NCBI GenBank assembly: GCA_021648485.1
Contig: JAKISS010000006.1
Span: forward strand, 1 to 64,000
Length of the DNA stretch: 64,000 nt
Direction of reading: 5' to 3'
Origin: Gammaproteobacteria bacterium
Lineage (GTDB): Bacteria > Pseudomonadota > Gammaproteobacteria > SZUA-152
Part shown: in pieces, positions 1 to 64,000 of the stretch
How the letters are laid out: the number at the start of each line of letters is the position of its first letter
How positions within the stretch are numbered: the first letter of the stretch is position 1
Position numbers and translations under genes: made by a program
The notes under the pieces: model-generated
Database searches by the model: none
What the model saw: the letters and a program-made list of their open reading frames with translations, nothing else
What the model was told of the DNA's origin: nothing

Positions 1-593
1 CGCTGCTGGACATTCTGGAGCGTGACATCATCCCCACTTATTACGCGCGTAATGGTTTTGGGTATTCGGAAGAATGGGTGCGGTTGTCAAAAAACTCCAT
101 GAAATCCATTTTGCCGCATTTTAACTCGCAGCGCATGGTGATGGATTATGTGGAAAAGTTTTATGCCCCGGCCAGCCAGCAACATCGCAAGCTGAAAAAG
201 GACCAGGCCAATCCGGCGCGGGAACTGGCCGCCTGGAAACAGAAAATCAGCGAGCGCTGGTCTCAGGTCAGTATGCAGCGCATTGATACTGCCCCGGAAC
301 AACTCATGTATGGTGAAACCCTGAAGATTCAGGTCAGCGTTTATCTGGACGGACTGGACTCCAGTGATATCGTGGTGGAATGTCTGGTGGGTACGACGAC
401 AGCTCATGAAGAGTTCATTGTGCAAATGCGTATTCCGTTGCAACCCGATGGCGAAAAAGTCGATAAACAACAGATTTTTACTCTGGACCTGGAGCCTGTA
501 TTGTCCGGTTTGCAGCACTATAAAATCCGTGCGTATCCATACCACACGTTGCAGGCACATCCTTTTGAAACCGGGTATATGATCTGGCTCTAA
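1..593 (+). CDS. Alpha-glucan phosphorylase, C-terminal part (partial)
   Basis: The gene enters from the left edge. The open frame can be read from base 3, upstream of the GTG used by the ORF track. Its first residues (IPTYYARNGFGYSEEW) and the following SILPHFNSQRMVMDYVEKFY match the end of the GT35 alpha-glucan phosphorylases of the DUF3417-containing type, where the C-terminal domain is followed by a beta-rich tail. These enzymes release glucose-1-phosphate from glycogen or maltodextrin in the cytoplasm. The active-site and PLP-binding parts lie outside the window, so activity cannot be judged. No partner gene is visible: a 0.9 kb gene-poor stretch follows. Confidence 0.85.
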   Translation, partial: LLDILERDIIPTYYARNGFGYSEEWVRLSKNSMKSILPHFNSQRMVMDYVEKFYAPASQQHRKLKKDQANPARELAAWKQKISERWSQVSMQRIDTAPEQLMYGETLKIQVSVYLDGLDSSDIVVECLVGTTTAHEEFIVQMRIPLQPDGEKVDKQQIFTLDLEPVLSGLQHYKIRAYPYHTLQAHPFETGYMIWL

Positions 594-774
594 CGATATT
601 TAGATTCCCTCTTTTTTGCGAGAACTGAAAAACGAAATTAAACGAGAAAATGAATGCTTGTTTTTATCGATTAAGCAAACAGTGAGCAGTCAGCCTGCGC
701 CCGTGGTAAGTGATGCTTACTTAGAGGTTCAGTGTGTGCCACAAATGTAGCAGAAAACACACAGCGCCTATCAC

Positions 775-834
775 GCAAAGGTCGCAGAGATACAGGGTAT
801 TTAGTATTTTTCTTCGTTTCTCTGTGACTTTTGC
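775..834. repeat. Degenerate copy of the CGCAGAG-type hairpin repeat
   Basis: The left arm GCAAAGGTCGCAGAGA pairs with TCTCTGTGACTTTTGC about 28 bases later, with 14 of 16 positions matching. The vocabulary (GCAAAGGTCGCAGAG) is the same as in the longer, better preserved hairpin at 63684-63767. This points to two copies of one dispersed palindromic repeat. Repeats of this wording are common between genes of Gammaproteobacteria. Their function is unknown. Confidence 0.55.
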
Positions 835-1206
835 ATTTGCATGCATTGGATTTGATAAAACAACAGGCCTCCAGGTAGCCCCGGTTTTTGACCAGGTATT
901 CTTAACTTAATTTTTTTGGGTTTAATTCCCCGTAGCTTGCTTCGGAGTTGTTTATTTGGCACTGGAGGCGCTTCCTGTGTTTGCAGTGTTGCCGTTGCAT
1001 GTCTGATACCGGGCAAGCTTTTCTCGCTGGAAGAATCGCTCAAGATGTTTGTTTTTTTACCTCCGATCATAAACCTATAACCCGAATTCTTCCGGCCTTC
1101 TTCTGTTTATGTATACAGCAGTTTTCTATGTTCGGCAACGTATAATGGTGTAGGGGATGCGGTATATTTTTGCCGTCTTTTTCTTTGCCGATTTGGGGTT
1201 TCCGGC

Positions 1207-1244
1207 AATCGCAATATGCAAATTAATGTTTGCATATTGCGATT
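1207..1244. repeat. Perfect 16-bp AT-rich palindrome
   Basis: AATCGCAATATGCAAA is followed by a six-base loop and its exact reverse complement. The downstream bases repeat related words (ATATTTGCGATATGCAATATTTG), so further foldings are possible. No T-tract follows, so it does not look like an intrinsic terminator. It may be a protein-binding palindrome or a decayed mobile-element end. Confidence 0.5.
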
Positions 1245-1541
1245 AATATTTGCGATATGCAATATTTGTTGTTGTTGTTTTTTATGCATATATACAGGGT
1301 TTTTTGTATTGCACGAGCACTATGCGTTGTTCAATCTTCCGATAACAATATCCTGTTATTCAGTTCCGATGTTCTACCCCTTAATTCAAGTTAGCTGTCT
1401 GTCAATTTACTAAATCAGAGTAAAGTTTGAACGATTACACCTATTGCTGGTAAGTAATTACGTATATAGAATAGAGCGGATAGAAAAAAATATTGCCGAG
1501 GGTTGGCTAATATCCAAATTGTTAAATATACGGGAGTTCAA

Positions 1542-2015
1542 ATGGGTGTATTAAGGGCCGAGTTAGGTGATTTCAGTAGTGTTGCTTGTTTGAAAGCAAT
1601 TATCGTGGGTATAGAAGATGCATTAGGTGAAAAAGCGACCGCTATTGCACTCATTGCAGCTGGTCGCGCCAGAGGGCGACAGGTGATAGAACAGCTCCAG
1701 CTGACGGGCAAGCAGTTATCACCACAGGATTTATGCGATAAAGTTGCTGCTGTGTTGGGTAAGGATGGTACACGCTTGCTGATTCTTCATAAAATGGAAA
1801 AGACCGATGATGGTTATAAAACGTATTCGACAGATACGGTTTGTTCTGCGGGTGAGCCATCAGAAGGCTCCGAGCGCAAATGCGCCTTTACACTTGGTGT
1901 ACTGCAAGGAGTGCTTGAAAGCGTCTATGGTGGACGATTTCGTGGAAAACATACGGGCTCCGTATTACGAGATGGTGAGTTTGACATATTTGAATATGAG
2001 TTGATTATTCGTTAA
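1542..2015 (+). CDS. Possible V4R-like small-molecule-binding protein
   Basis: This is a 157-residue cytoplasmic protein. I chose ATG 1542 because GGGAG lies five bases upstream; the ORF track's TTG at 1503 has no such site. The N-terminal half is alpha/beta (LKAIIVGIEDALGEKATAIA). The C-terminal part reads CAFTLGVLQGVLESVYGGRF, then HTGSVLRDGEFDIFEYEL. The pattern G-x-LxGxL-(E)-x3-G followed by a Thr/Ser-rich strand, an acidic-Gly turn and an aromatic strand recalls V4R (vinyl 4-reductase-like) domains that bind small hydrophobic ligands. That is a resemblance by eye, not a proven homology. It stands alone, converging with the PIG-L gene. Confidence 0.5.
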   Translation: MGVLRAELGDFSSVACLKAIIVGIEDALGEKATAIALIAAGRARGRQVIEQLQLTGKQLSPQDLCDKVAAVLGKDGTRLLILHKMEKTDDGYKTYSTDTVCSAGEPSEGSERKCAFTLGVLQGVLESVYGGRFRGKHTGSVLRDGEFDIFEYELIIR

Positions 2016-2092
2016 CTGGGTAACTCTAATGTGATTCGTATGAACAGACAGGTTTTGTGCCTTACTCTACTTTGCCCGGTTTGCAGGCTCGG

Positions 2093-2761
2093 CTAAACAA
2101 TTTCTTTTATTACCTGGAAGGCTTCGGCAGCCTGGCAGCCTGCGGCAGCTCCCCTTACTTTTGCAAGTGCGATAATGGCATCCCGACTGCGGGGAAAGGG
2201 AAAGTCATCCAGCTCATTTTCGTAGAGAGTGAGTATTTCCAGTTTTTTTTCCAGATATGTGCTGATGTCTACATAGCGCTGAACAGGCATTCCCGAACCA
2301 TGTGGCGACAGAGAAAAATCAGTTTCCGAGGGTGTTTCATAACCATAAATACGGCGCACACCGGGGTAACGAAACCATTTGCTACAGGCTTTGGCGGCTG
2401 TGGCTACTATGCCATGATCGGTGTGTATGTCGTCAACATAAGGAATGTAAAGGGTGTCAGGGTGCACCGCATTGACAACGTCACCCAGTGCGGTGATGAT
2501 GTCACCCATAGGGAGAGTGTCAAGACGGGTAGTGGGCAGCCCGAGTTCATGGCAGGCGGCAAACCCTGTGGCTTTATAGACTTGAGCAATCTGCCTGGAG
2601 CGGTACTGAATGGTGTCGTGGTCATAGCCGTGTTGTTCATGCATGCAGGTGACAATCAGCCAGTGTACGGTATTGCCTTCTGCAATATGGCGTAGCAACG
2701 TGCCGCCACAGCCAAGTATTTCATCATCGGGGTGCGGGGCGATGACCAGAATAATACTCAT
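2093..2761 (-). CDS. PIG-L family (LmbE-like) N-deacetylase
   Basis: This 222-residue protein has the N-terminal metal site APHPDDE (residues 8-14) and a downstream DIHTDH that would supply the third metal ligand, as in the GlcNAc-PI / MshB / LmbE deacetylase family. Those enzymes hydrolyse an N-acetyl group from an amino-sugar conjugate using Zn2+. I start at the ATG at 2761, preceded by AAGGA; the upstream TTG adds 13 unlikely residues. There is no signal peptide. It is divergent from an inositol-phosphate operon 1.25 kb away. Because several family members act on GlcNAc-inositol compounds, a shared pathway is possible, but no glycosyltransferase partner is visible. The substrate is unknown. 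Confidence 0.88.
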   Translation of the reverse strand: MSIILVIAPHPDDEILGCGGTLLRHIAEGNTVHWLIVTCMHEQHGYDHDTIQYRSRQIAQVYKATGFAACHELGLPTTRLDTLPMGDIITALGDVVNAVHPDTLYIPYVDDIHTDHGIVATAAKACSKWFRYPGVRRIYGYETPSETDFSLSPHGSGMPVQRYVDISTYLEKKLEILTLYENELDDFPFPRSRDAIIALAKVRGAAAGCQAAEAFQVIKEIV

Positions 2762-4009
2762 GTCAGAATATCCTTGTTGGATGAAGTCGCTACGGGGCAA
2801 AAAACAGTGATGCTCGAAAAATCATAAGATTACAGCATCATAACATCATCACTCGAATCAAATTTCAAGTAAAATCAGCAAACCCGCCTGCAATAATTCA
2901 GGCGTATTATTCATATTTGTGCGAATAACACTGGCAATAGAAAACAAGTGTAACCTGGGTAGCCGCAAACAAAACCCAAGTGTATTTAACTGTGGCTGGC
3001 CGTAGATGTCAGCCTGGTTTTTTATCGTTGTAAAATTGTCACTATTCAGCCTGATTTTACAGGTGTTAGCTTTTTTCTTCAGAAGGAATCAGCGCAGCAC
3101 CATCAAATATTTCTGTTTGAGCGTAAATTTGCTAAGGACAGGTGAAATTCCAGTTTTTTGCGACAGCATTGATAATGCGACCTTTATTCATTATCATGCC
3201 GCTGGCATTCGCTGGCATTCGTCAGCTTCACTGGTCATTCACGGGCATCCGTATTTATTTGCGTAATACTTCCCTTGAAGTATAAGTGGTAATGGGAACC
3301 GATAGATGACTCACCCTTGATCAAGGGTTTACGTATTTGAACCTTGGACTTTATGTGTTTGCCAAGAATTGCTCCAAGATAAAGCTTTCTGAAACAGTTA
3401 CTTGAAAATTAATACATATCGGAATAGCGTTTTTTGACCGACGCGAACAATAAATGCGTGGATGAAAAGTCAGAGGCCTGATTCTGACGACAGCCTTGGC
3501 AGTGCGCTTTTGTTTTATCCTAAATTAATCAGTTAAACCGTAGCGAGAGCGACTAAGGTGCGGAAGATAAAGCGTTTTTCAGGTTATTTTGGACGAAAGC
3601 GTATCACCCATACGGTGAGTTCAGCATGTTCTGAAAAATGCTTTAGATTCTGTGCCTTAGGCGCTCGCAGTAGATTTAACTGATTAATTTAGGTTTATGT
3701 ACGGAAAGGTAGTGAATAAACACATTTCTGCCGAAGTGTGTGACTTGGAACTGCACGAGAACAAATACGGTGTGGATTGCGGCGCATAACTCATTCAATA
3801 GAGATCCCGGCTATTCCAGCGATTTATGAGGTGCCGACTGTCTTGAAAAACATGGATAACTACCTGGATGGGAGCTGGGAGAAATTTGAACAGTGAATCA
3901 GGAATACTATCGGCTCGGCCTTATTGCAGAACGACATCAAAGAGAACAAGGGAGGTTTTCCAGAGAAAAATGCTTTCATTAAATGAAAATAATAGGAGAT
4001 ATAAAATAT
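2762..4009. other. 1.25-kb intergenic region between divergent genes, with a MITE
   Basis: No supported gene is present. The ORF at 3006-3266 lacks a ribosome-binding site and recognisable content. A well-formed 175-bp MITE sits at 3519-3693. Downstream of it an open frame without a usable start codon runs to about 3896 and ends KNMDNYLDGSWEKFEQ. It could be the tail of a decayed gene, but I cannot name it. The ribosome-binding site of ino1 (GGAG near 3995) closes the region. Confidence 0.55.
3519..3693. mobile_element. MITE-like element with 19-bp perfect terminal inverted repeats
   Basis: The element begins CCTAAATTAATCAGTTAAA and ends with its exact reverse complement. Imperfect complementarity continues inward for about 40 more bases (both arms contain AAAGC[G/A]TTTTTCAG in inverted orientation). 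The whole 175 bp could fold into one long hairpin. It is flanked on both sides by TTTAT, consistent with a 5-bp target-site duplication. It has no coding capacity, so a transposase would have to act in trans. A small non-autonomous DNA transposon is the straightforward reading. Confidence 0.85.
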
Positions 4010-5110
4010 ATGAGTAAAATCAAGATTGCTATCGTCGGCATAGGAAACTGTGCCAGTTCCCTGATACAGGGCATCCACTATTATCGAGGAAAGGATGAGA
4101 AAGATGCAATCGGGCTGATGCATTGGGAAATTGGCGGATACCAACCCGGCGACATTGAAGTCGTCGCCGCCTTCGATGTGGACAAGCGTAAAATCGGTGT
4201 TGATGTACACGAGGCCATTTTTTCTGCGCCCAACTGTACGACAGTATTTTGCTCCGATATCCCTGCATCCGGCGTCACCGTACAGATGGGCAATATTCTG
4301 GACGGTTTTTCCGATCATATGAAAGATTATGATGATAAACGCACATTTGTGCTGGCAGACAAGCCGGAACCCAGCGAAGCAGATATCGTTCAGCTACTCA
4401 AAGACAGCGGCGCACAAATCCTTTTGAATTACCTGCCGGTTGGCTCCGAGAATGCGACTCGTTTTTATGCCGGTTGTGCCTATAAAGCGGGGCTGGCTTT
4501 TATCAACAATATTCCGGTCTTCATCGCCAGCGACCCCGAAGGACAGTGGGCGCGCCATTTTGAAGAGGCGGGTTTGCCCATCATCGGTGACGACATCAAG
4601 GCCCAGTTGGGGGCGACCATTACCCATCGTACGCTCACCGATCTCTTCGCCAAACGGGGGGTCAAGCTGGAGCGTACCTACCAGCTCAACACTGGTGGTA
4701 ACACCGATTTTCTGAACATGCTCAACCACTCACGCCTGGCATCCAAAAAGGCGTCCAAGACCGAAGCGGTGCAGGCCGTGACCGGCAATCGTATGGATAC
4801 CGACGACATCCATATTGGTCCGAGTGACTACGTGCCCTGGCAAAATGATAACAAGGTTTGTTTCCTGCGCATGGAGGGGACGATGTTTGGCAATGTGCCG
4901 ATGAATCTCGAATTGCGTCTGTCGGTGGAAGATTCGCCCAACTCGGCAGGTGTGTCTATTGATATGGTTCGTTGCGCCAAATTGGCGTTGGATCGTGGCC
5001 AAAGCGGCATTCTGGAAGCGCCATCTGCTTATTTTTGCAAACATCCACTACGCCAGTTCACGGATGATGAGGCTTTTAAAATGATGGAAGACTTTATTAA
5101 TGGTGAATGA
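4010..5110 (+). CDS. ino1: Myo-inositol-1(3)-phosphate synthase
   Basis: The enzyme converts glucose-6-phosphate to inositol phosphate with bound NAD, the committed step of inositol synthesis. The 366-residue product opens with the Rossmann signature IAIVGIGNCASSL and continues with family segments such as [39 protein letters not shown] and GPSDYVPWQNDNK. Its length fits the short prokaryotic (archaeal/actinobacterial) class rather than the ~530-residue eukaryotic one. ATG 4010 is preferred over the ORF-track start because GGAG precedes it and the Rossmann strand begins at once. It heads an operon with the fused cytidylyltransferase/CDP-alcohol transferase (25 bases downstream) and an HD-domain gene. 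Confidence 0.93.
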   Translation: MSKIKIAIVGIGNCASSLIQGIHYYRGKDEKDAIGLMHWEIGGYQPGDIEVVAAFDVDKRKIGVDVHEAIFSAPNCTTVFCSDIPASGVTVQMGNILDGFSDHMKDYDDKRTFVLADKPEPSEADIVQLLKDSGAQILLNYLPVGSENATRFYAGCAYKAGLAFINNIPVFIASDPEGQWARHFEEAGLPIIGDDIKAQLGATITHRTLTDLFAKRGVKLERTYQLNTGGNTDFLNMLNHSRLASKKASKTEAVQAVTGNRMDTDDIHIGPSDYVPWQNDNKVCFLRMEGTMFGNVPMNLELRLSVEDSPNSAGVSIDMVRCAKLALDRGQSGILEAPSAYFCKHPLRQFTDDEAFKMMEDFINGE

Positions 5111-5134
5111 CCAAAGGTGGGTGAGGCTATTGGC

Positions 5135-6499
5135 ATGAAGTGCTTGATCATCGCCGCAGGCAAGGGCAGTCGTCTGCAATCCAGAGGTGATAGCAAGCCC
5201 CTCATTCCCATCCTCGGCATCCCTCTCATTGAACGGGTCATTCGTGCCGCCATGGAGGCTGGTGCGGATGAATTTTTTGTGGTCATTGGCCATCAAGGCG
5301 AGCGGGTGCGTGATTTTCTGGGGCATCTGGCGGATCGCCTTGCGGTTCGGATTACGCCGCTGGTGAATGACGATTGGGATAAAGAAAATGGTCTTTCGGT
5401 ACTCAAGGCCCGAGACGTTTTACAAGAGCCGTTTTTGCTGCTCATGGCGGATCACCTTTTTGATCCCGGTCTGGTCCGACCATTAGCGACGTTGACACTG
5501 GGCGATGGGGAAATCGCGCTAGTGGTGGACAATAACACTGGCAACCCGCTTATCGACATGGAGGATGTCACCCGCGTCAAGCTGGAAGATCATGGCTCTC
5601 CTGATTGCAGTGAAAAGAGTCGCAGTAAAAAAATCACGGGTATTGGCAAAGGACTGGCCGACTTCAATGGTTTCGATACGGGTATTTTCCTGTGTTCCCC
5701 CGCCATCTTCAAGGCATTGGAGCAAAGTGAAGAAAAAAATGGCGATACAACCCTGTCCGGGGCAATACGGATTTTAGCCGATGAAGGACGAGCCAAGGCC
5801 ATCCTGCTGGACGGGTTTTGGATTGATGTGGATGATCCCGCCGCCTTCCAGCGAGCGGAACAGGCTTTGTTAACACGACTGCGTGACAAGCCCAACGACG
5901 GGCCTGTCGCACGTTATTTAAACCGCCCCCTCTCCGTGCGAATGTCCCGGTATCTGGTGCAGCGCGATGTGACGCCCAATCAGATTTCTCTATTCTCGTT
6001 TCTGTGTTCCGTGCTAGCCGCCGGGTTGTTTATGCTCGGCGGGTATTTTTTCCTGATCGTTGGCGGTGTGCTCGCTCAGTTTGCATCCATCATCGATGGT
6101 TGTGATGGCGAAGTGGCTCGGCTCAAGTACCAAAGCAGCGACATCGGTGGCTGGTACGATGCGGTACTGGATCGCTACGCGGATGCCTTTTTGCTGTTCG
6201 GTTTGACCTGGCACCTGCTGGCGGTGGACATGAGCGGCTGGATTCTGTGGATCGGTTTCATGGCCATTATTGGCTCGTTCATGCTGAGTTACACTGCGGA
6301 TAAATACGACAATCTGATGCGTGAACGGGTCCAGGCCGGGAGCAAAGTCGGGTTACGGATGGGGCGCGACGTGCGCGTGTTCCTCATCTTTCTGGGTGCA
6401 ATAACCAATTTGGTGTTACCCATTCTGGTGTTGATCGCCGTGGTGATGAATATCGAGACCCTGCGTCGAGTGAGAATGGCGCTTGATGGACAGCGTTGA
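5135..6499 (+). CDS. Bifunctional CTP:inositol-1-P cytidylyltransferase / CDP-inositol transferase
   Basis: A 454-residue fusion. Residues ~1-235 are a nucleotidyltransferase (AAGKGSRL near the N-terminus, a GDSKPL lysine segment, a WIDVDDPAAF end). Residues ~255-450 are a membrane CDP-alcohol phosphatidyltransferase whose motif D-x2-D-G-x2-A-R-x8-G-x3-D-x3-D is complete from Asp321 to Asp346. The arrangement matches the IPCT/DIPPS enzyme of (hyper)thermophiles. That enzyme makes CDP-inositol and joins it to a second inositol phosphate to give phosphorylated di-myo-inositol phosphate. The CDP-alcohol half could instead act on a lipid acceptor. ATG 5135 has GAGG eight bases upstream. The adjacent ino1 supplies its substrate. 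Confidence 0.88.
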   Translation: MKCLIIAAGKGSRLQSRGDSKPLIPILGIPLIERVIRAAMEAGADEFFVVIGHQGERVRDFLGHLADRLAVRITPLVNDDWDKENGLSVLKARDVLQEPFLLLMADHLFDPGLVRPLATLTLGDGEIALVVDNNTGNPLIDMEDVTRVKLEDHGSPDCSEKSRSKKITGIGKGLADFNGFDTGIFLCSPAIFKALEQSEEKNGDTTLSGAIRILADEGRAKAILLDGFWIDVDDPAAFQRAEQALLTRLRDKPNDGPVARYLNRPLSVRMSRYLVQRDVTPNQISLFSFLCSVLAAGLFMLGGYFFLIVGGVLAQFASIIDGCDGEVARLKYQSSDIGGWYDAVLDRYADAFLLFGLTWHLLAVDMSGWILWIGFMAIIGSFMLSYTADKYDNLMRERVQAGSKVGLRMGRDVRVFLIFLGAITNLVLPILVLIAVVMNIETLRRVRMALDGQR

Positions 6500-7067
6500 C
6501 TGCGCCAAGCAAAAAATCCGTGCAGTGATCGCCGGCTCGCGAGTGCCTGAAGATCCCGGTCACGCCGACAACACCCTGAAATGGCTTTTGCACCTGCAAC
6601 CGGATGTCGGCGTGGCTCTGCAATTAGCGGCACTGGCCCATGATATCGACCGGGCAATTGAGGAGGTCAAGGTACAGCGCGCAGATTTCGACGATTACAA
6701 CGCCTTCAAGGCAGCCCATGCCCGACACGGTGCGGAACTATTGCGCCCGATTTTAACCGCATGCGATGTGGCGCGAGATATTGTGGACGAGACTTGCCGC
6801 CTGGTAACGATCCACGAGGTGGGCGGCGACCCCGACGCCGATCTGCTGAAGGATGCAGACAGCATTTCCTATTTTGATGTCAACCTGCCTCTCTACTACC
6901 AGCGCGAGGGGTGGGCCGAGACCAAACGGCGATCACTTTGGGGTTATCAGCGCCTCTCCGCACGAGCGAGAAAAATCGTCGGGAACATTGATTATGAAGA
7001 AGGGGCGATAAACCGACTGTTGCGGGAAGTCATTCATGACAAATCGGTACGGCTGTATGGATGCTAA
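6486..7067 (+). CDS. HD-domain phosphohydrolase-like protein
   Basis: A 193-residue protein whose ATG overlaps the end of the preceding gene by 14 bases, so translational coupling is likely. HD-superfamily features are visible: a first histidine in DPGHADNTL (His26), the HD pair in LAALAHDID (His52-Asp53), and a later KDADSISYFDVN that could supply the last metal-binding aspartate. HD proteins are metal-dependent phosphohydrolases, often of nucleotides or phosphate esters. The position after ino1 and the IPCT/DIPPS-like fusion suggests dephosphorylation of an inositol intermediate. That is inference only; no inositol-specific residue can be recognised. Confidence 0.7.
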   Translation: MDSVDCAKQKIRAVIAGSRVPEDPGHADNTLKWLLHLQPDVGVALQLAALAHDIDRAIEEVKVQRADFDDYNAFKAAHARHGAELLRPILTACDVARDIVDETCRLVTIHEVGGDPDADLLKDADSISYFDVNLPLYYQREGWAETKRRSLWGYQRLSARARKIVGNIDYEEGAINRLLREVIHDKSVRLYGC

Positions 7068-7297
7068 CGATCCACAAACCGTAGTGGCTGACGTTTGCAC
7101 TCGGCAAAGCAATCTACGGCGTTGAGGTGTTGTATGTGCAGGACGTTTTCCGGTGTCCCGAAATATCGCCAGTGCCTGGTGCGCCCACCACTGTCTTGGA
7201 GATCACTAATCTTTTGATGACCAGAAGCTGGGCCCATACGAGACTGCGATGTTATCAAATCTCGATGAATAGCAACCTAAGGAATGGGATATACGGT

Positions 7298-7768
7298 ATG
7301 CCGACAACGATGAAGATAGGATATTATTTTTTTCTTATTACTTTTTTTTCTCCCGGTCTCACCTTTGGGGCGAATGCTGGGGAAAATTTTTTACGGATAG
7401 AGAAAAGCACACAATCTAACGCTGATCTACGTATTATCTCTATTGGTGGATTCGGGTTTGACGATGGAAAGATTGGTCATGTCGATTTGTCATATATCAA
7501 ATCTGTTAATGAAGGTGATAGCTTGGCGATGGATGCCGGTGCAGCTTATGCATATAACGCGGGTGCTACCTTTTTTGTCGGTGGGGGGTTTTTGCTCGGA
7601 TACAATTGGGATAAAAATGGTGTTATTGGTGCCTTTTATCCTGAAGCAGGTGTTGTTATTAACATCACAAAGTCAGCGGGAGTGATTCTTAGCACCAAAC
7701 GCTATTTCAATTTATATGACAACACAGAAGATGTCATTATGTTTGGGTTACTTTTTAGTGATCTTTAA
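7298..7768 (+). CDS. Small exported, probably outer-membrane protein of unknown family
   Basis: From ATG 7298 (GGAATGGGAT upstream) the product is about 156 residues and starts with a hydrophobic export signal (MKIGYYFFLITFF ... LTFGANAG). The mature part alternates short polar and hydrophobic strands with many Gly and aromatic residues (LRIISIGGFGFDDG, ATFFVGGGFLLGYNW) and ends GLLFSDL. That is the texture of a small beta-barrel or YfaZ-type protein. I do not recognise a defined family. The longer ORF-track start at 7127 adds non-signal sequence and is unlikely. It is followed by the convergent anti-sigma gene. Confidence 0.55.
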   Translation: MPTTMKIGYYFFLITFFSPGLTFGANAGENFLRIEKSTQSNADLRIISIGGFGFDDGKIGHVDLSYIKSVNEGDSLAMDAGAAYAYNAGATFFVGGGFLLGYNWDKNGVIGAFYPEAGVVINITKSAGVILSTKRYFNLYDNTEDVIMFGLLFSDL

Positions 7769-7865
7769 ACAGACTCAATGTATAAGTTGACCAGGTGTCA
7801 CAATACACCGAGAAATTCCACCCGTAGCAGGGCGTGATCTCTCGCCATTTTCAGGCTTTCCTAAT

Positions 7866-8810
7866 TTACTCAGATTGAAGCGGTGTTCCATTCTTTCGGG
7901 GCTGACACTGTGGAGGCTGACCTCCATTGCAAATACAGAGAACATCGGGCGGGCAAAAACAAGGGTCGGAAATATACATACACCCTTGTCTGCTTTCACA
8001 GCTTTCTTTTGTGTCTGAACGTTGAATAAACCCGGTGTCACAGTGACTCATTGAACGACGACAAACCAATGTTTTTGAGTCATTAATTATCTCATTCACC
8101 ACCAAACTGCATTGTTCAGAGTTAAGACATGCACTGTGGCTTAACTGCTCACAGTTTTCACTGGCTTTAGTGCCAAGGTCTTTTTTTAATCCGGTACTGA
8201 ATTCTATGCTGGCACCCGCTCGCCCGGATGCGGGTGATGGGCTTTTGGGTTGCGGAATGATCCGCCGAACTGATTCCTGTGACATTTCATCGCTGGTTTC
8301 TATGGCAGCATCAAAAGTCAACTCTTCTTTGATTTTTGCAGATACCTGACTTTTTTGAAGAGAAGGTTTGGTGACTTTTGTTTTTTGCCGTTCTGCCTTT
8401 TGTTCTGTGTCGATGTCAGGTTGCGCCATATCCGTAATTTCAGTTACCGATAGCCGATCACTTGATGTTTCCTGACGGGCAGCCGATTTTTCTTTGGTGG
8501 CATATTCGGTTATTTCTCTTTCTTCAGTATGGATAACGGGGACATCAGAGCGGATGTCGGATACCGTGGGTGCTTCTTCGTGTATCAATGAAATCAAACT
8601 GACACTCAATGCCAGAACGGCAGCCATGGATACCGGCACAGCCCAGGGAGATCGTACACGCGGTGGTGTCGAGCTGACAGAGCGTCTTGCCTCTGCGCGA
8701 ATAGCCTGATCAATATGCTTCGGTGGTTGTGCCGTGCTGCCTGCACGATACAGGGTACTGATTTTTTTGTCGTCATTGAATTGATTGTCAGGTTGATCAC
8801 TCACAGGCAT
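7866..8810 (-). CDS. Membrane anti-sigma-like protein with Cys-rich C-terminus
   Basis: A 314-residue protein with a short acidic cytoplasmic N-terminus, one membrane span at about residues 55-76 (PWAVPVSMAAVLALSVSLI), a long polar linker, and a C-terminal ~90-residue segment with about 12 cysteines (e.g. DPCFCPPDVLCICNGG). Its start codon overlaps the end of the ECF sigma gene by 10 bases and its GGAGGA lies inside that gene. That is the usual arrangement for an anti-sigma partner. The periplasmic Cys-rich domain might sense redox state or metals, or bind a ligand. The anti-sigma role is inferred from position and topology, as no zinc-binding anti-sigma motif is visible. Confidence 0.6.
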   Translation of the reverse strand: MPVSDQPDNQFNDDKKISTLYRAGSTAQPPKHIDQAIRAEARRSVSSTPPRVRSPWAVPVSMAAVLALSVSLISLIHEEAPTVSDIRSDVPVIHTEEREITEYATKEKSAARQETSSDRLSVTEITDMAQPDIDTEQKAERQKTKVTKPSLQKSQVSAKIKEELTFDAAIETSDEMSQESVRRIIPQPKSPSPASGRAGASIEFSTGLKKDLGTKASENCEQLSHSACLNSEQCSLVVNEIINDSKTLVCRRSMSHCDTGFIQRSDTKESCESRQGCMYISDPCFCPPDVLCICNGGQPPQCQPRKNGTPLQSE

Positions 8811-9430
8811 TCCTCCGGCATGAGTTCCCGCAACTTTTTCATGGCATAACGCAATCGGCTTTTTGCTGTTTCGAGCGTTACACCCGTGATTTCGGCAATA
8901 TGCCCGAGAGTATGTTCACCTTCATGTTTCAGAATAAACGTTTCATGTTGTTCGTGGGGTAAGCGGCTGACATGGGTTTGTAATTGTTCAATGCAGTCGG
9001 CAGTGTGCGCGTGCAGACTTGGGTCATCATTACCGGCGTTGGCAATGTCCTCATGATTTGTTTCCGGGTCGCTGACAGGTCTTGCGGACACTCGTCTTGC
9101 GTGGTCAATCATTCGATTACGGGCAATCTGGAATAGATAGGTGCTGAAGCGTGCAGAAGGCTGGTATTGCTCCCGGGCGCGAATCAGATTACTCCATACT
9201 TCCTGAAAAAGCTCTTCTGTGATGGCATGATGGTGCCTGGTTTGTTTCAGGATATAACGAAACAGAGGAACCTTGTGCCGCTCATATAACATATCAAAAG
9301 CAGAAACATCGCCATCACGGGAAAACTTCAACATTAAATTTTCATCGTTATTGTCGTGTATCACGTATTTTCCAATGCTATAACGACGGTGGAAATGATA
9401 CACGGCCTGAATCATTGTACCGTGTACCAT
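8801..9430 (-). CDS. ECF-subfamily RNA polymerase sigma factor
   Basis: About 209 residues with the two ECF domains. Sigma region 2 is recognisable in FDMLYERHKVPLFRYIL and FSTYLFQIARNRMIDHARR (-10 recognition). Region 4 is recognisable in TLGHIAEITGVTLETAKSRL (helix-turn-helix for -35 recognition). The real start may lie downstream of 9430, since the first ~30 residues are not part of the family core. It follows the VWA lipoprotein gene by 18 bases and overlaps the putative anti-sigma gene, forming a three-gene operon. Self-regulation through the membrane partner is the usual mode for such factors. The target promoters are not identifiable here. Confidence 0.92.
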   Translation of the reverse strand: MVHGTMIQAVYHFHRRYSIGKYVIHDNNDENLMLKFSRDGDVSAFDMLYERHKVPLFRYILKQTRHHHAITEELFQEVWSNLIRAREQYQPSARFSTYLFQIARNRMIDHARRVSARPVSDPETNHEDIANAGNDDPSLHAHTADCIEQLQTHVSRLPHEQHETFILKHEGEHTLGHIAEITGVTLETAKSRLRYAMKKLRELMPEECL

Positions 9431-9448
9431 TATTGTTCAATCATTCAT

Positions 9449-11326
9449 TTACAACATATCTACAGGTTGATTGTATGGTTGTGTGGGCCTGCTTGCCAGT
9501 GAATTGGCAAGATTGACCAGACGAATGAATTCACCACGATAGCCGAAAGGGTCTTCACCTTTACTGTTACGTGCAAGTGATAAGACATTCTGATACTGGA
9601 ATGTGCCGGTATATTGGCCACCGCGCAATAATTGACCAAATGCGGCGACACTTGCGGCAAAACGAAAATCAATGCTGGTTGCATCCAGTTTATGTTTGAT
9701 ATTGCGCGTATAAATGGGGTGCTCTATCAGGGTGCTGGTATTACTTTCCGGTAGTTTATAACGCAACCGCAGGAAAGCCAGTTCAGATGACGCGGCCTTG
9801 TCTGAAGAACGTAAAGAGGGTTGTTTAGTCATCGGATAGCGCAGTGGATCAATCATCTGTGACTGACGGCTGACCAGGCTCAGTTCATACAATGCCGTTA
9901 CCCGGTATCCTGCGCCGAGTTCACCGGCATCGACGTTGTCGTTATTAAAGTCTTCCCGTTTGAGGGCACGATTCTCGTAACCAATCAGGCGATATTCACT
10001 CACAACATCCGGATTGAACTCGATTTGAATTTTGGTATCTTTGGCAATGGTTTGCAGGGTTGATGAAATTTCATCAACCAACACCTTTTGTGCTTCATTC
10101 AAAGTGTCGATGTACGCATATTGCCCGTTTGCCTTGTTTGACAGCTGCTCCATTAGCTGGTCATTCACATTGCCTGTACCGAATGCGAGGGTAGACAAGG
10201 TAATGCCTGTTTTGCGTTTTTCTTCAACAAGATCAATCAATGCCTCGAAGGACACTGTGCCAACATTAAAATCACCATCTGAAGCCAATATAATCCGGTT
10301 AATACCCTCCGGTATAAAAGCCTGTTCGGCAAGCTGGTAGGCCAGACGAATGCCCGCACCGCCATTGGTGCTGCCACCTGCGGTGAGTCGGTCAAGGGCG
10401 GAAAGGATGTGTGAACGCTGATGACCGGGAGTTGGATTCAATACCACACCCGAGGCACCCGCATAAACCACGATGGATATTCTGTCCTGTTGCCGTAACT
10501 GTCTGGTGAGCAATCGCAGTGATTGTTTCAGTAATTCGAGCTTGTTTGCGGAGCGCATGGAACCACTGACATCGACCAGATAGACAATATTTGATGCGGG
10601 CAGCTGGCTTGCGTCCACGTTATACGCTTTCAGACCAATGCGTAATAAATGACGCCCCTGTGACCACGGGCTTGGACCGATTTCAGTCGTGACCGAAAAG
10701 GGGTGACCCACATTGGCAGGTACAGGGTAGGCGTAATCAAAGTAGTTTAAAAACTCTTCAATACGCACGGCATCCTGTGGCGGCAACTGGCCTGTCATGA
10801 TCATGCGTCTTGTATTGGTATACGAACCACTGTCCACATCAATGCTGAAGGTGGATACCGGGTTTTCGGTAACACGCATCACCGGGTTTGTATGAATTTG
10901 GGCATAGCTTTCATGATCAACCGGTTCGGTTGGCCAATATAGTTGAGGCGATAATGCTGGCATGGGCCGGGAATAAACCGCAATGTCTGCCATTTGCTTT
11001 TGTAAGAGTAAAGGAGCTGATTGCAATATTTTGGCGTTGTGGGACTTGGCAAGCGTATTTGTCAGCTGGTCTTTGCGTGCCTTATGTCTTTCCGGAAAAA
11101 CAGCCGTTTCCTGTTCTTCCATGATATCGTTTTCTTTATTTTCAGCGAGTCTCGCAATACGTGAAGAGTCATTTTTTTTCGGTTGTGTATCTATTTTGTT
11201 TTTCGGGTTGGCCAGGATGATTGGCGGGTGCTTGTCTGTGGTGTTGGTTGTGGGTATGCCGCAGGCGGTCAGGCTTAACAAGACGATGCCGCTGATAAAA
11301 TATCGTGTAATAAACAAGGTATTCAC
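9449..11326 (-). CDS. VWA-domain lipoprotein (YfbK-like)
   Basis: A 625-residue exported lipoprotein starting at a GTG with a strong AAAGGAGAG site. The signal peptide ends in the lipobox LTAC. The middle carries an N-terminal YfbK-type region (TFSIDVDSGSYTNTRR). A von Willebrand factor A domain follows, with the metal site DVSGSM and the supporting motifs GGSTNGGAGI and ILASDGDFNVG. A C-terminal DUF3520-like part ends AFLRLRYKLPES...FGQLLRGG. Related VWA lipoproteins are often encoded beside ECF sigma factors. Here it is the first gene of the sigma/anti-sigma operon, so envelope-linked sensing or an effector role is plausible. Its molecular function is not known. Confidence 0.88.
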   Translation of the reverse strand: MNTLFITRYFISGIVLLSLTACGIPTTNTTDKHPPIILANPKNKIDTQPKKNDSSRIARLAENKENDIMEEQETAVFPERHKARKDQLTNTLAKSHNAKILQSAPLLLQKQMADIAVYSRPMPALSPQLYWPTEPVDHESYAQIHTNPVMRVTENPVSTFSIDVDSGSYTNTRRMIMTGQLPPQDAVRIEEFLNYFDYAYPVPANVGHPFSVTTEIGPSPWSQGRHLLRIGLKAYNVDASQLPASNIVYLVDVSGSMRSANKLELLKQSLRLLTRQLRQQDRISIVVYAGASGVVLNPTPGHQRSHILSALDRLTAGGSTNGGAGIRLAYQLAEQAFIPEGINRIILASDGDFNVGTVSFEALIDLVEEKRKTGITLSTLAFGTGNVNDQLMEQLSNKANGQYAYIDTLNEAQKVLVDEISSTLQTIAKDTKIQIEFNPDVVSEYRLIGYENRALKREDFNNDNVDAGELGAGYRVTALYELSLVSRQSQMIDPLRYPMTKQPSLRSSDKAASSELAFLRLRYKLPESNTSTLIEHPIYTRNIKHKLDATSIDFRFAASVAAFGQLLRGGQYTGTFQYQNVLSLARNSKGEDPFGYRGEFIRLVNLANSLASRPTQPYNQPVDML

Positions 11327-11691
11327 GGTTGCTCTCCTTTGGTTTAATGACGTTCATTAGTTATAAACGCAGCCGAATGGAAAACAGGGTTAAGCTTTTT
11401 ATTGGCAATAATGCTTCATCAAACAGGTGTTCGCATTTTAGACGTTGAAAAAAGTGCTTGACTTGTCGCTGAGGCATAGGCTTTACACTAGGGGCAGTGT
11501 GTTTTGGGAAACAATTTCAAGTTTCAGGCTATGAGGTCGATTTCAAGGTGAGTTTTACTATCCTAGGGTAGGACTCCGGCTTTTCGTCACTGAAGACGGT
11601 TGCTTGTTGTTTTGACATATAACCTGGTGTTTTCTTAACAACTGAATATACACCTTTAACCTCTATACCATTTTTACCAATAGGGACAATT
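11327..11691. other. Divergent intergenic region between VWA operon and cytochrome gene
   Basis: 365 bases with no gene. It should hold the promoters of both divergent units. A TTGACT hexamer near 11458 is followed by TACACT at a longer than ideal distance. I do not count that as a promoter call. The TAGGGA-type ribosome-binding site of the cytochrome gene ends the region. Confidence 0.5.
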
Positions 11692-12318
11692 ATGAAAACA
11701 ATTATTGGCACTCTGCTTCTAGCAACTGTCTTCGCAATATTGATGACACTGCTGGTGATTTATACGGGGGCATTTAATGTCGCCACAACCTGGGAAGACC
11801 CCGCCCCGGTAAGTTGGGTGCTGGAGACAACTCGGGAAAATTCCATAGAAACCCGTGCTGCTTCGATTGTGGTACCTCCCACCAAGGGTGACAAACAGAT
11901 TGACTCAGGGTTTCGCAGCTATCGTGAAATGTGTGCGATGTGTCATACCCCCCCCGGCGGTACAGATTCCCCCATAACCAAAGGTATGAACCCGTCGCCA
12001 CCTGATCTTGCCAAAAGCGCAGAACATATGTCTGCTGCCGAATTGTTTTGGGCAACAAAAAATGGCATCAGGATGACCGGGATGCCTGCATGGGGGGTAA
12101 CGCACAAGGACGGTGAATTGTGGGATATTATTGCATTCGTGAAGAAACTGCCTGGAATGAGTAAAGAGGCGTACCTGGCGCTGGATGCCCGGCTGGAGAA
12201 GGGGCATGACCACGCCGGTGGTGGCCATGGTCACGGTGATGATAGTCATGGTGATTCCGAACCACAAAAAAATGATGATCACGCACACGAACACGACGAT
12301 GACGGACATGCGCACTAG
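11692..12318 (+). CDS. Membrane-anchored cytochrome c with His-rich tail
   Basis: A 208-residue protein with an N-terminal signal anchor (residues ~3-24). A single haem-attachment site CAMCH lies at residues 81-85, and TGMPAWG probably supplies the axial methionine, as in class I cytochromes c. Electrons would be carried on the periplasmic face. The last ~40 residues are an unusual tail very rich in His, Asp and Gly (GHDHAGGGHGHGDD and AHEHDDDGHAH), able to bind several metal ions such as Cu, Zn or Ni. It appears to be transcribed alone. The partner oxidase or reductase is not in the window. Confidence 0.85.
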   Translation: MKTIIGTLLLATVFAILMTLLVIYTGAFNVATTWEDPAPVSWVLETTRENSIETRAASIVVPPTKGDKQIDSGFRSYREMCAMCHTPPGGTDSPITKGMNPSPPDLAKSAEHMSAAELFWATKNGIRMTGMPAWGVTHKDGELWDIIAFVKKLPGMSKEAYLALDARLEKGHDHAGGGHGHGDDSHGDSEPQKNDDHAHEHDDDGHAH

Positions 12319-12445
12319 GCGTGCTTTGACATAAAGCCGGAATCCACATAGAATCCCGCGTTTATGTCGGTCGCACCTGCCGTTGATGAAGGCGAGTGTG
12401 CCAGAATATCGGCCTTCGGGGCTGGCTGAATGGGTGTTTTGGTTG

Positions 12446-13000
12446 ATGTCTACGAGGGAAACGATTGAGCCGCTGGCGTTAGCTGCGCGCGGGCGTACCC
12501 TGGAGGGGTGCCTGCCAATATCCTCGTTGCCACGGCTGTTGCCATTGCTGGCGACGGACGAAGCAGGCTTGTCAAAGCAGGGAGACGTGGAATATCGACT
12601 GGAGTTTGGCGTTGACGAAGGAGGCAGCCCCAGAGTTACTGGGTCAATCAGGGCCACCTTGCCGCTGACCTGTCAGCGCTGCATGGAAACCATAGGATTT
12701 TCCGTGTCCACCCGCACCCGATTGGGTATTGTGTCTTCCCGGGCGGCGGCACAGCAGTTACCGGAGTGTTATGATCCGCTGCTGGTGCTTGATGATGAAA
12801 TCACCGTAGCATCGATTATTGAAGATGAACTGATTTTGGCATTGCCCCAGGTGGCGATGCATGACAATGAAACATGCCCACAGGGCACAGCCTTTCTCAA
12901 TAACGGGAATAGGCAAGAGGATGCGACAACAATGCGACGGGAAAACCCGTTTGCAGTGCTGTCTCAATTGAAAACCTCTCAGTCGGGAAAAAACGACTGA
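12446..13000 (+). CDS. yceD: YceD/DUF177 family protein
   Basis: The family affects 23S rRNA accumulation in bacteria and plants and is almost always encoded just before rpmF, as here. Diagnostic features are CQRC (LTCQRCMETIGF), the acidic VEDE-like stretch (ASIIEDELILALPQVAMHD), and the terminal NPFAVLSQLK. I start at ATG 12446, which gives 184 residues and aligns with the usual N-terminus (IEPLALAARGRTLEGCLPI). The open frame extends upstream to 12386, so the start is uncertain; neither has a strong ribosome-binding site. Cotranscription with rpmF is likely (28-base gap). Confidence 0.88.
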   Translation: MSTRETIEPLALAARGRTLEGCLPISSLPRLLPLLATDEAGLSKQGDVEYRLEFGVDEGGSPRVTGSIRATLPLTCQRCMETIGFSVSTRTRLGIVSSRAAAQQLPECYDPLLVLDDEITVASIIEDELILALPQVAMHDNETCPQGTAFLNNGNRQEDATTMRRENPFAVLSQLKTSQSGKND

Positions 13001-13028
13001 GAAAACATGTTAAATATGAGGAATCACA

Positions 13029-13211
13029 ATGGCTGTTCAAAAAAGTAAAGTAACTCCATCACGCCGTGGCATGCGTCGTTCGCACGATGCGTTGAAAGGC
13101 GCTACGTTGTCGATTGAGCCCACCACAGGTGAAACCCATCGCCGTCATCATATCAGTGCTGACGGTTATTACCGTGGCCGCAAAGTCATAGCTTCCGCCA
13201 ACGACGAATAA
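13029..13211 (+). CDS. rpmF: 50S ribosomal protein L32
   Basis: The 60-residue product [20 protein letters not shown] is the standard L32 start, and the whole length matches the family. GAGGAATCACA precedes the ATG. It is the cysteine-free type, so it does not need zinc for its fold. The yceD-rpmF-plsX-fabH order links ribosome and lipid synthesis genes, as in many proteobacteria. Confidence 0.97.
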
Positions 13212-13241
13212 TTGCCTTTCCTTTTTTTATTACGTTGCCCG

Positions 13242-13283
13242 AACGTCCAGTGTCTTGATTAATATGCAAGACGCTGGGCGTTT
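13242..13283 (+). terminator. Hairpin between rpmF and plsX
   Basis: AACGTCCAGTGTCTTG pairs with CAAGACGCTGGGCGTTT across a 9-base loop with only G-T type mismatches. The trailing T-run is short (TTTG), so it may act as an attenuator or mRNA end/stabiliser rather than a full stop. plsX starts 53 bases later. Confidence 0.65.
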
Positions 13284-13336
13284 GTCGTGCAGCCTCTTTT
13301 AACTCTGTTTTTACCAGGGTTCGATCCAACTTACTG

Positions 13337-14380
13337 ATGACTCAAATAATCGCCATTGCCCTTGATGCCATGGGAGGCGACCACGGCCCTTCTGTGGTTG
13401 TGCCCGCAGCATTGCAAGTGCTTTCTGAAACATCCCGGCTGCACATTGTGCTGGTGGGTGACGAAAAAATGCTGACGGCGGAGCTGGCGTTACGCAACAA
13501 AACCCCCAGCAAGCGTTTGAGTATCCAGCATGCTTCTCAACAGGTGGCCATGGATGAAAAACCGTCCATAGCTTTGCGTACCAAAAAAGATTCGTCCATG
13601 CGTGTGGCCATTAATCTGGTGAAGGAAGGGCGTACACAGGCTTGTGTCAGTGCGGGTAATACCGGTGCACTAATGGCGACTGCACGTTTTGTGTTGAAAA
13701 TGTTACCAGGTATTGATCGTCCGGCCATTATTTCCACGCTGCCCAATATCAAGGGTGTAACACATATGCTGGACCTGGGTGCCAATGTGGATACCAGTGC
13801 GGATAACCTGTTTGAGTTTGCGGTAATGGGTTCAGTGCTCACCAGCGCGGTGGAAAATATTGAAGCACCTACCATTGGTCTGCTTAATATTGGTGAAGAA
13901 GAAGTCAAAGGTAACGAGCGGGTCAAGGAAGCCGCGCGTATTTTGGCTGACAGTGATCTTAATTACGTGGGTTTCGTGGAAGGTGACGATATTTTCAAAG
14001 GCACAGTGGATGTGGTGGTGTGTGACGGTTTTGTCGGTAATATTTCACTGAAAACCACTGAGGGCGTGGCAAAAATGATCAGCCACTTTTTGCGCGAAGA
14101 ATTTAAACGCAACCTGCTGACCCGCATAGCAGCGCTGGTGGCTATGCCGGTACTCAATGCCCTTAAACGACGCATTGATCCACGACGTTACAATGGTGCC
14201 AGCTTTGTGGGCTTACAGGGCATCGTGATTAAAAGCCATGGTGGTGCTGATGAACTGGCCTATGCAAGCGCTATTCGTGAAGCCATTGTCGAAGTGAAAA
14301 AGAACGTGCCGGAACGTATCAGCAAGCACGTCGAAACAGCGATGACTCAAAGAGCCGCAGCACAGGGGCAGGCAGTATGA
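13337..14380 (+). CDS. plsX: Phosphate acyltransferase PlsX
   Basis: PlsX makes acyl-phosphate from acyl-ACP, feeding PlsY and phosphatidic acid synthesis at the inner membrane. The 347-residue product starts [15 protein letters not shown], the family hallmark. It contains [32 protein letters not shown] and [13 protein letters not shown]. Length is normal. Its stop overlaps the fabH start (ATGA), indicating coupling within the fatty-acid cluster. Confidence 0.97.
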
Positions 14381-15369
14381 CAATTTCTCAAGCTCAATCC
14401 CGTATTTATTCGCGCATTGAAGGTACTGGGGGTTATCTGCCGGAGAAAGTGCTCAGTAATCATGATCTGGAAGAAATGGTTGAGACTTCGGATCAATGGA
14501 TCACTGATCGCACCGGTATAAAAAAACGCCACATTGCCGCAGAGGGTGAAACGACCTGTGATCTGGCCGAACATGCCGCGCGTCAGGCCATAGACGCAGC
14601 AGGTGTTGTACCTGCGGACATTGATCTGATTATTGTCGCCACTACCACGCCGGATCGCGTGTTTCCCAGTACCGCCTGCCTGTTGCAGCAGCGCCTGGGT
14701 ATTCGTGGTTGTGCGGCTTTTGATATACAGGCAGTGTGTACCGGGTTTGTTTATGCATTGGGTGTCGCCGACAAATTTATTGCCAGTGGCAGTCATCGCC
14801 GTGCGCTGGTGGTGGGAGCCGAAACCATGTCACGCATTATTGACTGGACGGATCGCGGTACCTGCGTTTTGTTTGGTGATGGTGCCGGTGCTGTGGTGCT
14901 GGGTGCCAGCGATGAAGCGGGAATTCTATCCACGCATTTGCATGCGGATGGTCAGTATAAGGATTTGTTATCCACCACCGGTGGTGTGTCGGAAGGCTAT
15001 GGCGATCAGGAGGATGGCGTGGTGTATATCACCATGCAGGGCAACGAAGTCTTTAAAATTGCGGTGAATACACTTGGGCGTATCGTTGATGAAACCCTGG
15101 CGGCGAATAACATGGAAAAGTCGGACATTAACTGGCTGGTGCCGCATCAGGCCAATATTCGCATCATTAATGCCACCGCCAAAAAACTGAAAATGAACAT
15201 GGATCATGTCGTCGTGACAGTGCAGGAACACGGCAACACATCGTCAGCATCAGTGCCGCTGGCATTGAATGAGGCGGTGCGGGATGGCCGCATCCAGCGC
15301 GGAGAAACCGTATTGCTGGAAGCCTTTGGAGGTGGTTTTACCTGGGGGTCGGCATTGTTGCGGTACTGA
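14377..15369 (+). CDS. fabH: 3-oxoacyl-ACP synthase III (KAS III)
   Basis: FabH condenses acetyl-CoA with malonyl-ACP to start fatty-acid synthesis. The catalytic triad is present: Cys in [13 protein letters not shown] (about residue 121), His in [11 protein letters not shown] and Asn in [14 protein letters not shown]. The ending [14 protein letters not shown] is also typical. At 330 residues it is of family length, with a short N-terminal extension before [10 protein letters not shown]. It overlaps plsX by four bases and is followed by fabD. Confidence 0.97.
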
Positions 15370-15453
15370 TTTAACAGTCATGAGCCCGCAGCCCGCGTGG
15401 GTAAAAAAGTTTGCTCACTCTACAAAAACACAAAATATTTCAGGAAACAAAGA

Positions 15454-16407
15454 ATGACGTACGCGGTAGTTTTTCCCGGTCAGGGTTCTCAATCCATTGG
15501 TATGTTGATGGAGCTGGCCGAAGTTCATGCACAAATCAAAGAGACCTTTCAGGAGGCCAGTGATGCTTTGGGTTACGATCTTTGGCAACTGGTGCAAAAG
15601 GGTCCAGAAGAGGAGCTCAATAAAACGCATATTACTCAACCGGCAATGTTAGCCGGTGGCGTGGCAGTGTGGCGTGTATGGCAGTCACAGCAAAATGCAC
15701 AGCCTGTGGCCATGGCGGGACACAGTCTTGGTGAATACAGTGCTTTAGTAGCCGCTGGCAGTTTGTCGTTAAGTGATGCCGTGACCGTGGTGGCTGATCG
15801 TGGTCGTTTTATGCAGGAGGCAGTGCCCGTCGGCGAGGGTGCTATGGCGGCGATTTTAGGACTGGACGATGACAAGGTCGGTGAAATTTGTGCCGAAGCC
15901 GCAAAAAGTGTGACGGGTGAAGTGGTCACCGCTGTGAATTATAATTCGCCGGGGCAGGTGGTGATCGCAGGCAATACGGCCGCGGTTAATCGTGCCGTGG
16001 ACCTGGCCAGGGAAGCCGGTGCAAAACGCGCGTTGCCACTGCCAGTGAGTGTACCGTCGCATTGCAGCTTGATGATGCCTGCTGCCGAGCGTCTGGCCGA
16101 GCATCTGGCGGGCGTAGCGATTCAGAGTCCACTCATCCCTGTTTTTAATAACGTGGATGTGCAGGCTGAGAGCAGTGCGGATGCCATTCGTGATGCGCTT
16201 AAACGCCAGTTGTTCAGCCCGGTGCGTTGGGTGGATACTGTCCAGGCCTTTGCCGCGCAGGGGATACAACAGGTAGTGGAATGTGGCCCGGGCAAGGTGC
16301 TGGCAGGACTGAATAAACGTATTAATCGTGAGATGACCGGTTTGACGACATCGGATCTCGCCGGTCTGGACAAAACCGTGCAGGCTGTTGGAGAGGGAAA
16401 ACAATGA
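15454..16407 (+). CDS. fabD: Malonyl-CoA:ACP transacylase
   Basis: FabD transfers malonyl from CoA to acyl carrier protein. From ATG 15454 (AGGAAA upstream) the protein is 317 residues and begins TYAVVFPGQGSQSIGM, the conserved N-terminus. The nucleophile lies in AGHSLGEYSAL (Ser91) and the histidine in SVPSHCSLM. The ORF track's earlier start adds 19 unrelated residues. It overlaps fabG by four bases (ATGA). Confidence 0.97.
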   Translation: MTYAVVFPGQGSQSIGMLMELAEVHAQIKETFQEASDALGYDLWQLVQKGPEEELNKTHITQPAMLAGGVAVWRVWQSQQNAQPVAMAGHSLGEYSALVAAGSLSLSDAVTVVADRGRFMQEAVPVGEGAMAAILGLDDDKVGEICAEAAKSVTGEVVTAVNYNSPGQVVIAGNTAAVNRAVDLAREAGAKRALPLPVSVPSHCSLMMPAAERLAEHLAGVAIQSPLIPVFNNVDVQAESSADAIRDALKRQLFSPVRWVDTVQAFAAQGIQQVVECGPGKVLAGLNKRINREMTGLTTSDLAGLDKTVQAVGEGKQ

Positions 16408-17162
16408 TGACAAACACAAATATTCTCAGTGGCGAAATTGCCCTGGTTACCGGTGCCAGCAGAGGCATCGGCCAAAGTATTGCGTTGGCGTTGGGTCAGC
16501 AGGGAGCGACGGTTGTCGGTACTGCGACCTCGGAAAAAGGTGCGGAATCGATCAGCGCCTGTCTGGCTGAAAATGATATCACCGGACAGGGCATGGCGCT
16601 CAATGTCACCGATGCCGACTCCATTAAACAATTGCTGGCGGGCATGACTGAGACTTTCGGCGCCCCTGGCATTCTGGTCAACAATGCCGGTATTACCCGC
16701 GATAATCTGCTGATGCGTATGAAAGAAGAAGAATGGGATGACATTATCAATACCAATCTGACGTCGGTGTATCGCATGTCCAAGGCCTGCCTGCGAGCGA
16801 TGACCAAAGCGCGCAAGGGCCGTATTATCAGCATCAGTTCAGTGGTGGGTGTTGCGGGCAATGCCGGTCAGGCCAACTATGCAGCGGCCAAAGCAGGTTT
16901 GATTGGTTTCAGTAAATCGCTGGCACGGGAAGTAGGCGTGCGTGGCATTACGGTGAACACCGTTGCTCCCGGATTTATCGATACTGACATGACCCGTGCT
17001 TTGCCGGATGCTCAGAGAGAGGCACTGCTGGGTGAAATTCCGCTGAATCGCCTTGGCCAGCCGGAGGAAATTGCGGCGGCTGTTGCCTTTCTGGCTTCAC
17101 CCGGTGCGGCCTATATCACCGGTGAGACATTGCATGTAAACGGTGGAATGCACATGGCATAA
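16404..17162 (+). CDS. fabG: 3-oxoacyl-ACP reductase
   Basis: A short-chain dehydrogenase that reduces 3-oxoacyl-ACP with NADPH. The 252-residue product has the cofactor motif TGASRGIG (residues ~16-23), the NNAG motif, the catalytic serine segment IISISSVVG and Tyr-x3-Lys in NYAAAKAG. It ends INGG-like (LHVNGGMHMA). The start overlaps the fabD stop. An intergenic region with the acpP promoter follows. Confidence 0.97.
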   Translation: MMTNTNILSGEIALVTGASRGIGQSIALALGQQGATVVGTATSEKGAESISACLAENDITGQGMALNVTDADSIKQLLAGMTETFGAPGILVNNAGITRDNLLMRMKEEEWDDIINTNLTSVYRMSKACLRAMTKARKGRIISISSVVGVAGNAGQANYAAAKAGLIGFSKSLAREVGVRGITVNTVAPGFIDTDMTRALPDAQREALLGEIPLNRLGQPEEIAAAVAFLASPGAAYITGETLHVNGGMHMA

Positions 17163-17239
17163 GTCATTTTTTATTCTTTTGAAAATTAATTGTTATGAAA
17201 AACAACAATATATGGTATCTTTGTAAAGGTTTTTATCGC

Positions 17240-17268
17240 TTGTAACCGAGCGGGCTTTTTACTAGAAT
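17240..17268 (+). promoter_or_regulatory. Sigma-70-type promoter of acpP
   Basis: TTGTAA at 17240-17245 and TAGAAT at 17263-17268 are separated by exactly 17 bases. They sit about 100 bases before the acpP start, in a 208-base gap after fabG. Acyl carrier protein is needed in high amounts, and a dedicated strong promoter here fits the situation in other Gammaproteobacteria. Confidence 0.7.
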
Positions 17269-17370
17269 ACCGCCACGCGGCTCGGGGCTGTTTTATAAAC
17301 TTATCAGGTTTTATAAAAACAAAGAGAAAGTCAGGGCTGCTTCGAAATTACTTTGGAGGGTTAATCCGAA

Positions 17371-17607
17371 ATGAGCACCATTGAGGAACGAGTCAAGAAA
17401 ATCGTTGTTGAGCAACTTGGCGTGAAGGAAGAAGAGGTCAGCAGCGAATCATCTTTTGTTGACGATTTGGGTGCCGATTCCCTGGATACAGTGGAACTGG
17501 TAATGGCATTGGAAGAGGAATTTGAAACTGAAATTCCTGATGAAGATGCGGAAAAAATTACCACAGTACAACAAGCAACGGATTACGTTACCGCGCATTC
17601 CAGCTGA
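17371..17607 (+). CDS. acpP: Acyl carrier protein
   Basis: This 78-residue acidic four-helix protein carries the growing acyl chain on a phosphopantetheine arm. The attachment serine is in [18 protein letters not shown] (Ser37). Family length and charge pattern are normal. GGAGGG lies upstream of the ATG. It has its own promoter and is followed by a clear terminator, giving a monocistronic option within the fab cluster. Confidence 0.98.
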
Positions 17608-17686
17608 TTTTCGTTGAGTACGGGAAACTTTTAGTTTCCTTTGCTATCAGCGAAGAGCTTGAACTGTCAAGCTGGATTATGTTGTC

Positions 17687-17724
17687 AAGGCCGCAGAACC
17701 ACTCGGTGGATTGCGGCCTTTTTC
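17687..17724 (+). terminator. Intrinsic terminator after acpP
   Basis: AAGGCCGCA and TGCGGCCTT form a perfect 9-bp stem followed by TTTTT. It lies between acpP and fabF, so most acpP transcripts should end here and fabF depends on readthrough or its own promoter. Confidence 0.88.
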
Positions 17725-17867
17725 GTTGGAAAAAAGTGTAACAAACATAACCGAAAAAACCATATGCCCAGGTTATTTTGTTACGGTTCCTCAGTTCGTT
17801 GTTGCTCCGGTCTATCAGGCCAGGTACACAGGGCATGCGTAAACAGACTATTTAACAGGTATTTTTT

Positions 17868-19109
17868 GTGACGAAGCGACGCGTAGTGATTACTGGCTTA
17901 GGTATGGTTTCCCCGGTGGGATTGAATGTGGCGGATGCTTGGACAAATGTGCTGGCAGGTAACAGTGGTATTGCACCACTCACACATTTTGATGTCAGCG
18001 AGTATTCCGTACGTTTTGGCGGTTCCGTGCGTGATTTCGATATCACCGATTACATTGCTGCCAAAGATGCCAAAAAAATGGATCTGTTTATCCATTATGG
18101 TATTGCCGCCGGTATTCAGGCGGTGCGTGATGCCGACCTGGAAGTGACGGAAAAAAATGCCGAGCGTATTGGCGTAGCCATCGGCTCCGGTATCGGTGGC
18201 CTCACCGGTATCGAAAAGGGACACAACGCCTTTCTCAAAGGAGGACCGCGCAAGATTTCCCCATTTTTTGTGCCCAGCAATATTATCAATATGATTTCCG
18301 GCAACCTGTCGATAATCTACGGCATGAAAGGCCCCAACTATGCCATTACCACTGCGTGCGCGACAGCGACGCATTGCATTGGTGATGCCGCGCGTTTTAT
18401 CCAGTACGGTGATGCCGATGTCATGGTGGCCGGTGGTTCGGAAATGTCCACCTCAACCACCGGGCTGGGTGGCTTCGCTGCCGCCCGTGCGTTGTCCACA
18501 CTCAACGATGACCCACAGGCAGCCAGTCGTCCCTGGGACAAAGACCGTGACGGCTTTGTGCTTAGCGATGGGGCTGGCGTGGTGGTGCTGGAAGAATATG
18601 AATTTGCCAAAGCGCGTGGGGCTAAAATCTATGCGGAAGTCATTGGCTTTGGCATGAGCGGAGATGCCTACCATATGACGTCGCCGTCGCAGGGTGGTGA
18701 GGGTGCGGCGCGCTGCATGAAGCTGGCGTTGAAAAATGCCGGTATTAATCCGGAAGAAGTGGATTACATCAATGCTCACGGCACTTCCACACCGGCGGGC
18801 GACGTGGGTGAAGTCCATGCCATGAAAACCGCCTTTGGTGACCATGCGTACAAGGTGGCAATCAGCTCCACCAAATCCATGACCGGTCACCTGTTAGGTG
18901 CTGCGGGGGGTATTGAGGCTGTGTTCTCGGCGCTGGCGATTCGGGATCAGGTGGCACCGCCCACCATCAACCTGGATAACCCGGATGCCGAATGTGATCT
19001 GGATTTTGTACCGGGTACTGCGCGTGAAATGAGCATCGATATTGTCATGTCCAATTCTTTTGGCTTTGGTGGCACCAACGGCACGTTGGTTTTCCGCAAA
19101 CCGACTTAG
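17868..19109 (+). CDS. fabF: 3-oxoacyl-ACP synthase II
   Basis: The enzyme elongates acyl-ACP with malonyl-ACP and is central to unsaturated fatty-acid elongation. The 413-residue product begins [16 protein letters not shown]. It holds the nucleophile segment [13 protein letters not shown], the histidines in [11 protein letters not shown] and [13 protein letters not shown], and the end [14 protein letters not shown]. It starts at a GTG. The usual downstream pabC/mltG genes are absent; the next gene (recN) is on the other strand. Confidence 0.97.
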
Positions 19110-19218
19110 GGGTGGACATTAAATAACCTCCCGGTTTTGTATCCCGGCTTCGGCTCCTCTTTGCCCGTTCTTTAATCACAAAAACGCGAAATAGAACACA
19201 AGCAGAGCGCCAGCAAAT

Positions 19219-20916
19219 TTAACTCAGCACCTGCTGCCCACGCTCAATCATTTCACGGGCGTGGGAGAGTGTCTGCTCGGTGATCTCCAGTCCACCCAGC
19301 ATACGGGCAATTTCATCCACCTGTGCCTGTTCGCTGATGGGCGAAACATCGGTCACGGTTTCCTGTTGCTGTTTATTGACCTGCTTGCTGACCAACAAAT
19401 GCTGGTGGGCCAGGGAGGCTACCTGCGGCTGATGGGTAACACATAATACCTGTCGTTGCTCGCTGAGATTGCGCAGCAGCCTGCCCACCACTTCGGCAAT
19501 GCCGCCGCCGATACCCACATCCACTTCATCAAAAATCAGGGTAGGGATTTTACCGCTACCTGCGGCAATCACCTGAATAGCAAGACTGATACGTGCCAGC
19601 TCACCGCCCGAAGCGACTTTGGCCAATGGTTGAATGGGTTGCCCAGGGTTGGTGGTGACACAAAACTCCACACGCTCCAGCCCGCTGGCCGTAAAGGTGT
19701 CCAGTGGTTCCAGGGTGATTTCAAACACGCCGTGGGGCATGCCCAGCTGGTGCATGTTGTCAGTGACGGCCTTGCCCAGTTTTTTTGCGGCCCGCTGGCG
19801 TGCGCTGCCCAGTTTTTTTGCACTGGCACGGTAATCTTTTTCGGCGGTAGCCACAGCGGCAGCTACTTCGCCTAATTGTATGCTGGCGTTTTGCAGACTG
19901 CTGAGTTCATTTTCCTGCTGTTCCAACAGGGAAGGCAATTCCTCTGGTGGCAGGCGATGTTTACGAGCCAGCTCATGAATCAATGCCAGACGCTCATCCA
20001 CAGCTTGTAAACGCTCCGGGTCCAGGGACAGGCTATCCAGATAATTGCGTAATTCACTGGCCGCTTCACGGGCCTGAATCGCCGCACCTTGCAGGGCTTC
20101 GCTGGCATTACTGAGCGCCGGGTCGGTGGTTTGCAACTGGCCAAGTTCAGCGCTGAGATGATCCAGCCCATCGACGATGCTGCCGGATTGCTCGTTGCTA
20201 AGCCCGGAGAGAATGCTCTCGCCACCTTCACGCAACTGGTTGAGGTTGGCCAGTCGGGCGTGCTCGGATACCAGTTCCTCCAGCTCATCAGTGGTGAGAT
20301 TCAGCACACGCAATTCTTCCACCTGATATTGCAATAATTCCAGACGGTCATCCCGCTGCTCACGACTGGCCTGTAAACGGGCCAGTTCAGTGTGGAGTTG
20401 TTGCCACTGTTGGAAACACTGCGCGGTGTTGTCGATCAGTCTGGCGTATTTTTTATCATGGCTGCTGGCGAAGACATCCAGTGCCTGTCGCTGTACTTCG
20501 CGCTTCAGCAATGATTGATGGGCGTGCTGGCCGTGGATATCCACCAGTTGCTCGCCCAGTTCACGTAGCGAGTGCATGGGCACAGGGCGGCCATTGATAT
20601 ATCCCTTGGAGCGACCATCTTTGCTGACGGTGCGGCGAATCAGACATTGGCCGTCATCATCCAGCTCGTGTTTAGCTAACCATGCCTGCGCTGTAGGCAG
20701 AGTGTGAATATCAAACTCGGCACTGACCTCGGCACGCTCGGCGTTGGCGGGAATAGTGCCGGATTCTGCACGGTCACCCAGCGCCAGCCCCAGTGCATCC
20801 AGCAGAATGGATTTGCCTGCGCCGGTTTCGCCCGTAAGCACGGTCATGCCATTCTGAAAATCCAGGGCAAGTTCATCGACGATAGCGAAGTGATGGATGT
20901 GGATATATTGCAACAT
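19219..20916 (-). CDS. recN: DNA repair protein RecN
   Basis: An SMC-like ATPase for double-strand-break repair. From the ATG at 20916 the protein has 565 residues. It starts LQYIHIHHFAIVDELALDF, followed by Walker A GETGAGKS, a long coiled-coil middle, the ABC signature VASGGELARISLA, Walker B TLIFDEVDVGIGG, and the late VLCVTHQPQVASLA. The ORF track start adds 22 residues before the conserved N-terminus. In relatives recN commonly follows nadK. Here two AT-rich frames intervene. Confidence 0.96.
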   Translation of the reverse strand: MLQYIHIHHFAIVDELALDFQNGMTVLTGETGAGKSILLDALGLALGDRAESGTIPANAERAEVSAEFDIHTLPTAQAWLAKHELDDDGQCLIRRTVSKDGRSKGYINGRPVPMHSLRELGEQLVDIHGQHAHQSLLKREVQRQALDVFASSHDKKYARLIDNTAQCFQQWQQLHTELARLQASREQRDDRLELLQYQVEELRVLNLTTDELEELVSEHARLANLNQLREGGESILSGLSNEQSGSIVDGLDHLSAELGQLQTTDPALSNASEALQGAAIQAREAASELRNYLDSLSLDPERLQAVDERLALIHELARKHRLPPEELPSLLEQQENELSSLQNASIQLGEVAAAVATAEKDYRASAKKLGSARQRAAKKLGKAVTDNMHQLGMPHGVFEITLEPLDTFTASGLERVEFCVTTNPGQPIQPLAKVASGGELARISLAIQVIAAGSGKIPTLIFDEVDVGIGGGIAEVVGRLLRNLSEQRQVLCVTHQPQVASLAHQHLLVSKQVNKQQQETVTDVSPISEQAQVDEIARMLGGLEITEQTLSHAREMIERGQQVLS

Positions 20917-21023
20917 AATGTGACAGCCTGTCGTCATGTTCAGAGGCAATTCAACGTGGTACGTTTTGCAAATGAAAAACAAGTGACGCTTTGGATTATC
21001 CCCTGGGGCTATTTGTTAGCCGA

Positions 21024-21464
21024 TTAATTTATGTACGACTTTGGACATTTAGCTTCCTGATTAAAGTCATTTTTACTTTCAATAAATACAACATGAATTT
21101 TATCAATCAGCCAGCGTCCATCTTTTAGTAAGTATTTTAAGCTAAAAATCAATGGGGCGCTTTCTTCGTCATACCCATTAATAGTTAAACAACCATTTTG
21201 AAACTTTACTTGTTCGTGATGATTAACAATAGATATCATATAATCCTTAAATAATAATTGGCGGATTGCATCTGAATTTGTACGATAATTTTTACCTAAT
21301 AACGATTGACTAAAGTAGACGCTGGCAACCTCTTTAATATTATTTTCATTGGTTGATTCTTTATATTTGGAATATGTTTGAAATAGTACAGATGGCACTT
21401 TGTGGGTAGTAGAACAACTCGCAATGAAAAGAATAGCAATAAAACTTATCAAAGTGTTTTTCAT
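21024..21464 (-). CDS. Small lipoprotein, candidate immunity protein
   Basis: A 146-residue product with a lipoprotein signal peptide (MKNTLISFIAILFIASC, lipobox IASC, Cys17). The mature domain has a mixed alpha/beta look, including QLLFKDYMISIVNHHEQVKF and FSLKYLLKDGRWLIDKIHV, recalling SnoaL/NTF2-like or DUF4878-type folds, though I cannot assign one. It is much richer in A+T than nadK and recN on either side, suggesting acquisition. It begins two bases after the stop of the upstream toxin-tail-like frame, so the two were probably translated as a pair. That would fit a periplasmic immunity protein, but this is inference. Confidence 0.65.
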   Translation of the reverse strand: MKNTLISFIAILFIASCSTTHKVPSVLFQTYSKYKESTNENNIKEVASVYFSQSLLGKNYRTNSDAIRQLLFKDYMISIVNHHEQVKFQNGCLTINGYDEESAPLIFSLKYLLKDGRWLIDKIHVVFIESKNDFNQEAKCPKSYIN

Positions 21465-21466
21465 TG

Positions 21467-21913
21467 TTAATACCCCATGATTTTTTGCATTTCCATATCG
21501 TAAGCATGATGTCTGCCTTTAAGCGTGCGAGCAGCTTTACATAGAATACCAGAGCAAGATATTATTAGTTTTTCCAAGTCAAAGTTACCCATTACTGTTA
21601 ATTTTATGTATTCCAAGTCAAAAGTAGCGCTATAGCCTACTCTCATGCCGCCTTTGTTGTTGAAAGAGACGCTAACACGTTTTATTTTTACCCCAATTTT
21701 ATCCAGTACTGGAGACCCGCTGAACGTAACTATTCCGGCAGTATTTGAGAGTGTAGCTTTGCCATTTTGATCTACGGTTAATCTGGCACCTCCTTTTTTG
21801 CCATGATTTTTACCGTCACTCCTTTGTTCTTGGAATAAGCCAACTCCAGAAGTTTTGCAATTGTTATCTTGGCTTCTGTTCTCTTTAAGTTCATAAGTTG
21901 CTCCCTGGATTAT
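21467..21913 (-). pseudogene. Start-less frame resembling a polymorphic-toxin C-terminal tail
   Basis: An open frame of 148 codons on the minus strand, absent from the ORF track because it has no ATG, GTG or TTG in its first ~90 codons. It begins right after an in-frame TAA at 21914. It reads GATYELKENRSQDNNC ... GKKGGARLTVDQNGKATLS ... CSGILCKAARTLKGRHH and stops at 21467, two bases before the lipoprotein ATG. It is Lys/Asn-rich and AT-rich like the lipoprotein gene and unlike its other neighbours. A headless toxin tail (orphan CT) left beside its immunity gene would explain all of this. Family membership is not established. Confidence 0.5.
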
Positions 21914-21948
21914 TTATTGTATTGCCAGCTACCCGTTTATACCCAGAA

Positions 21949-22836
21949 CTACAAACGCTTGCCCCAGTGCAGTTTGGCACGCAGGATGCCGTAGTAATTG
22001 TAATCGGTGGGGTGTACCAGACGAATGGAATGTTCTTTTTTCTCGATCACGACTTTGTCGCCATTTTGCAGACTGAGATCGATTTGCCCGTCGCAAGAGC
22101 ATTGCGCGCGTGCCTGATTACTGTCGCTGAGCACGATTTCAACCCGGCTGTCTGCATCCACCACAATGGGTCGGTAACTCATAGTGTGCGGGCAAATGGG
22201 CACCAGTACCAGGGCATTCAGTGACGGATGCACAATCGGCCCGCCGCCGGAGAGGGCGTAGGCTGTGGAGCCGGTGGGTGTGGCGACAATAAGACCGTCG
22301 GATCGGGTGATATTGATAAACTGTCCGTTGATATAGGTTTCGTATTCAATCATCCGTGCGACGTTGCAAGTATGGACCACCACATCATTCAGGGCGACGC
22401 TTTCGTCAATTTGCTGGTGGTCACGTATGACACGGGCATGCAACAGGGAGCGCCGTTCCTCCTGGTAGTCACCCCCCAGAATATTATCCAGGGTTTGCTG
22501 TAATTCCGACGGTGCCACGTCGGTGAGAAAACCAAGGCGACCCAGGTTAATGCCCAGCAGGGGAACTTCGTAGTCCACCAGGCTGCGTGCGGCATTGAGC
22601 AGGGTGCCGTCACCACCGACAACAATAATGAGGTCACAGGACTCGCCCAGCACGGTGCGCTCAACATAGTCTTCCTGATGATTTTCCTGCGGGTTATCGG
22701 CTGCCAGCGAGAGACTGTCCAGTAACACGCTTATTTGCCGTTGCTGTAAATAAACCAGCAGTTCTTTAAGCACGCCGCCCGTGTTTGGTGCGCCGTGCTT
22801 GCCAATAATGCCGATGGTGTTGAATGTTGTTGCCAT
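21949..22836 (-). CDS. nadK: NAD kinase
   Basis: NadK phosphorylates NAD to NADP. The 295-residue protein starting at ATG 22836 begins TFNTIGIIGKHGAPN. It has the catalytic VVGGDGTLLNAAR, GINLGRLGFLTD, DGLIVATPTGSTAYALSGGGP and the C-terminal CDGQ segment (QCSCDGQIDL). The ORF-track start overlaps the divergent hrcA leader and is not supported. The promoter should lie in the 230 bases shared with hrcA. Confidence 0.96.
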   Translation of the reverse strand: MATTFNTIGIIGKHGAPNTGGVLKELLVYLQQRQISVLLDSLSLAADNPQENHQEDYVERTVLGESCDLIIVVGGDGTLLNAARSLVDYEVPLLGINLGRLGFLTDVAPSELQQTLDNILGGDYQEERRSLLHARVIRDHQQIDESVALNDVVVHTCNVARMIEYETYINGQFINITRSDGLIVATPTGSTAYALSGGGPIVHPSLNALVLVPICPHTMSYRPIVVDADSRVEIVLSDSNQARAQCSCDGQIDLSLQNGDKVVIEKKEHSIRLVHPTDYNYYGILRAKLHWGKRL

Positions 22837-23069
22837 ATTGTGTGATTTGCTCTTGTTGTAGGGCAGTCGGGGCCAACGGCGCAACGGTAGCATGTTGTTG
22901 ATAAGTGTCCAACTGTCAGCGGCGCGAACGGGCATTGTATGAAAAAACATCGAAAAAGGAGAAAAGAAGGTGTAAAAAACCGGTGTTGGTGTGTACCCGA
23001 AAATCCTGGGCGTATAACATTGCAGGCTGGAATAATGACTATTCGGATGATAACGGCGGAGAGCCAGCA

Positions 23070-24140
23070 GTGAGTGATCAGATAATCAACGAGTCCGAGG
23101 CAAATGAAACCGTCATCAATGAGCGTGCCCAACTGCTGTTGAAAACACTCATCGAGCGTTATATTCGCGAGGGACAGCCGGTGGGCTCCAAATCGCTGGC
23201 GCAGGATGCCGGGCTGGATCTCAGCTCGGCTACGGTGCGCAATGTGATGGCAGATCTGGAACGATTGGGACTGGTGAGTGCGCCACATACCTCGGCGGGT
23301 CGGGTACCCACGGAGCAGGGTTATCGACTGTTCATTGATAATCTGCTGACCATTAAACCGCTGGGCTCCAATGATGTGCAAACCCTGGCCAGCACATTGA
23401 CGCCACAATCGGATGTTTCACAGCTGGTGGAGTCGGCATCATCGCTGCTGTCGGGGTTTACTCAAATGGCCGGCGTGGTGATGCTGCCGACGCAAAAACC
23501 GGCCGCTTTGCGGCAGATTGAGTTTTTGCCTTTATCAGAAAACCGGGTGCTGACGATCCTGGTCTTCAACGAAAAAGATGTACAGAACCGGGTGATTCAC
23601 ACCTCGCGCCCGTATGCATTGCCGGAGCTAGAGCGCATCGCGGCGTATCTCAATGCGCAGTTTACGGGCAAAAATGTGCAAAGGGTGCGGGGTGACCTGC
23701 TCAAGGAAATGGAAAACGCGCAAAGCAATATGGATCGATTGATGTGTTCGGCTATCGAAATGGCGCATCAGGTATTCGATGATACCGATACCGGACAGGA
23801 TTACATCATGGCCGGGGAGACCAATCTCATGGATTATGAAGAAATGGCTGACGTGCCCCGCCTGCGCCAGTTGTTTGATGCTTTCAGTGAAAAACAGGGC
23901 ATTCTTGATTTGCTGGATAAATCCCTGCATGCCCAGGGGGTACAGATTTTTATCGGTCATGAATCCGGCTATGAGGCTTTGGATAATTGCAGCGTAGTCA
24001 CCGCAACTTATTCTGCCAATGACGAGGTACTGGGTGTGCTGGGCATCATCGGCCCTACGCGCATGGCGTATGATCGCATCATCCCTGTGGTGGATGTCAC
24101 TGCAAAATTATTGGGCACGGTCTTGAATCAACGGAATTAG
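23070..24140 (+). CDS. hrcA: Heat-inducible transcription repressor HrcA
   Basis: HrcA represses chaperone genes at CIRCE operators. I start at GTG 23070 (GGAGAG seven bases upstream), giving 356 residues. The first helix is then NERAQLLLKTLIERYIREGQ, with the winged helix GLDLSSATVRNVMADLERLG and the SAGRVPTEQGYRLF motif. The ORF track's upstream extension is leader. It is adjacent to grpE-dnaK-dnaJ as in many bacteria. No CIRCE palindrome (TTAGCACTC-N9-GAGTGCTAA) was seen by eye before hrcA, grpE or dnaK. Confidence 0.95.
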   Translation: MSDQIINESEANETVINERAQLLLKTLIERYIREGQPVGSKSLAQDAGLDLSSATVRNVMADLERLGLVSAPHTSAGRVPTEQGYRLFIDNLLTIKPLGSNDVQTLASTLTPQSDVSQLVESASSLLSGFTQMAGVVMLPTQKPAALRQIEFLPLSENRVLTILVFNEKDVQNRVIHTSRPYALPELERIAAYLNAQFTGKNVQRVRGDLLKEMENAQSNMDRLMCSAIEMAHQVFDDTDTGQDYIMAGETNLMDYEEMADVPRLRQLFDAFSEKQGILDLLDKSLHAQGVQIFIGHESGYEALDNCSVVTATYSANDEVLGVLGIIGPTRMAYDRIIPVVDVTAKLLGTVLNQRN

Positions 24141-24223
24141 TCCACATATTTTGTCCGGGCGCGTAGTGTGCCCGTGAGTGTGTTCTATGAAAAATAATCG
24201 GCACTTAACGTGGAGAAGAAGGC

Positions 24224-24862
24224 ATGGCGAAAGACGAAACCCGATCCGAAAAAATATCAGCAGAAGAAAATGCACTTGAGACCAAAGCAACTGACGAGGT
24301 CATTGAGGGTGTGGTGGAAGCGGAAGATACTGCCACTGACGATCTGATGCCGCTATTGGAAGATGCCCGCGCCAAAGCGGATGAACACTGGGATCAGCTT
24401 CTGCGTGTCAAAGCTGACATGGAAAATACCCGTCGGCGTGCCAAACAGGATGTCGAAAATGCCCACAAATTTGCCTTGGAAAAATTTGCCCTGGAATTGT
24501 TGCCCATCAAAGATAGTCTGGAAATGGGACTGACAGCCGCCGATGGCGTCACTGAAAGCGGCGATGCGATGGCACAGATGAAAGAAGGTACCGCGCTGAC
24601 GCTTAAGATGCTGACCGCTGCACTGGAAAAGTTTGGTATCGAAGCCGTTGACCCCACCGGTGATACTTTTGATCCCGACAAACATCAGGCCATGTCCATG
24701 CAGGAAAGTGCCGAGCACAAACCCAATACGGTGATGGCAGTCATGCAAAAAGGGTATCAACTCAATGAGCGCCTGTTACGTCCCGCCATGGTGGTGGTGT
24801 CCAAAGCTGTAAGCGAAACCTCGGACAGTGAATCCGGTAACCATATTAATGAACAGGCTTGA
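24224..24862 (+). CDS. grpE: Nucleotide exchange factor GrpE
   Basis: GrpE releases ADP from DnaK. This 212-residue product has an acidic disordered N-terminus, the long-helix segment [27 protein letters not shown] and the C-terminal beta domain ([14 protein letters not shown] and [22 protein letters not shown]). GGAGAAGAAGG is a strong ribosome-binding site. It lies 83 bases after hrcA and 112 before dnaK. Confidence 0.97.
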
Positions 24863-24974
24863 ATTAAGGTTTTTCGCCCACACCTAGCTGTACAAGTTGG
24901 AAATGTAGCAAAGATTTAAACGACCCAATTTTGTTAAACGACCCTTTTAGAGAAATAAGCGGAGAACTGGAGCC

Positions 24975-26909
24975 ATGGGAAAAATTATCGGCATTGACTT
25001 GGGAACCACAAATTCATGTGTTGCGGTGATGGAAGGTGGTGAGCCCCGCGTCATCGAAAATGCAGAGGGTGATCGCACGACACCTTCAGTGGTGGCTTTT
25101 ACGGATGACAACGATGTTATCGTCGGTGCGCCAGCCAAGCGTCAGGCTGTGACCAACCCGGCCAACACGCTTTATGCGGTAAAGCGCCTGATTGGACGTC
25201 GTTTCACCGACAATGAAGTCCAGAAAGACATTGACCTGGTGCCCTACAAAATCATCAAGGCTGACAACGGCGACGCCTGGGTAGAAGCGCATGGCAAAAA
25301 AATGGCCGCCCCGGAGGTTTCTGCACGGGTGCTGCAAAAAATGAAAAAAACTGCCGAGGATTATCTGGGCGAAGAAGTCACCGAAGCGGTGATTACCGTA
25401 CCGGCCTATTTTAACGACTCCCAGCGTCAGGCCACCAAAGACGCCGGCAAAATTGCAGGTCTGGATGTCAAGCGCATCATCAACGAGCCTACCGCAGCGG
25501 CGCTGGCCTTTGGCATGGATAAAAAAGAAGGTGACCGCAAGGTGGCCGTTTATGACTTGGGTGGTGGTACGTTTGATATTTCGATTATTGAACTGGCTGA
25601 TATCGATGGTGAACATCAGGTGGAAGTTTTGTCCACCAATGGCGACACCTTCCTCGGCGGTGAAGATTTCGATCAACGTTTGATCGATTACCTCGTGGAT
25701 GAATTCAAGAAAGATCAGGGCGTGGATCTGCGGAATGACCCGCTGGCTCTGCAACGTCTGAAAGAAGGTGCGGAAAAAGCCAAGATCGAGCTATCTTCCA
25801 CGAACCAGACCGATGTTAATCTGCCGTATATTACTGCTGACGCCAGCGGTCCCAAGCATCTGAACATCAAGCTGACCCGCGCCAAACTGGAGTCGCTGGT
25901 GGAAGAGCTGGTGGAACGCACTATCGCCCCTTGCCGTACCGCACTGAGCGATGCAGGTCTGGGTGCCCAGGATATCGATGATGTGATCCTTGTGGGTGGT
26001 CAAACCCGCATGCCCATGGTGCAGGAAAAGGTCAAAGCGTTTTTTGGTAAAGAGCCACGTCGTGATGTGAATCCCGATGAGGCTGTCGCCGTGGGTGCCG
26101 CGATTCAGGGTGGCGTACTGGGCGGCGATGTGAAAGATGTATTACTGCTGGATGTGACTCCACTGAGCCTGGGTATTGAGACCATGGGTGGCGTGATGAC
26201 CAAGCTCATCGACAAAAACACCACGATCCCCACCAAGGCACAGCAGGTATTTTCCACGGCAGAAGACAATCAGACGGCAGTGACCGTGCATGTATTGCAA
26301 GGTGAGCGTGAAGTGGCTTCCGGCAACAAATCACTGGGGCGTTTTGATTTATCCGACATTCCCCCGGCGACACGCGGTGTACCACAGATCGAAGTGGCGT
26401 TTGATATTGATGCCAACGGCATCCTCAACGTATCGGCCAAAGACAAGGCCACTGGCAAAGAACAGTCCATCGTAATCAAGGCCTCCAGCGGTCTGACTGA
26501 CGAGGATATCCAGAAAATGGTGCAAGATGCGGAGGCTCATGCTGCGGAAGATGCCAGCTTCCATGAACTGGTGGCTGCTCGCAATCAGGCAGACAATATG
26601 ATTCACGCCACCCAGAAATCCATGAAAGAAATGGGTGACGACAAGTTAGAGGCTGGCGAAAAAGAGGCTATCGAAAAAGCCATTAGCGAGCTGGAAGAGG
26701 CCGTGAAAGGCGATGACAAAGATGTCATTGAAGCCAAAACCAAAACACTGGTAGAAGCATCCGGCAAAATGGCTGAACGTGCCTATGCACAGCAGGCAAA
26801 AACCGACCAGCCCGACGGTGCTGCTGAGACCAGTGGCGAAGCCAATACGGCCAACGATGATGTTGTTGACGCTGAATTTGAAGAAGTGAAAGACGACGAT
26901 AAAAAGTAA
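24975..26909 (+). CDS. dnaK: Molecular chaperone DnaK (Hsp70)
   Basis: A 644-residue Hsp70 of proteobacterial type. The ATPase domain has [30 protein letters not shown] and [13 protein letters not shown]. The linker is [16 protein letters not shown]. The lid ends in the acidic [11 protein letters not shown]. It works with DnaJ and GrpE encoded on either side. GGAG precedes the ATG. A long perfect hairpin follows before dnaJ. Confidence 0.99.
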
Positions 26910-27006
26910 AGAGGTATGGGCGCAGGTCAGTGAGACATGTGTCCGGAAGTCACAGCGGCGCGGCAGCGGGATTTTCCTTCTGTCGCGTTTCCGCATTCGG
27001 GACATC

Positions 27007-27056
27007 ATTAAACCTGGATTCTGCCAACATGATTACGGGTAGAATCCAGGTTTAAT
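27007..27056 (+). terminator. Long perfect hairpin between dnaK and dnaJ
   Basis: ATTAAACCTGGATTCT is followed by an 18-base loop and its exact complement (16-bp stem). No T-tract follows, so it is more likely an attenuator, RNA-processing site or 3'-end stabiliser that sets the dnaK:dnaJ ratio than a simple intrinsic terminator. dnaJ starts 40 bases later. Confidence 0.65.
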
Positions 27057-27096
27057 GTCGTTTATTGATTAACCTTATAACTGGCTGAATTTAAAG

Positions 27097-28236
27097 ATGT
27101 CTAAACGCGATTATTATGAAGTGCTGGGTGTGCAACGCAACGCCAGCGAGGCAGAACTGAAAAAGGCTTTCAAACGGTTGGCGATGAAACACCACCCGGA
27201 TCGAAACCCGGGCGACACGACGGCGGAGGAGAGATTCAAGGAAGCTAAAGAAGCTTACGAAGTTTTGGGTGACGCACAAAAACGTGCGGCCTACGACCAG
27301 TTTGGTCATGCCGGTGTGGATGCCAGTATGGGGGGGGCTCATCCCGGTGGTGGTGCCAACTTCAGTGATATTTTTGGTGACGTGTTTGGCGATATCTTCA
27401 GTGGCGGAGGTGGCCCGGGCAGTAGTCAGCAACGCGCACGACGGGGTGCTGATCTACGTTACAATCTGGAGTTGAGTCTGGAAGATGCCGTACGCGGTAC
27501 CACCATAAAAATTCGGGTACCCACCTCGGTGATCTGTTCTACCTGCGGTGGCAGCGGTGCCAAAAAAGGCTCCAAGCCCGAGCAGTGTACGACCTGTGGT
27601 GGTGTTGGTCAGGTGCGCATGCAACAAGGTTTCTTTTCGCTGCAACAAACCTGTCCCCAATGCCAGGGTGCAGGACAAATGATCAAAACTCCCTGCGGCA
27701 GTTGTCATGGTCAGGGCCGCACCCAGGAACACAAAACCTTGTCGGTGAAAGTGCCGGCAGGTGTTGATAATGGTGACCGGATTCGTCTCAGTGGCGAAGG
27801 TGAAGCGGGTGAACGCGGCGCACCGAGCGGTGATCTCTATGTGCAAATTGCGGTGAAGGAACATCCGTTGTTTGTGCGTGACGAAAACAACCTGTACTGC
27901 GAAGTCCCTATTAGTTTTGTCACGGCAGCCTTGGGTGGTTCGCTGGAAGTGCCGACGCTTGATGGCAAGGTCAAATTGAAAATCCCGGCAGAAACCCAAA
28001 CGGGTAAAATGTTCAAACTGCGTGGCAAAGGTGTAAAGTCTGTGCGTGGTGGTCCGGTGGGTGACTTGCTGTGTCGGGTGCAAATTGAAACGCCGGTGAA
28101 TCTTAATGGCAAGCAGAAAGAACTGTTGAAGCATTTTGATGAAACCATGGGTGATCAGGGTGTCAAAAAACACAGTCCGAAGGAGCATTCCTGGCTGGAT
28201 GGGGTCAAAAAATTCATAGATGATATTAAGTTATAG
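27097..28236 (+). CDS. dnaJ: Chaperone DnaJ (Hsp40)
   Basis: DnaJ delivers substrates to DnaK and stimulates its ATPase. The 379-residue product has the J domain ([23 protein letters not shown] in KHHPDRNPG) and a Gly/Phe-rich linker. Four zinc-binding CxxCxGxG repeats follow ([36 protein letters not shown]), then the C-terminal substrate domain. This is the full type I architecture. Confidence 0.98.
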
Positions 28237-28344
28237 CTGATACTTAAAGTGTAACTGTAAGGTTTCGTCAATCTAGGACAAAGAAAAACGTCAGCTTGAC
28301 TTAATGACACTTAAAACGTGAAATTTTGCCCGGGAGGCTGCGCC

Positions 28345-28809
28345 ATGAAAAATGCACGAAACTATTTATTGTTAGGGTCGCTGATCATATTTTTCGGGTT
28401 AAGTGACATCACCCAGGCTGAAGAAGAATTACGCTTCCCGGGTGATCCACCGGACCACAAAGTGGTGTATCAATTCAACACGGCAGATGAAGCCACGCAA
28501 AAAGCCATCTTGTTTTCCGTCGGTGCCATGCTGCGTAAATGGGGAGATAACATCTCTATCGTCGTCGTGGGTATTGGTCCCGGCCTGCACATCCTGGCCA
28601 AAAACCCGGGTCGCCCGGTCAGTGAAGAAACGCGCCAGCGGGTTTCCAGTCTTGCCCAGTACGGTGTGAAATTTCAAGCTTGCGGTAATACCATGAAAGC
28701 ACTGAAGTGGACTGAAAAGGATATGCTGCCCTTTGCCAATGTTGTGGAAGTAGGTGCATCGGCGCTGATGGAATTGCAGGAACAAGGGTATGCCTACATT
28801 AGCTGGTAA
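28345..28809 (+). CDS. Exported DsrE-family protein
   Basis: A 154-residue protein with an N-terminal signal peptide (NARNYLLLGSLIIFFGLSDITQA) and a DsrE/DsrF/YchN-like fold: KVVYQFNTADEATQKAILFSV, ISIVVVGIGPGLHIL, LAQYGVKFQACGNTMKAL. The conserved cysteine in FQACGNTM sits where family members carry a sulfur-relay cysteine. Exported members occur in many sulfur-metabolising bacteria, but the role is not established. ATG 28345 has GGGAGG upstream. It appears monocistronic between dnaJ and dapB. Confidence 0.8.
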   Translation: MKNARNYLLLGSLIIFFGLSDITQAEEELRFPGDPPDHKVVYQFNTADEATQKAILFSVGAMLRKWGDNISIVVVGIGPGLHILAKNPGRPVSEETRQRVSSLAQYGVKFQACGNTMKALKWTEKDMLPFANVVEVGASALMELQEQGYAYISW

Positions 28810-28843
28810 AGCAGCGCAGATACAGAAAAAACCATAAACTATT

Positions 28844-28869
28844 CCCTCTCCCCTTTGTGGGAAAGAGGG
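28844..28869. repeat. Short palindromic repeat of CCCTCTCCC type
   Basis: CCCTCTCCCC and GGGAAAGAGGG form a stem with one bulge. The same kind of pyrimidine/purine hairpin occurs at 36653-36673. Such hairpins are common between genes in proteobacteria and may act as weak terminators or dispersed REP-like repeats. Confidence 0.45.
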
Positions 28870-28880
28870 TGCGAGAGTAA

Positions 28881-29699
<819 letters not shown>

Positions 29700-29775
29700 A
29701 AGGGAAGTAATTGTGGCCATACCCGCGCTTCACTACGTTTGAAAAACGGGGGAACGCAGATGCCAGGGAAAACCT

Positions 29776-30705
29776 TTATTTGCCTTCGCCGTCAATACAA
29801 ATAGAGGCTGTACGTGGCACGTTTTGCATATCCCAATGCGCTGTCGCCCAGTTCAATAACAGGGCGGGATCGGCACCTTGTAGTTCAGCAGGTGGCGGGT
29901 GACCGAGAAAAGCCAGCGCCTTGCTTAGTGTGGGGCCAGGATGTCGGATGTCGATAGCTGTCGCAAAGTTTTGCTTACTGAGTTTTTGACCGTGTTGATT
30001 AACGGCAAGCGGCAGATGGCTATATTGTGGATGCGAGTAACCGAGACACCTCTGCAAATAACGTTGTGGCAGAGTGGAACCTAGTAGATCAGTACCCCTC
30101 ACAATATCAGTGATGCCTTGCTGTGCATCATCCACCACCACTGCCAGATGGTAAGCATAAAGGCCATCGGCGCGGCGGACGACAAAATCACCCACCTCGG
30201 TTTGCAAATTGGATTTCACCTGACCTTGCAGGGCATCAGTGAAGATTTCATCCTTGTTCGGCACGCGAACCCGCACTGTGCGAGGTGTTTCACCTGGGGG
30301 GAGCCCATCCCGACAAGTGCCGGGGTAAATATGACCGCCACCATTGACAGCAATGGTTTTACGACTACAACTACAGGCAAAGCTGTGATGGTTTTCGATC
30401 AGTTGAGTCAACGCTGTTTCGTAAGCCGCATGGCGCAAGCTCTGATACAGCACGACGCCGTCCCAATTCAGATGATAGGCCTCCAGCGCACGCAAAATTG
30501 CATCGGCAGCACCGGTCTGCTCGCGAGGCGGATCAATGTCTTCCATGCGCAGCAGCCATTCGCCCTGTTGACTGCGAGCTTCTAAATAGCTACCAAGGGC
30601 GGTGACCAGTGAACCAAAATGCAAGGGGCCAGTGGGCGAGGGGGCAAAGCGGCCACGATACGGGACATGCTTTACGGTTGTGGTGAAATATTGGTCAGCT
30701 GACAT
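29776..30705 (-). CDS. gluQ: Glutamyl-Q tRNA(Asp) synthetase
   Basis: A truncated GluRS paralogue that glutamylates queuosine in tRNA(Asp). It is 309 residues with the HIGH-like GRFAPSPTGPLHFGSLVTAL, zinc-ligand cysteines (FACSCSRK and GTCRDG), and the KMSKS-like QKLSKQN. It lacks the anticodon-binding domain, as expected for the family. It is commonly linked to dksA, as here, though a DUF3579 gene on the opposite strand lies between them. Confidence 0.95.
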   Translation of the reverse strand: MSADQYFTTTVKHVPYRGRFAPSPTGPLHFGSLVTALGSYLEARSQQGEWLLRMEDIDPPREQTGAADAILRALEAYHLNWDGVVLYQSLRHAAYETALTQLIENHHSFACSCSRKTIAVNGGGHIYPGTCRDGLPPGETPRTVRVRVPNKDEIFTDALQGQVKSNLQTEVGDFVVRRADGLYAYHLAVVVDDAQQGITDIVRGTDLLGSTLPQRYLQRCLGYSHPQYSHLPLAVNQHGQKLSKQNFATAIDIRHPGPTLSKALAFLGHPPPAELQGADPALLLNWATAHWDMQNVPRTASICIDGEGK

Positions 30706-31024
30706 GGAACCGATTGTAACAGCCCAGCGTGTCTAGCCTTAATATCCCCATAGCGATTGGGATTTGGCTTGATGACACATCCTGGTTGCCTGGTCATGAA
30801 ATCAATATGACGCACATTCAGCGCTAAACCCTAAACACCATAGGGATAGAGCCTTGAACCTAAATCTTGAATGTGGATCAAAGTGTTTGGAGTTCTGGCC
30901 GGTTTGCCAGAAAGTTTGGCCTCCGGTAAATATTTCCGCTAACGGAAACATTGTTTTGGCCGATGCAAGAAGCAACATTAAATGTTCACTGTTATTAGTG
31001 ACAGAATACACTGAGGAGCACGCT
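30706..31024. other. Divergent intergenic region gluQ / DUF3579 gene
   Basis: 319 bases with no supported gene; the ORF-track extension of the DUF3579 gene into this stretch (from 30854) lacks a ribosome-binding site. It should hold both promoters, but no clear hexamer pair was identified. Confidence 0.5.
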
Positions 31025-31345
31025 GTGAGTTGGTTAGTTGAAGGAACAATGCAAAATGGTCGCACTTTTCGTCCCAGTGACTGGGTGGATCGGGTGTCAG
31101 GCGTTTTGGCAAAATTTGGTGCTGATCACCGCCTGCGCTATGGCGCAGTACGTCCTTGTTATGTGAAAGGAAAAAAATGCCTGCTGGTACAAAAGACATT
31201 GGAACGTGATGACCCGGTGGCTTTCGAATACGTCAGCACATTTGTACGCACCAACGGTTTGCAGATGCATGATTTGCTGGCAGGAACGGAGGTGGAAGAG
31301 ATCGGACCGAGTGAAACAGTGAAAGAATTAGGGGCGGTGGCTTAA
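31025..31345 (+). CDS. DUF3579 family protein
   Basis: A 106-residue cytoplasmic protein starting at GTG 31025, six bases after GAGGAG. The sequence matches the DUF3579 pattern: EGTMQNGRTFRPSDWVDRVSG, RLRYGAVRPCYVKGKKCLLV, DPVAFEYVSTFVRTNGLQ. Members are small and widespread in Beta- and Gammaproteobacteria, with no known function. It is a single gene closed by a strong terminator. Confidence 0.85.
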   Translation: MSWLVEGTMQNGRTFRPSDWVDRVSGVLAKFGADHRLRYGAVRPCYVKGKKCLLVQKTLERDDPVAFEYVSTFVRTNGLQMHDLLAGTEVEEIGPSETVKELGAVA

Positions 31346-31389
31346 GTCAGCAGCGCCAGCAGTAACCTGTAGGGGGGGTATAGCCCGAC

Positions 31390-31427
31390 ATGGCCGCCAG
31401 TCTGCGAGGACGGGCGGCCATTTTTTT
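31390..31427 (+). terminator. Intrinsic terminator after the DUF3579 gene
   Basis: ATGGCCGCC and GGCGGCCAT form a perfect 9-bp stem followed by seven T residues. It may also serve dksA on the opposite strand, since the stem is symmetrical, but the T-run favours the + strand. Confidence 0.9.
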
Positions 31428-31459
31428 GCTTGTTATGATGTTATCTGCAAAAAAGAGAA

Positions 31460-32047
31460 TTATTTGCCATATTGTTTTTCGCGGATTTCATTCAGGGTTT
31501 TGCAATCGATGCACTGGGTAGCCGTAGGACGGGCTTCCAGGCGACGAATGCCGATTTCCACGCCGCAATGTGAGCAGTAGCCGTAGTCTTCACCAAGGTT
31601 ATCGATGGATTCATCGATTTTCTTGATGAGTTTGCGTTCCCGGTCCCGGGTGCGCAGCTCCATAGCAAATTCCGATTCCTGGCTGGCCCGATCATTAGGG
31701 TCCGGGAAATTGGCTGCTTCATCCTGCATATGGTGCACGGTCTCATCAACCTTGCTCATCAGCTGTTGTTTCCAGCCTTCCAGAATGTGACGGAAATGTT
31801 CTACCTGCTCTGCATTCATGTATTCCTCACCCTTTTTAGCTTTATAGGGGGTGAAGTTGGTGAAGTGGTTGTCATCCATTTTATGAGTGCTGGACATTGT
31901 CTTCTGGGGTGTCGTTTTTTTTGCGGTCACTTTTTGAGTCTCGGCCTTTTTCGGCGATGCTTTTCGGGTGAGTGCAGCCTTTTCGGTGGCACCCTTCTGT
32001 GTTGAACGGGTTGTTACTTTTTTCTTTACAGCCTTCTTAACGGCCAT
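31460..32047 (-). CDS. dksA: RNA polymerase-binding factor DksA
   Basis: DksA works with ppGpp at RNA polymerase to adjust rRNA and amino-acid promoters. The C-terminal ~140 residues match the family: coiled coil with the DxxDxA-type tip ([12 protein letters not shown]) and a zinc finger CSHCG ... CIDC. The first ~55 residues form an unusual Lys/Thr/Ala-rich tail ([16 protein letters not shown]), making the protein 195 residues against about 150 in E. coli. Such tails occur in some other Gammaproteobacteria and may bind nucleic acid. Confidence 0.95.
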
Positions 32048-32373
32048 AGAGGTGCTTCTCGATCCTGCCTTTCTCCTGTTCGCTGCCAGTAGTGATAATC
32101 CGGTTGACAGGATGTATTACAAATCGGGCAGGGAGTATAAAAATAAGGGCGCATTTTATAGCAAAGAAGGCGTTGTTGCGCAAATTTATTGCTTCACTTG
32201 GATGTTTTATAATCAATCCTCAGTGCGTAAGAGGGTATTAAAGATGAAATTACGGCGCATCGTGCCACCAGGAAATCTGGGGTAAGATGTGCGACCGTCC
32301 GTTATTGGGCATGGATTTACTCATGCTCTGCGAATATCGACATAGTTGAAGTTTTACGTTAAGAGAAAGCTAA
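32048..32373. other. Divergent intergenic region dksA / HAD gene
   Basis: 326 bases without a supported gene. A good -10-like TATAAT occurs near 32206 on the + strand without an obvious -35 partner. GGGCAGGG, matching the FtsK KOPS consensus, is at 32126-32133. Confidence 0.5.
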
Positions 32374-33135
32374 ATGAATGAATTAAAAGCACTTTTGTTT
32401 GATGTGGATGGCACATTGGCAGATACCGAGCGCGATGGTCACCTCGTCGCTTTTAATCGCGCCTTTGCGGATGCCGGTCTGGATTGGCACTGGTCAGCGG
32501 AATTGTACGGTGAATTACTAACAGTGACTGGCGGTAAAGAGCGCATGCGCTTTTACCTTGATGAATATAACACTGATTTCAAGCGCCCCGATAATCTGGA
32601 TGACTTCATCAAACAACTGCACATGGCGAAAACCGCGCATTATGTGAATATTCTGGCGGAAGGCGGAATGCCTTTACGTAGCGGCGTGCGTCGGCTGATC
32701 GAGGAAGCGCGTGCCGCTGATATGCGTATGGCCATTGTTACCACCACAAGTCCCGATAACGTGACAGCCCTGTTAACTCATGCTCTGGCCCCGGATGCGA
32801 TCTCCTGGTTTGAAGTGATTGCCGCCGGTGATGTGGTACCTGCGAAAAAACCTGCACCGGATATTTACGTTTATGCCATGCAGGAAATGGGGTTGAGTCC
32901 GGCGGACTGTATCGCTCTGGAGGATTCACGTAACGGTATTCTTTCGGCGCAGGGTGCGGGCCTCAAGACCATTATCACCGTGGATGGTTATACCAAAGGC
33001 AGTGATTTTAGCGGTGCGGCCATTGTGCTGGATCAGATGGGTGAACCGGATGCACCCTTTACTGTGCTGGCAGGTGATGCCGGTTCATCCCACTATCTGG
33101 ATCTGGCACTGGTTAAACGCCTGCACGCGGCCTGA
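32374..33135 (+). CDS. HAD-superfamily phosphatase, CbbY-like
   Basis: A 253-residue haloacid-dehalogenase hydrolase. Motif I is LLFDVDGTLADTE (nucleophile Asp10), motif II is AIVTTTS, motif III is the lysine in PAKKPAPDIY, and motif IV is ALEDSRNGI. The cap domain is inserted after motif I as in CbbY/beta-phosphoglucomutase-like proteins. CbbY of autotrophs removes phosphate from xylulose-1,5-bisphosphate, an inhibitor of Rubisco. No Calvin-cycle gene is adjacent here, so the substrate is uncertain. The aminotransferase gene follows by 24 bases and may be cotranscribed. Confidence 0.85.
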   Translation: MNELKALLFDVDGTLADTERDGHLVAFNRAFADAGLDWHWSAELYGELLTVTGGKERMRFYLDEYNTDFKRPDNLDDFIKQLHMAKTAHYVNILAEGGMPLRSGVRRLIEEARAADMRMAIVTTTSPDNVTALLTHALAPDAISWFEVIAAGDVVPAKKPAPDIYVYAMQEMGLSPADCIALEDSRNGILSAQGAGLKTIITVDGYTKGSDFSGAAIVLDQMGEPDAPFTVLAGDAGSSHYLDLALVKRLHAA

Positions 33136-33159
33136 GACAGGTTTAAATCCGAGTTTAAA

Positions 33160-34335
33160 ATGCGCAAACAATCTGCCCATATCGCCCATCGTATGGCGGA
33201 TATCGAACCCTTCCATGTTATGGATTTGCTTGCCCGTGCCCAGGCGCTGGAAGCCACCGGACGGAATATCATCCATATGGAAATCGGCGAACCGGACTTC
33301 GTCACTCCGGCTCCCATTCGTGAAGCAGCGAAACAGGCGCTGGATGCGGGCAAAACCCACTACACTCCGGCGGTGGGCCTGCCTGTCTTGCGCGAAGCGA
33401 TTAGCCACTTTTACCAAACCGAATATAGGATAAGTGTCGCCCCGGAACGTATTATTGTTACACCGGGTGCTTCGGGCGCATTGTTGTTGGCGCTGGGGGT
33501 ACTGGTAAACCCTGGTGAACAAGTGCTGATGGCTGACCCTGGTTATCCCTGCAATCGGCATTTTACCCGCCTGCTGGAAGCTGAGGCTCTGGGCGTGCCG
33601 GTGGGGCCGGGGTCTGACTATCAGCTCACCCCGACGTTGCTGGAGCAGTACTGGACAGCAGACACTATTGCGGTGTTGCTGGCCTCGCCATCGAATCCCA
33701 CCGGTACTGTGATTGGCACGGACAATCTGGCAGATATGCACCATTTTGCCGCAAAACGCGGTGGCCGACTGATTGTCGATGAGATTTATCACGGTCTGAT
33801 TTACGATAGTGCAGCCAATAGCGCATTGTGTGTGTCCGACGAGCTGTTTGTTATCAACAGTTTTTCCAAGTATTTCTGCATGACCGGCTGGCGTCTGGGC
33901 TGGCTGGTGGCTCCTGCCGATTATGTACGCGAAGCTGACAAGCTGGCGCAGAACATCTTTCTGGCTGCGCCCACGCTCTCCCAGCATGCTGCTTTGGCCG
34001 CCTTTGCGCCGGAAAGCCGGGAAATTCTGAACGGATACCATGATGACTTTCGTCAACGCCGTGATTTTCTGCTGCCCGCCTTGCGCGAACTGGGTTTTGA
34101 TATTCCAATCGCTCCGGCGGGTGCTTTTTACCTGTACGCTGATTGCAGCCGCTTCACCAACGACAGCTACGCTTTTGCACTGGATGTGCTGGAAAAGGCC
34201 GGGGTAGCGATTACGCCCGGTCGGGATTTCGGTGCGAACCAACCAGAACGCCATCTGCGCTTTGCCTACACGACATCGTTAACCCGGCTGAAAGAGGGCG
34301 TTGATCGACTTGCCGCCTATTTGTTTTCACGCTGA
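33160..34335 (+). CDS. PLP-dependent class I/II aminotransferase
   Basis: A 391-residue fold-type I aminotransferase. Landmarks are EIGEPDFVTPAPIREAA, HYTPAVGLPVLREAI, SPSNPTGTVI, IVDEIYHGLIYD, the PLP-lysine segment SFSKYFCMTGWRLGW and the C-terminal arginine in HLRFAYTTS. It is closest in wording to the aspartate/alanine/valine-pyruvate aminotransferase group; the exact amino acid cannot be decided by eye. It is followed by a strongly structured 3' region. Confidence 0.9.
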   Translation: MRKQSAHIAHRMADIEPFHVMDLLARAQALEATGRNIIHMEIGEPDFVTPAPIREAAKQALDAGKTHYTPAVGLPVLREAISHFYQTEYRISVAPERIIVTPGASGALLLALGVLVNPGEQVLMADPGYPCNRHFTRLLEAEALGVPVGPGSDYQLTPTLLEQYWTADTIAVLLASPSNPTGTVIGTDNLADMHHFAAKRGGRLIVDEIYHGLIYDSAANSALCVSDELFVINSFSKYFCMTGWRLGWLVAPADYVREADKLAQNIFLAAPTLSQHAALAAFAPESREILNGYHDDFRQRRDFLLPALRELGFDIPIAPAGAFYLYADCSRFTNDSYAFALDVLEKAGVAITPGRDFGANQPERHLRFAYTTSLTRLKEGVDRLAAYLFSR

Positions 34336-34437
34336 ATTTTTTTATATTTTTTTGTTTAAAAAATGAACTATGCGCAAAGCGTCCAGTCCTAGCTAATGAC
34401 GGTGATGTAGGTGGTGTGAAAGCACCCGATAAGTCGG

Positions 34438-34558
34438 AAAGGCTTTACGGAAGTCGATGTACCCTGGGTGTCTCATGCATGGTCTCGTGCAAAAAGACTA
34501 CCCCCCCACTCAATGTGTTGGGATGCCCAGGGCAGTGTCGATACCGTAGAGCCTTTTT
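34438..34558 (+). ncRNA. Candidate structured RNA or elaborate 3' UTR ending in a T-run
   Basis: Two ~35-base arms are nearly complementary. The left (34438-34472) contains AAAGGCTTTACGG and CCCTGGGTGTC. The right (34521-34556), read in reverse complement, contains AAAGGCTCTACGG and CCCTGGGCATCC, with TCGA pairing between them. The enclosed ~48 bases include a smaller hairpin (GTCT...AGAC) and a run of seven C. The right arm ends CCTTTTT, so the + strand transcript would end as an intrinsic terminator. Immediately upstream, GGTG...GCACC and CGATAAGTCG may form further hairpins. I do not recognise an Rfam family. An oversized terminator for the aminotransferase gene is the simplest alternative. 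Confidence 0.5.
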
Positions 34559-34580
34559 ATTGACTTGACGAATAACGGGT

Positions 34581-35309
34581 TCAATCCTTGAATTGCTTAA
34601 CCCACATTGCCGTTGCCCCGGCCACTGCTACGGGCATCACCAGAAAATTCACTATCGGAATCATTGTTGCCACTGTTACAGCGCCGCCAAAGCCCAGTGA
34701 CAACAAGCGTTTTTTGCCCAGCCGCTGTTTTTGCTCGTCTGAACGCAAGCCGTGATTGCCCATAGGATAATCGGCATATTCCACAGTAAGCATCCACGCG
34801 CTGAAGGCCAGCCAAGTGAACGGAGCAATGAGATTGATCCCCGGAATTAAAAACAGCAACAAAAATGGTACAGACCACATCAGCAAATACAGCAACTTAC
34901 GCAACTCATCAATGATCGTCGGTACAATTTCACGTAACATTTTTTGCCAGCCACCTGCACTGTCCATGCGCCCGCCAGAAAGGTGAATTTCCACCGCCTC
35001 GGCCAGCAGAGCGTTGAACGGTGCGGCAACAATATTAGCTAGCAGGGAAAAAGTAAAAAACAGGATGAGCAATGCAGAGACCACAAATACTGCCCACAGC
35101 AGCCATTCTGCCCATTGCAACCACGTCGGTAACTCTGGCATCAACCAGTCCATAAAAACCTCAAACTGGCTTGCACCGAACCACATCAACCCGCCAAACA
35201 GACTGATGTTGATCAACAGCGGCATCATCACATAGCGGCGCAGGCCAGGCTGGACAATCAGTCGAACACCCTGAAAAAAATACAGAATGCCGGAGAAAGG
35301 GTTGCTCAT
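34581..35309 (-). CDS. cysZ: Sulfate transporter CysZ (EI24 family)
   Basis: A 242-residue inner-membrane protein matching the EI24/CysZ family. It has an N-terminal amphipathic segment (FSGILYFFQGVRLIVQPGLRRYV), paired long membrane helices and the conserved IPGINLIAPFTWLAFSAWMLTVEYADYPMGNH. CysZ lets sulfate into the cell for cysteine synthesis. It overlaps the end of the sugar-kinase gene by four bases, so it is the second gene of that unit. Confidence 0.92.
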   Translation of the reverse strand: MSNPFSGILYFFQGVRLIVQPGLRRYVMMPLLINISLFGGLMWFGASQFEVFMDWLMPELPTWLQWAEWLLWAVFVVSALLILFFTFSLLANIVAAPFNALLAEAVEIHLSGGRMDSAGGWQKMLREIVPTIIDELRKLLYLLMWSVPFLLLFLIPGINLIAPFTWLAFSAWMLTVEYADYPMGNHGLRSDEQKQRLGKKRLLSLGFGGAVTVATMIPIVNFLVMPVAVAGATAMWVKQFKD

Positions 35310-36625
35310 AAAAGTCTCTTTTTTTCGTTGGTTTGTGCTGCCAGCAGCGCAGCGCCAAAAGCGGCTTCGGTGTGCTGTGCAGGCTGGATTTCAGTGTTGA
35401 GTAAATTTTTTCGCAGGGTTGTCCATGCCGCATTTTGTGTGCCGCCGCCAGTGGTGCGCACCGAAAGCGGGTAGGGTGCGCCCAGGTCGGCAAGCAGACG
35501 ATAGGCTTTTGCCTCAATGTGTGCAATGCCTTCCAGTATGCCTTGAAAGAATATCACGTCGTCGTCGGGACGTGGTTCAAGCCGGGCAGCGAGTTGCGGG
35601 TTATTGACAGGAAAACGTTCGCCACAGGCAGGCAGGGGGTAATAATCCAGCCCGGTGGGCGTGTCAGGCTGTAACTGTGGTGTCATTTCTGTGAGTTGTT
35701 CCTGCGTGAAGTACTGCTTCAGGACGCTGCCGCCGCTGTTAGACGCACCGCCTACCAGCCAGCGCATTTGGCCGTTGCTGACCAGCGGCTGACTGTAAAC
35801 GCCGTATTCTGGTGCAAACACAGGGTGCTCACTGATGACCTTGACCACCAGCGTAGAGCCCAGCGCGGTAACAGCTTCGCCGATGTTATTTGCGCCGGTA
35901 GCCAGAAACGAAGCGGTGCTGTCAGTAGTGCCAGCAACAATACGAGTACTTTCCGGAAACGCAAATTGTCTGGCAAGTTCTTTTGAAATCGTGCCGAGTA
36001 ATGTGCCGGGGGCAACCACTTCCGGGAATAAATCCGCAGGCAGTTTGAGTGCGCTCAACCAATCCGGCCAGATTTTTTGTTGCACATCAAAACCGAGCTT
36101 GAGTGCATTGTTGTAATCACTGATGACAGCCTTTGTCGGAAACTGCCCGCTGAACCTGGCAGCCATCCAGTCAGCCTGATGGCAAGCGTGTTGTGCTGTA
36201 GCGGTCATTCCATTTTCCGCAAGCCACAATAGTTTGGCCAGCGCACTGCTGGCACCCTGTGCTGCGGTGTTAGAAGGAGCGATGAGGGCGATGGCCACAG
36301 CCTGGGTAATGGCACGGGCGTCGTTGTACATCAGCGCCGGGCCTATGGGTGTACCGTGTTTGTCTGTGAGCAATAAGGTGGACGAGGTGCCGTCTATGGC
36401 GATTGCAGCAACCTGTCGCGGGTTAATAATTGCTATCAGCTGGTCAAGACAATGGCAGACGGCGGTCCACCAGAGGATGGGGTCTTGTTCAACGTGAGTG
36501 CCGTTGCGTTGGGGAGCGGGCAGGGTGACGCTGGCTTCGCCGACAATATCGTGTTGCGTATTGATCGCAATGGCGCGACAACCGGAAGTGCCGAGGTCGA
36601 TGCCGATGTACAGGTATTGAGGCAT
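35306..36625 (-). CDS. FGGY-family carbohydrate kinase
   Basis: A 439-residue ATP-dependent sugar kinase. The N-terminal phosphate-1 motif YIGIDLGTSGCRAIAIN, the substrate-side AIAIDGTSSTLLL, the adenosine part RTTGGGTQNAAW and the late TEAAFGAALLAA are typical of FGGY kinases. It is shorter than E. coli XylB and resembles the D-ribulokinase/xylulokinase-like branch. The sugar cannot be fixed from sequence alone. No sugar transporter or isomerase lies nearby. The gene precedes cysZ with an ATGA overlap. Confidence 0.85.
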   Translation of the reverse strand: MPQYLYIGIDLGTSGCRAIAINTQHDIVGEASVTLPAPQRNGTHVEQDPILWWTAVCHCLDQLIAIINPRQVAAIAIDGTSSTLLLTDKHGTPIGPALMYNDARAITQAVAIALIAPSNTAAQGASSALAKLLWLAENGMTATAQHACHQADWMAARFSGQFPTKAVISDYNNALKLGFDVQQKIWPDWLSALKLPADLFPEVVAPGTLLGTISKELARQFAFPESTRIVAGTTDSTASFLATGANNIGEAVTALGSTLVVKVISEHPVFAPEYGVYSQPLVSNGQMRWLVGGASNSGGSVLKQYFTQEQLTEMTPQLQPDTPTGLDYYPLPACGERFPVNNPQLAARLEPRPDDDVIFFQGILEGIAHIEAKAYRLLADLGAPYPLSVRTTGGGTQNAAWTTLRKNLLNTEIQPAQHTEAAFGAALLAAQTNEKKRLL

Positions 36626-36652
36626 GAGAGCGGTTTACCCTTTCACCTTAAC

Positions 36653-36673
36653 CCTTCTCCCCAAAGGAGAAGG
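36653..36673. repeat. Short palindromic CCTTCTCC hairpin
   Basis: CCTTCTCC and GGAGAAGG form a perfect 8-bp stem with a 5-base loop, between queF and the sugar kinase gene. It resembles the hairpin at 28844-28869. It may be a dispersed repeat or a weak terminator for queF. Confidence 0.5.
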
Positions 36674-36729
36674 AGCTTGTGTGATGGATGAATGTCGCCC
36701 GGCATCCGTGAGTCATTTCACCCTGTAAA

Positions 36730-37119
36730 TTACGGCAACTCAACTCGCTTTGGAGCTTGCCAGCCATCAGCACGATGTTCAACAATGACAGAGGTGTAAA
36801 TGCCGCCACGCACATTGAATTCACCCGTCAGGCGCATGAAACGCGGTGCGCAGGCGGCCACCATGTCATTCAATATCTGATTGGTAACCGCTTCGTGAAA
36901 GGCACCTTCGTTACGGAAAGACCACATATACATTTTCAATGATTTCAACTCGATACAGGACTTATCTGCGATGTATTCGAGGTTAAAGGTGGCAAAGTCC
37001 GGCTGTCCGGTTTTAGGACATAAACAGGTAAACTCCGGAATATCAATGCGAATAGTGTAATCGCGCTCCGGGTTGGGGTTGTCGAAGGTTTCAAGTGTTT
37101 TGCTGGGCTGGGTGGACAT
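36730..37119 (-). CDS. queF: NADPH-dependent 7-cyano-7-deazaguanine reductase
   Basis: QueF reduces preQ0 to preQ1 in queuosine synthesis. This is the short unimodular (B. subtilis-like) form of 129 residues. It has the catalytic cysteine and aspartate in [10 protein letters not shown], and [20 protein letters not shown], the combined QueF substrate/NADPH motif. Its presence fits with gluQ, which modifies queuosine in tRNA(Asp), elsewhere in the window. It is a single gene. Confidence 0.95.
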
Positions 37120-37282
37120 TAGTCAGAGTGTACTCATTTGGATGATTAACATGGCTTGATAAAACAAAGGCATACGATACCTGAATTAATGGTAATTCTC
37201 ACGGTTTTTGCCATTGCCACTGACAAGAACAATATGGGATTATCCGCAGCAATTAATTTCCCCCGTTGTCAGGAGAAAAGTC

Positions 37283-38296
37283 ATGCCCAGATTGCATTTG
37301 GTTGAACATGATATTCGTACATTGTCTGATTTTGTCGCTACACGTTGTCCCGAAATCAAGGAAGCGCAACGGGAAACCGCCCGCCAAGTGCTTGCAAAAT
37401 ACAACGGACGCCATCCTGACAACCCCTTTACCCTGCCCAATGATAGCCTGGTTGTCCCCGACAATCTGCCACAACGGCTACTCATACCCGCCACCATCAA
37501 TTTCACCCCCACCCTGCGGCTCACGCAGCCAGAAGTTAAAACCCTGTCTGCATTGCTGGCAAAATACAGTGCTGGAGAAATCCTCTCCATGGCTCAAATT
37601 GCCGATACACTGCCAGCCAGCGAAGATACGCTCAAGGCTTTTGCCGGTGGACTGCTGGGGGCTTCCCGGAGCCGGGGGAAAGGGTATCTCCAGGCACTAC
37701 AGGTGTATAACGACAGTCTGGTAGAGTGGAAAAACACACCCAAAGCAAAACGCAACAAGATCAAGGCAGAAAAAGTACAACCGGCCCATGACAGATTAAG
37801 CAAAGCCTACAAAAGCGAACTGCACAGCATGACCCCGCATGGGTTGCACCCACTGAAAGGAGCAAAGCAGGGAATGCGTCTGTTACGTGGCCGTCAAAGA
37901 AGCATCGAGCTGAGTAACACGGAAGAATCCCTACGTTTGAAACGATTCCTGAAAATGGCTCGGGTGAGTGCTTATGGGGCGATTATCATTGATGCAGGAT
38001 TGGTTGGACAAAAGGTGCAGCAAGCTCGTGACGCTGGCGAGAATGCGGAGAAAGTAGCATATGAGGAATATGGGGCGCTGGTGGTTGGGATATTGGGCGC
38101 GGGTTTCGCCACTGCCTTTCTTGGCCCAGGATTGCTCATTCTTACTGTGGCCGGGGGCGTTGGTGCATTATTGGGAGCAGAAGGCGGACGTTGGATTGGT
38201 GAATTACTCTATGAACAGATATCAACCTATGAAGCGGCGGTGCCTCCTGAACGGAAAAAACAATTATTATCTGATGCTGTATTGAGCGTATTGTAA
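37283..38296 (+). CDS. Putative pore-type toxin with Gly-rich membrane segment
   Basis: A 337-residue protein of unknown family. ATG 37283 (AGGAG seven bases upstream) is preferred over 37208. The N-terminal ~230 residues are soluble and basic (HLVEHDIRTLSDFVATRCPE ... KAKRNKIKAEKVQPAHDRL). A hydrophobic segment near SAYGAIIIDAGLVG follows, then a Gly-rich hairpin (ALVVGILGAGFATAFLGPGL, LTVAGGVGALLGAEGG) and a short amphipathic end. Soluble delivery region plus C-terminal Gly-rich membrane hairpins is the layout of colicin-like and type VI pore-forming effectors. A small membrane protein gene follows, as immunity genes do. The function is inferred from layout only. Confidence 0.5.
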   Translation: MPRLHLVEHDIRTLSDFVATRCPEIKEAQRETARQVLAKYNGRHPDNPFTLPNDSLVVPDNLPQRLLIPATINFTPTLRLTQPEVKTLSALLAKYSAGEILSMAQIADTLPASEDTLKAFAGGLLGASRSRGKGYLQALQVYNDSLVEWKNTPKAKRNKIKAEKVQPAHDRLSKAYKSELHSMTPHGLHPLKGAKQGMRLLRGRQRSIELSNTEESLRLKRFLKMARVSAYGAIIIDAGLVGQKVQQARDAGENAEKVAYEEYGALVVGILGAGFATAFLGPGLLILTVAGGVGALLGAEGGRWIGELLYEQISTYEAAVPPERKKQLLSDAVLSVL

Positions 38297-38317
38297 ACTC
38301 AAAAATAGTGATGAAAC

Positions 38318-38716
38318 ATGGTGTTTTCAACCGAAATTAGAGAGTGGCTTACACTGTTGCTGGCGTTTGGCATCGGTATTGGGGGGGTGGTGGGCATAAT
38401 TTTGCTCCCGGTTATGTATTTCCGATTGACTCGGAAATACGACCCCATGTTTCCCGATCATGCCAATCTTACCGATGGCATTGGAATACAGGGAGAAATC
38501 AACCGGGCCGGACGTTACATGTGGTGCATTATTCGCAGGAACTTCAGTCAGCGCAATGAGCGCATACGCAATATAACAGGAGGATATGATTTTCGTGGCA
38601 ATGCGTCTTTGTTCGATATCATTTTATGCTATTCGACGCTTTTTTTTGGTTCAGTTATGTTAATCAGCTTAATCATATTCTTCGTTCTTACAAAAATATT
38701 CGGCATCGATTTATGA
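38318..38716 (+). CDS. Small two-span membrane protein, candidate immunity protein
   Basis: A 132-residue protein with one membrane span near the N-terminus (LTLLLAFGIGIGGVVGIILLP), a basic middle (RRNFSQRNERIRNITGGYD), and a second span at the end (SLFDIILCYSTLFFGSVMLI, continuing LIIFFVL). It starts 21 bases after the putative pore-toxin gene on the same strand. Immunity proteins to pore-forming toxins are typically small polytopic inner-membrane proteins. No family is recognised, and a weak ribosome-binding site makes the start tentative. Confidence 0.55.
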   Translation: MVFSTEIREWLTLLLAFGIGIGGVVGIILLPVMYFRLTRKYDPMFPDHANLTDGIGIQGEINRAGRYMWCIIRRNFSQRNERIRNITGGYDFRGNASLFDIILCYSTLFFGSVMLISLIIFFVLTKIFGIDL

Positions 38717-38723
38717 GTGCCAA

Positions 38724-38924
38724 TCTGTCTCGTTCAGCGATGCCCTGTGCCTGAAACGATTCCTGAAAATTGCCCGGGTAAGTGCCTACGGAGCAATTAT
38801 CATTGACGCAGAATTCGTTGAACAAAAAGTACGGCAGGCTCGTGACACTGACGGGAATGTGGAGAAAGTGGCGTATGGGTCGATCATCGTTGCTGCGGGA
38901 TTAACCGGACATATTAGAAAGTAG
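38724..38924 (+). pseudogene. Duplicated 3' remnant of the putative toxin gene
   Basis: The frame ending at the TAG of 38922-38924 reads CLKRFLKIARVSAYGAIIID and continues EFVEQKVRQARDTDGNVEKV. It clearly copies residues ~230-275 of the intact gene at 37283 (LKRFLKMARVSAYGAIIIDAGLVGQKVQQARD), but ends early in GLTGHIRK, losing the Gly-rich hairpin. There is no start codon with a ribosome-binding site. Homology begins near 38745. It lies directly after the candidate immunity gene, as orphan toxin tails often do. Confidence 0.8.
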
Positions 38925-39078
38925 TGGTGGGTCAGCAATACAGGCGATTATGCTATCGCCCTGCCGTGATTTCGGATGTATTTGCATGGTCAATATTGTA
39001 CCATCGGCAAGGCTCCGGTATCGTGCCACCCTATCCATATTTCCCCGTGTCGTCACTCACAGAAGAGTCTTCAATAAA

Positions 39079-42000
39079 ATGCGTCTGAGCAAGATCAAAA
39101 TCGCCGGTTTTAAGTCTTTTGTAGACCCTACCACCATCCCCATGCCTTCCAACTTGATCGGTGTGGTGGGGCCCAACGGCTGCGGCAAGTCCAACGTAAT
39201 CGACGCGGTGCGCTGGGTGATGGGCGAATCGTCTGCCAAACATTTGCGCGGCGAGTCCATGACGGATGTCATTTTTAATGGTTCCACGGCACGTAAGCCA
39301 GTGGGGCAGGCAACGGTGGAATTGTTATTTGATAATACGGACGGCACCATTGCGGGTGAATATGCCCAGTACAATGAAATTTCCGTGCGTCGTACCGTGT
39401 CGCGTGACGGCCAGTCGCAATATTTCCTCAATGGTACCCGCTGCCGCCGCCGTGATATCACCGGCATTTTTCTGGGTACCGGGCTGGGGCCACGCAGTTA
39501 TTCCATTATCGAGCAGGGTATGATTTCACGTCTCATCGAGGCGAAGCCTGAAGACTTGCGCGTGTTTCTGGAGGAGGCTGCGGGCATTTCCAAATACAAG
39601 GAGCGGCGCAAGGAAACCGAGACACGGATTCGCCACACACGGGAAAACCTGGAACGTTTGAGTGATCTGCGTGACGAGCTGGGCAAGCAGCTTGATCGCT
39701 TGCAACGCCAGTCAAAAACGGCGGAAAAATATAAAGAATTCAAAGAGAAAGAGCGACTTCTTAAAGGGCAATTGATTGCATTGCGCTGGCGTGGAATGGA
39801 CACCCAGGCCGGTGAACGGGAAGCGCAGATTCGTGAACAGGAAATCCGCTATGAAGCCGCTGTAGCCCGGCAACGCGGCATTGAAGCCGAGGTCGAAAAA
39901 CTGCGTGACCAGCAGGTGGAATCCACCGAGGTATTTAATGAAGTACAAGGGCGCTTTTACAGTGTAGGTGGCGATATTGCCCGTATCGAGCAGTCCATTC
40001 AGCACGCCAGTGAGCGTCGTGCCGAGCAGCAGCAGGAGCTGGAAAATGCTGAACGCGGCTGGATTGAGTCCGAAACTCATCTGGCTTCTGATCGGCGCAA
40101 AATTGAAGAGTTGACCCAGACGCTGGAGATACTTCAGCCACAACTGGAAGAAACCGGTGCCCGTCAGGAGGCTTCACAGGCTGCCTTGGCCGAGGCGGAA
40201 CAGGCTATGCAGCACTGGCAGACGGCGTGGGATGAATTTACCCAGGGTTCTGCGGAACCTGCACGCAATGCCGAAGTGGAGCGTACCCGCATCCAGAGTC
40301 TGGAGCAGCAGTTTATTCAGCATGAGCAGCGCGTCAACCGTTTGCGGGAAGAGCAGCAACGGCAATCATATGGAGATTTGGAGCGGGACATTGCTGAACG
40401 TCTGGCCAAAGTCGAAGAAGGCGGTGAACAAACCAGTGAATTGCAGGCGCGTTTACAGCAACATCAACAGGCTATTCAGGACGTGCGGGAAACAACGCAT
40501 CAATTGAATGGCACACTCGATGAACAGCGCGGCCAGTTACAGTCCATGAAAGGCCGATATGCTTCGCTGGAAGCGTTGCAACAGGCTGCATTAGGCAAGA
40601 CCGAAGGCGAAGTGGCGCAGTGGTTGTCCGATAACAATCTCGATCAGGCACAACGACTGGCACAAGGGCTGAAAGTGGCCCCCGGCTGGGAACGCGCCGT
40701 GGAATGTGTGCTGGGCTTTCATCTGGAAGCTGTGTGTGTGGACGGTATGGATAGCATTTCGATGCAGCTTGCGAACCTCGAAAAAGGCAGCATGGCGTTG
40801 TTTGATGTTGCCTCCCTTGATTCAATCATGGCCAGTGAATCGCTGTTTGCCGCCACGGGTGATCTGGCCACCGCACTGAGCAGTCATGTCGAAACACCCT
40901 GGTCACTGGATGCCCTATTAGCAGGAGTGTATGCCGTGGATACACTGGCAGATGCGCTGGCATTGCGCCCGCGTCTCGCTGCGCATGAGTCAGTGATGAG
41001 TAAAGACGGCATGTGGATTGGCCCCAACTGGTTACGGCTGGCACAGGGTGTCGATGAAAAAGCGGGTGTGTTGCAACGCGAGCAGGAGCTGAAAGAACTG
41101 GCTCATGCTATTGAATCGTTGAGCGCCGACGTGGAAATTGCCGAAGCGCAACTGGGTGAAGGGCGTGAACAACTCAAAAACCTGGAAGCAGAGCGCGAAA
41201 CCGTACAGCGTGAATTGCATCAGGCCAGTCGGGCCCATGCTGAAACGCAAGCACAGCTCAGTGGTCGTCAGGCACGGCTGGAACAAATGCGCAATCGCAG
41301 TAAAAATATTGAACAGGAAATCGCTGAACTGGAAGGACACACACAACAGAATCAGGCTGACACCCAGTCTGCCCGTGAGCGTTTATCCATCTCATTGGCG
41401 CAAATGGGCAGTATCGAAGAACAACGTAATGTTTTGTCGGAACAACGTGATGTTCTGCGTGCCCGGCTGGATGAAACACGGGAATTGGCGCGCAATGACC
41501 GGGATATCGCACACGAAAGCACGCTGAAAAACCGCACCATGAGCACAGAGCTGAATGCCACAAAACAAAGTCTGGAGCGCATGGAGCATCAGCTTACCCA
41601 GGTGGGTGAACGCCGCGAAGCACTGAAGGCTGCACTGGCTGACAGCGAAGCACCGGTCGCCGGTATGAAAGAAGAACTGGAGCTGCTGCTGGAAGCCCGC
41701 ATGCAGGTTGAAGAAGAGCTGGCTGCTGCACGGCGCAAGGTGGAAGAGTTGGAACACGGTATGCGCAACCAGGATCAGCAGCGTCACCAGGTGGAGCAGT
41801 CTGCGCAGGAATTACGTGGTGCGCTGGAGCAGACCCGCATGGCCTGGCAGGAACTCAAGGTGCGCCGGCAAACGCTGGTGGAACAGCTCAGTGAAACGGA
41901 TTACACACTGGATACTCTGTTTGAATCCTTGCCGGAAGAGGCCACTGAAGAAAGCTGGACCGGGCAGGTGGAAAGTATAGCCACGCACATTCAGCGCCTG

Positions 42001-42612
42001 GGGCCGATTAACCTTGCGGCTATCGAAGAATTTCAGACCGAATCTGAGCGCAAGGAATATCTGGATGCGCAAAACAATGATCTTGAAGAAGCGCTGGACA
42101 CGCTGGAGAATGCCATTCGCAAGATTGACCGTGAAACCCGTACCCGTTTCAAAGAGACCTATGAAAAGGTTAATACCGGCTTCAAGGAATTATTCCCACG
42201 TTTGTTCGGTGGTGGTCATGCCTATCTGGAACTCACTGGCGATGATCTGCTGGATACGGGCGTTACGGTAATGGCCCGCCCGCCGGGCAAACGCAACAGC
42301 AGCATTCATCAGCTGTCCGGTGGTGAAAAGGCGCTGACCGCCGTGGCCATGGTGTTTGCTATTTTTCAGCTGAATCCGGCACCGTTCTGCATGCTTGACG
42401 AAGTGGATGCCCCACTGGATGACGCCAATGTGGGTCGATTCTGTGAAATGGTGAAAGAAATGTCTGAAAAAGTACAGTTTGTGGTGATTACTCACAATAA
42501 AATCACCATGGAAATGGCCAAACAGCTCAATGGTGTCACCATGCATGAGCCGGGTGTGTCGCGTCTGGTGTCTGTGGATGTGGATGAGGCCACGATGCTG
42601 GTAACCAGTTAA
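39079..42612 (+). CDS. smc: Chromosome segregation protein SMC
   Basis: An 1177-residue condensin subunit. The N-terminal head has LSKIKIAGFKSFVDPTTIP and Walker A VVGPNGCGKSNVIDAVRWVMGE. Long coiled coils flank a hinge around residues ~510-680. The C-terminal head has the signature HQLSGGEKALTAVAMVFAIF and Walker B FCMLDEVDAPLDDANVGRF. I start at ATG 39079; the ORF track's extra 43 residues are not part of SMC. Gammaproteobacteria with SMC often have zipA and ligA next. Here a porin gene separates smc from zipA, and ligA is not in the window. Confidence 0.97.
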   Translation: MRLSKIKIAGFKSFVDPTTIPMPSNLIGVVGPNGCGKSNVIDAVRWVMGESSAKHLRGESMTDVIFNGSTARKPVGQATVELLFDNTDGTIAGEYAQYNEISVRRTVSRDGQSQYFLNGTRCRRRDITGIFLGTGLGPRSYSIIEQGMISRLIEAKPEDLRVFLEEAAGISKYKERRKETETRIRHTRENLERLSDLRDELGKQLDRLQRQSKTAEKYKEFKEKERLLKGQLIALRWRGMDTQAGEREAQIREQEIRYEAAVARQRGIEAEVEKLRDQQVESTEVFNEVQGRFYSVGGDIARIEQSIQHASERRAEQQQELENAERGWIESETHLASDRRKIEELTQTLEILQPQLEETGARQEASQAALAEAEQAMQHWQTAWDEFTQGSAEPARNAEVERTRIQSLEQQFIQHEQRVNRLREEQQRQSYGDLERDIAERLAKVEEGGEQTSELQARLQQHQQAIQDVRETTHQLNGTLDEQRGQLQSMKGRYASLEALQQAALGKTEGEVAQWLSDNNLDQAQRLAQGLKVAPGWERAVECVLGFHLEAVCVDGMDSISMQLANLEKGSMALFDVASLDSIMASESLFAATGDLATALSSHVETPWSLDALLAGVYAVDTLADALALRPRLAAHESVMSKDGMWIGPNWLRLAQGVDEKAGVLQREQELKELAHAIESLSADVEIAEAQLGEGREQLKNLEAERETVQRELHQASRAHAETQAQLSGRQARLEQMRNRSKNIEQEIAELEGHTQQNQADTQSARERLSISLAQMGSIEEQRNVLSEQRDVLRARLDETRELARNDRDIAHESTLKNRTMSTELNATKQSLERMEHQLTQVGERREALKAALADSEAPVAGMKEELELLLEARMQVEEELAAARRKVEELEHGMRNQDQQRHQVEQSAQELRGALEQTRMAWQELKVRRQTLVEQLSETDYTLDTLFESLPEEATEESWTGQVESIATHIQRLGPINLAAIEEFQTESERKEYLDAQNNDLEEALDTLENAIRKIDRETRTRFKETYEKVNTGFKELFPRLFGGGHAYLELTGDDLLDTGVTVMARPPGKRNSSIHQLSGGEKALTAVAMVFAIFQLNPAPFCMLDEVDAPLDDANVGRFCEMVKEMSEKVQFVVITHNKITMEMAKQLNGVTMHEPGVSRLVSVDVDEATMLVTS

Positions 42613-42854
42613 AAGCAAAAGATGAAATTAGTGGTTTCGTTTTTGCGAAAGTATCATTTTTACAACAAGTCTCGTATGGCAGAATTACTCCCGTTTAGTT
42701 GTATCATTACGCTTCTCCCGGCAGAATTTGCCACCAACCCCAATGTTTCCGCTAAAAAAATAATTAAATTTTTTCATAAAAAGCTTGTATCTCCCCATGA
42801 AAGCTGCCTAAATGAGTTCATAAAAACAACATATCAATAACCAAGGAGAAGAAT

Positions 42855-43838
42855 ATGCAAATGATTAAAAAGAATATGGTCGCACTGGCTGTTGCTGGCG
42901 CGCTGATTTCCCCCCTGACAGCCATGGCGGGTGATGCAGAAGTGAGTGGTTTTATTGACGTGATTGCTAATACCGACAGAGACCCTGTTTTCACGGCTGA
43001 CGCTGAAATCGATGTTTCTAAAGCGATGGGCGCAGTCACTGTGCGTGTGGATTTTGACATGAGTCTCGCAGGCAATACCGGCTTTGGTGGTCAGGACTCT
43101 GGTCGCCTTGAGCAGGCCTTCTTTGCTTGGGAAGCCACTGACACGGTCACAATATTAGGTGGTTTGTTTAACAACCCCATCGGTCAGGAAGCGGAAGATG
43201 CACCGGATCTGAATTTCACCAGCCATAGTGCAATCTGGAATATTCTTGATAACCAAACGGCTCTCTATGGTAACAACCTGGCAGGTGTCGCAGCCGCTAT
43301 TGCAGCTGGGCCTGCTACTGTAACTTTGGCAGTGGTTGATGACCTTGGTTTTGCAACCAGCGGTACTGCTCCAGATGAAAAGGGAAAGACCTCTGTCGCT
43401 CTGGTCGTCAATGCGACACCCATGCCAGGACTGGACCTGGAGCTGGGTTATGTCACACAGGATGATCAGGAAGTTGGCGGTGTAGCAGGTACCGCAGGCG
43501 ATGTGCTTGATTTCAATGCCGCCTTCAAAACAGGCCCGGTAACACTGGGGCTGGATTATCTCACCGCTGACAATATCGTAGATAATGCGGTCAATCTGTG
43601 GGTAGGTTTCGAGGCCACTCCTGAAGTAACCATTAAAGCGCGTTACGAAACAGTAGCCTTCGAAGCGAATGGTACGGATGATTCCACCAAAACCACACTG
43701 CACGCCGCTTATTCCATCGAGGAAAACCTGCTTGTAGCGCTGGAATGGTCTGATAGTGATACCGATGCGGGTGAGGTCGGCACTTTTGGTTTCGCAGATG
43801 ACAGCGTCACCACACTGGAATTCGTTGGCACGTTCTAA
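42855..43838 (+). CDS. Outer-membrane porin-like protein
   Basis: A 327-residue exported protein with a clear signal peptide (NMVALAVAGALISPLTAMAG). The mature part consists of repeated amphipathic strands (VSGFIDVIANT, GAVTVRVDFDMSLAG, LDLELGYVTQDD, LVALEWSDSD) and a C-terminal phenylalanine (EFVGTF), the usual BAM signal. It resembles short porins of the Campylobacter/Gammaproteobacteria type with acidic loops. No specific family was recognised. AGGAG precedes the ATG. A strong terminator follows. It interrupts the usual smc-zipA neighbourhood. Confidence 0.75.
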   Translation: MQMIKKNMVALAVAGALISPLTAMAGDAEVSGFIDVIANTDRDPVFTADAEIDVSKAMGAVTVRVDFDMSLAGNTGFGGQDSGRLEQAFFAWEATDTVTILGGLFNNPIGQEAEDAPDLNFTSHSAIWNILDNQTALYGNNLAGVAAAIAAGPATVTLAVVDDLGFATSGTAPDEKGKTSVALVVNATPMPGLDLELGYVTQDDQEVGGVAGTAGDVLDFNAAFKTGPVTLGLDYLTADNIVDNAVNLWVGFEATPEVTIKARYETVAFEANGTDDSTKTTLHAAYSIEENLLVALEWSDSDTDAGEVGTFGFADDSVTTLEFVGTF

Positions 43839-43890
43839 ACCGCCAATTTTTAGTGTTTGGCGATTGTCGTAGTCAGGCAATGGCCGTAAT

Positions 43891-43930
43891 AAACCGGTAC
43901 CTGTGCGCTATGCAGGTGCCGGTTTTTTTT
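43891..43930 (+). terminator. Intrinsic terminator after the porin gene
   Basis: AAACCGGTACCTG and CAGGTGCCGGTTT pair with a single mismatch-type position around a 9-base loop, and the stem runs into eight T residues. This isolates the porin transcript from zipA. Confidence 0.92.
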
Positions 43931-44031
43931 GTGCGTGATTCCTTTATGATATGCCATACACAGAATTCAAATGGATACCGGCATGGTCAATTTTTCTCCC
44001 CTTAATAGTCTGAATAAAAAAGGACTGGCGC

Positions 44032-45033
44032 ATGGATGATCTGCGCTGGATTTTATTACTGGTGGGTGCCGTTGTGCTGGTGGCTGTCTATTTTTCCGGT
44101 CGTTTTGAGCGTGAGGATTGGGCGCGGGAGCACAGGCAGTCCCGCACAGGGCGTGATAAAACCGAGAAAAAGGCGGGCAGGAAAGACACGGTGGCCAGTC
44201 AATCAACTGTGACAGAACACAGTAAAGTCAGAAAAGAACCCGCTATGGGAATCGTTGAGCCTGAACTTATCGCCAAAAAACCAGGGCAGGATGAGCCCGG
44301 TGTTGCATCATCGGTAAATCTACCAGAAGCCAAACTCGCCGCTAAACCCCTATCGCCAACGGTGCCCCCAGAGCCCGTAACAAAAACAGATCAGGACATG
44401 GATGTTGAGCACAAAAGTGAAGCAGCCAATGTCGAATGTGAACACTTTACGATTGAAGATGAAATTACCGGAATAGACATTCCTGCGGATCTCACTATGG
44501 CGGAGGCCGAGATACGGATTGTCGACACTGTGGTGGTTGAAGAACCAGAGCAGACAGCGATGCCGCCAGGTATTGAACCGTTGGTATTGTCAGTGAGTGT
44601 GTTTGCTGAGGAAGACATGAACTTTAGCGGCCCGGAAATAAAAGAGGCGCTGGAGGCGGAAGGCTTGTTGCATGGTGCTATGCATATTTTTCATTTTCAT
44701 GCCCCGGATAAAAAGGATGTTTCTGAAAACGATGATGCCGTATTCAGTGTTGCTTCTGTGCTGGAACCCGGTTTTTTTGACCTGGAAAAACTGGATGAGA
44801 TGCAAACACCTGGCTTGATGCTGTTTTGTCAGCTGCCTGGGCCATTGTCAGGTGATGTTGCGCTGGAAATGATGCTGGATAAAGGGCGCGGCCTGGCGGT
44901 GCGTCTACATGGTTATATGTGTGACGATAAACGTAACCGGTTTACCACCCAGGCTAAAAATCATTACCTGGACCGTATTGCAGTATTCAAGCGCGAGTTG
45001 ATGCTGGCTCGCAAGAAAACGTCGGCTAATTGA
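44032..45033 (+). CDS. zipA: Cell division protein ZipA
   Basis: ZipA anchors FtsZ to the inner membrane at the division site. The 333-residue protein has an N-terminal membrane anchor (LRWILLLVGAVVLVAVYFSG), a basic then Pro/Glu-rich linker, and a C-terminal FtsZ-binding domain. That domain includes LVLSVSVFAEEDMNFSGPEI, IFHFHAPDKKD, ASVLEPGFFDLEKLDEMQTP and GLMLFCQLPGPLSGDVALEM. Length is normal. Its common partner ligA does not follow; a DUF4124 gene converges instead. Confidence 0.93.
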   Translation: MDDLRWILLLVGAVVLVAVYFSGRFEREDWAREHRQSRTGRDKTEKKAGRKDTVASQSTVTEHSKVRKEPAMGIVEPELIAKKPGQDEPGVASSVNLPEAKLAAKPLSPTVPPEPVTKTDQDMDVEHKSEAANVECEHFTIEDEITGIDIPADLTMAEAEIRIVDTVVVEEPEQTAMPPGIEPLVLSVSVFAEEDMNFSGPEIKEALEAEGLLHGAMHIFHFHAPDKKDVSENDDAVFSVASVLEPGFFDLEKLDEMQTPGLMLFCQLPGPLSGDVALEMMLDKGRGLAVRLHGYMCDDKRNRFTTQAKNHYLDRIAVFKRELMLARKKTSAN

Positions 45034-45054
45034 GTTTTTATTGCGGGCAGCAGG

Positions 45055-45681
45055 TTATTTGCAGTAAGACCTTTGTTTTTTCTTATAACGTGCCAGTGCG
45101 CGCTTGTAAATGTCACAAAGATTTTTTGAACAGTCCCTGACTTTTTCTTTATAGTCGTTCACGTAACCTGTAAACACACCACACATTTCTTCGTTACGTT
45201 CGTTTGTGGATTTCTGTTCGGTGGTTTTCTTTTTTACAGAAGTCACCTTTTCAGGCTTTTTTCCGGCAACTGCTTTTTTGACAACCGGCTTTTTAACGGG
45301 TGTTTTTTTCTTGACGGGTTTCGATTTTTCCGAGCTGGTTTTTTGAACAGGTTTCGGAGGTTGAACCGACACAGGTGTTTTTGTCGGGACTACAATTTCA
45401 GGTGTGGTAACAATGAGGGTGGGAGCAGGTTTTTTTGGAGGTATCACATGTTCCAAAATAGGCTTGGGCACTATAGGCTTGGCAATAACCGGAGGGGTTT
45501 TTGTTATTTCCGTATCGCCTTCTTTATTATTTTTTTTCGTACTTTCCGGCTCGGTAGAAGGCTTGATGCCGATACGTATTTTCCCGGATTCATCAATCCA
45601 GCGAAATGTTTCCGCATGACTTGGCTGCATTGTAAATAACAGCGTTGCAGCCAATAATACGCTAAAAAAAGTAACCTTCAT
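45055..45681 (-). CDS. Exported DUF4124-type protein with Lys/Pro-rich linker
   Basis: A 208-residue protein with a signal peptide ending SHAETF and a short N-terminal DUF4124-like segment (ETFRWIDESGKIRIG). A long Pro/Lys/Thr-rich region follows (PVKKKTPVKKPVVKKAV), then a C-terminal part with four cysteines (EEMCGVFTGY, RDCSKNLCDIYKRA, RSYCK) that could form disulfides. DUF4124 proteins are common small periplasmic proteins of unknown role. It is convergent with zipA and probably monocistronic. Confidence 0.7.
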   Translation of the reverse strand: MKVTFFSVLLAATLLFTMQPSHAETFRWIDESGKIRIGIKPSTEPESTKKNNKEGDTEITKTPPVIAKPIVPKPILEHVIPPKKPAPTLIVTTPEIVVPTKTPVSVQPPKPVQKTSSEKSKPVKKKTPVKKPVVKKAVAGKKPEKVTSVKKKTTEQKSTNERNEEMCGVFTGYVNDYKEKVRDCSKNLCDIYKRALARYKKKQRSYCK

Positions 45682-46281
45682 GTTTGTTTCCTGAGGATAT
45701 TTGTAGTTATGAAATTCTAGCAGAAGCTACAGCCATTCAGGCGAATTTTTGCTTTAATATCTCTTGACCTTAACGGTTATAATACGCCTAATTCAGGTTG
45801 GGTCGATACAGAACTTTATCTCGCAGACTTTTTCAGCTATTTGATTGCACTTGTGCTATTTTTTTCCACATAGTCATTTTTCAGGTAGCAAGTGGCCAGA
45901 TCATACTGGGCATACATATCCCTGTGTAATTATTGCTTTTTCAATTAGTTGTCAGGTTTCTGCATACAATAAAAAAGCTATCAGAAAGTGAGAGATACTC
46001 TACATGGTATTAACGGCACACCTTGATATCTCTTTAGTATTTTCTATTGATAGCTGGTTAATCTGATGGTAACTCTCACCCATAAATTCCAATAAAAATC
46101 AATGCATTGAAATATCCTGCCTTTGTCTCAAGGTTTTCTTTGCGAGGTCGCTAATTCAGCTCGGAAGTGTTTTATTGAAGATAGTCCAAAATTGATTGCA
46201 TCGTTTTATCAACGTAGTATCCAACTACTTCATTTCACTACGCAGATAATGTTTTACTACGCAGAAAATAAGGAGTCCTTC
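45682..46281. other. 600-bp intergenic region upstream of the OMP/PBP/MCP operon
   Basis: No gene is supported. The ORF-track extension of the outer-membrane gene from 46123 has no ribosome-binding site and no signal-peptide sense. A TATAAT near 45778 lies on the + strand close to TTGACC, but the hexamers are too close for a normal promoter. The long AT-rich leader suggests regulated transcription of the downstream operon. No operator was identified. Confidence 0.5.
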
Positions 46282-47364
46282 ATGAGCAGGATCAGAAAAT
46301 ACCGTATAGGACCAATGTGTTTGGTTGCCGCAAGCATGGCTTTGCCGTTAACTACGATGGCGGAAGAAATTGGTAATATTCAATGGCACGGCTATTTGAC
46401 CTCAGCGTTTATGGTGAGCTCTGACGGCAATTACTCTGGAGATGTATCTGATGCCGGTGGTGCAAAAGACACGCGCATGGGGCTGAATATCTCGACACAA
46501 GTGGATGAAAGCCTGAGCTTTGCTGCGCAAATCAAGGGCAAAGGTACCGAAGAGTTTATAATGGAGCTGGACTGGGCCTTTGCCAGCTACGATGTCAATG
46601 AAGCCATGACGTTACGCTTTGGTAAAATTAAATACCCTATTGGCATGTATAACGAATATATTGATGTGGGTTACACCTATCCCTGGATTCGCCCACCAGA
46701 AGGTTTTTACAATCAGGATACTGTTGGCCCTAACCTGACACGCATTTCCTACCAGGGCTTTGGCGTGGACTTTCAGACTTACAGCGGTGATACAGAATTG
46801 GGGTTTAACCTGTTCGGTGGTGTGATTGATGTTCCGGATGGCCATGTGAATCAGTTGGTGGGTGTCAAATTCAGCGCCAACATGGAAGATGAGATTCGTG
46901 TTGAATTATCGGCAAATACCGGTGTTATGGAAGTTGATAACAGCCAGGGCCGAGAGTTTATGATGAATGGTGAAAGACATACGACTTATACCGCTGGCGT
47001 TATTGTCGATCTCACCAACTTTATTTTTTCCTCCGAATTTGGTCAGGCCAGTATGGGGCGTAAAATTGCAGGTAACCGGCCTATGGATATGACTTCCGGC
47101 TATGTGATGATGGGTTACCGCATGGGTGAGTACATGCCACATGTGACCTGGGAACAATGGGATGTTGATGGTGGTTGGGGTCAGGAAGTTATTGGTGTTG
47201 GTTTGCGCAAGGAATTGACCACTAATTCTGCCCTCAAAATTGAAGTACGCCAGGTTACTCCGGAAACCACACCAAAACCCGCAGGTGGTTTAGGTCTGTT
47301 TTCAGATGTGCCCACTGAAAAAGATGTCACCATCGCTGGTGTCGCCATTGAAATGGTGTTCTAG
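46282..47364 (+). CDS. Outer-membrane beta-barrel protein of the chemoreceptor operon
   Basis: A 360-residue exported protein from ATG 46282 (AGGAG eight bases upstream), with a signal peptide RIGPMCLVAASMALPLTTMA. Mature strands such as IQWHGYLTSAFMVSSDGNY, MTLRFGKIKYPIGMYNEYID and GFGVDFQTYSGDTELGFNLF resemble DcaP-like or phosphate-selective porin-like barrels. It ends VAIEMVF with a terminal Phe. The gene is followed, 12 bases later, by a short periplasmic-binding-protein gene and then a chemoreceptor, suggesting uptake and sensing of one solute. Confidence 0.78.
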   Translation: MSRIRKYRIGPMCLVAASMALPLTTMAEEIGNIQWHGYLTSAFMVSSDGNYSGDVSDAGGAKDTRMGLNISTQVDESLSFAAQIKGKGTEEFIMELDWAFASYDVNEAMTLRFGKIKYPIGMYNEYIDVGYTYPWIRPPEGFYNQDTVGPNLTRISYQGFGVDFQTYSGDTELGFNLFGGVIDVPDGHVNQLVGVKFSANMEDEIRVELSANTGVMEVDNSQGREFMMNGERHTTYTAGVIVDLTNFIFSSEFGQASMGRKIAGNRPMDMTSGYVMMGYRMGEYMPHVTWEQWDVDGGWGQEVIGVGLRKELTTNSALKIEVRQVTPETTPKPAGGLGLFSDVPTEKDVTIAGVAIEMVF

Positions 47365-47376
47365 GAGATGATAACA

Positions 47377-47805
47377 ATGAAAACTATCGCATACCGATTC
47401 ACCATTCTTGTTGTATTGTGGCTGGCTTCAATGGCTGTTTATGCTGATGATGTGGTTGTTGTTGTTCATCCATCCAATCCCTTAATGGAAATTTCTGTGG
47501 ATGATGTGAAAAAAATCTATCTTGGTAAGAAGAAGTTCTTTCCAGATGGTGAAAAAGTTATCCCTGGAGATCAACCAAAAGGTACACAAAGCCGAAAATT
47601 TTTTTACGGCGGCATTATTGGCAAAAGCGAGAGAAAACTTAAATCATATTGGTCACGCCTGATTTTTACGGGTAAAGGTACGCCGCCTAAAATCATTGGC
47701 TTTGATCGTGTTGTCAAGGAGTGGGTTGCCAGTCAGCCTAAGGCCATGGGATATATCATGCGCAGTGAAGCAGATAACACCGTCAAAATACTGGACCTGA
47801 AATAA
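47377..47805 (+). CDS. Short PstS-like periplasmic substrate-binding protein
   Basis: A 142-residue exported protein starting at the ATG nine bases after AGGAG; the ATG at 47368 is too close to that site. The signal peptide ends SMAVYADD. The rest matches the compact single-lobe proteins annotated as phosphate ABC transporter substrate-binding proteins: VVVHPSNPLMEISVDDVKKI, YLGKKKFFPDG, FTGKGTPPKIIGFDRVVKEW, VASQPKAMGYIMRSEAD. It is far shorter than a true PstS (~320 residues) and no permease is present. It may present a ligand to the downstream chemoreceptor rather than to a transporter. Confidence 0.78.
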   Translation: MKTIAYRFTILVVLWLASMAVYADDVVVVVHPSNPLMEISVDDVKKIYLGKKKFFPDGEKVIPGDQPKGTQSRKFFYGGIIGKSERKLKSYWSRLIFTGKGTPPKIIGFDRVVKEWVASQPKAMGYIMRSEADNTVKILDLK

Positions 47806-47839
47806 CCCGGACAAGGTAAGCAGGGTTGCAATAAGTTTG

Positions 47840-47869
47840 ATTTTACCCGGCGTTATTGCCGGGTAAAAT
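47840..47869 (+). terminator. Perfect 12-bp hairpin before the chemoreceptor gene
   Basis: ATTTTACCCGGC and GCCGGGTAAAAT form a perfect 12-bp stem with a 6-base loop between the binding-protein and chemoreceptor genes. A weak pyrimidine-rich tail (CCAGCTTTCC) replaces the T-run. Partial termination or mRNA processing that lowers receptor expression relative to the upstream genes is likely. Confidence 0.7.
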
Positions 47870-47920
47870 CCAGCTTTCCGCAATATGTTTTATAATAATA
47901 TACGATTCGAGGTATAACCA

Positions 47921-49540
47921 ATGAACTGGATTCTCGACATCAGGATTCGTTATAAAATTCTCTTCCTTTCTGTCATGGGGATCGGCGGAATATTAATCTA
48001 TTTTGCTTACAATTATCTAGTGGCCTCTGCCAATGCCGAACGTCTGACAGAGATCCGGGATGTTGCTTATCCCATGCTGGAAAATACCGATATTAATCTG
48101 GTACGTCTTGATAACATCAAGGTAGTATTTGGTGCGGCGGCTGCCGAAGGTGAAGAGGAATTACTTACCGAAGCCGATAAATTGGCCGCAGCGATACAAA
48201 AAACCTTCATGCAAATGGTGCAGGTTGGTTATGATGATGCGGCAGTGATCGAAAAAATACAGCGGGAATTTTCCCGTTATTTCACTCTCGCCCGGGAGAT
48301 GACTACGGGCATTATTAATGATTCACTGGCATCGGATCAAATACTGAAAAAAGCGGAAGCCATGAATATGGCAATGAAAAACTTGCAGGAGGATTTGCAG
48401 GCGTTTCGTGAAAAAACCTACATTAACTTTACCGGAAAAATCACAGAAACAGATGAAGCGGCCCAACAGGCACTGATGTTTGGTTTGGTCATCGGAGTGG
48501 TTGTACTTATCTCGTTGTTGATTGCTACACCATTGATTATTTCCATGATCACCGGCAACCTGAATCAGGTGATTGGTTCGTTAAAAGAAATGGCCACAGG
48601 CAAGGGAGATTTAACACAGCGCCTTAAAAGTCGCTCTAACGATGAACTCGGTGAGCTGGCGCAATGGTTTAATCGCTTTATTGAACAATTGCAAAGTGTC
48701 ATTGCAGAGCTGAAGGAAACTAGTGTGCAGCTATCTTCGTCAGCGAGTGAGGTTAGCGTGATTACGAGTGAGGGCAGCCAACAGGTTGCTCGGCAGGAAT
48801 CTGAAACTGAGTTGGTGGCAACGGCAATCAATGAAATGGCAGCCACTGTGCAGGAGGTTGCCAGTCATGCCAATAGTGCGGCGAATGCTACCCAGGAAGC
48901 AGATCAGGAAGCCAGGCAGGGCCAGCAAATTGTTGCCAGTACGGTGGATGCCATTGATGCGTTATCCAGCGGCATCAATAATGCTGCTGAGGTGATTCAC
49001 AAACTGGAGTCAGACAGCCAGGAAATCGGTACGGTGCTGGATGTGATTCGTGGCATTGCCGAGCAAACCAATTTGCTGGCATTAAACGCAGCCATTGAGG
49101 CGGCGCGGGCGGGTGATCAAGGGCGTGGATTTGCCGTTGTCGCTGATGAGGTCCGCACTCTGGCGAGTAGAACCCAGGAATCAACGCAGGAAATCGATCA
49201 GATGATTGAGCGCTTGCAGGGTGGCTCACGCGATGCGGTAAAGGTCATGAATGCCAGCCGGGAGCAGGCACAGAGTCTGGTTGGTCAGGCTGCGCGTGCA
49301 GGCGAATCTCTGCAAACCATCACCCAGGCAGTGAATAATATCACCGATATGAATTTACAGATTGCCAGTGCCACAGAAGAGCAAAGTAACGTGGCGCTGG
49401 GAATTGATGCGAGTATTGTGACCATTCGGGACATCAGTGTGGAAGCTGCCCGGAGTGCTGAGCAGGCGAGCAACAATAGTGAGAAAGTGGTCGCACTGGC
49501 TGACAAGGTTCAAAATCTGGTTAATCAGTTTAAAGTGTGA
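47921..49540 (+). CDS. Methyl-accepting chemotaxis protein
   Basis: A 539-residue transmembrane chemoreceptor. It has a membrane span at ~10-33, a ~150-residue helical periplasmic sensor domain, and a second span near 185-210 ([20 protein letters not shown]). A HAMP domain with [16 protein letters not shown] and a signalling domain follow, the latter with the conserved hairpin tip [32 protein letters not shown]. There is no C-terminal CheR pentapeptide. With the upstream outer-membrane and binding-protein genes it forms a plausible sensory unit. The ligand is unknown. Confidence 0.93.
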
Positions 49541-49597
49541 TGATTGCCTGTCTGGAGCATTGATCCCTCTATGACTTGAAAGATTGGGCCGCATTTA

Positions 49598-52500
49598 TCA
49601 AGTCAGTTCAGCTAATAAAAGCTCCACGGCTGCAAATCGCGCTTCCGCATCGGGCAGGTCGCTGATAATGCGTAACTTGTCCTGACCATCCATTCGGTAG
49701 GTTTTTGCCTGCGTCTGAATCAGGCCGATGATTTTCATGGGGTCAATGTTCGGTTCTTCCACAAACTGAAAACGGCCTCCACTATCACCCATTTCAATTT
49801 TTTTGATACCCAGTGGCGTTGCGCCAAGTTTGAGTTCTGTCACCCGAAACAGGTTTTTTGTGGGATCGGGTAATAAACCAAATCGGTCAATCATTTCTAC
49901 CTGCAATTCGCGCAGCTCGGTTTTGTCATTGGCACTGGCAATGCGCTTGTATTGAATCAGACGGGTATGTACGTCGGGTAAATAATCATCAGGCAACAGG
50001 GCAGGGATGCCGAGGTCAATTTCAGCGCCATGATCCAGTGGCCGGTCCAGCTCCGGTTCGCGGCCAGCTTTGAGGGCTTCCACGGCACGTTCGAGTAACT
50101 CTAAATAGAGGGTGAAGCCAATTTCCTGCATTTGGCCACTTTGTCCTTCACCCAATAATTCACCTGCGCCACGGATTTCCATGTCGTGTGAGGCGAGAGT
50201 GAATCCTGCGCCCAATTCCTGAATGGACTCAATGGCTTCGAGGCGTTTTATGGCATCGGCAGTCATCACCTTTTTGGGTGGCACAACCAGATAGGCATAA
50301 GCCTGATGATGTGAGCGGCCGACACGACCCCGTAATTGGTACAGTTGAGCCAGCCCGAAGCGGTCTGCACGATTAATGATGATGGTGTTGGCATTGGGAA
50401 TGTCGATGCCGGTTTCGATAATCGTGGTGCAAATCAGTACATTAAAACGGTGATGATAAAAGTCGGCCATCACCTGTTCCAGGTCGCGTTCACGCATCTG
50501 ACCATGGGCGGTTTCCACCGCGGCTTCGGGAACCAGCTCTTCGATATCCCGGCGCATTTTTTCGATGGTTTCGACACTGTTGTGCAAAATAAAAACTTGG
50601 CCACCTCGGCGGATTTCACGCAGGCAGGCTTCTTTTAACAGTGCGTCGTTCCATTGATTGACAAAAGTTTTTACTGCCAATCGTCGTGCTGGTGCTGTGG
50701 CGATGATGGACAGGTCGCGTAACCCGGACATGGACATGTTTAATGTGCGGGGAATAGGAGTGGCGGTGAGTGTGAGTAAATCCACTTCTGAACGCAGTGC
50801 TTTAAATTTGTCTTTTTGACGCACGCCAAACCGATGTTCTTCATCGATGATCACCAGTCCCAGGCGCTTGTATTTGATGTCGCCGTGAATCAGTTTATGA
50901 GTACCGATGATGATGTCGATGGTGCCACTTTCCAGTTCTTTGAGAATGGCTGTCTGTTCTTTTTTGGAGCGGAAACGCGAGACGGAGGCAATACGCACCG
51001 GCCATTCGGAAAACCGATCCTGAAAGTTTTCAAAGTGTTGTTGTGCAAGCAGGGTGGTGGGTACCAGCATGGCTACTTGTTTGCCGTCCTGCACGGCGAT
51101 AAAGGCAGCACGCATGGCCACTTCGGTTTTGCCAAAACCAACATCACCGCAGATCAGCCGGTCCATGGGTTTATCAGAACGTAAATCGTTGAACACGCCT
51201 TCGATGGCATCCTGTTGATCCGGGGTTTCTTCAAAGGGAAAGTCTGCACAAAATGTGGCGTACTGATTTTCATCCACATGATAAATGTGTCCCTTGCGGG
51301 ATTCGCGTTTCGCGTAAATTGAGAGCAGTTCTGCGGCCACATCGTGTATTTTTTCACGCGCTCTGCGCTTGGCTTTTTCCCATTGCCCACTGCCTAAACG
51401 GTGTAGCGGTGCGGATTCCGGTGAGGCACCGGTGTAGCGGCTAATGAGGTGCAAATGGCCGACTGGCACAAACAGTTTGTCACCTTTGGCATATTCAAGG
51501 GTCAGGAATTCCTGTGTCATGTCACCAAGCTGGATGATTTCCAGCCCAAGGTAGCGACCTACGCCGTTGTCTTCGTGTACCACCGGGGCTCCTACTTCCA
51601 GTTCTACCAGGTTTTTGATGATTTGGTCGGCATCGCGTGCCTTGCGTTGACGTCGGCGCTGTTGCAGTACCTGTTCGCCAAATAGCTGGGGTTCTGCAAT
51701 CAGTGCGATGTTATTGCTGGCGAGCAACAGGCCGCTTTCCAGTGCGGAAACGGCGATAGCGTATTGTGCATCGCTGGCGAGGAAATCGCTCCAGCTGGTG
51801 ACTTGGGCGGGGTGTAAACCACAATCCTTGAGTATGCCCAGCAGGGTTTCGCGTCGGCCTGTGGATTCCGCACAAAACAACACTCGACCATTAAAATCAG
51901 ATAGGAAGGCTGTGAGGCGTGCGGCGGGTTGTTCGGCACGAGCGTCCAGAGTTAATTGAGGCGGTTTGCGGGTGTTGAAATTGTGTGTACCGGACTGTGC
52001 TGAGAAATTCTGTAATTCAAAATGTTGCAATTCAACGCGCGGTTGTTTACCAATGTATTCGAAGAATTCATTTTCACGCAAAAACAGCCGGTTCGGTGGC
52101 AACAATGGACGACGGGTGTCATGGCGGCCTTGTTCATAACGTTCTTCCACGTCTGACCAAAAGGTGCCGATAGCGTCTTGCGCGCCATCAATGTTGATAA
52201 TAAGACTGTTTTTGGGCAGATAGTCAAACAGGCTTTGCGTTTCATCAAAAAATAACGGTAAGTAGTATTCGATACCCGGCGGGGTATTACCACCGCTGAC
52301 TTCGTGATAAATGGTGCTGGCTTGCGGATCACCTTCGAATTGCGCACGCCAGGCCTGTCGAAAGCAAGTGATGGCTTCCGGGGTAAAGGGAAACTCCCGA
52401 GCAGGCATCAAATTAATGTTAGCGACTTTGTCAATGGAGCGTTGTGTTTCCGGGTCAAAGGTACGAATGCTTTCCACTTCGTCATCAAACAATTCGATAC

Positions 52501-53116
52501 GGAATGGATGACTGTGGCCCATGGGAAACAGGTCAATGATGGCACCGCGCACGGCAAACTCACCGTGTTCAATGACTTGTGAAACACATCGATATCCACC
52601 GATGTTCAGCCGGTTGCGGGTGGCATCAAGATCCAGTTGCTGGCCAGTGTTGATGAGAAAGCAATTGCCTTCGAGAAAGCTTTTAGGTGCCAGGCGGTAC
52701 AGTAGCGTGGTGACGGGTACCACCAGTACGCCACGCTTCAGATATGGCAAGCGCGACAGTGTGGCCAGTCGCTCGGAAATAATATCCTGATGCGGTGAAA
52801 ACACATCATAGGGTAGGGTTTCCCAATCCGCGAAAGTGTGTACGGGCAGACTGTTGTGTGGTTCGTCGTTGCTGTCGTTGCTATTGTCAGTACACTGGCT
52901 GTCACAAAAAAACCGAATGGCATATTCCAGCCGCGAGGCAGAAGGGGTGTCCGGGGTGATGACCACTACGGGGCCATCAGCAGATTGTGCCGCTTCAGCG
53001 ATGGCCAGTGCGTCACTGCAACCGTAGAGTTGCCCCCAGTGAGTACGTCGTCCGGCCTCTTTTTCAGTGGTGGGTGCGAGCAGTGTTGCGGCTAAAGGCT
53101 GATGAGTTTGTGGCAT
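49598..53116 (-). CDS. mfd: Transcription-repair coupling factor Mfd
   Basis: Mfd removes stalled RNA polymerase and recruits UvrA. The 1172-residue protein has the N-terminal UvrB-like module (FADWETLPYDVFSPHQDIISER), the RNA-polymerase interaction domain (VHEDNGVGRYLGLEII), the translocase with Walker A ICGDVGFGKTEVAMRAAF, DEEHRFG, LLTLTATPIPRTLNMSMSGLRD and QLRGRVGRS, and the C-terminal autoinhibitory domain. Full length. It converges with the chemoreceptor gene. Confidence 0.98.
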   Translation of the reverse strand: MPQTHQPLAATLLAPTTEKEAGRRTHWGQLYGCSDALAIAEAAQSADGPVVVITPDTPSASRLEYAIRFFCDSQCTDNSNDSNDEPHNSLPVHTFADWETLPYDVFSPHQDIISERLATLSRLPYLKRGVLVVPVTTLLYRLAPKSFLEGNCFLINTGQQLDLDATRNRLNIGGYRCVSQVIEHGEFAVRGAIIDLFPMGHSHPFRIELFDDEVESIRTFDPETQRSIDKVANINLMPAREFPFTPEAITCFRQAWRAQFEGDPQASTIYHEVSGGNTPPGIEYYLPLFFDETQSLFDYLPKNSLIINIDGAQDAIGTFWSDVEERYEQGRHDTRRPLLPPNRLFLRENEFFEYIGKQPRVELQHFELQNFSAQSGTHNFNTRKPPQLTLDARAEQPAARLTAFLSDFNGRVLFCAESTGRRETLLGILKDCGLHPAQVTSWSDFLASDAQYAIAVSALESGLLLASNNIALIAEPQLFGEQVLQQRRRQRKARDADQIIKNLVELEVGAPVVHEDNGVGRYLGLEIIQLGDMTQEFLTLEYAKGDKLFVPVGHLHLISRYTGASPESAPLHRLGSGQWEKAKRRAREKIHDVAAELLSIYAKRESRKGHIYHVDENQYATFCADFPFEETPDQQDAIEGVFNDLRSDKPMDRLICGDVGFGKTEVAMRAAFIAVQDGKQVAMLVPTTLLAQQHFENFQDRFSEWPVRIASVSRFRSKKEQTAILKELESGTIDIIIGTHKLIHGDIKYKRLGLVIIDEEHRFGVRQKDKFKALRSEVDLLTLTATPIPRTLNMSMSGLRDLSIIATAPARRLAVKTFVNQWNDALLKEACLREIRRGGQVFILHNSVETIEKMRRDIEELVPEAAVETAHGQMRERDLEQVMADFYHHRFNVLICTTIIETGIDIPNANTIIINRADRFGLAQLYQLRGRVGRSHHQAYAYLVVPPKKVMTADAIKRLEAIESIQELGAGFTLASHDMEIRGAGELLGEGQSGQMQEIGFTLYLELLERAVEALKAGREPELDRPLDHGAEIDLGIPALLPDDYLPDVHTRLIQYKRIASANDKTELRELQVEMIDRFGLLPDPTKNLFRVTELKLGATPLGIKKIEMGDSGGRFQFVEEPNIDPMKIIGLIQTQAKTYRMDGQDKLRIISDLPDAEARFAAVELLLAELT

Positions 53117-53327
53117 TGCGTTGATACAGCGGTGTTGTTTTGGAAGCCGCGTATTGTAGACGCTGGGCGGGATGTGGGGAAGTCGGATTGTCGGTTTGTT
53201 GTTATATTTTCAGCGTATATCAGCAGCATCTGGATGAATAAAAGCCCAACGAAAAGCATGGGAACGAAAAAACGAAGGATTAAAAAGATACGACGTGACG
53301 CGCTTAAAAATCTACGTGAATAGCGGT

Positions 53328-53358
53328 AGGGTGGGCACGTAGTATGTGTGCCCACCCT
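53328..53358. terminator. Strong hairpin between mfd and pgi
   Basis: AGGGTGGGCAC and GTGCCCACCCT form a perfect 11-bp stem with a 9-base loop. No T-run of note follows on either strand (TCGTTTG on +). It lies between the end of pgi and the start of mfd and could terminate or stabilise the pgi transcript. Confidence 0.6.
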
Positions 53359-53399
53359 TCGTTTGCTGTATTTACAACACGTACTCGCCAGCTATCCGC

Positions 53400-54713
53400 T
53401 CAAAAATCTACCTGAATCAGGTCAGCCAGATATTCGCGGGTCAGTACCTTGCTTTCTTCCACCGCAGGCTGATCGAAGGGATCAATGCCCATGAGTTCTG
53501 CCACCACTACCGTTTCCATTTCCAGCAACATAATCAATTCGCCGATGGCGTAGGCATCACGGTCGTGGAGGCCAAAGGTACGGTTAGGGCGGCCACGACG
53601 AGATAGCGTTTCGCGAGTGGCTTTAAGCTCGGAGATAAACAGCTCGCCGAGGGTGTGGCCTGCAAGGGGAGCAACGGCCGATAATTCCTGAAAACGCATG
53701 GGAACGCGACGACCTTCGTGGCGCACACCTGGATTGGCGATGAAGGTGACGACCTTGTCGTCAGGTCCGTCAAGCATCAGTTGCAGTTGAGAATGCTGAT
53801 CGGTAACGCCGTGGTTTTCCAGGGGCGTCATGCCGCGATGATTGCCGTCTGCATCTATTTTGCCCAGGCTTTCTGCCCAGAGCTGGCGATACCAGTTGAC
53901 CACCAGGCGCAGGTTGTCGGCATAGGGCATGAATACGCTGATAGTGCGACCCTTTTCCGTGTGCAAATATTGAGCGGCACCATTATGGAAGGCCGGGTTT
54001 TCAAGAATATCGTCATCTGTACAAAGTCTGGCCATGGCACGCGCACCTTCCAGTACACCGCTGACATCCACGCCGGAAATATAGGCTGGCAGCAGGCCCA
54101 CTACCGAGAGTACGGAAAAACGCCCGCCCACTGCCGGATGCGCAATGGGCTCGATACCCAGTTGCTGAGCGATTTTATACAGCGCGCCGTCAGGGTTTTC
54201 GGTAATGATAATGGTGTGTTCGCGCAGCCCGACTTCACCCAGGTAACGCTCCATACGTGGTAATACAGTAAGAAACTGTCCAAGGGTTTCAGCTGTGTTA
54301 CCAGATTTTGAGACCACCATGCACAGCGTATCCGCCCACTGTACATCATCAATTTCGCTGAGGGTGCGCGGATCGATATTGTCGTAAAACTTCACCCTGT
54401 TGCGCGGCGAACGATGTCCCAGGGTGCTGGAGAGCATTTCCGCACCCAGTGAAGAACCGCCAATGCCAAAGACAATGGTGTGTTTGAACATGCGGGAACA
54501 TTTTCGCCCGATCTGTTCAATAGTATCGAGGTCGGTTTTATCCGGCAGGTTCAAAAAGTTGACGTCATTGCTGCTCTGCCAGTGCCTGATTTTTTTACGC
54601 AGCCCGTCGAGTCGTGGTGAAAGAGCTCTGATCTCCTCATTGGTGACACCGCTATCGCCGATAGCATCTTTCTGGAAGCCGGAGTTATCAATGGAAAGGC
54701 GGGAAATAGTCAT
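53400..54713 (-). CDS. pgi: Glucose-6-phosphate isomerase
   Basis: Pgi interconverts glucose-6-phosphate and fructose-6-phosphate. This is the short bacterial form (437 residues, against ~550 in E. coli). It has the sugar-phosphate site HTIVFGIGGSSLGAEML, the signature segment MVVSKSGNTAETL, GGRFSVLSVVGLLP, and the late ESKVLTREYLADL. It links the glycogen phosphorylase and inositol synthase substrates, though it is distant from both. It appears monocistronic. Confidence 0.94.
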   Translation of the reverse strand: MTISRLSIDNSGFQKDAIGDSGVTNEEIRALSPRLDGLRKKIRHWQSSNDVNFLNLPDKTDLDTIEQIGRKCSRMFKHTIVFGIGGSSLGAEMLSSTLGHRSPRNRVKFYDNIDPRTLSEIDDVQWADTLCMVVSKSGNTAETLGQFLTVLPRMERYLGEVGLREHTIIITENPDGALYKIAQQLGIEPIAHPAVGGRFSVLSVVGLLPAYISGVDVSGVLEGARAMARLCTDDDILENPAFHNGAAQYLHTEKGRTISVFMPYADNLRLVVNWYRQLWAESLGKIDADGNHRGMTPLENHGVTDQHSQLQLMLDGPDDKVVTFIANPGVRHEGRRVPMRFQELSAVAPLAGHTLGELFISELKATRETLSRRGRPNRTFGLHDRDAYAIGELIMLLEMETVVVAELMGIDPFDQPAVEESKVLTREYLADLIQVDF

Positions 54714-54788
54714 ATGAGTGATCCTTTTTTAAGTTTATATCCTGTTTCGTATATTACACCGTCAAGATTATGGTGCTGACAGACCCTT

Positions 54789-55250
54789 CTAGCGGCAGGG
54801 AAACGCAGTTTGTAAAGCGCGAATCGCCAATTTGTGCGCAGGCTGCTGCAAATAGGCAGGATTGCTACGACCAAACTCCAGCACAATGTGCGCAATTTTC
54901 TGGTATGACAGCAGCCAGTCAAAACAATAAAGGCCAAAATCGTGCCGGTTGGCACGCCCGTTGGTCAACAGAGAATAGCGTAGTTTGGCCTGCTCGTTAG
55001 CATGCTGTGCTGTGGTCATCATGCCGCTCAGGTAGGCCATGCACACAAAGGCGCTGTTTTGATCAGTATCGCTTGTTGTATCCGCGTCCTGATTTAGTAT
55101 GGCCAACGCCTGCTGGCAGCTGAACATCAGGCTTTTACCGTGAGTGATGGTCTGCACATTGGCCGTAACAGGTCCGATATACAGAATGCTGGTCAGGCAA
55201 CAAATACTGAGAAGCCACGTTGGACTATCAGTGAATTTTTGTAGTCGCAT
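54789..55250 (-). CDS. Exported Rap1a/Tai-like protein
   Basis: A 153-residue protein with a signal peptide (LLSICCLTSILYIGPVTA). The mature domain has conserved cysteines in LMFSCQQALAIL, AFVCMAYLSGMM and LYCFDW, and ends LQQPAHKLAIRALQTAFPCR. The final AL-x2-AFPC and spaced cysteines match the Rap1a/Tai family, whose founding members protect Serratia from type VI amidase effectors. Most members sit alone in genomes and have no proven partner. No effector gene is adjacent here, so immunity is not claimed. Confidence 0.7.
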   Translation of the reverse strand: MRLQKFTDSPTWLLSICCLTSILYIGPVTANVQTITHGKSLMFSCQQALAILNQDADTTSDTDQNSAFVCMAYLSGMMTTAQHANEQAKLRYSLLTNGRANRHDFGLYCFDWLLSYQKIAHIVLEFGRSNPAYLQQPAHKLAIRALQTAFPCR

Positions 55251-55528
55251 TGTTATGATCTGTGTTATCCAATATGTCGAAATTGGGACAGGATAAAGAA
55301 AAAAGCTGGGCAGGACAAAAGTGTTAACGTCGCAGAGATGGTGCCGAGGCTGGTTTATTGGTATTGGTAAAGAGTAGGAGTAGCTTATTAAGGTATACTG
55401 GGGTCTATTGGCATTTTCTGCTAACTGATTGATTGTTCAAAACAATCAGCTTTTGTGTAGTCTATGTACCTTTACAGAAAACCCTGTTCATCAGGATCAA
55501 GAGCCCTTTTTAAAACTGGAAAATAATA

Positions 55529-56562
55529 GTGAAAAACCTTTCTGATCAGGAACTGCTGGCGTTACTGGATGATACAGAATCAGATCGTGCAGAACGTAAA
55601 GAAGCATTTAAAGGCGACGTACCTAAAAAAGCACGCCAGGCCATTTGTGCATTTGCAAATGATCTACCCAATCATAACAAGCCCGGCATATTGTTTATTG
55701 GTGCGAAAGACAATGGAGAGCCTTCAGAGATAGAAATTACTGATCAGTTATTGTTATCCCTGGCTGACATGAAAACAGATGGCAATATTCTTCCATTACC
55801 CGTGTTGTCCGTTGAAAAACGAGTGCTTAAAGGTGCAGATATGGCCGTGGTAACCATCATGCCATCAGATTTGAAAACGAGTACCTGCCAGCCGCGTTTG
55901 CTGCGGATGTTTTAGAAGCTAATAACAGAACTTATGAAGAACGTTTAGCATCTTGTAAAATGATCGTTGCACCCGACGACCCCACCCCTGTATTGCTTGG
56001 CTTGCTGGCCATCGGTAAAAGCCCCCAGGACTTTGTATCTGGTGCCTATATCCAGTTTTTACGTATCGATGGTACAGAATTATCTGACCCAGTCATTGAC
56101 GAAGAAAGCATCAGTGGCGCAATCGTCGAAATGCTTCGCCGCACCGAAGAAAAACTCAAGGCCCACAACCGGGTAGCGATTGATATTACTTCTGCACCTA
56201 CTCACATCGAAGAGATGCCATATCCACCCACTGCGATTCAACAAATACTTTATAACGCAGTGTTACATCGAACGTATGAAGGAACAAATGCGCCCGTGCG
56301 TATTTATTGGTTCAATAATCGAATTGAAATCAATAGTCCTGGCGGTCCGTATGGTAATGTAACGTCAGAAAACTTTGGTGAACCTGGCATCACTGATTAT
56401 CGCAATCCGAATATCGGTGACGTATTAAAGACATTCGGTTTTATACAAGCCTTTGGTCGGGGCATAGCCACCGCCAGAAAAGAAATGGAGAAAAATGGTA
56501 ATCCTCCACTCGAATTTGAAACGAACCAAAGCGTTGTTGTTTGCACACTGAGAAAAAAATAA
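55529..56562 (+). pseudogene. AlbA_2 (Schlafen-like) ATP-binding protein gene with internal deletion
   Basis: Two adjacent frames belong to one gene. The first (from 55529) has the AlbA_2 start DDTESDRAERKEAFKGD and GILFIGAKDNGEPSEI, and runs to VVTIMPSD. The reading then continues in another frame with FENEYLPAAFAADVLEANNR and on to the C-terminal ATPase-like half ending at 56562 (NPNIGDVLKTFGFIQAFGRG). Family members known to me carry about 60 more residues between these parts (the RIWIRTGPRR segment). The loss plus frameshift at TCAGATTTGAAAAC near 55869 breaks the gene. The second frame may still be translated from ATG 55960, without a visible ribosome-binding site. The stop overlaps the start of the ParA-like gene. 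Confidence 0.8.
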
Positions 56563-57473
56563 TGAGTACACCGGTACTGACATTCTTCAATAATAAAGGT
56601 GGAGTAGGGAAGACATCCTTGATCTACCATCTTGCCTGGATGTTTGCCAGCCTTCATAAACGAGTGGTGATTATTGACTTGGACCCGCAAGCCAATCTGA
56701 CTGCTGCTTTCCTCGATGAAGAAAAGATCGAAGCAATCTGGAATCAGCCTACAAAATATGGGTTCTACCATCAGTGTGTTAAGCCCCTTACTGGTGTCGG
56801 TGATATTGCAGAGCCGGTTTTACAAAATATCGCTGCAGATCTTTATTTGCTTCCAGGTGATGTCAATCTTTCAGGCTATGAAGATACATTATCAGCGGAA
56901 TGGCCCAATAGCATGGGTGATAACAATTTGTATCGCCCGATGCGGATACTCAGCTCATTTTGGCAAGTGATGCAAATGGCTGGCGCTGATCTTTTTTCAT
57001 TACAGGGTTTAAAAAATCTCGGGCCAACGCTAAGGATCTGGAAAAGTTTATGGCAGAAACGACTGGATAACTGGGAAGGCAGCGCAGAAAAAAGTGAATA
57101 CCCTGATTTCAATTTGCCACAGGGGCAGATGAAACCTATTGGATATCTTTGTCAGCAACACAGTGTGCGCCTGGATCGACCGGTAAAAGCTTATGTCAAA
57201 TGGGTGCAACGTATTCCAGCGGTGTACCGTAAGTCTGTGTTGAATCGAGCGATTCTCGGTAAAGTCCAACCGGAAGACGACCCTCACTGTCTAGCGACTA
57301 TTAAACGCTATCGCAGTTTGATACCCATGGCGCAGGAGCACCGCAAGCCCATTTTCAATCTTACTTCTGCGGATGGAGCCATCGGCGCACATGCCAATGC
57401 CGTACAAGACGCCAAAAAGGACTTCAAGCTATTGGCAGAAAAAATTGCTGCCAAAATGAAATTTACAATCTAA
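56562..57473 (+). CDS. ParA-like ATPase lacking its Walker B region
   Basis: A 303-residue ParA/MinD-type protein. Its ATG overlaps the stop of the AlbA_2 gene. The deviant Walker A (FFNNKGGVGKTSLIYHLAWM) and Walker A' (VVIIDLDPQANLTAAFL) are intact. After QVMQMAGADLFSLQGLKNLG, however, the segment that should carry the Walker B (hydrophobic-D-x-GPNLG) and about 40 residues is missing. The downstream part is well preserved (GYLCQQHSVRLDRPVKAYVK, SADGAIGAHANAVQ). The frame is kept, so a protein is made, but ATP hydrolysis should be impaired. No ParB or centromere-like repeat is nearby; it is an orphan type paired with the AlbA_2 gene. Confidence 0.78.
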   Translation: MSTPVLTFFNNKGGVGKTSLIYHLAWMFASLHKRVVIIDLDPQANLTAAFLDEEKIEAIWNQPTKYGFYHQCVKPLTGVGDIAEPVLQNIAADLYLLPGDVNLSGYEDTLSAEWPNSMGDNNLYRPMRILSSFWQVMQMAGADLFSLQGLKNLGPTLRIWKSLWQKRLDNWEGSAEKSEYPDFNLPQGQMKPIGYLCQQHSVRLDRPVKAYVKWVQRIPAVYRKSVLNRAILGKVQPEDDPHCLATIKRYRSLIPMAQEHRKPIFNLTSADGAIGAHANAVQDAKKDFKLLAEKIAAKMKFTI

Positions 57474-57477
57474 GGGG

Positions 57478-57560
57478 ATGAAGACATTACCGTTGCTATC
57501 GGTGGCGATGCCATAGCTGTAGACCGAGTCGGCAAACGGTGCTCCGAAGCAGCGATGCCT
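57478..57560 (-). pseudogene. Remnant of an NHL/SBBP beta-propeller repeat
   Basis: On the minus strand the stretch reads RCFGAPFADSVYSYGIATDS, then NGNVFIP, which is one blade of the NHL/SBBP repeat pattern (YGIATDSxGNVYV). No start or stop frames a gene and the rest of the protein is absent. It is an orphan scrap between the ParA-like gene and dif. Confidence 0.6.
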
Positions 57561-57627
57561 AATTGTATAAGTTATTTAATTTCCATTCCTAAGCAGCACT
57601 TACTCCGATTTATGAATGACACGGTTA

Positions 57628-57655
57628 AGTTCGCATAATGTATATTATGTTAAAT
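57628..57655 (+). other. dif: dif site (XerCD recombination site, replication terminus)
   Basis: The 28 bases end in CGCATAATGTATATTATGTT followed by AAAT, identical to E. coli dif except for two positions in the first four bases (AGTT here, GGTG in E. coli). Both the XerC-side arm (CGCATAA), the 6-bp centre (TGTATA) and the XerD arm (TTATGTTAAAT) are intact. XerC/XerD resolve chromosome dimers here under FtsK control. Its presence places the window at the chromosome terminus. XerCD-using elements could also have inserted here. Only one copy was found in the window. Confidence 0.93.
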
Positions 57656-57700
57656 AGCATGCATTATCTTTTGTTGGCACATCGCTGTACAAGCGTGAGC

Positions 57701-57824
57701 CGTGAGCCCAACCAAAAGTAGCTAAAAAAACAGCCAAAAGTGTGTAAACTTATAGGCAAAAGTGCGTAAACCGGGATTTTGGTGATTTTACTCTCCAGCC
57801 AATTGGGGGCTTTGCCAATCAAAA
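57701..57824. repeat. Left compound inverted-repeat end of the 4.6-kb segment
   Basis: The outer block CGTGAGCCCAACCAAAAGTA plus G matches, in inverse orientation and with one mismatch, the block at 62260-62280. The inner block AATTGGGGGCTTTGCC...CAAAA (57801-57824) matches 62131-62154 inversely at 22 of 24 positions. Between them CAAAAGTG recurs (near 57734, 57757, 57819), including two copies of CAAAAGTGYGTAAAC. Multiple short repeats within long ends are what transposases with several binding sites per end (Tn7-like) need, but no such transposase is present. Confidence 0.7.
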
Positions 57825-57869
57825 GTGCATAATTGCGGGCTTGTACGTTAGCTCCCCTCTGTCGCGGTA

Positions 57870-57911
57870 GCGTCAGGTTGTCCAGTAAAAAAGAGGGCTG
57901 GAGCCTGACGC
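57870..57911. repeat. Hairpin overlapping the presumed start of the metallopeptidase gene
   Basis: GCGTCAGG and CCTGACGC are perfect complements, and CCAG/CTGG pair inside them, leaving an A-rich loop. The structure covers the only plausible start codon (TTG 57878) of the gene at 57878-58891. It may belong to the mobile-element end or control translation. Confidence 0.55.
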
Positions 57912-58891
57912 GAATCAGTCATCCAGATGATAAATATGAAGATAGAAAGTTTGAAAAGACGTTAGCGTTTCTTGGAAAAACGCACGATGAGGTTAGGGAT
58001 GAGATTGAGATGTATTCACATCATCTATCGGATACTGATGTTTTCAGTCCGCACCTTGATCTGTTAGCGCCGAGCCTTATTGAAGACATCGGTCATTACA
58101 CCAACAACCAGTATGACGCACGGCTGAAACAAACTGTGCTTACGTTCTTACCCACGGGGTGGGTGGATGGGTTTTGCCTGAATCAAGACGAGTTTGGCAA
58201 CCAGTTGGACGGTTACGTAATAGGAATCAACGAAGGGCTCTACTTTAGCCTGCAATTTATTGCAAAAGCGTACGTGTTAGAAAGCGTGCAAGGCGATTTC
58301 GCGCAGTACAGGCGAAATGGCGGTGCGCTTTATCATGACGCAATTCGCCTGTTCTCAGATCCATCTGCCAACACATTGAGCAATATATTTTTTGAAGATG
58401 TGCCCGCAGAAGTCGATGGGGCGCTTTCTGGTGCTCAGTCATCAATCGCGATGATCATACTGCAGTTTATCGTCCTTCACGAATTTGGCCATATTGTGAA
58501 TGATGACCTTGAGCTGATGGGGCTGTACAAAATACATGTGGCTCCAACACGGCATGACAATGAGGGCTACGAGCCGAATAACACGTACTGGGAATCTGAG
58601 TATAAAGCAGACGAATTTGCGCTTCTCTCCATTTGCCAAAAGGCAAAAAATGATATCTCGGCATGGGCTAATTTCATGGGGATCTATTTGTTGTTTCGTT
58701 GGTTTGCAGATATTGAGAAGCACCTTGGAAAAACGCTATCTGAATTTCATCCGCCACCGCTGAAAAGAGCGGATAAGCTTAAAGCTCTTATGAGACCCAC
58801 GATACCGGGATGGGAGAATGTTCAGGACGAAGTTGAACGAATAGATAATATGACGCATGTGTGGTATACCTCTGCCGAACCTGATAAATAG
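57878..58891 (+). CDS. HExxH zinc metallopeptidase-like protein A
   Basis: About 337 residues with no signal peptide. The zinc site HEFGH lies in FIVLHEFGHIVNDD, with a probable third ligand in WESEYKADEFALLS 35-40 residues later, the gluzincin-like spacing. Upstream is a strand-helix GYVIGINEGLYFSLQFIAKA. Near the end is HPPPLKRADKL. These four landmarks are shared, in the same order, with protein B encoded just downstream on the other strand. The start is uncertain: no ATG precedes the conserved part, and TTG 57878 lies in a hairpin, so the 5' end may be damaged. Substrate unknown. Confidence 0.65.
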   Translation: MSSKKEGWSLTRISHPDDKYEDRKFEKTLAFLGKTHDEVRDEIEMYSHHLSDTDVFSPHLDLLAPSLIEDIGHYTNNQYDARLKQTVLTFLPTGWVDGFCLNQDEFGNQLDGYVIGINEGLYFSLQFIAKAYVLESVQGDFAQYRRNGGALYHDAIRLFSDPSANTLSNIFFEDVPAEVDGALSGAQSSIAMIILQFIVLHEFGHIVNDDLELMGLYKIHVAPTRHDNEGYEPNNTYWESEYKADEFALLSICQKAKNDISAWANFMGIYLLFRWFADIEKHLGKTLSEFHPPPLKRADKLKALMRPTIPGWENVQDEVERIDNMTHVWYTSAEPDK

Positions 58892-58982
58892 GCCACGTAC
58901 CCCATCGCCGGTTATTAGCGTTATACGTTAAAGTGTTATTTGGCTTGAAGGCGATAAAACGCATGAAAAAAGCGCAGGTCGG

Positions 58983-59990
58983 TTACCGCGCATTGAGTTC
59001 CAGTTGCACCAAAAGCTCATGCAAACTGCCACTAAACCCTTCATATAGATTGACCGCCTCCTGACTCCAGCGACTAGAAAAAGCCGCCTCAAGCGCTTGA
59101 TATCGTTTGAATGAAGGCGGATGGCTTTCAGAACTAAATGGCGCATCCCGTTGTTGTTGCTTGGCGCTCCATTGTTCCGTCAGGTCAAAGTATTTCATTA
59201 GCAAGCATGGTGCAGCCATCATGTTTTCTGACACTTTAAGGTAGGTCAGTTGATCAAAAGCGTTGCACACTTTCTCTAAATAGGCATAAGCGATTTTATC
59301 CGCATCATATTCATGCTGTGGATCATTTTTCATACCGACATGCCCAAGCGTATGGTGGGCTATTTCATGACAAATGATAAATGCGCTCATTGCCATCACT
59401 AAACAATTAGCAACGGGTAACACTTTCACATAACCTGTGATATAGGGTTCGAGATAGGGGCGAATTTTCTCATGAAGATAGGGGTCTTCCAGAGTGGCTA
59501 ACACCCCTTGGGTGAGTGTGGCGGTTTGTGCGTATTGATCCTTTGGGAGGCACCAGAATGCACGAATTCCAATCAGAACATTGAGGCTGAATAGCCACAA
59601 GTCGAGCTGCTGATCAAAGGAGACGAGTGCCCGTCCGGTGTGGGTGTGCGCTGAAAAGGCAATGAGTTTTCGACTTGCTAAATGCTCAAATGTTAACCCT
59701 TCACATAGATCATCGCCCAACACTTTGGCCACATCATGGTAGTAATGCGCCAAAAGCTCCGTTGCCCATTGCGCTGTCTTTTTTCTATTCATTTCCATAT
59801 TTAGCCCGGCAGCGATTTCTTCGGCCATATCCAGGCCTTTATCTGTTGGGTAGATGCGATGTGCCTTTTGCGTCGTTGGCACGGCTTCTTTGTCAGATGA
59901 TGGGGCTTGTGCTGTTTCTTCCTCAATCTCACGCAGAACAAACAATGCTTTATCGCTTTGGCGGTCTTTGTTGTCACCCTTGCTGCTCAT
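58983..59990 (-). CDS. HExxH zinc metallopeptidase-like protein B
   Basis: From ATG 59990 (GGAG six bases upstream) a 335-residue cytoplasmic protein. A polar, probably disordered N-terminus (SSKGDNKDRQSDKALFVLRE) precedes a helical region. The zinc site is AFIICHEIAHHTLGH, with EYDADKIAYAYL as the probable third-ligand helix, and SHPPSFKRYQAL comes near the end. The order of motifs equals that of protein A, so the two are paralogues, arranged tail to tail. It lies downstream of the HTH-like gene on the same strand. Pairs of a regulator and an intracellular HExxH protease recall ImmR/ImmA-type anti-repression, but the sequences are not ImmA. Confidence 0.7.
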   Translation of the reverse strand: MSSKGDNKDRQSDKALFVLREIEEETAQAPSSDKEAVPTTQKAHRIYPTDKGLDMAEEIAAGLNMEMNRKKTAQWATELLAHYYHDVAKVLGDDLCEGLTFEHLASRKLIAFSAHTHTGRALVSFDQQLDLWLFSLNVLIGIRAFWCLPKDQYAQTATLTQGVLATLEDPYLHEKIRPYLEPYITGYVKVLPVANCLVMAMSAFIICHEIAHHTLGHVGMKNDPQHEYDADKIAYAYLEKVCNAFDQLTYLKVSENMMAAPCLLMKYFDLTEQWSAKQQQRDAPFSSESHPPSFKRYQALEAAFSSRWSQEAVNLYEGFSGSLHELLVQLELNAR

Positions 59991-60195
59991 AGAAGTCTCC
60001 AATCACTTTGGCGTAAAGCATATAGTTGAGGGTATATTTTTGGTTGTTAATGAACCGTTCTATCTGTGCATGCCGTTGACTTCGGCTATGCTCTAGTCCC
60101 TGTTTAAAATTAAGTGTGCTTGCCGTGATTAATAGCGTGTTCAATGACACTTAAAGTGTGTGCTGAATATCTGACTGCTCTTTCTTGATGATGCA

Positions 60196-60963
60196 CTACG
60201 CATGGTTTGAATCGATTAACTCAAACGCAATGCTGTCGATAACGTAATCGTCTTTGAGAGGTGGGCCTAGTAACTTCGTCGCAATGCACTCTCGTGCTGT
60301 GCTGCTCAGATCGTTATCATCTTTCTCGCTAATTACGGGAAAGATATTTTCACGACATGCGATAACTATGATTTCCCTCCAATCAGATTTTTCTTTAGGG
60401 TCAAAGTATAACCATTGCCCTGTATCAGGAATAGTCACCACATCCGTTTTAAAATTCCGAGGAAAATCATAATGGCTGGGGGTAATGACGACATGTTTAG
60501 ACTTGTCACGGATAAGAGCCAATAGGTAGTAGCCCGGTTTATAGTTGAACTTTAGGCACCAGCCATCATCTTTTTTAATCTTCCACACATCACTTTTTTC
60601 CTCTTTGCCTAGTGTAAAGAGATGACGGCGGTCGGTTTCCGACTTTAATACGATATCCAATATCTCTTTACGGTTTTCTTCTTGGTAGAGCAGCTGGCTC
60701 CAGAGACTGGAAGAGGATACATTCAACAACAGATGATAGTCAGTGACACATAGTGCCCGGGCCACTTCAACAGCAGACTTACGCTCCATCGGGATGTCAT
60801 TCCACGCTCTATCGCCAACCTTAGTTGTGCTTCCATTGATGTTTTCTCTGTTTTTCAGAATGACATCGTTAAGCGCTGTTTGGGAATAAATGCCCAGCGC
60901 TTTAGCCTTGCCTTGTACCTGAGCACTGTCCAGTGTCACGCTTCTTGCGCGTTTTTTACCCAT
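60196..60963 (-). CDS. Unrecognised protein with HTH-like N-terminus
   Basis: A 255-residue protein. The basic N-terminus (MGKKRARSVTLDSAQVQGKA) and the helical SQTALNDVILKNRENINGST ... MERKSAVEVARALCVTDYHL read like an XRE-type helix-turn-helix. The C-terminal half is beta-rich: WCLKFNYKPGYYLLALIRD, HVVITPSHYDFP and TGQWLYFDPKEKSDWREIIV recall DUF4384-like domains found in signalling and defence proteins. Both assignments are by eye. It is followed by metallopeptidase B (206-base gap, same strand) and divergent from the dioxygenase gene. A regulator of the module is the most natural guess. Confidence 0.45.
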   Translation of the reverse strand: MGKKRARSVTLDSAQVQGKAKALGIYSQTALNDVILKNRENINGSTTKVGDRAWNDIPMERKSAVEVARALCVTDYHLLLNVSSSSLWSQLLYQEENRKEILDIVLKSETDRRHLFTLGKEEKSDVWKIKKDDGWCLKFNYKPGYYLLALIRDKSKHVVITPSHYDFPRNFKTDVVTIPDTGQWLYFDPKEKSDWREIIVIACRENIFPVISEKDDNDLSSTARECIATKLLGPPLKDDYVIDSIAFELIDSNHA

Positions 60964-61102
60964 TATTATCCTTTTTTCTTATCTGTCTTAAGTGTCGCTT
61001 AACTGTCCGTACTTACGTCTTCCAGCTTGAGAAACTACAGTTGCGCACACGATAAACCTTTGTTCATGGCCATGAACTCCTACGCATTTCAGGAGAAAAA
61101 AG

Positions 61103-61879
61103 ATGAACACGCTAACTAATAATGACAACAGTTGCAATTATATCCAACAAGATGACGTACCCGTTGTTCGGTTGCTGGCGCACCCCTGGTCCAGCAAACT
61201 TGGCTTGGGGTTCAGTATTGGGGAAATTGCAGCGTTTGACGGTGAGGCGGCAATTGCAGCGATTAAGCTTAAAGGCATTTACGCCAGTCTTGAGGTTGAT
61301 CCTTATGACCCGCTACGGACGCGTCGTCGTGGTTATGCTCAGGGGGCACTCTTTGTTGATGACAATCGCACACAGGTTGTTTTTTATAAAAGCCTTGTAC
61401 ACAAACAAAACGACAACGTGGAGTTTCCAAGCAGGCCCAGAGTATTGCCGTCGATCCCACTTGGGAATGCTTTCCATCCTGAGCTGACTAAGATGATTGA
61501 GGCTGCGTGGCGCTGCTGTGTGCCTCAAGAACTCAATGCGGTAGCAGGCTTTCACTGGAAAGCCCATATGCTACGCCTACAGCCCAGTGAAAACGTGCCC
61601 GCCCAAGCCACGCCACCAGCACCCCATAAAGATGACGCCTGCTGGGTGTTCGTCTTGGTGGAAGATAAGCAAAACGTGATTGGAGGAGAAAACACCCTAT
61701 ACAACAACCAAAAACAACCCTTAGCATCCTTCACCCTTTCGCCGGGCCAATACTTTGCCCTAGATGACCGGCGCTTCTACCATCATGTGGAAGCGCTATA
61801 CCTCAAATCCGGTGCCGAGCAAGGTTATCGTGATGTACTAGTGATAGAGCTAAATACCCTGACCCCAAGCTGTTTGTAA
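61103..61879 (+). CDS. 2OG-Fe(II) dioxygenase (PF10014-like, amino-acid hydroxylase type)
   Basis: A 258-residue protein with AGGAG before the ATG. The iron-binding triad can be read as His-x-Asp in PAPHKDDACWVFVLV and a distal His in RRFYHHVEALY. The intervening GGENTLYNNQ and TLSPGQYFALDD are typical of the 2OG-Fe_Oxy_2 family, which includes L-isoleucine 4-hydroxylase. Such enzymes hydroxylate free amino acids while converting 2-oxoglutarate to succinate. Here it sits inside the inverted-repeat-bounded segment, divergent from the HTH-like gene, and is closed by a strong terminator. The substrate is unknown. Confidence 0.8.
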   Translation: MNTLTNNDNSCNYIQQDDVPVVRLLAHPWSSKLGLGFSIGEIAAFDGEAAIAAIKLKGIYASLEVDPYDPLRTRRRGYAQGALFVDDNRTQVVFYKSLVHKQNDNVEFPSRPRVLPSIPLGNAFHPELTKMIEAAWRCCVPQELNAVAGFHWKAHMLRLQPSENVPAQATPPAPHKDDACWVFVLVEDKQNVIGGENTLYNNQKQPLASFTLSPGQYFALDDRRFYHHVEALYLKSGAEQGYRDVLVIELNTLTPSCL

Positions 61880-61903
61880 CGACACACCATAAGGACAACA
61901 TTC

Positions 61904-61946
61904 AACCCCGGAACGTGTTTTCGCCGTTCCGGGGTTGCTGTCTTTT
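61904..61946 (+). terminator. Intrinsic terminator after the dioxygenase gene
   Basis: AACCCCGGAACG and CGTTCCGGGGTT form a perfect 12-bp stem with a short loop, followed a few bases later by CTTTTTCC. It ends the dioxygenase transcript 25 bases after the stop codon. Confidence 0.85.
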
Positions 61947-62130
61947 TCCAAGTAGAGTCAGCCAAACTAGCCTGCCTCCCGCGTTCATGCATATGGCGCT
62001 TACTGACCATCGTGTAACAAGGGGGGGATAACGGAATCTGAGGGATGTAGAAACCACCGTTCCCCTATTTCCGTCATAATGCCCCTCTCATACTTGGTTA
62101 TGATCTAAGCACCCCCCCCATTTTATGCAA

Positions 62131-62280
62131 TTTTGACTGGCAAAGTCCCCAATTAGCTACTTTTGATTGCAAGCCTCTCCAACCAAATATGCCTAATCCT
62201 TTTATTAAAAATACGATGATTCCTTAAAAATCAACTAGTTACCATTATGAATTTTTAACCTACTTTTGGTTGGGCGCACG
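62131..62280. repeat. Right compound inverted-repeat end of the 4.6-kb segment
   Basis: The inner block TTTTGACTGGCAAAGTCCCC plus AATT and the outer block TACTTTTGGTTGGGC (in CTACTTTTGGTTGGGCGCACG) are inverse copies of the left-end blocks at 57801-57824 and 57701-57721. The order and spacing are equivalent (106 versus 95 bases between inner and outer blocks). ACTTTTGATTGC between them is another inverse CAAAAGT copy. Symmetry of order, spacing and orientation makes chance unlikely. Confidence 0.7.
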
Positions 62281-62391
62281 ACAAGGTTGTTTGAGCCAAA
62301 AGAGGCAAGGCGACTGCTCGCCAAGCTGGCGTTTTGTCACACACCGAAGCAATGTGAACTGGCGTTTTACAACCGAGGATGCCCCTATTAA
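62281..62391 (+). pseudogene. IS630-like transposase remnant
   Basis: The frame reads TRLFEPKEARRLLAKLAFCH then TPKQ and stops after ~36 codons. EARRLL-x-L-x3-TPK is the conserved wording of IS630-family DDE transposases just before the last catalytic glutamate (TPKHGSWLN-MAE in intact ones), but here the sequence degrades after TPK. There is no start. It abuts the right inverted repeat on the outside. Confidence 0.6.
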
Positions 62392-62430
62392 ATTGAAGCA
62401 CCTATACCCGTCAATATACTGGACGATGTG

Positions 62431-63486
62431 CTAGGCAGGGTGACAACCTATCTGCTGTAACCCGGCAGTACGATCAAGCCCGAACATCAGATTCATATTT
62501 TCAATACCGACCTGTGCCCCACCCTTTCCAAGACTATCCAGTACACTAAACACTACTACCCGGTTTCTTTTTTCATCCACATCCAGTCCAATATAACAGT
62601 AATTAGTGCCCGAAACTGTACTCACCCAAGGATAAGCTCTGTACTGCCAGGCATCATTTTGATTTACAGGAAGGTCATATACCTTGATAAACGGGTGATC
62701 GTGATAGAAACCGCGATAAAGCTCCAGCAAACTTTGTCGTGAAACCGTTTTGAGGTTAAATGCATGACAAACATTCAGTATGCCTCGTGTAATGGGCACA
62801 TAGATCGGTGTAAAGTGTATACATACATTGTCATCGGTCAGTCGTGACAGTTCCTGCTCCATTTCATAACTGTGTCGATGATCCACCACGTTATAGGGCA
62901 CCAGGTTATTGCCGATTTCGGGGTGATGCGCCGCACGGGATAATTCAGCCCCGACGCCTGCCGTACCCGACAAGCCATTGACCAGCAGAGAATGGGTATC
63001 TACCAAATTTTCTTTGAGCAGAGGTGCCAATCCCAGTATCGCTGCTGAGGAAAAACAGCCGGGGTTGGCGATCAGTCTCGCTTGTTTAATATCCTCAAGG
63101 TGAAACTCAGAAAGGCCATATACGGATTCTTTTGCCAGTGACCACTCGGTATGGGACTGGCCGTATACCTGCTCCCAGGTGGATCGGGAATCCAGGCGAA
63201 AAGCTGCACCCAGGTCAATGACTTTGCCGCCGGTTTCCAGCAGTTGGGGAGCCATTGCTAACGAAGCCGATGTTGGCAGGGCCATGAATACTACATCGCA
63301 TGCGGATATGTCATCAGGATGAATCAGCTCAATACCCTGGCCATACAGGTTTGGGTGGTAGTTTTCGATGTTATCCGGTGTACGACTGGTGGCCCAGGCA
63401 ATCTCCGTTTCAGGGTGGTTTAACAACACCCGGATAACTTCTCCTCCCATGTAACCGGTTGCCCCAAGTATGCCGACTTTAATCAT
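62431..63486 (-). CDS. argC: N-acetyl-gamma-glutamyl-phosphate reductase
   Basis: ArgC catalyses the third step of arginine synthesis, reducing N-acetylglutamyl phosphate with NADPH. The 351-residue protein starts IKVGILGATGYMGGEVIRVL and has the active-site cysteine in LIANPGCFSSAAILGL and the histidine in YNVVDHRHSYEMEQEL. GGAGAG precedes ATG 63486; the ORF track's longer start is not needed. The erpA or hemerythrin-type neighbours often found beside argC are absent. Length is normal for the type 1 enzyme. Confidence 0.96.
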   Translation of the reverse strand: MIKVGILGATGYMGGEVIRVLLNHPETEIAWATSRTPDNIENYHPNLYGQGIELIHPDDISACDVVFMALPTSASLAMAPQLLETGGKVIDLGAAFRLDSRSTWEQVYGQSHTEWSLAKESVYGLSEFHLEDIKQARLIANPGCFSSAAILGLAPLLKENLVDTHSLLVNGLSGTAGVGAELSRAAHHPEIGNNLVPYNVVDHRHSYEMEQELSRLTDDNVCIHFTPIYVPITRGILNVCHAFNLKTVSRQSLLELYRGFYHDHPFIKVYDLPVNQNDAWQYRAYPWVSTVSGTNYCYIGLDVDEKRNRVVVFSVLDSLGKGGAQVGIENMNLMFGLDRTAGLQQIGCHPA

Positions 63487-63820
63487 GATGTAGCTCTCCA
63501 TTTTTATTCCGGGATATGGAACATTACCGTAACCAGAAACCAGCATGACTGTACAGATACAGTCTATGGCTTATTTGACCAGTACAAATCGAATGTCATT
63601 ACGTTAAATGTGAATCAGGAATAAAAAGCGCCCAGCACAATGGGAAGTTATTTTATAGTGGCACTAACAAGTGACGAGTTATAAACGCAGAGGTCGCAGA
63701 GGCGCAAAGGACGCAGAGAAAAATATTAAAAACTTTGCGCCCTCTGCGTCTTTGCGACCTTTGCGTTAAATATTCGATGTTTTTTAAATGAGCAATGAAT
63801 ACTTATTTTTGTTGTTTAAA
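63487..63820. other. Intergenic region with a palindromic repeat
   Basis: 334 bases with no gene. It contains the well-preserved CGCAGAG-type hairpin at 63684-63767. The argC promoter must lie here, but no clear hexamer pair was recognised. Confidence 0.5.
63684..63767. repeat. 84-bp CGCAGAG/CGCAAAG hairpin repeat
   Basis: Two 35-base arms in inverse orientation are each built of near-tandem CGCARAG words (AACGCAGAGGTCGCAGAGGC versus AACGCAAAGGTCGCAAAGAC in the complementary arm) around an AT-rich loop. Differences are almost all G/A at the same word position, so pairing is kept through G-T pairs. A shorter, more degenerate copy is at 775-834. The type is widely scattered in proteobacterial genomes. 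Origin and role are unknown. Confidence 0.75.
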
Positions 63821-64000
63821 TCACCGGATTCCAGCCAGCGCCGGATGAGTAAAACGTAAATCCGACTCCCCTATTTCTGCCAACTGTCTGCGCACCCGCA
63901 TGCGGGATAACGCAATGGGGGGTATGGAGCGGGAGGTCATCGCTACATGCAGTTGAGAGGGCTGGTGATCAATAAGATAATTCAGCATTTCATGAACAGC
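63821..64000 (-). pseudogene. MalT-like (STAND) regulator fragment, truncated
   Basis: The last 180 bases encode, on the minus strand, VHEMLNYLIDHQPSQLHVAM then TSRSIPPIALSRMRVRRQLA and ESDLRFT. This is the sensor part of the MalT/LuxR-type STAND ATPase domain (typical wording: a TRSDPPLPLARLRARGQL-like segment then DLRFT). Instead of the expected helices after DLRFT the frame ends HPALAGIR and stops, so the TPR and LuxR HTH parts are missing. The start lies beyond the window. A truncated or frameshifted regulator gene is likely. Confidence 0.6.

Follow-up and report, generated by a model that had tools for sequence, protein, structure and literature searches.

What moves a 175-bp element that carries no gene, and why does most of its length fold back on itself? 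The question is raised by positions 3519-3693 of the window (the whole 64,000-nucleotide stretch of gammaproteobacterial DNA analysed here), where the first-pass annotation had recognised a miniature inverted-repeat element (MITE) with 19-bp perfect ends, a TTTAT target duplication and a long internal fold-back. On direct reading these coordinates proved exact, and the features of the locus are as follows.

3519-3693, plus strand: the MITE, 175 bp, with at least 41 complete copies in its own genome.
3519-3537, plus strand: left terminal inverted repeat, CCTAAATTAATCAGTTAAA, a perfect match to the right end.
3675-3693, minus strand: right terminal inverted repeat, located by inverted-repeat comparison.
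3514-3518, no strand: left copy of the target duplication, TTTAT, read in the sequence; a single copy, TCTAT, in congener G009.
3694-3698, no strand: right copy of the target duplication, TTTAT, read in the sequence.
3547-3582, plus strand: left arm of the inner fold-back; its 36 nt are 81% complementary to the right arm at 3631-3666.
3631-3666, plus strand: right arm of the inner fold-back, pairing with 3547-3582.
3535-3677, plus strand: conserved folded core, matching covariance model R1 with 153 bits and showing compensatory changes.
3504-3800, plus strand: host sequence around the insertion; a short frame, open in congener G009, has decayed here.

The marks of a MITE, namely small size, lack of coding capacity, terminal inverted repeats and a target duplication, are all found here. 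The terminal arms are 100% complementary over their 19 nt and, together with the second inverted repeat formed by the inner arms, give a fold-back that spans most of the element. Folded as single-stranded DNA, the MITE has a free energy of -47.5 kcal/mol, far below the mean of -16.1 for shuffled sequences (z = -11.7; 0 of 200 shuffles as stable). An 18-bp end is expected by chance 0.04 times in the window when up to three mismatches are allowed, and the exact hits are the element's own two ends. At the apex of the fold, CGTATCACCCATACGGTGA (positions 3605-3625) offers, as judged by eye in several lineages, two mutually exclusive pairings, CGTAT/ATACG or TCACC/GGTGA.

The annotation had proposed that the element transposed recently and had suggested searching the genome for its end and comparing empty sites in relatives; both searches bear it out. 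The draft of the window's own genome comprises 3.13 Mb in 102 contigs and is 86% complete. With up to three mismatches allowed, it contains the 18-bp end 54 times on one strand and 62 on the other, against 1 and 1 for a reversed control pattern. The complete copies depart from their consensus at between 1 and 15 positions (the window copy at 2), and 16 of them fall into four groups of 6, 5, 3 and 2 identical copies. Exact 5-bp duplications border 35 of the 39 other copies with both flanks read, the remaining four having one mismatch (three copies) or two (one copy), and several contigs break off within a copy. The congener G009 shows a clean unoccupied target (L251:1099-1121), GTGCGCTTTTGTTCTATGTGCGG, with one copy of the target sequence and an ungapped alignment to the joined window flanks. 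The inositol-phosphate synthase downstream is 96% identical to that of the window, and the empty site lies inside a 64-codon open frame with two CxxC motifs, the equivalent of which is decayed in the window. At a second locus the element is absent from G009, with a junction too diverged for the site to count as an empty target.

A wider set of 118 elements from many genomes defines the target. Among the 100 of these with exact duplications, T occupies position 2 in 99 and A position 4 in all 100, giving the consensus WTNAW. Lengths of 174-177 bp account for 88 of the 118, and internally shortened forms, down to 37 bp, retain their duplications; the shortest (L199:7585-7621), nearly ends alone between copies of ATTAT, may be a deletion product or else a minimal mobile unit. 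Solo ends are also present in the window's own genome. Four of them (L105, L106, L113 and L114), considered as possible insertion sequences (ISs), were rejected, ordinary genes without a transposase surrounding them, and L108, L109, L110 and L112 were viewed at the end itself only. At L105:2351, L113:2338, L108:2401 and L112:2412 a WTNAW-like sequence precedes the end and the MITE interior is missing; possibly these four are decayed copies or one-ended events. The solo end of L113 encodes the final codons and stop of a gene (PKLIS-stop). An 80-bp repeat distinct from the MITE (L391:1-81, G000:C62:14000-14080) has dozens of copies in the congeners G007 and G009; it shows no marked fold and no Rfam match.

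Since the ends begin with CC and the duplication is 5 bp long and AT-rich, an IS of the IS1380 family was suspected as the partner. The annotation had suggested that an active transposase with similar ends may be present in the same genome; none was found in the 86%-complete draft, either with PF13701 or with the partner proteins described below, and at contig edges the ends run into MITEs and not into an IS. Its proposed search for an IS sharing the end gave a match outside that genome: in G014, of the same bacterial family, an IS end is identical to that of the window MITE at 19 of 19 bases, and a transposase begins 70 bp inside it, 46% identical to that of L326 described next, before the contig stops. 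Other copies of this IS in G014 are decayed remnants. In G200 an intact 1685-bp IS (L326; ends CCTAAAAAAATCAGTTAA and CCTAGATTAATCAGTTGA, flanks agreeing in 4 of 5 bases) and a MITE (L299) lie on one contig and have 19 of 19 terminal bases in common, so that here partner and MITE occupy the same genome. A further intact IS, L327 (1687 bp; ends CCTAGAAAAATCAGTTA and CCTAAAAAAATCAGTTA, end form CCTARAAAAATCAGTTA), is bordered by ATGAT, a WTNAW site. The duplications of the IS copies (ATGAT, TTTAA, TTTAA, ATAAA and TAGAA) are all 5 bp long and AT-rich, and TTTAA, found at the IS1380 elements L242 and L273, is the commonest MITE target.

The partner transposases, encoded in elements of about 1.69 kb in some genomes positive for the core, are DDE-type proteins of 516-520 residues. 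They pass PF13701 (58.8-74.1 bits, cut-off 34.7), and IS1380 is their best NCBIfam model at 121-131 bits, below the equivalog cut-off of 180; we therefore refer to them as a divergent IS1380-type subgroup. Residues D163, D165, D244, E375 and E380 are invariant and align with the acidic residues of ISEcp1, and are candidates for the catalytic residues. The proteins are 21-22% identical to the transposase of ISEcp1 and to that of the G009 IS1380 element. ISEcp1 is like the present elements in its CCTARA-type ends (its end, CCTAGATTCTACGT, was located in pIP843, 156 bases before its transposase frame), in its AT-rich 5-bp duplications, of which TATGA has been reported (PMC2887853), and in its DDE transposase; the window element differs in having no gene. 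Homology between the MITE and the partner IS stops at the ends and does not reach the interior, so the MITE did not simply arise from that IS by internal deletion.

Several other candidates for the partner were set aside. The ends of the intact IS1380 element of G009 (L117), CCTAAATCCTGCAAG, and those of the IS1380 element of G044, CCCAAATAATCC, are unlike the MITEs of the respective genomes, and end pairs 1.6-3 kb apart in a Cellvibrionaceae MAG (L161, L172, L185 and L215) enclose host genes and not an IS. Plasmid and phage collections contain no match to the MITE sequence; a match on a viral contig (L141) is a lone 18-mer within a long phage frame. In G102, the genome that contains L151 (Thiohalomonas sp. 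L138_T1), a search with the IS1380-type transposase gave 26 matches, mostly short fragments and many at contig edges, and the partner IS appears to have undergone a burst there.

From these comparisons we infer that the window element is a non-autonomous MITE with IS1380-type ends, very probably mobilised in trans by an IS1380-type transposase. In this scheme, a DDE transposase of about 520 residues would be supplied from elsewhere and would recognise matched ends of the consensus CCTARA-N5-CAGTTRA, in which the N5 block probably determines specificity. Insertion would take place at AT-rich palindromic WTNAW sites with duplication of 5 bp, and the copies presumably spread at a time when this lineage had a matching IS. 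With less assurance, the inner fold-back may have been kept because folded DNA or RNA matters to transposition or to the host. It might be objected that a transposase of a different family, for instance from an unassembled IS with look-alike ends, moves the MITE, given that the IS1380-type transposase was not found in the window's own genome, in most genomes of its genus or in most of the MITE-rich genomes examined, few full copies being known. The identity of all 19 bases with the IS1380-type end of G014, the terminal bases common to MITE and IS on the G200 contig, the same type of target and the occurrence of CCTARA-N5-CAGTT both in MITEs and in several IS1380-type elements make such a mover very improbable.

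The element extends well beyond its genus. A covariance model of the core, with the ends left out, was run against 369 gammaproteobacterial genomes, an even sample from a set with one genome per species. Named genomes elsewhere in this analysis are mostly unclassified gammaproteobacterial MAGs. Matches were obtained in 36 of the 369, of which about 20 prove genuine when judged on ends, length and duplication, the others being other hairpins or ambiguous; matches weaker than about 1e-12, mostly other hairpin repeats lacking these ends, were left out. Among the genuine genomes the core, the fold and a length of 174-178 bp are retained and the ends differ, as in G044, which belongs to another family and has MITEs with this core and different ends. 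The conserved sequences of the core are GTAGCGAGAGYG and TTCGCAGTAGA. The element thus belongs to a new family of MITEs that is class-wide and has ends of the IS1380 type, where class-wide occurrence takes vertical descent and transfer between lineages together. No Rfam family matches the MITE.

The fold-back has been maintained during this divergence. Among its 62 pairs, 94.7% of cells are paired as against 83.5% after shuffling, and 36 pairs show compensatory changes with both sides altered (0 of 500 shuffles). Shuffling leaves shared ancestry in place; a control in which the pairing was slid by 1-3 columns keeps ancestry as well, and pairing collapses to 33-45% of cells.

What maintains it is a separate matter. 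The fold-back could serve the host after insertion, as a terminator, a determinant of RNA stability or a protein binding site in DNA or RNA, as suggested for the ERIC and Correia elements, and the compensatory changes fit such a role, as does the placing of copies away from open frames (in 3 of 39 cases an open frame of 300 nt or more runs across the restored site, against 75% of random window positions). Any insertion that is tolerated would, however, be expected to avoid genes, the exact duplications and the groups of identical copies are signs of ongoing transposition, and neither an Rfam family nor a demonstrated set of long-kept orthologous copies speaks for a host function, which we regard as unlikely. 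Alternatively, the palindrome might persist without selection if hairpin-templated correction copied one arm onto the other during replication. Template switching is known to act on long palindromes, and ends and inner arms do vary in concert; the bulged, asymmetric parts (GTAGCGAG in one arm, GCAGTAG in the other) are nevertheless conserved across the class and have not been evened out, and this explanation too seems doubtful to us.

The concerted variation is most evident in the ends. Between genomes the N5 block within the consensus CCTARA-N5-CAGTT (21 elements) reads TTAAT, TAAAT, ATCCT, AACCT, AAGAG, TTCAG or AACGG, and the two ends of one element agree at 138 of 147 positions, compared with 91.9 when shuffled and a shuffled maximum of 117. 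Two end types each occur in G258, G170 and G044. These paired changes apparently suit different IS1380 transposases. It is conceivable, though we hold it to be somewhat less than probable, that the core, a folded module conserved independently, has survived throughout the Gammaproteobacteria by changes of partner, its length and fold being retained as the two ends are rewritten together for each new IS1380 transposase. Were this so, the element would be parasitic on an entire IS family over long times and not a short-lived by-product of one IS.

Bacterial MITEs are usually taken to be young, each derived by deletion from a single IS within a single lineage. In contrast, the present family combines a core of fixed length and a covarying fold with occurrence in many gammaproteobacterial families and ends resembling different IS1380-type elements, and thereby offers a case on which to test whether a change of partners lets MITEs persist. 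Its natural end variants could be used to map end recognition and the choice of WTNAW targets by transposases of the family to which ISEcp1, the disseminator of CTX-M genes, belongs. MITEs of the ERIC and Correia type resemble it in their conserved length of 100-200 bp, long fold-back and many intergenic copies; they have other ends and TA-type duplications, unlike the IS1380-type ends, 5-bp WTNAW duplication and class-wide host range of the window MITE. The eukaryotic piggyBac elements likewise have short CC ends and an AT-rich palindromic target (TTAA), which is 4 bp long, and the likeness is one of resemblance only; IS1380 transposases are placed as an outgroup to piggyBac in PMC10813416. 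TIMEs, miniature elements derived from Tn3, are comparable in being non-autonomous, moved in trans and inserted into AT-rich DNA with 5- or 6-bp duplications, and differ in their Tn3-type ends and larger size, as described in sections of PMC4133298; these same sections describe the IS1380 element ISPsp9 and no IS1380 MITE. Excerpts of the open-access literature on IS1380 and miniature inverted repeats describe no IS1380 MITE either, and the MITE end sequence does not occur in the open-access papers searched, although the family may have been described elsewhere.

Two further kinds of repeat were encountered among other gammaproteobacteria. One, at L313, L314, L317 and L318, is a distinct hairpin of about 122 bp whose arms carry CTGTCGGACTTAGG and which gives a weak match to the core model. 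Elements of 163 bp in an Ectothiorhodospiraceae MAG (L222) and in Endozoicomonas sp. (L223) have the same end type and an apparently unrelated interior, and are perhaps other MITEs that share the transposase type.

Follow-up and report, generated by a model that had tools for sequence, protein, structure and literature searches.

Introduction

The hydrophobic hairpin of colicins A and B can carry immunity specificity. Pore-forming colicins act at the inner membrane, where a small inner-membrane immunity protein neutralises them (PMC9558359). Small membrane immunity proteins also accompany the Tme effectors, in which a DxxK motif precedes the transmembrane helix and whose Tmi partners are of the DUF1240 type, mostly with three to six spans (PMC7046647). 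In the T6SS arrays of V. cholerae, new effector-immunity modules are proposed to push old immunity genes downstream, and a leftover effector 3' end is possible (PMC5361080); in Salmonella, Rhs orphan tails have no start signals of their own, and recombination switches them back on (PMC3967940). As to loading, LysM domains have been reported to place type VI effectors onto VgrG (PMC10673891).

Here we describe a locus found in a 64,000-nucleotide stretch of gammaproteobacterial DNA (hereafter the window). A first-pass annotation had read it as a membrane toxin and immunity gene with a displaced toxin tail, and comparison with related sequences largely supports that reading. The locus is very probably a polymorphic antibacterial effector/immunity cassette with a membrane-inserting hairpin, a two-span immunity protein and recombining tails. 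Judged by its sequences, the family is a previously undescribed and unannotated one, belonging to a known kind of putative inter-bacterial toxin, and the window copy is a normal member of it, with one intact toxin, one immunity gene and one dead tail.

Architecture of the putative toxin/immunity locus

Table 1. Features of the locus and its flanks, in window coordinates.
Feature	Position	Strand	Basis
queF, left flank	36730..37119	-	tblastn of product against congeners, 82-97% identity
Inserted block with the whole toxin/immunity/tail locus	37213..38989	.	DNA matches to congener queF-smc regions break off here
Toxin, 337 aa	37283..38296	+	AGGAG ribosome-binding site precedes the ORF
N-terminal module, residues 3-58, predicted beta-alpha-alpha-beta, possibly LysM-like	37289..37456	+	
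Conserved helical core, residues 79-256, common to a second toxin superfamily	37517..38050	+	profile comparison
Near-invariant KVAYEEY motif, residues 257-263	38051..38071	+	alignment columns; paralogues switch tail and immunity gene here
Gly-rich membrane hairpin, residues 264-302	38072..38188	+	hydropathy and indel analysis
Putative cognate immunity protein, 132 aa, two spans, class HANLTDG	38318..38716	+	hydropathy, pairing
Orphan toxin tail, degenerate, no start codon, no hairpin	38751..38924	+	stop at 38922-38924
smc, right flank	39079..42612	+	six congeners match its N-terminus along the full query at 91-96% identity

The two genes correspond to what had been described at first pass. The ORF and its hydropathy agree on a protein with a C-terminal Gly-rich membrane hairpin, which spans approximately residues 263-302, contains 12 glycines in 46 residues and displays GxxxG motifs; in the window it is the short form, without a four-residue insert before residue 278. 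The small protein encoded downstream shows two spans predicted by hydropathy, at about residues 9-38 and 96-132. Searches of Pfam, NCBIfam and PADLOC returned only sub-threshold chance matches for the proteins of the locus, and a PDB sequence search matched no entry, whether of a colicin or of any other protein. The AlphaFold2 model of the full 337-aa toxin was too poor for a fold search (pLDDT 44), and the absence of fold backing for pore formation counts against our preferred explanation.

The segment immediately 5' of the toxin (37213-37282) aligns in part, perhaps by chance, with the smc upstream region of one congener (G007). The idea that the toxin's upstream region is a duplicated smc promoter was tentatively dropped, the ribosome-binding segment being found again upstream of relatives elsewhere.

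A probable 1.78 kb insertion at the queF-smc site

Genomes are labelled G, with G000 the window's own, and loci L; the names queF, smc and mutM derive from reading translations rather than from a library scan. DNA similarity to congeners ends at 37212 and restarts at 38988-38990 (G009, G002 and G005), which delimits a block of approximately 1.78 kb; in G009 only about 14 nt separate the two matching flanks. The queF-smc site is empty in all seven readable congeners (G009, G002, G005, G007, G008, G010 and G011). Either the window's lineage acquired the block here or the other lineages lost it, and its presence in one of eight genomes favours acquisition.

Elsewhere in the same genome, the N-terminal part of a toxin paralogue lies after mutM (L090, G000:C56, 8739-10386). 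It continues into another copy of the mutM 3' end that has diverged slightly, a pattern resembling duplication of the neighbouring gene during insertion.

The orphan tail as a double remnant

The truncated copy of a toxin segment noticed at first pass is real: a 135-nt repeat (37929-38063 versus 38743-38877) is 81% identical and was recovered independently by whole-genome tblastn (E=8e-14). What that annotation missed is that the tail comprises two nested remnants. The first (38751-38877) is the equivalent of toxin residues 219-261; past EKVAY, the sequence jumps back to a second SAYGAIIIDAGLVGQ copy instead of entering the hairpin. The second, nested remnant (38871-38912) matches 37970-38011 with a score of 42, against a maximum of 28 among 300 shuffles. 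The repeat carries 13 synonymous and 9 non-synonymous differences, and with a dN of 0.10 against a dS of 0.65 we conclude that it diverged mostly as coding sequence. The orphan tail has no start codon; its reading frame comes in across the stop of the immunity gene, which is read in a different frame. As two nested remnants without a hairpin, the tail cannot encode a toxin alone; it is dead, left behind by two or more rounds of displacement. A further tail-like remnant past the last immunity gene is found in two related loci (L032, after 7440, and L045, after 1407).

Relatives, arrays and a sister superfamily

Seventeen related loci were found, all in metagenome-assembled Gammaproteobacteria. 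L032 and L033 carry arrays of the order full toxin, immunity, tail, immunity; L031 and L038 have short ones. The L032 array consists of a full toxin, immunity, orphan tail, immunity, orphan tail, immunity, full toxin and immunity. Start-less orphan tails occur in the window and in five other loci (L031, L032, L033, L038 and L041). Two leader types precede the core: a possibly LysM-like one in the window, L031, L032, L038 and L043, and, in the sister genus, an alternative one with two PGPLGIG repeats (L034, L035, L037, L039 and L042).

The core is shared with a sister superfamily of approximately 320-aa toxins (profile-profile probability 95.4, E=1.8e-8), which has its own leader, its own hairpin and another small two-span protein downstream, and which likewise forms tail-immunity arrays. 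Of 369 sampled genomes from the class, four gave matches to the family and nine to the sister superfamily; G000 and one of its congeners are included in both counts. A plasmid search gave no match for the toxin; it returned one distant sister-superfamily relative, on a Pseudoalteromonas replicon, adjoining a small hypothetical protein.

Sister-superfamily loci were recorded at L018, L019, L023, L025, L026, L028, L030, L039:7855-8814 and L130, the last with two tail-immunity units in tandem. The small membrane protein downstream of sister toxins is of the FGQ(I/V)TVRKLRKNPETK type. At L028 and L039:10676-12775, sister toxin loci lie near genes for TPS (two-partner secretion) domains (Pfam PF05860), and the L025 locus has similar surroundings; small lipoprotein-like genes are also close to the toxins of all three.

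Tail exchange at the KVAYEEY motif

Three paralogue pairs are near-identical in DNA up to KVAYEEY and then diverge, and in all three the downstream immunity genes differ. The two L032 toxins (L032a/L032d) are 100% identical over approximately 680 nt (2559-3234) and about 67-80% identical from 3279, with the motif at 3267. Within D100SM, L037 is 91-100% identical to L035 and 87-98% identical to L042 over the core before the motif (at 6634 in both comparisons); identity drops at 6648 and at 6640-6685, respectively, and is mostly 50-85% beyond. The sequence of the tail-immunity junction is common to the window, L033 and L032. The family therefore combines a conserved upstream part with an exchangeable C-terminal part, as in polymorphic toxins. 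The shared breakpoint and the arrays, both seen in relatives, strongly support the proposal that such loci recombine their ends.

Hairpin type matches immunity class

The first membrane helix of the toxin is either short or four residues longer before residue 278, and the immunity proteins fall into two classes, HA(N/D)LTDG-like and YxRI(I/V)P-like, that also differ by a two-residue loop indel. Among 23 adjacent pairs, 11 join the short helix to the first class and 12 the long helix to the second, with no discordant pair. Repeated toxin tails beside immunity genes had been taken for a polymorphic toxin signature, a view strengthened by this match in 23/23 pairs. Every tail column was scanned because the indel feature had been picked after looking: two columns within the indel are perfectly associated with immunity class, two more reach 0.81-0.83, and every tail column outside the indel stays at or below 0.51. 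Fisher's test of the indel against immunity class gave p=7.4e-7 (23 pairs), and in 0/500 permutations of the class labels did any column match the best observed association (permutation maximum 0.83), although both values overstate independence, the sequences being related.

Both immunity classes occur with both leader types, and within single contigs (L032, L033 and L038). Whole-tail toxin and immunity distances are not correlated (Mantel r=0.13, p=0.10), and the matching is for this reason claimed for the hairpin class only; at that level, the downstream immunity gene co-varies with the toxic part.

The N-terminal module and delivery

The N-terminal domain had been called unknown at first pass, and the toxin has no Pfam or NCBIfam match to a delivery domain (MIX, PAAR, VgrG, LysM). 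In the AlphaFold2 model of the first 104 residues, the elements are ordered beta-alpha-alpha-beta, as in LysM domains, with pLDDT of about 70-78 over residues 1-60. A Foldseek search with this model gave no significant structure match; among its 40 matches, several were LysM-bearing proteins or contractile-phage baseplate parts, and these had the best query TM-scores, approximately 0.3-0.4. The N-terminus may thus be LysM-like, and a role as a type VI adaptor is possible.

The window's genome contains six Hcp matches and one VgrG, the latter with DUF2169-like and accessory neighbours (Hcp/VgrG/eCIS loci L082, L083 and L085-L088). It also holds an eCIS-like locus with sheath, tube, AAA ATPase, DUF4157-like and LysM-containing genes; all these eCIS names except that of the sheath, and the labels DUF2169-like and lysozyme-like, come from reading translations and not from a library scan. 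In one locus (L086:405-3137, G000:C49), the genes after Hcp encode a lysozyme-like protein and two lipoprotein-like proteins that resemble each other, a probable effector with its immunity proteins. In five genomes (G000, G002, G003, G005 and G009), Hcp occurs alongside the toxin or remnants of it, and four of the five have VgrG.

Discussion

Alternative readings

Among the families searched, no complete delivery machine was found in the window's genome, which also counts against our explanation. One alternative keeps the same cassette and has it delivered by the eCIS of this genome, or by an unrecognised contractile system using Hcp and VgrG, rather than by a canonical type VI system. It draws on the eCIS-like locus described above, on the failure to find VipB/TssC, TssK, IcmF and TssF in any of the five genomes, of which G002 and G009 are 99% and 96% complete (G000, 86%), and on the sister genus, whose carriers of the other leader do have TssK and IcmF. 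Against it, type VI ancestry is favoured by Hcp, to which putative effectors are linked, and by VgrG, which has DUF2169-like and accessory genes beside it; the search of G005 gave no eCIS-type sheath, the only sheath match in G002 is of a different, phage-like kind, and LysM domains serve the loading of type VI effectors too (PMC10673891). On balance, we consider this route somewhat unlikely. A bolder proposal, to which we give rather little credence, is that specificity is set almost entirely by the four-residue difference in helix length, that two immunity classes with different loops recognise this difference, and that the leaders are fitted to different contractile machines: the possibly LysM-like leader accompanies Hcp, mostly VgrG, often an eCIS and no detectable T6SS core, and the PGPLG-repeat leader occurs in genomes with a T6SS core.

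The locus could also be a toxin-antitoxin-like or membrane-stress module acting inside the producing cell, as a small membrane protein pair carried in one cassette and scattered among housekeeping genes might suggest; the swapping of tail and immunity class, the two interchangeable leaders and the orphan-tail arrays fit secreted polymorphic toxins instead and make an intracellular role very unlikely. That no family database match was obtained would suit two unrelated membrane genes with a chance repeat, but the pairing recurs in 23 toxin-immunity neighbours on many contigs with their classes matched, which refutes this reading and leaves it a negligible probability.

Proposed mechanism and significance

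For the polymorphic effector/immunity cassette that we prefer, we hypothesize that the N-terminal module carries the 337-aa protein into a neighbouring cell, where the Gly-rich C-terminal helical hairpin would insert into the inner membrane and form a pore or leak. In the producer's membrane, the 132-aa protein would recognise the hairpin, mainly through direct contact with its first helix, and block it much as colicin immunity proteins do in the cytoplasmic membrane (PMC9558359), so that protection would extend to the matching hairpin class alone. Recombination within the conserved LKRFLK...KVAYEEY stretch would bring in new tail-plus-immunity modules, pushing the old immunity gene downstream, where it may be retained for protection, and leaving the old tail without its start.

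The family offers an unusually clear natural allelic series of near-identical toxins differing only in hairpin and protector, which allows a direct test of how a membrane immunity protein tells helical hairpins apart. It also poses a delivery puzzle within one genus, in which five genomes combine toxin or remnants with Hcp and none of the four T6SS core families was found.

Comparison with known systems

The window toxin is a 337-aa protein with neither Rhs repeats nor a TPS domain in Pfam, and membership of the CDI/Rhs systems was rejected; the family resembles these in its constant N-terminus, variable C-terminal toxin, start-less orphan tail by an immunity gene and recombination through shared sequence (PMC3967940). 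Like Tme/Tmi, it has C-terminal membrane segments and a small membrane immunity protein downstream (PMC7046647), but the toxin lacks the DxxK motif and the two-span immunity protein has no DUF1240 match, so that membership was rejected here as well. Pore-forming colicins share the pairing of a membrane toxin with a small membrane immunity protein (PMC9558359); the window toxin differs in having no receptor or translocation domains and no PDB sequence match, its model being too poor for comparison. Compared by description, Ssp4 is similar in that its pore-forming effectors are followed by a small gene, occur in Gammaproteobacteria and are often encoded at a distance from the T6SS genes (PMC12669606); no library family is shared with the window toxin. 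The displaced old immunity genes and possible leftover effector 3' ends of the V. cholerae arrays are likewise close to what we observe, but those arrays lie inside T6SS clusters, their effector types differ and their breakpoints vary (PMC5361080), whereas in the present family homologous tails differ mainly in one hairpin and switch at a single motif, orphan tails are kept between immunity genes, and the loci are scattered rather than placed beside T6SS genes.
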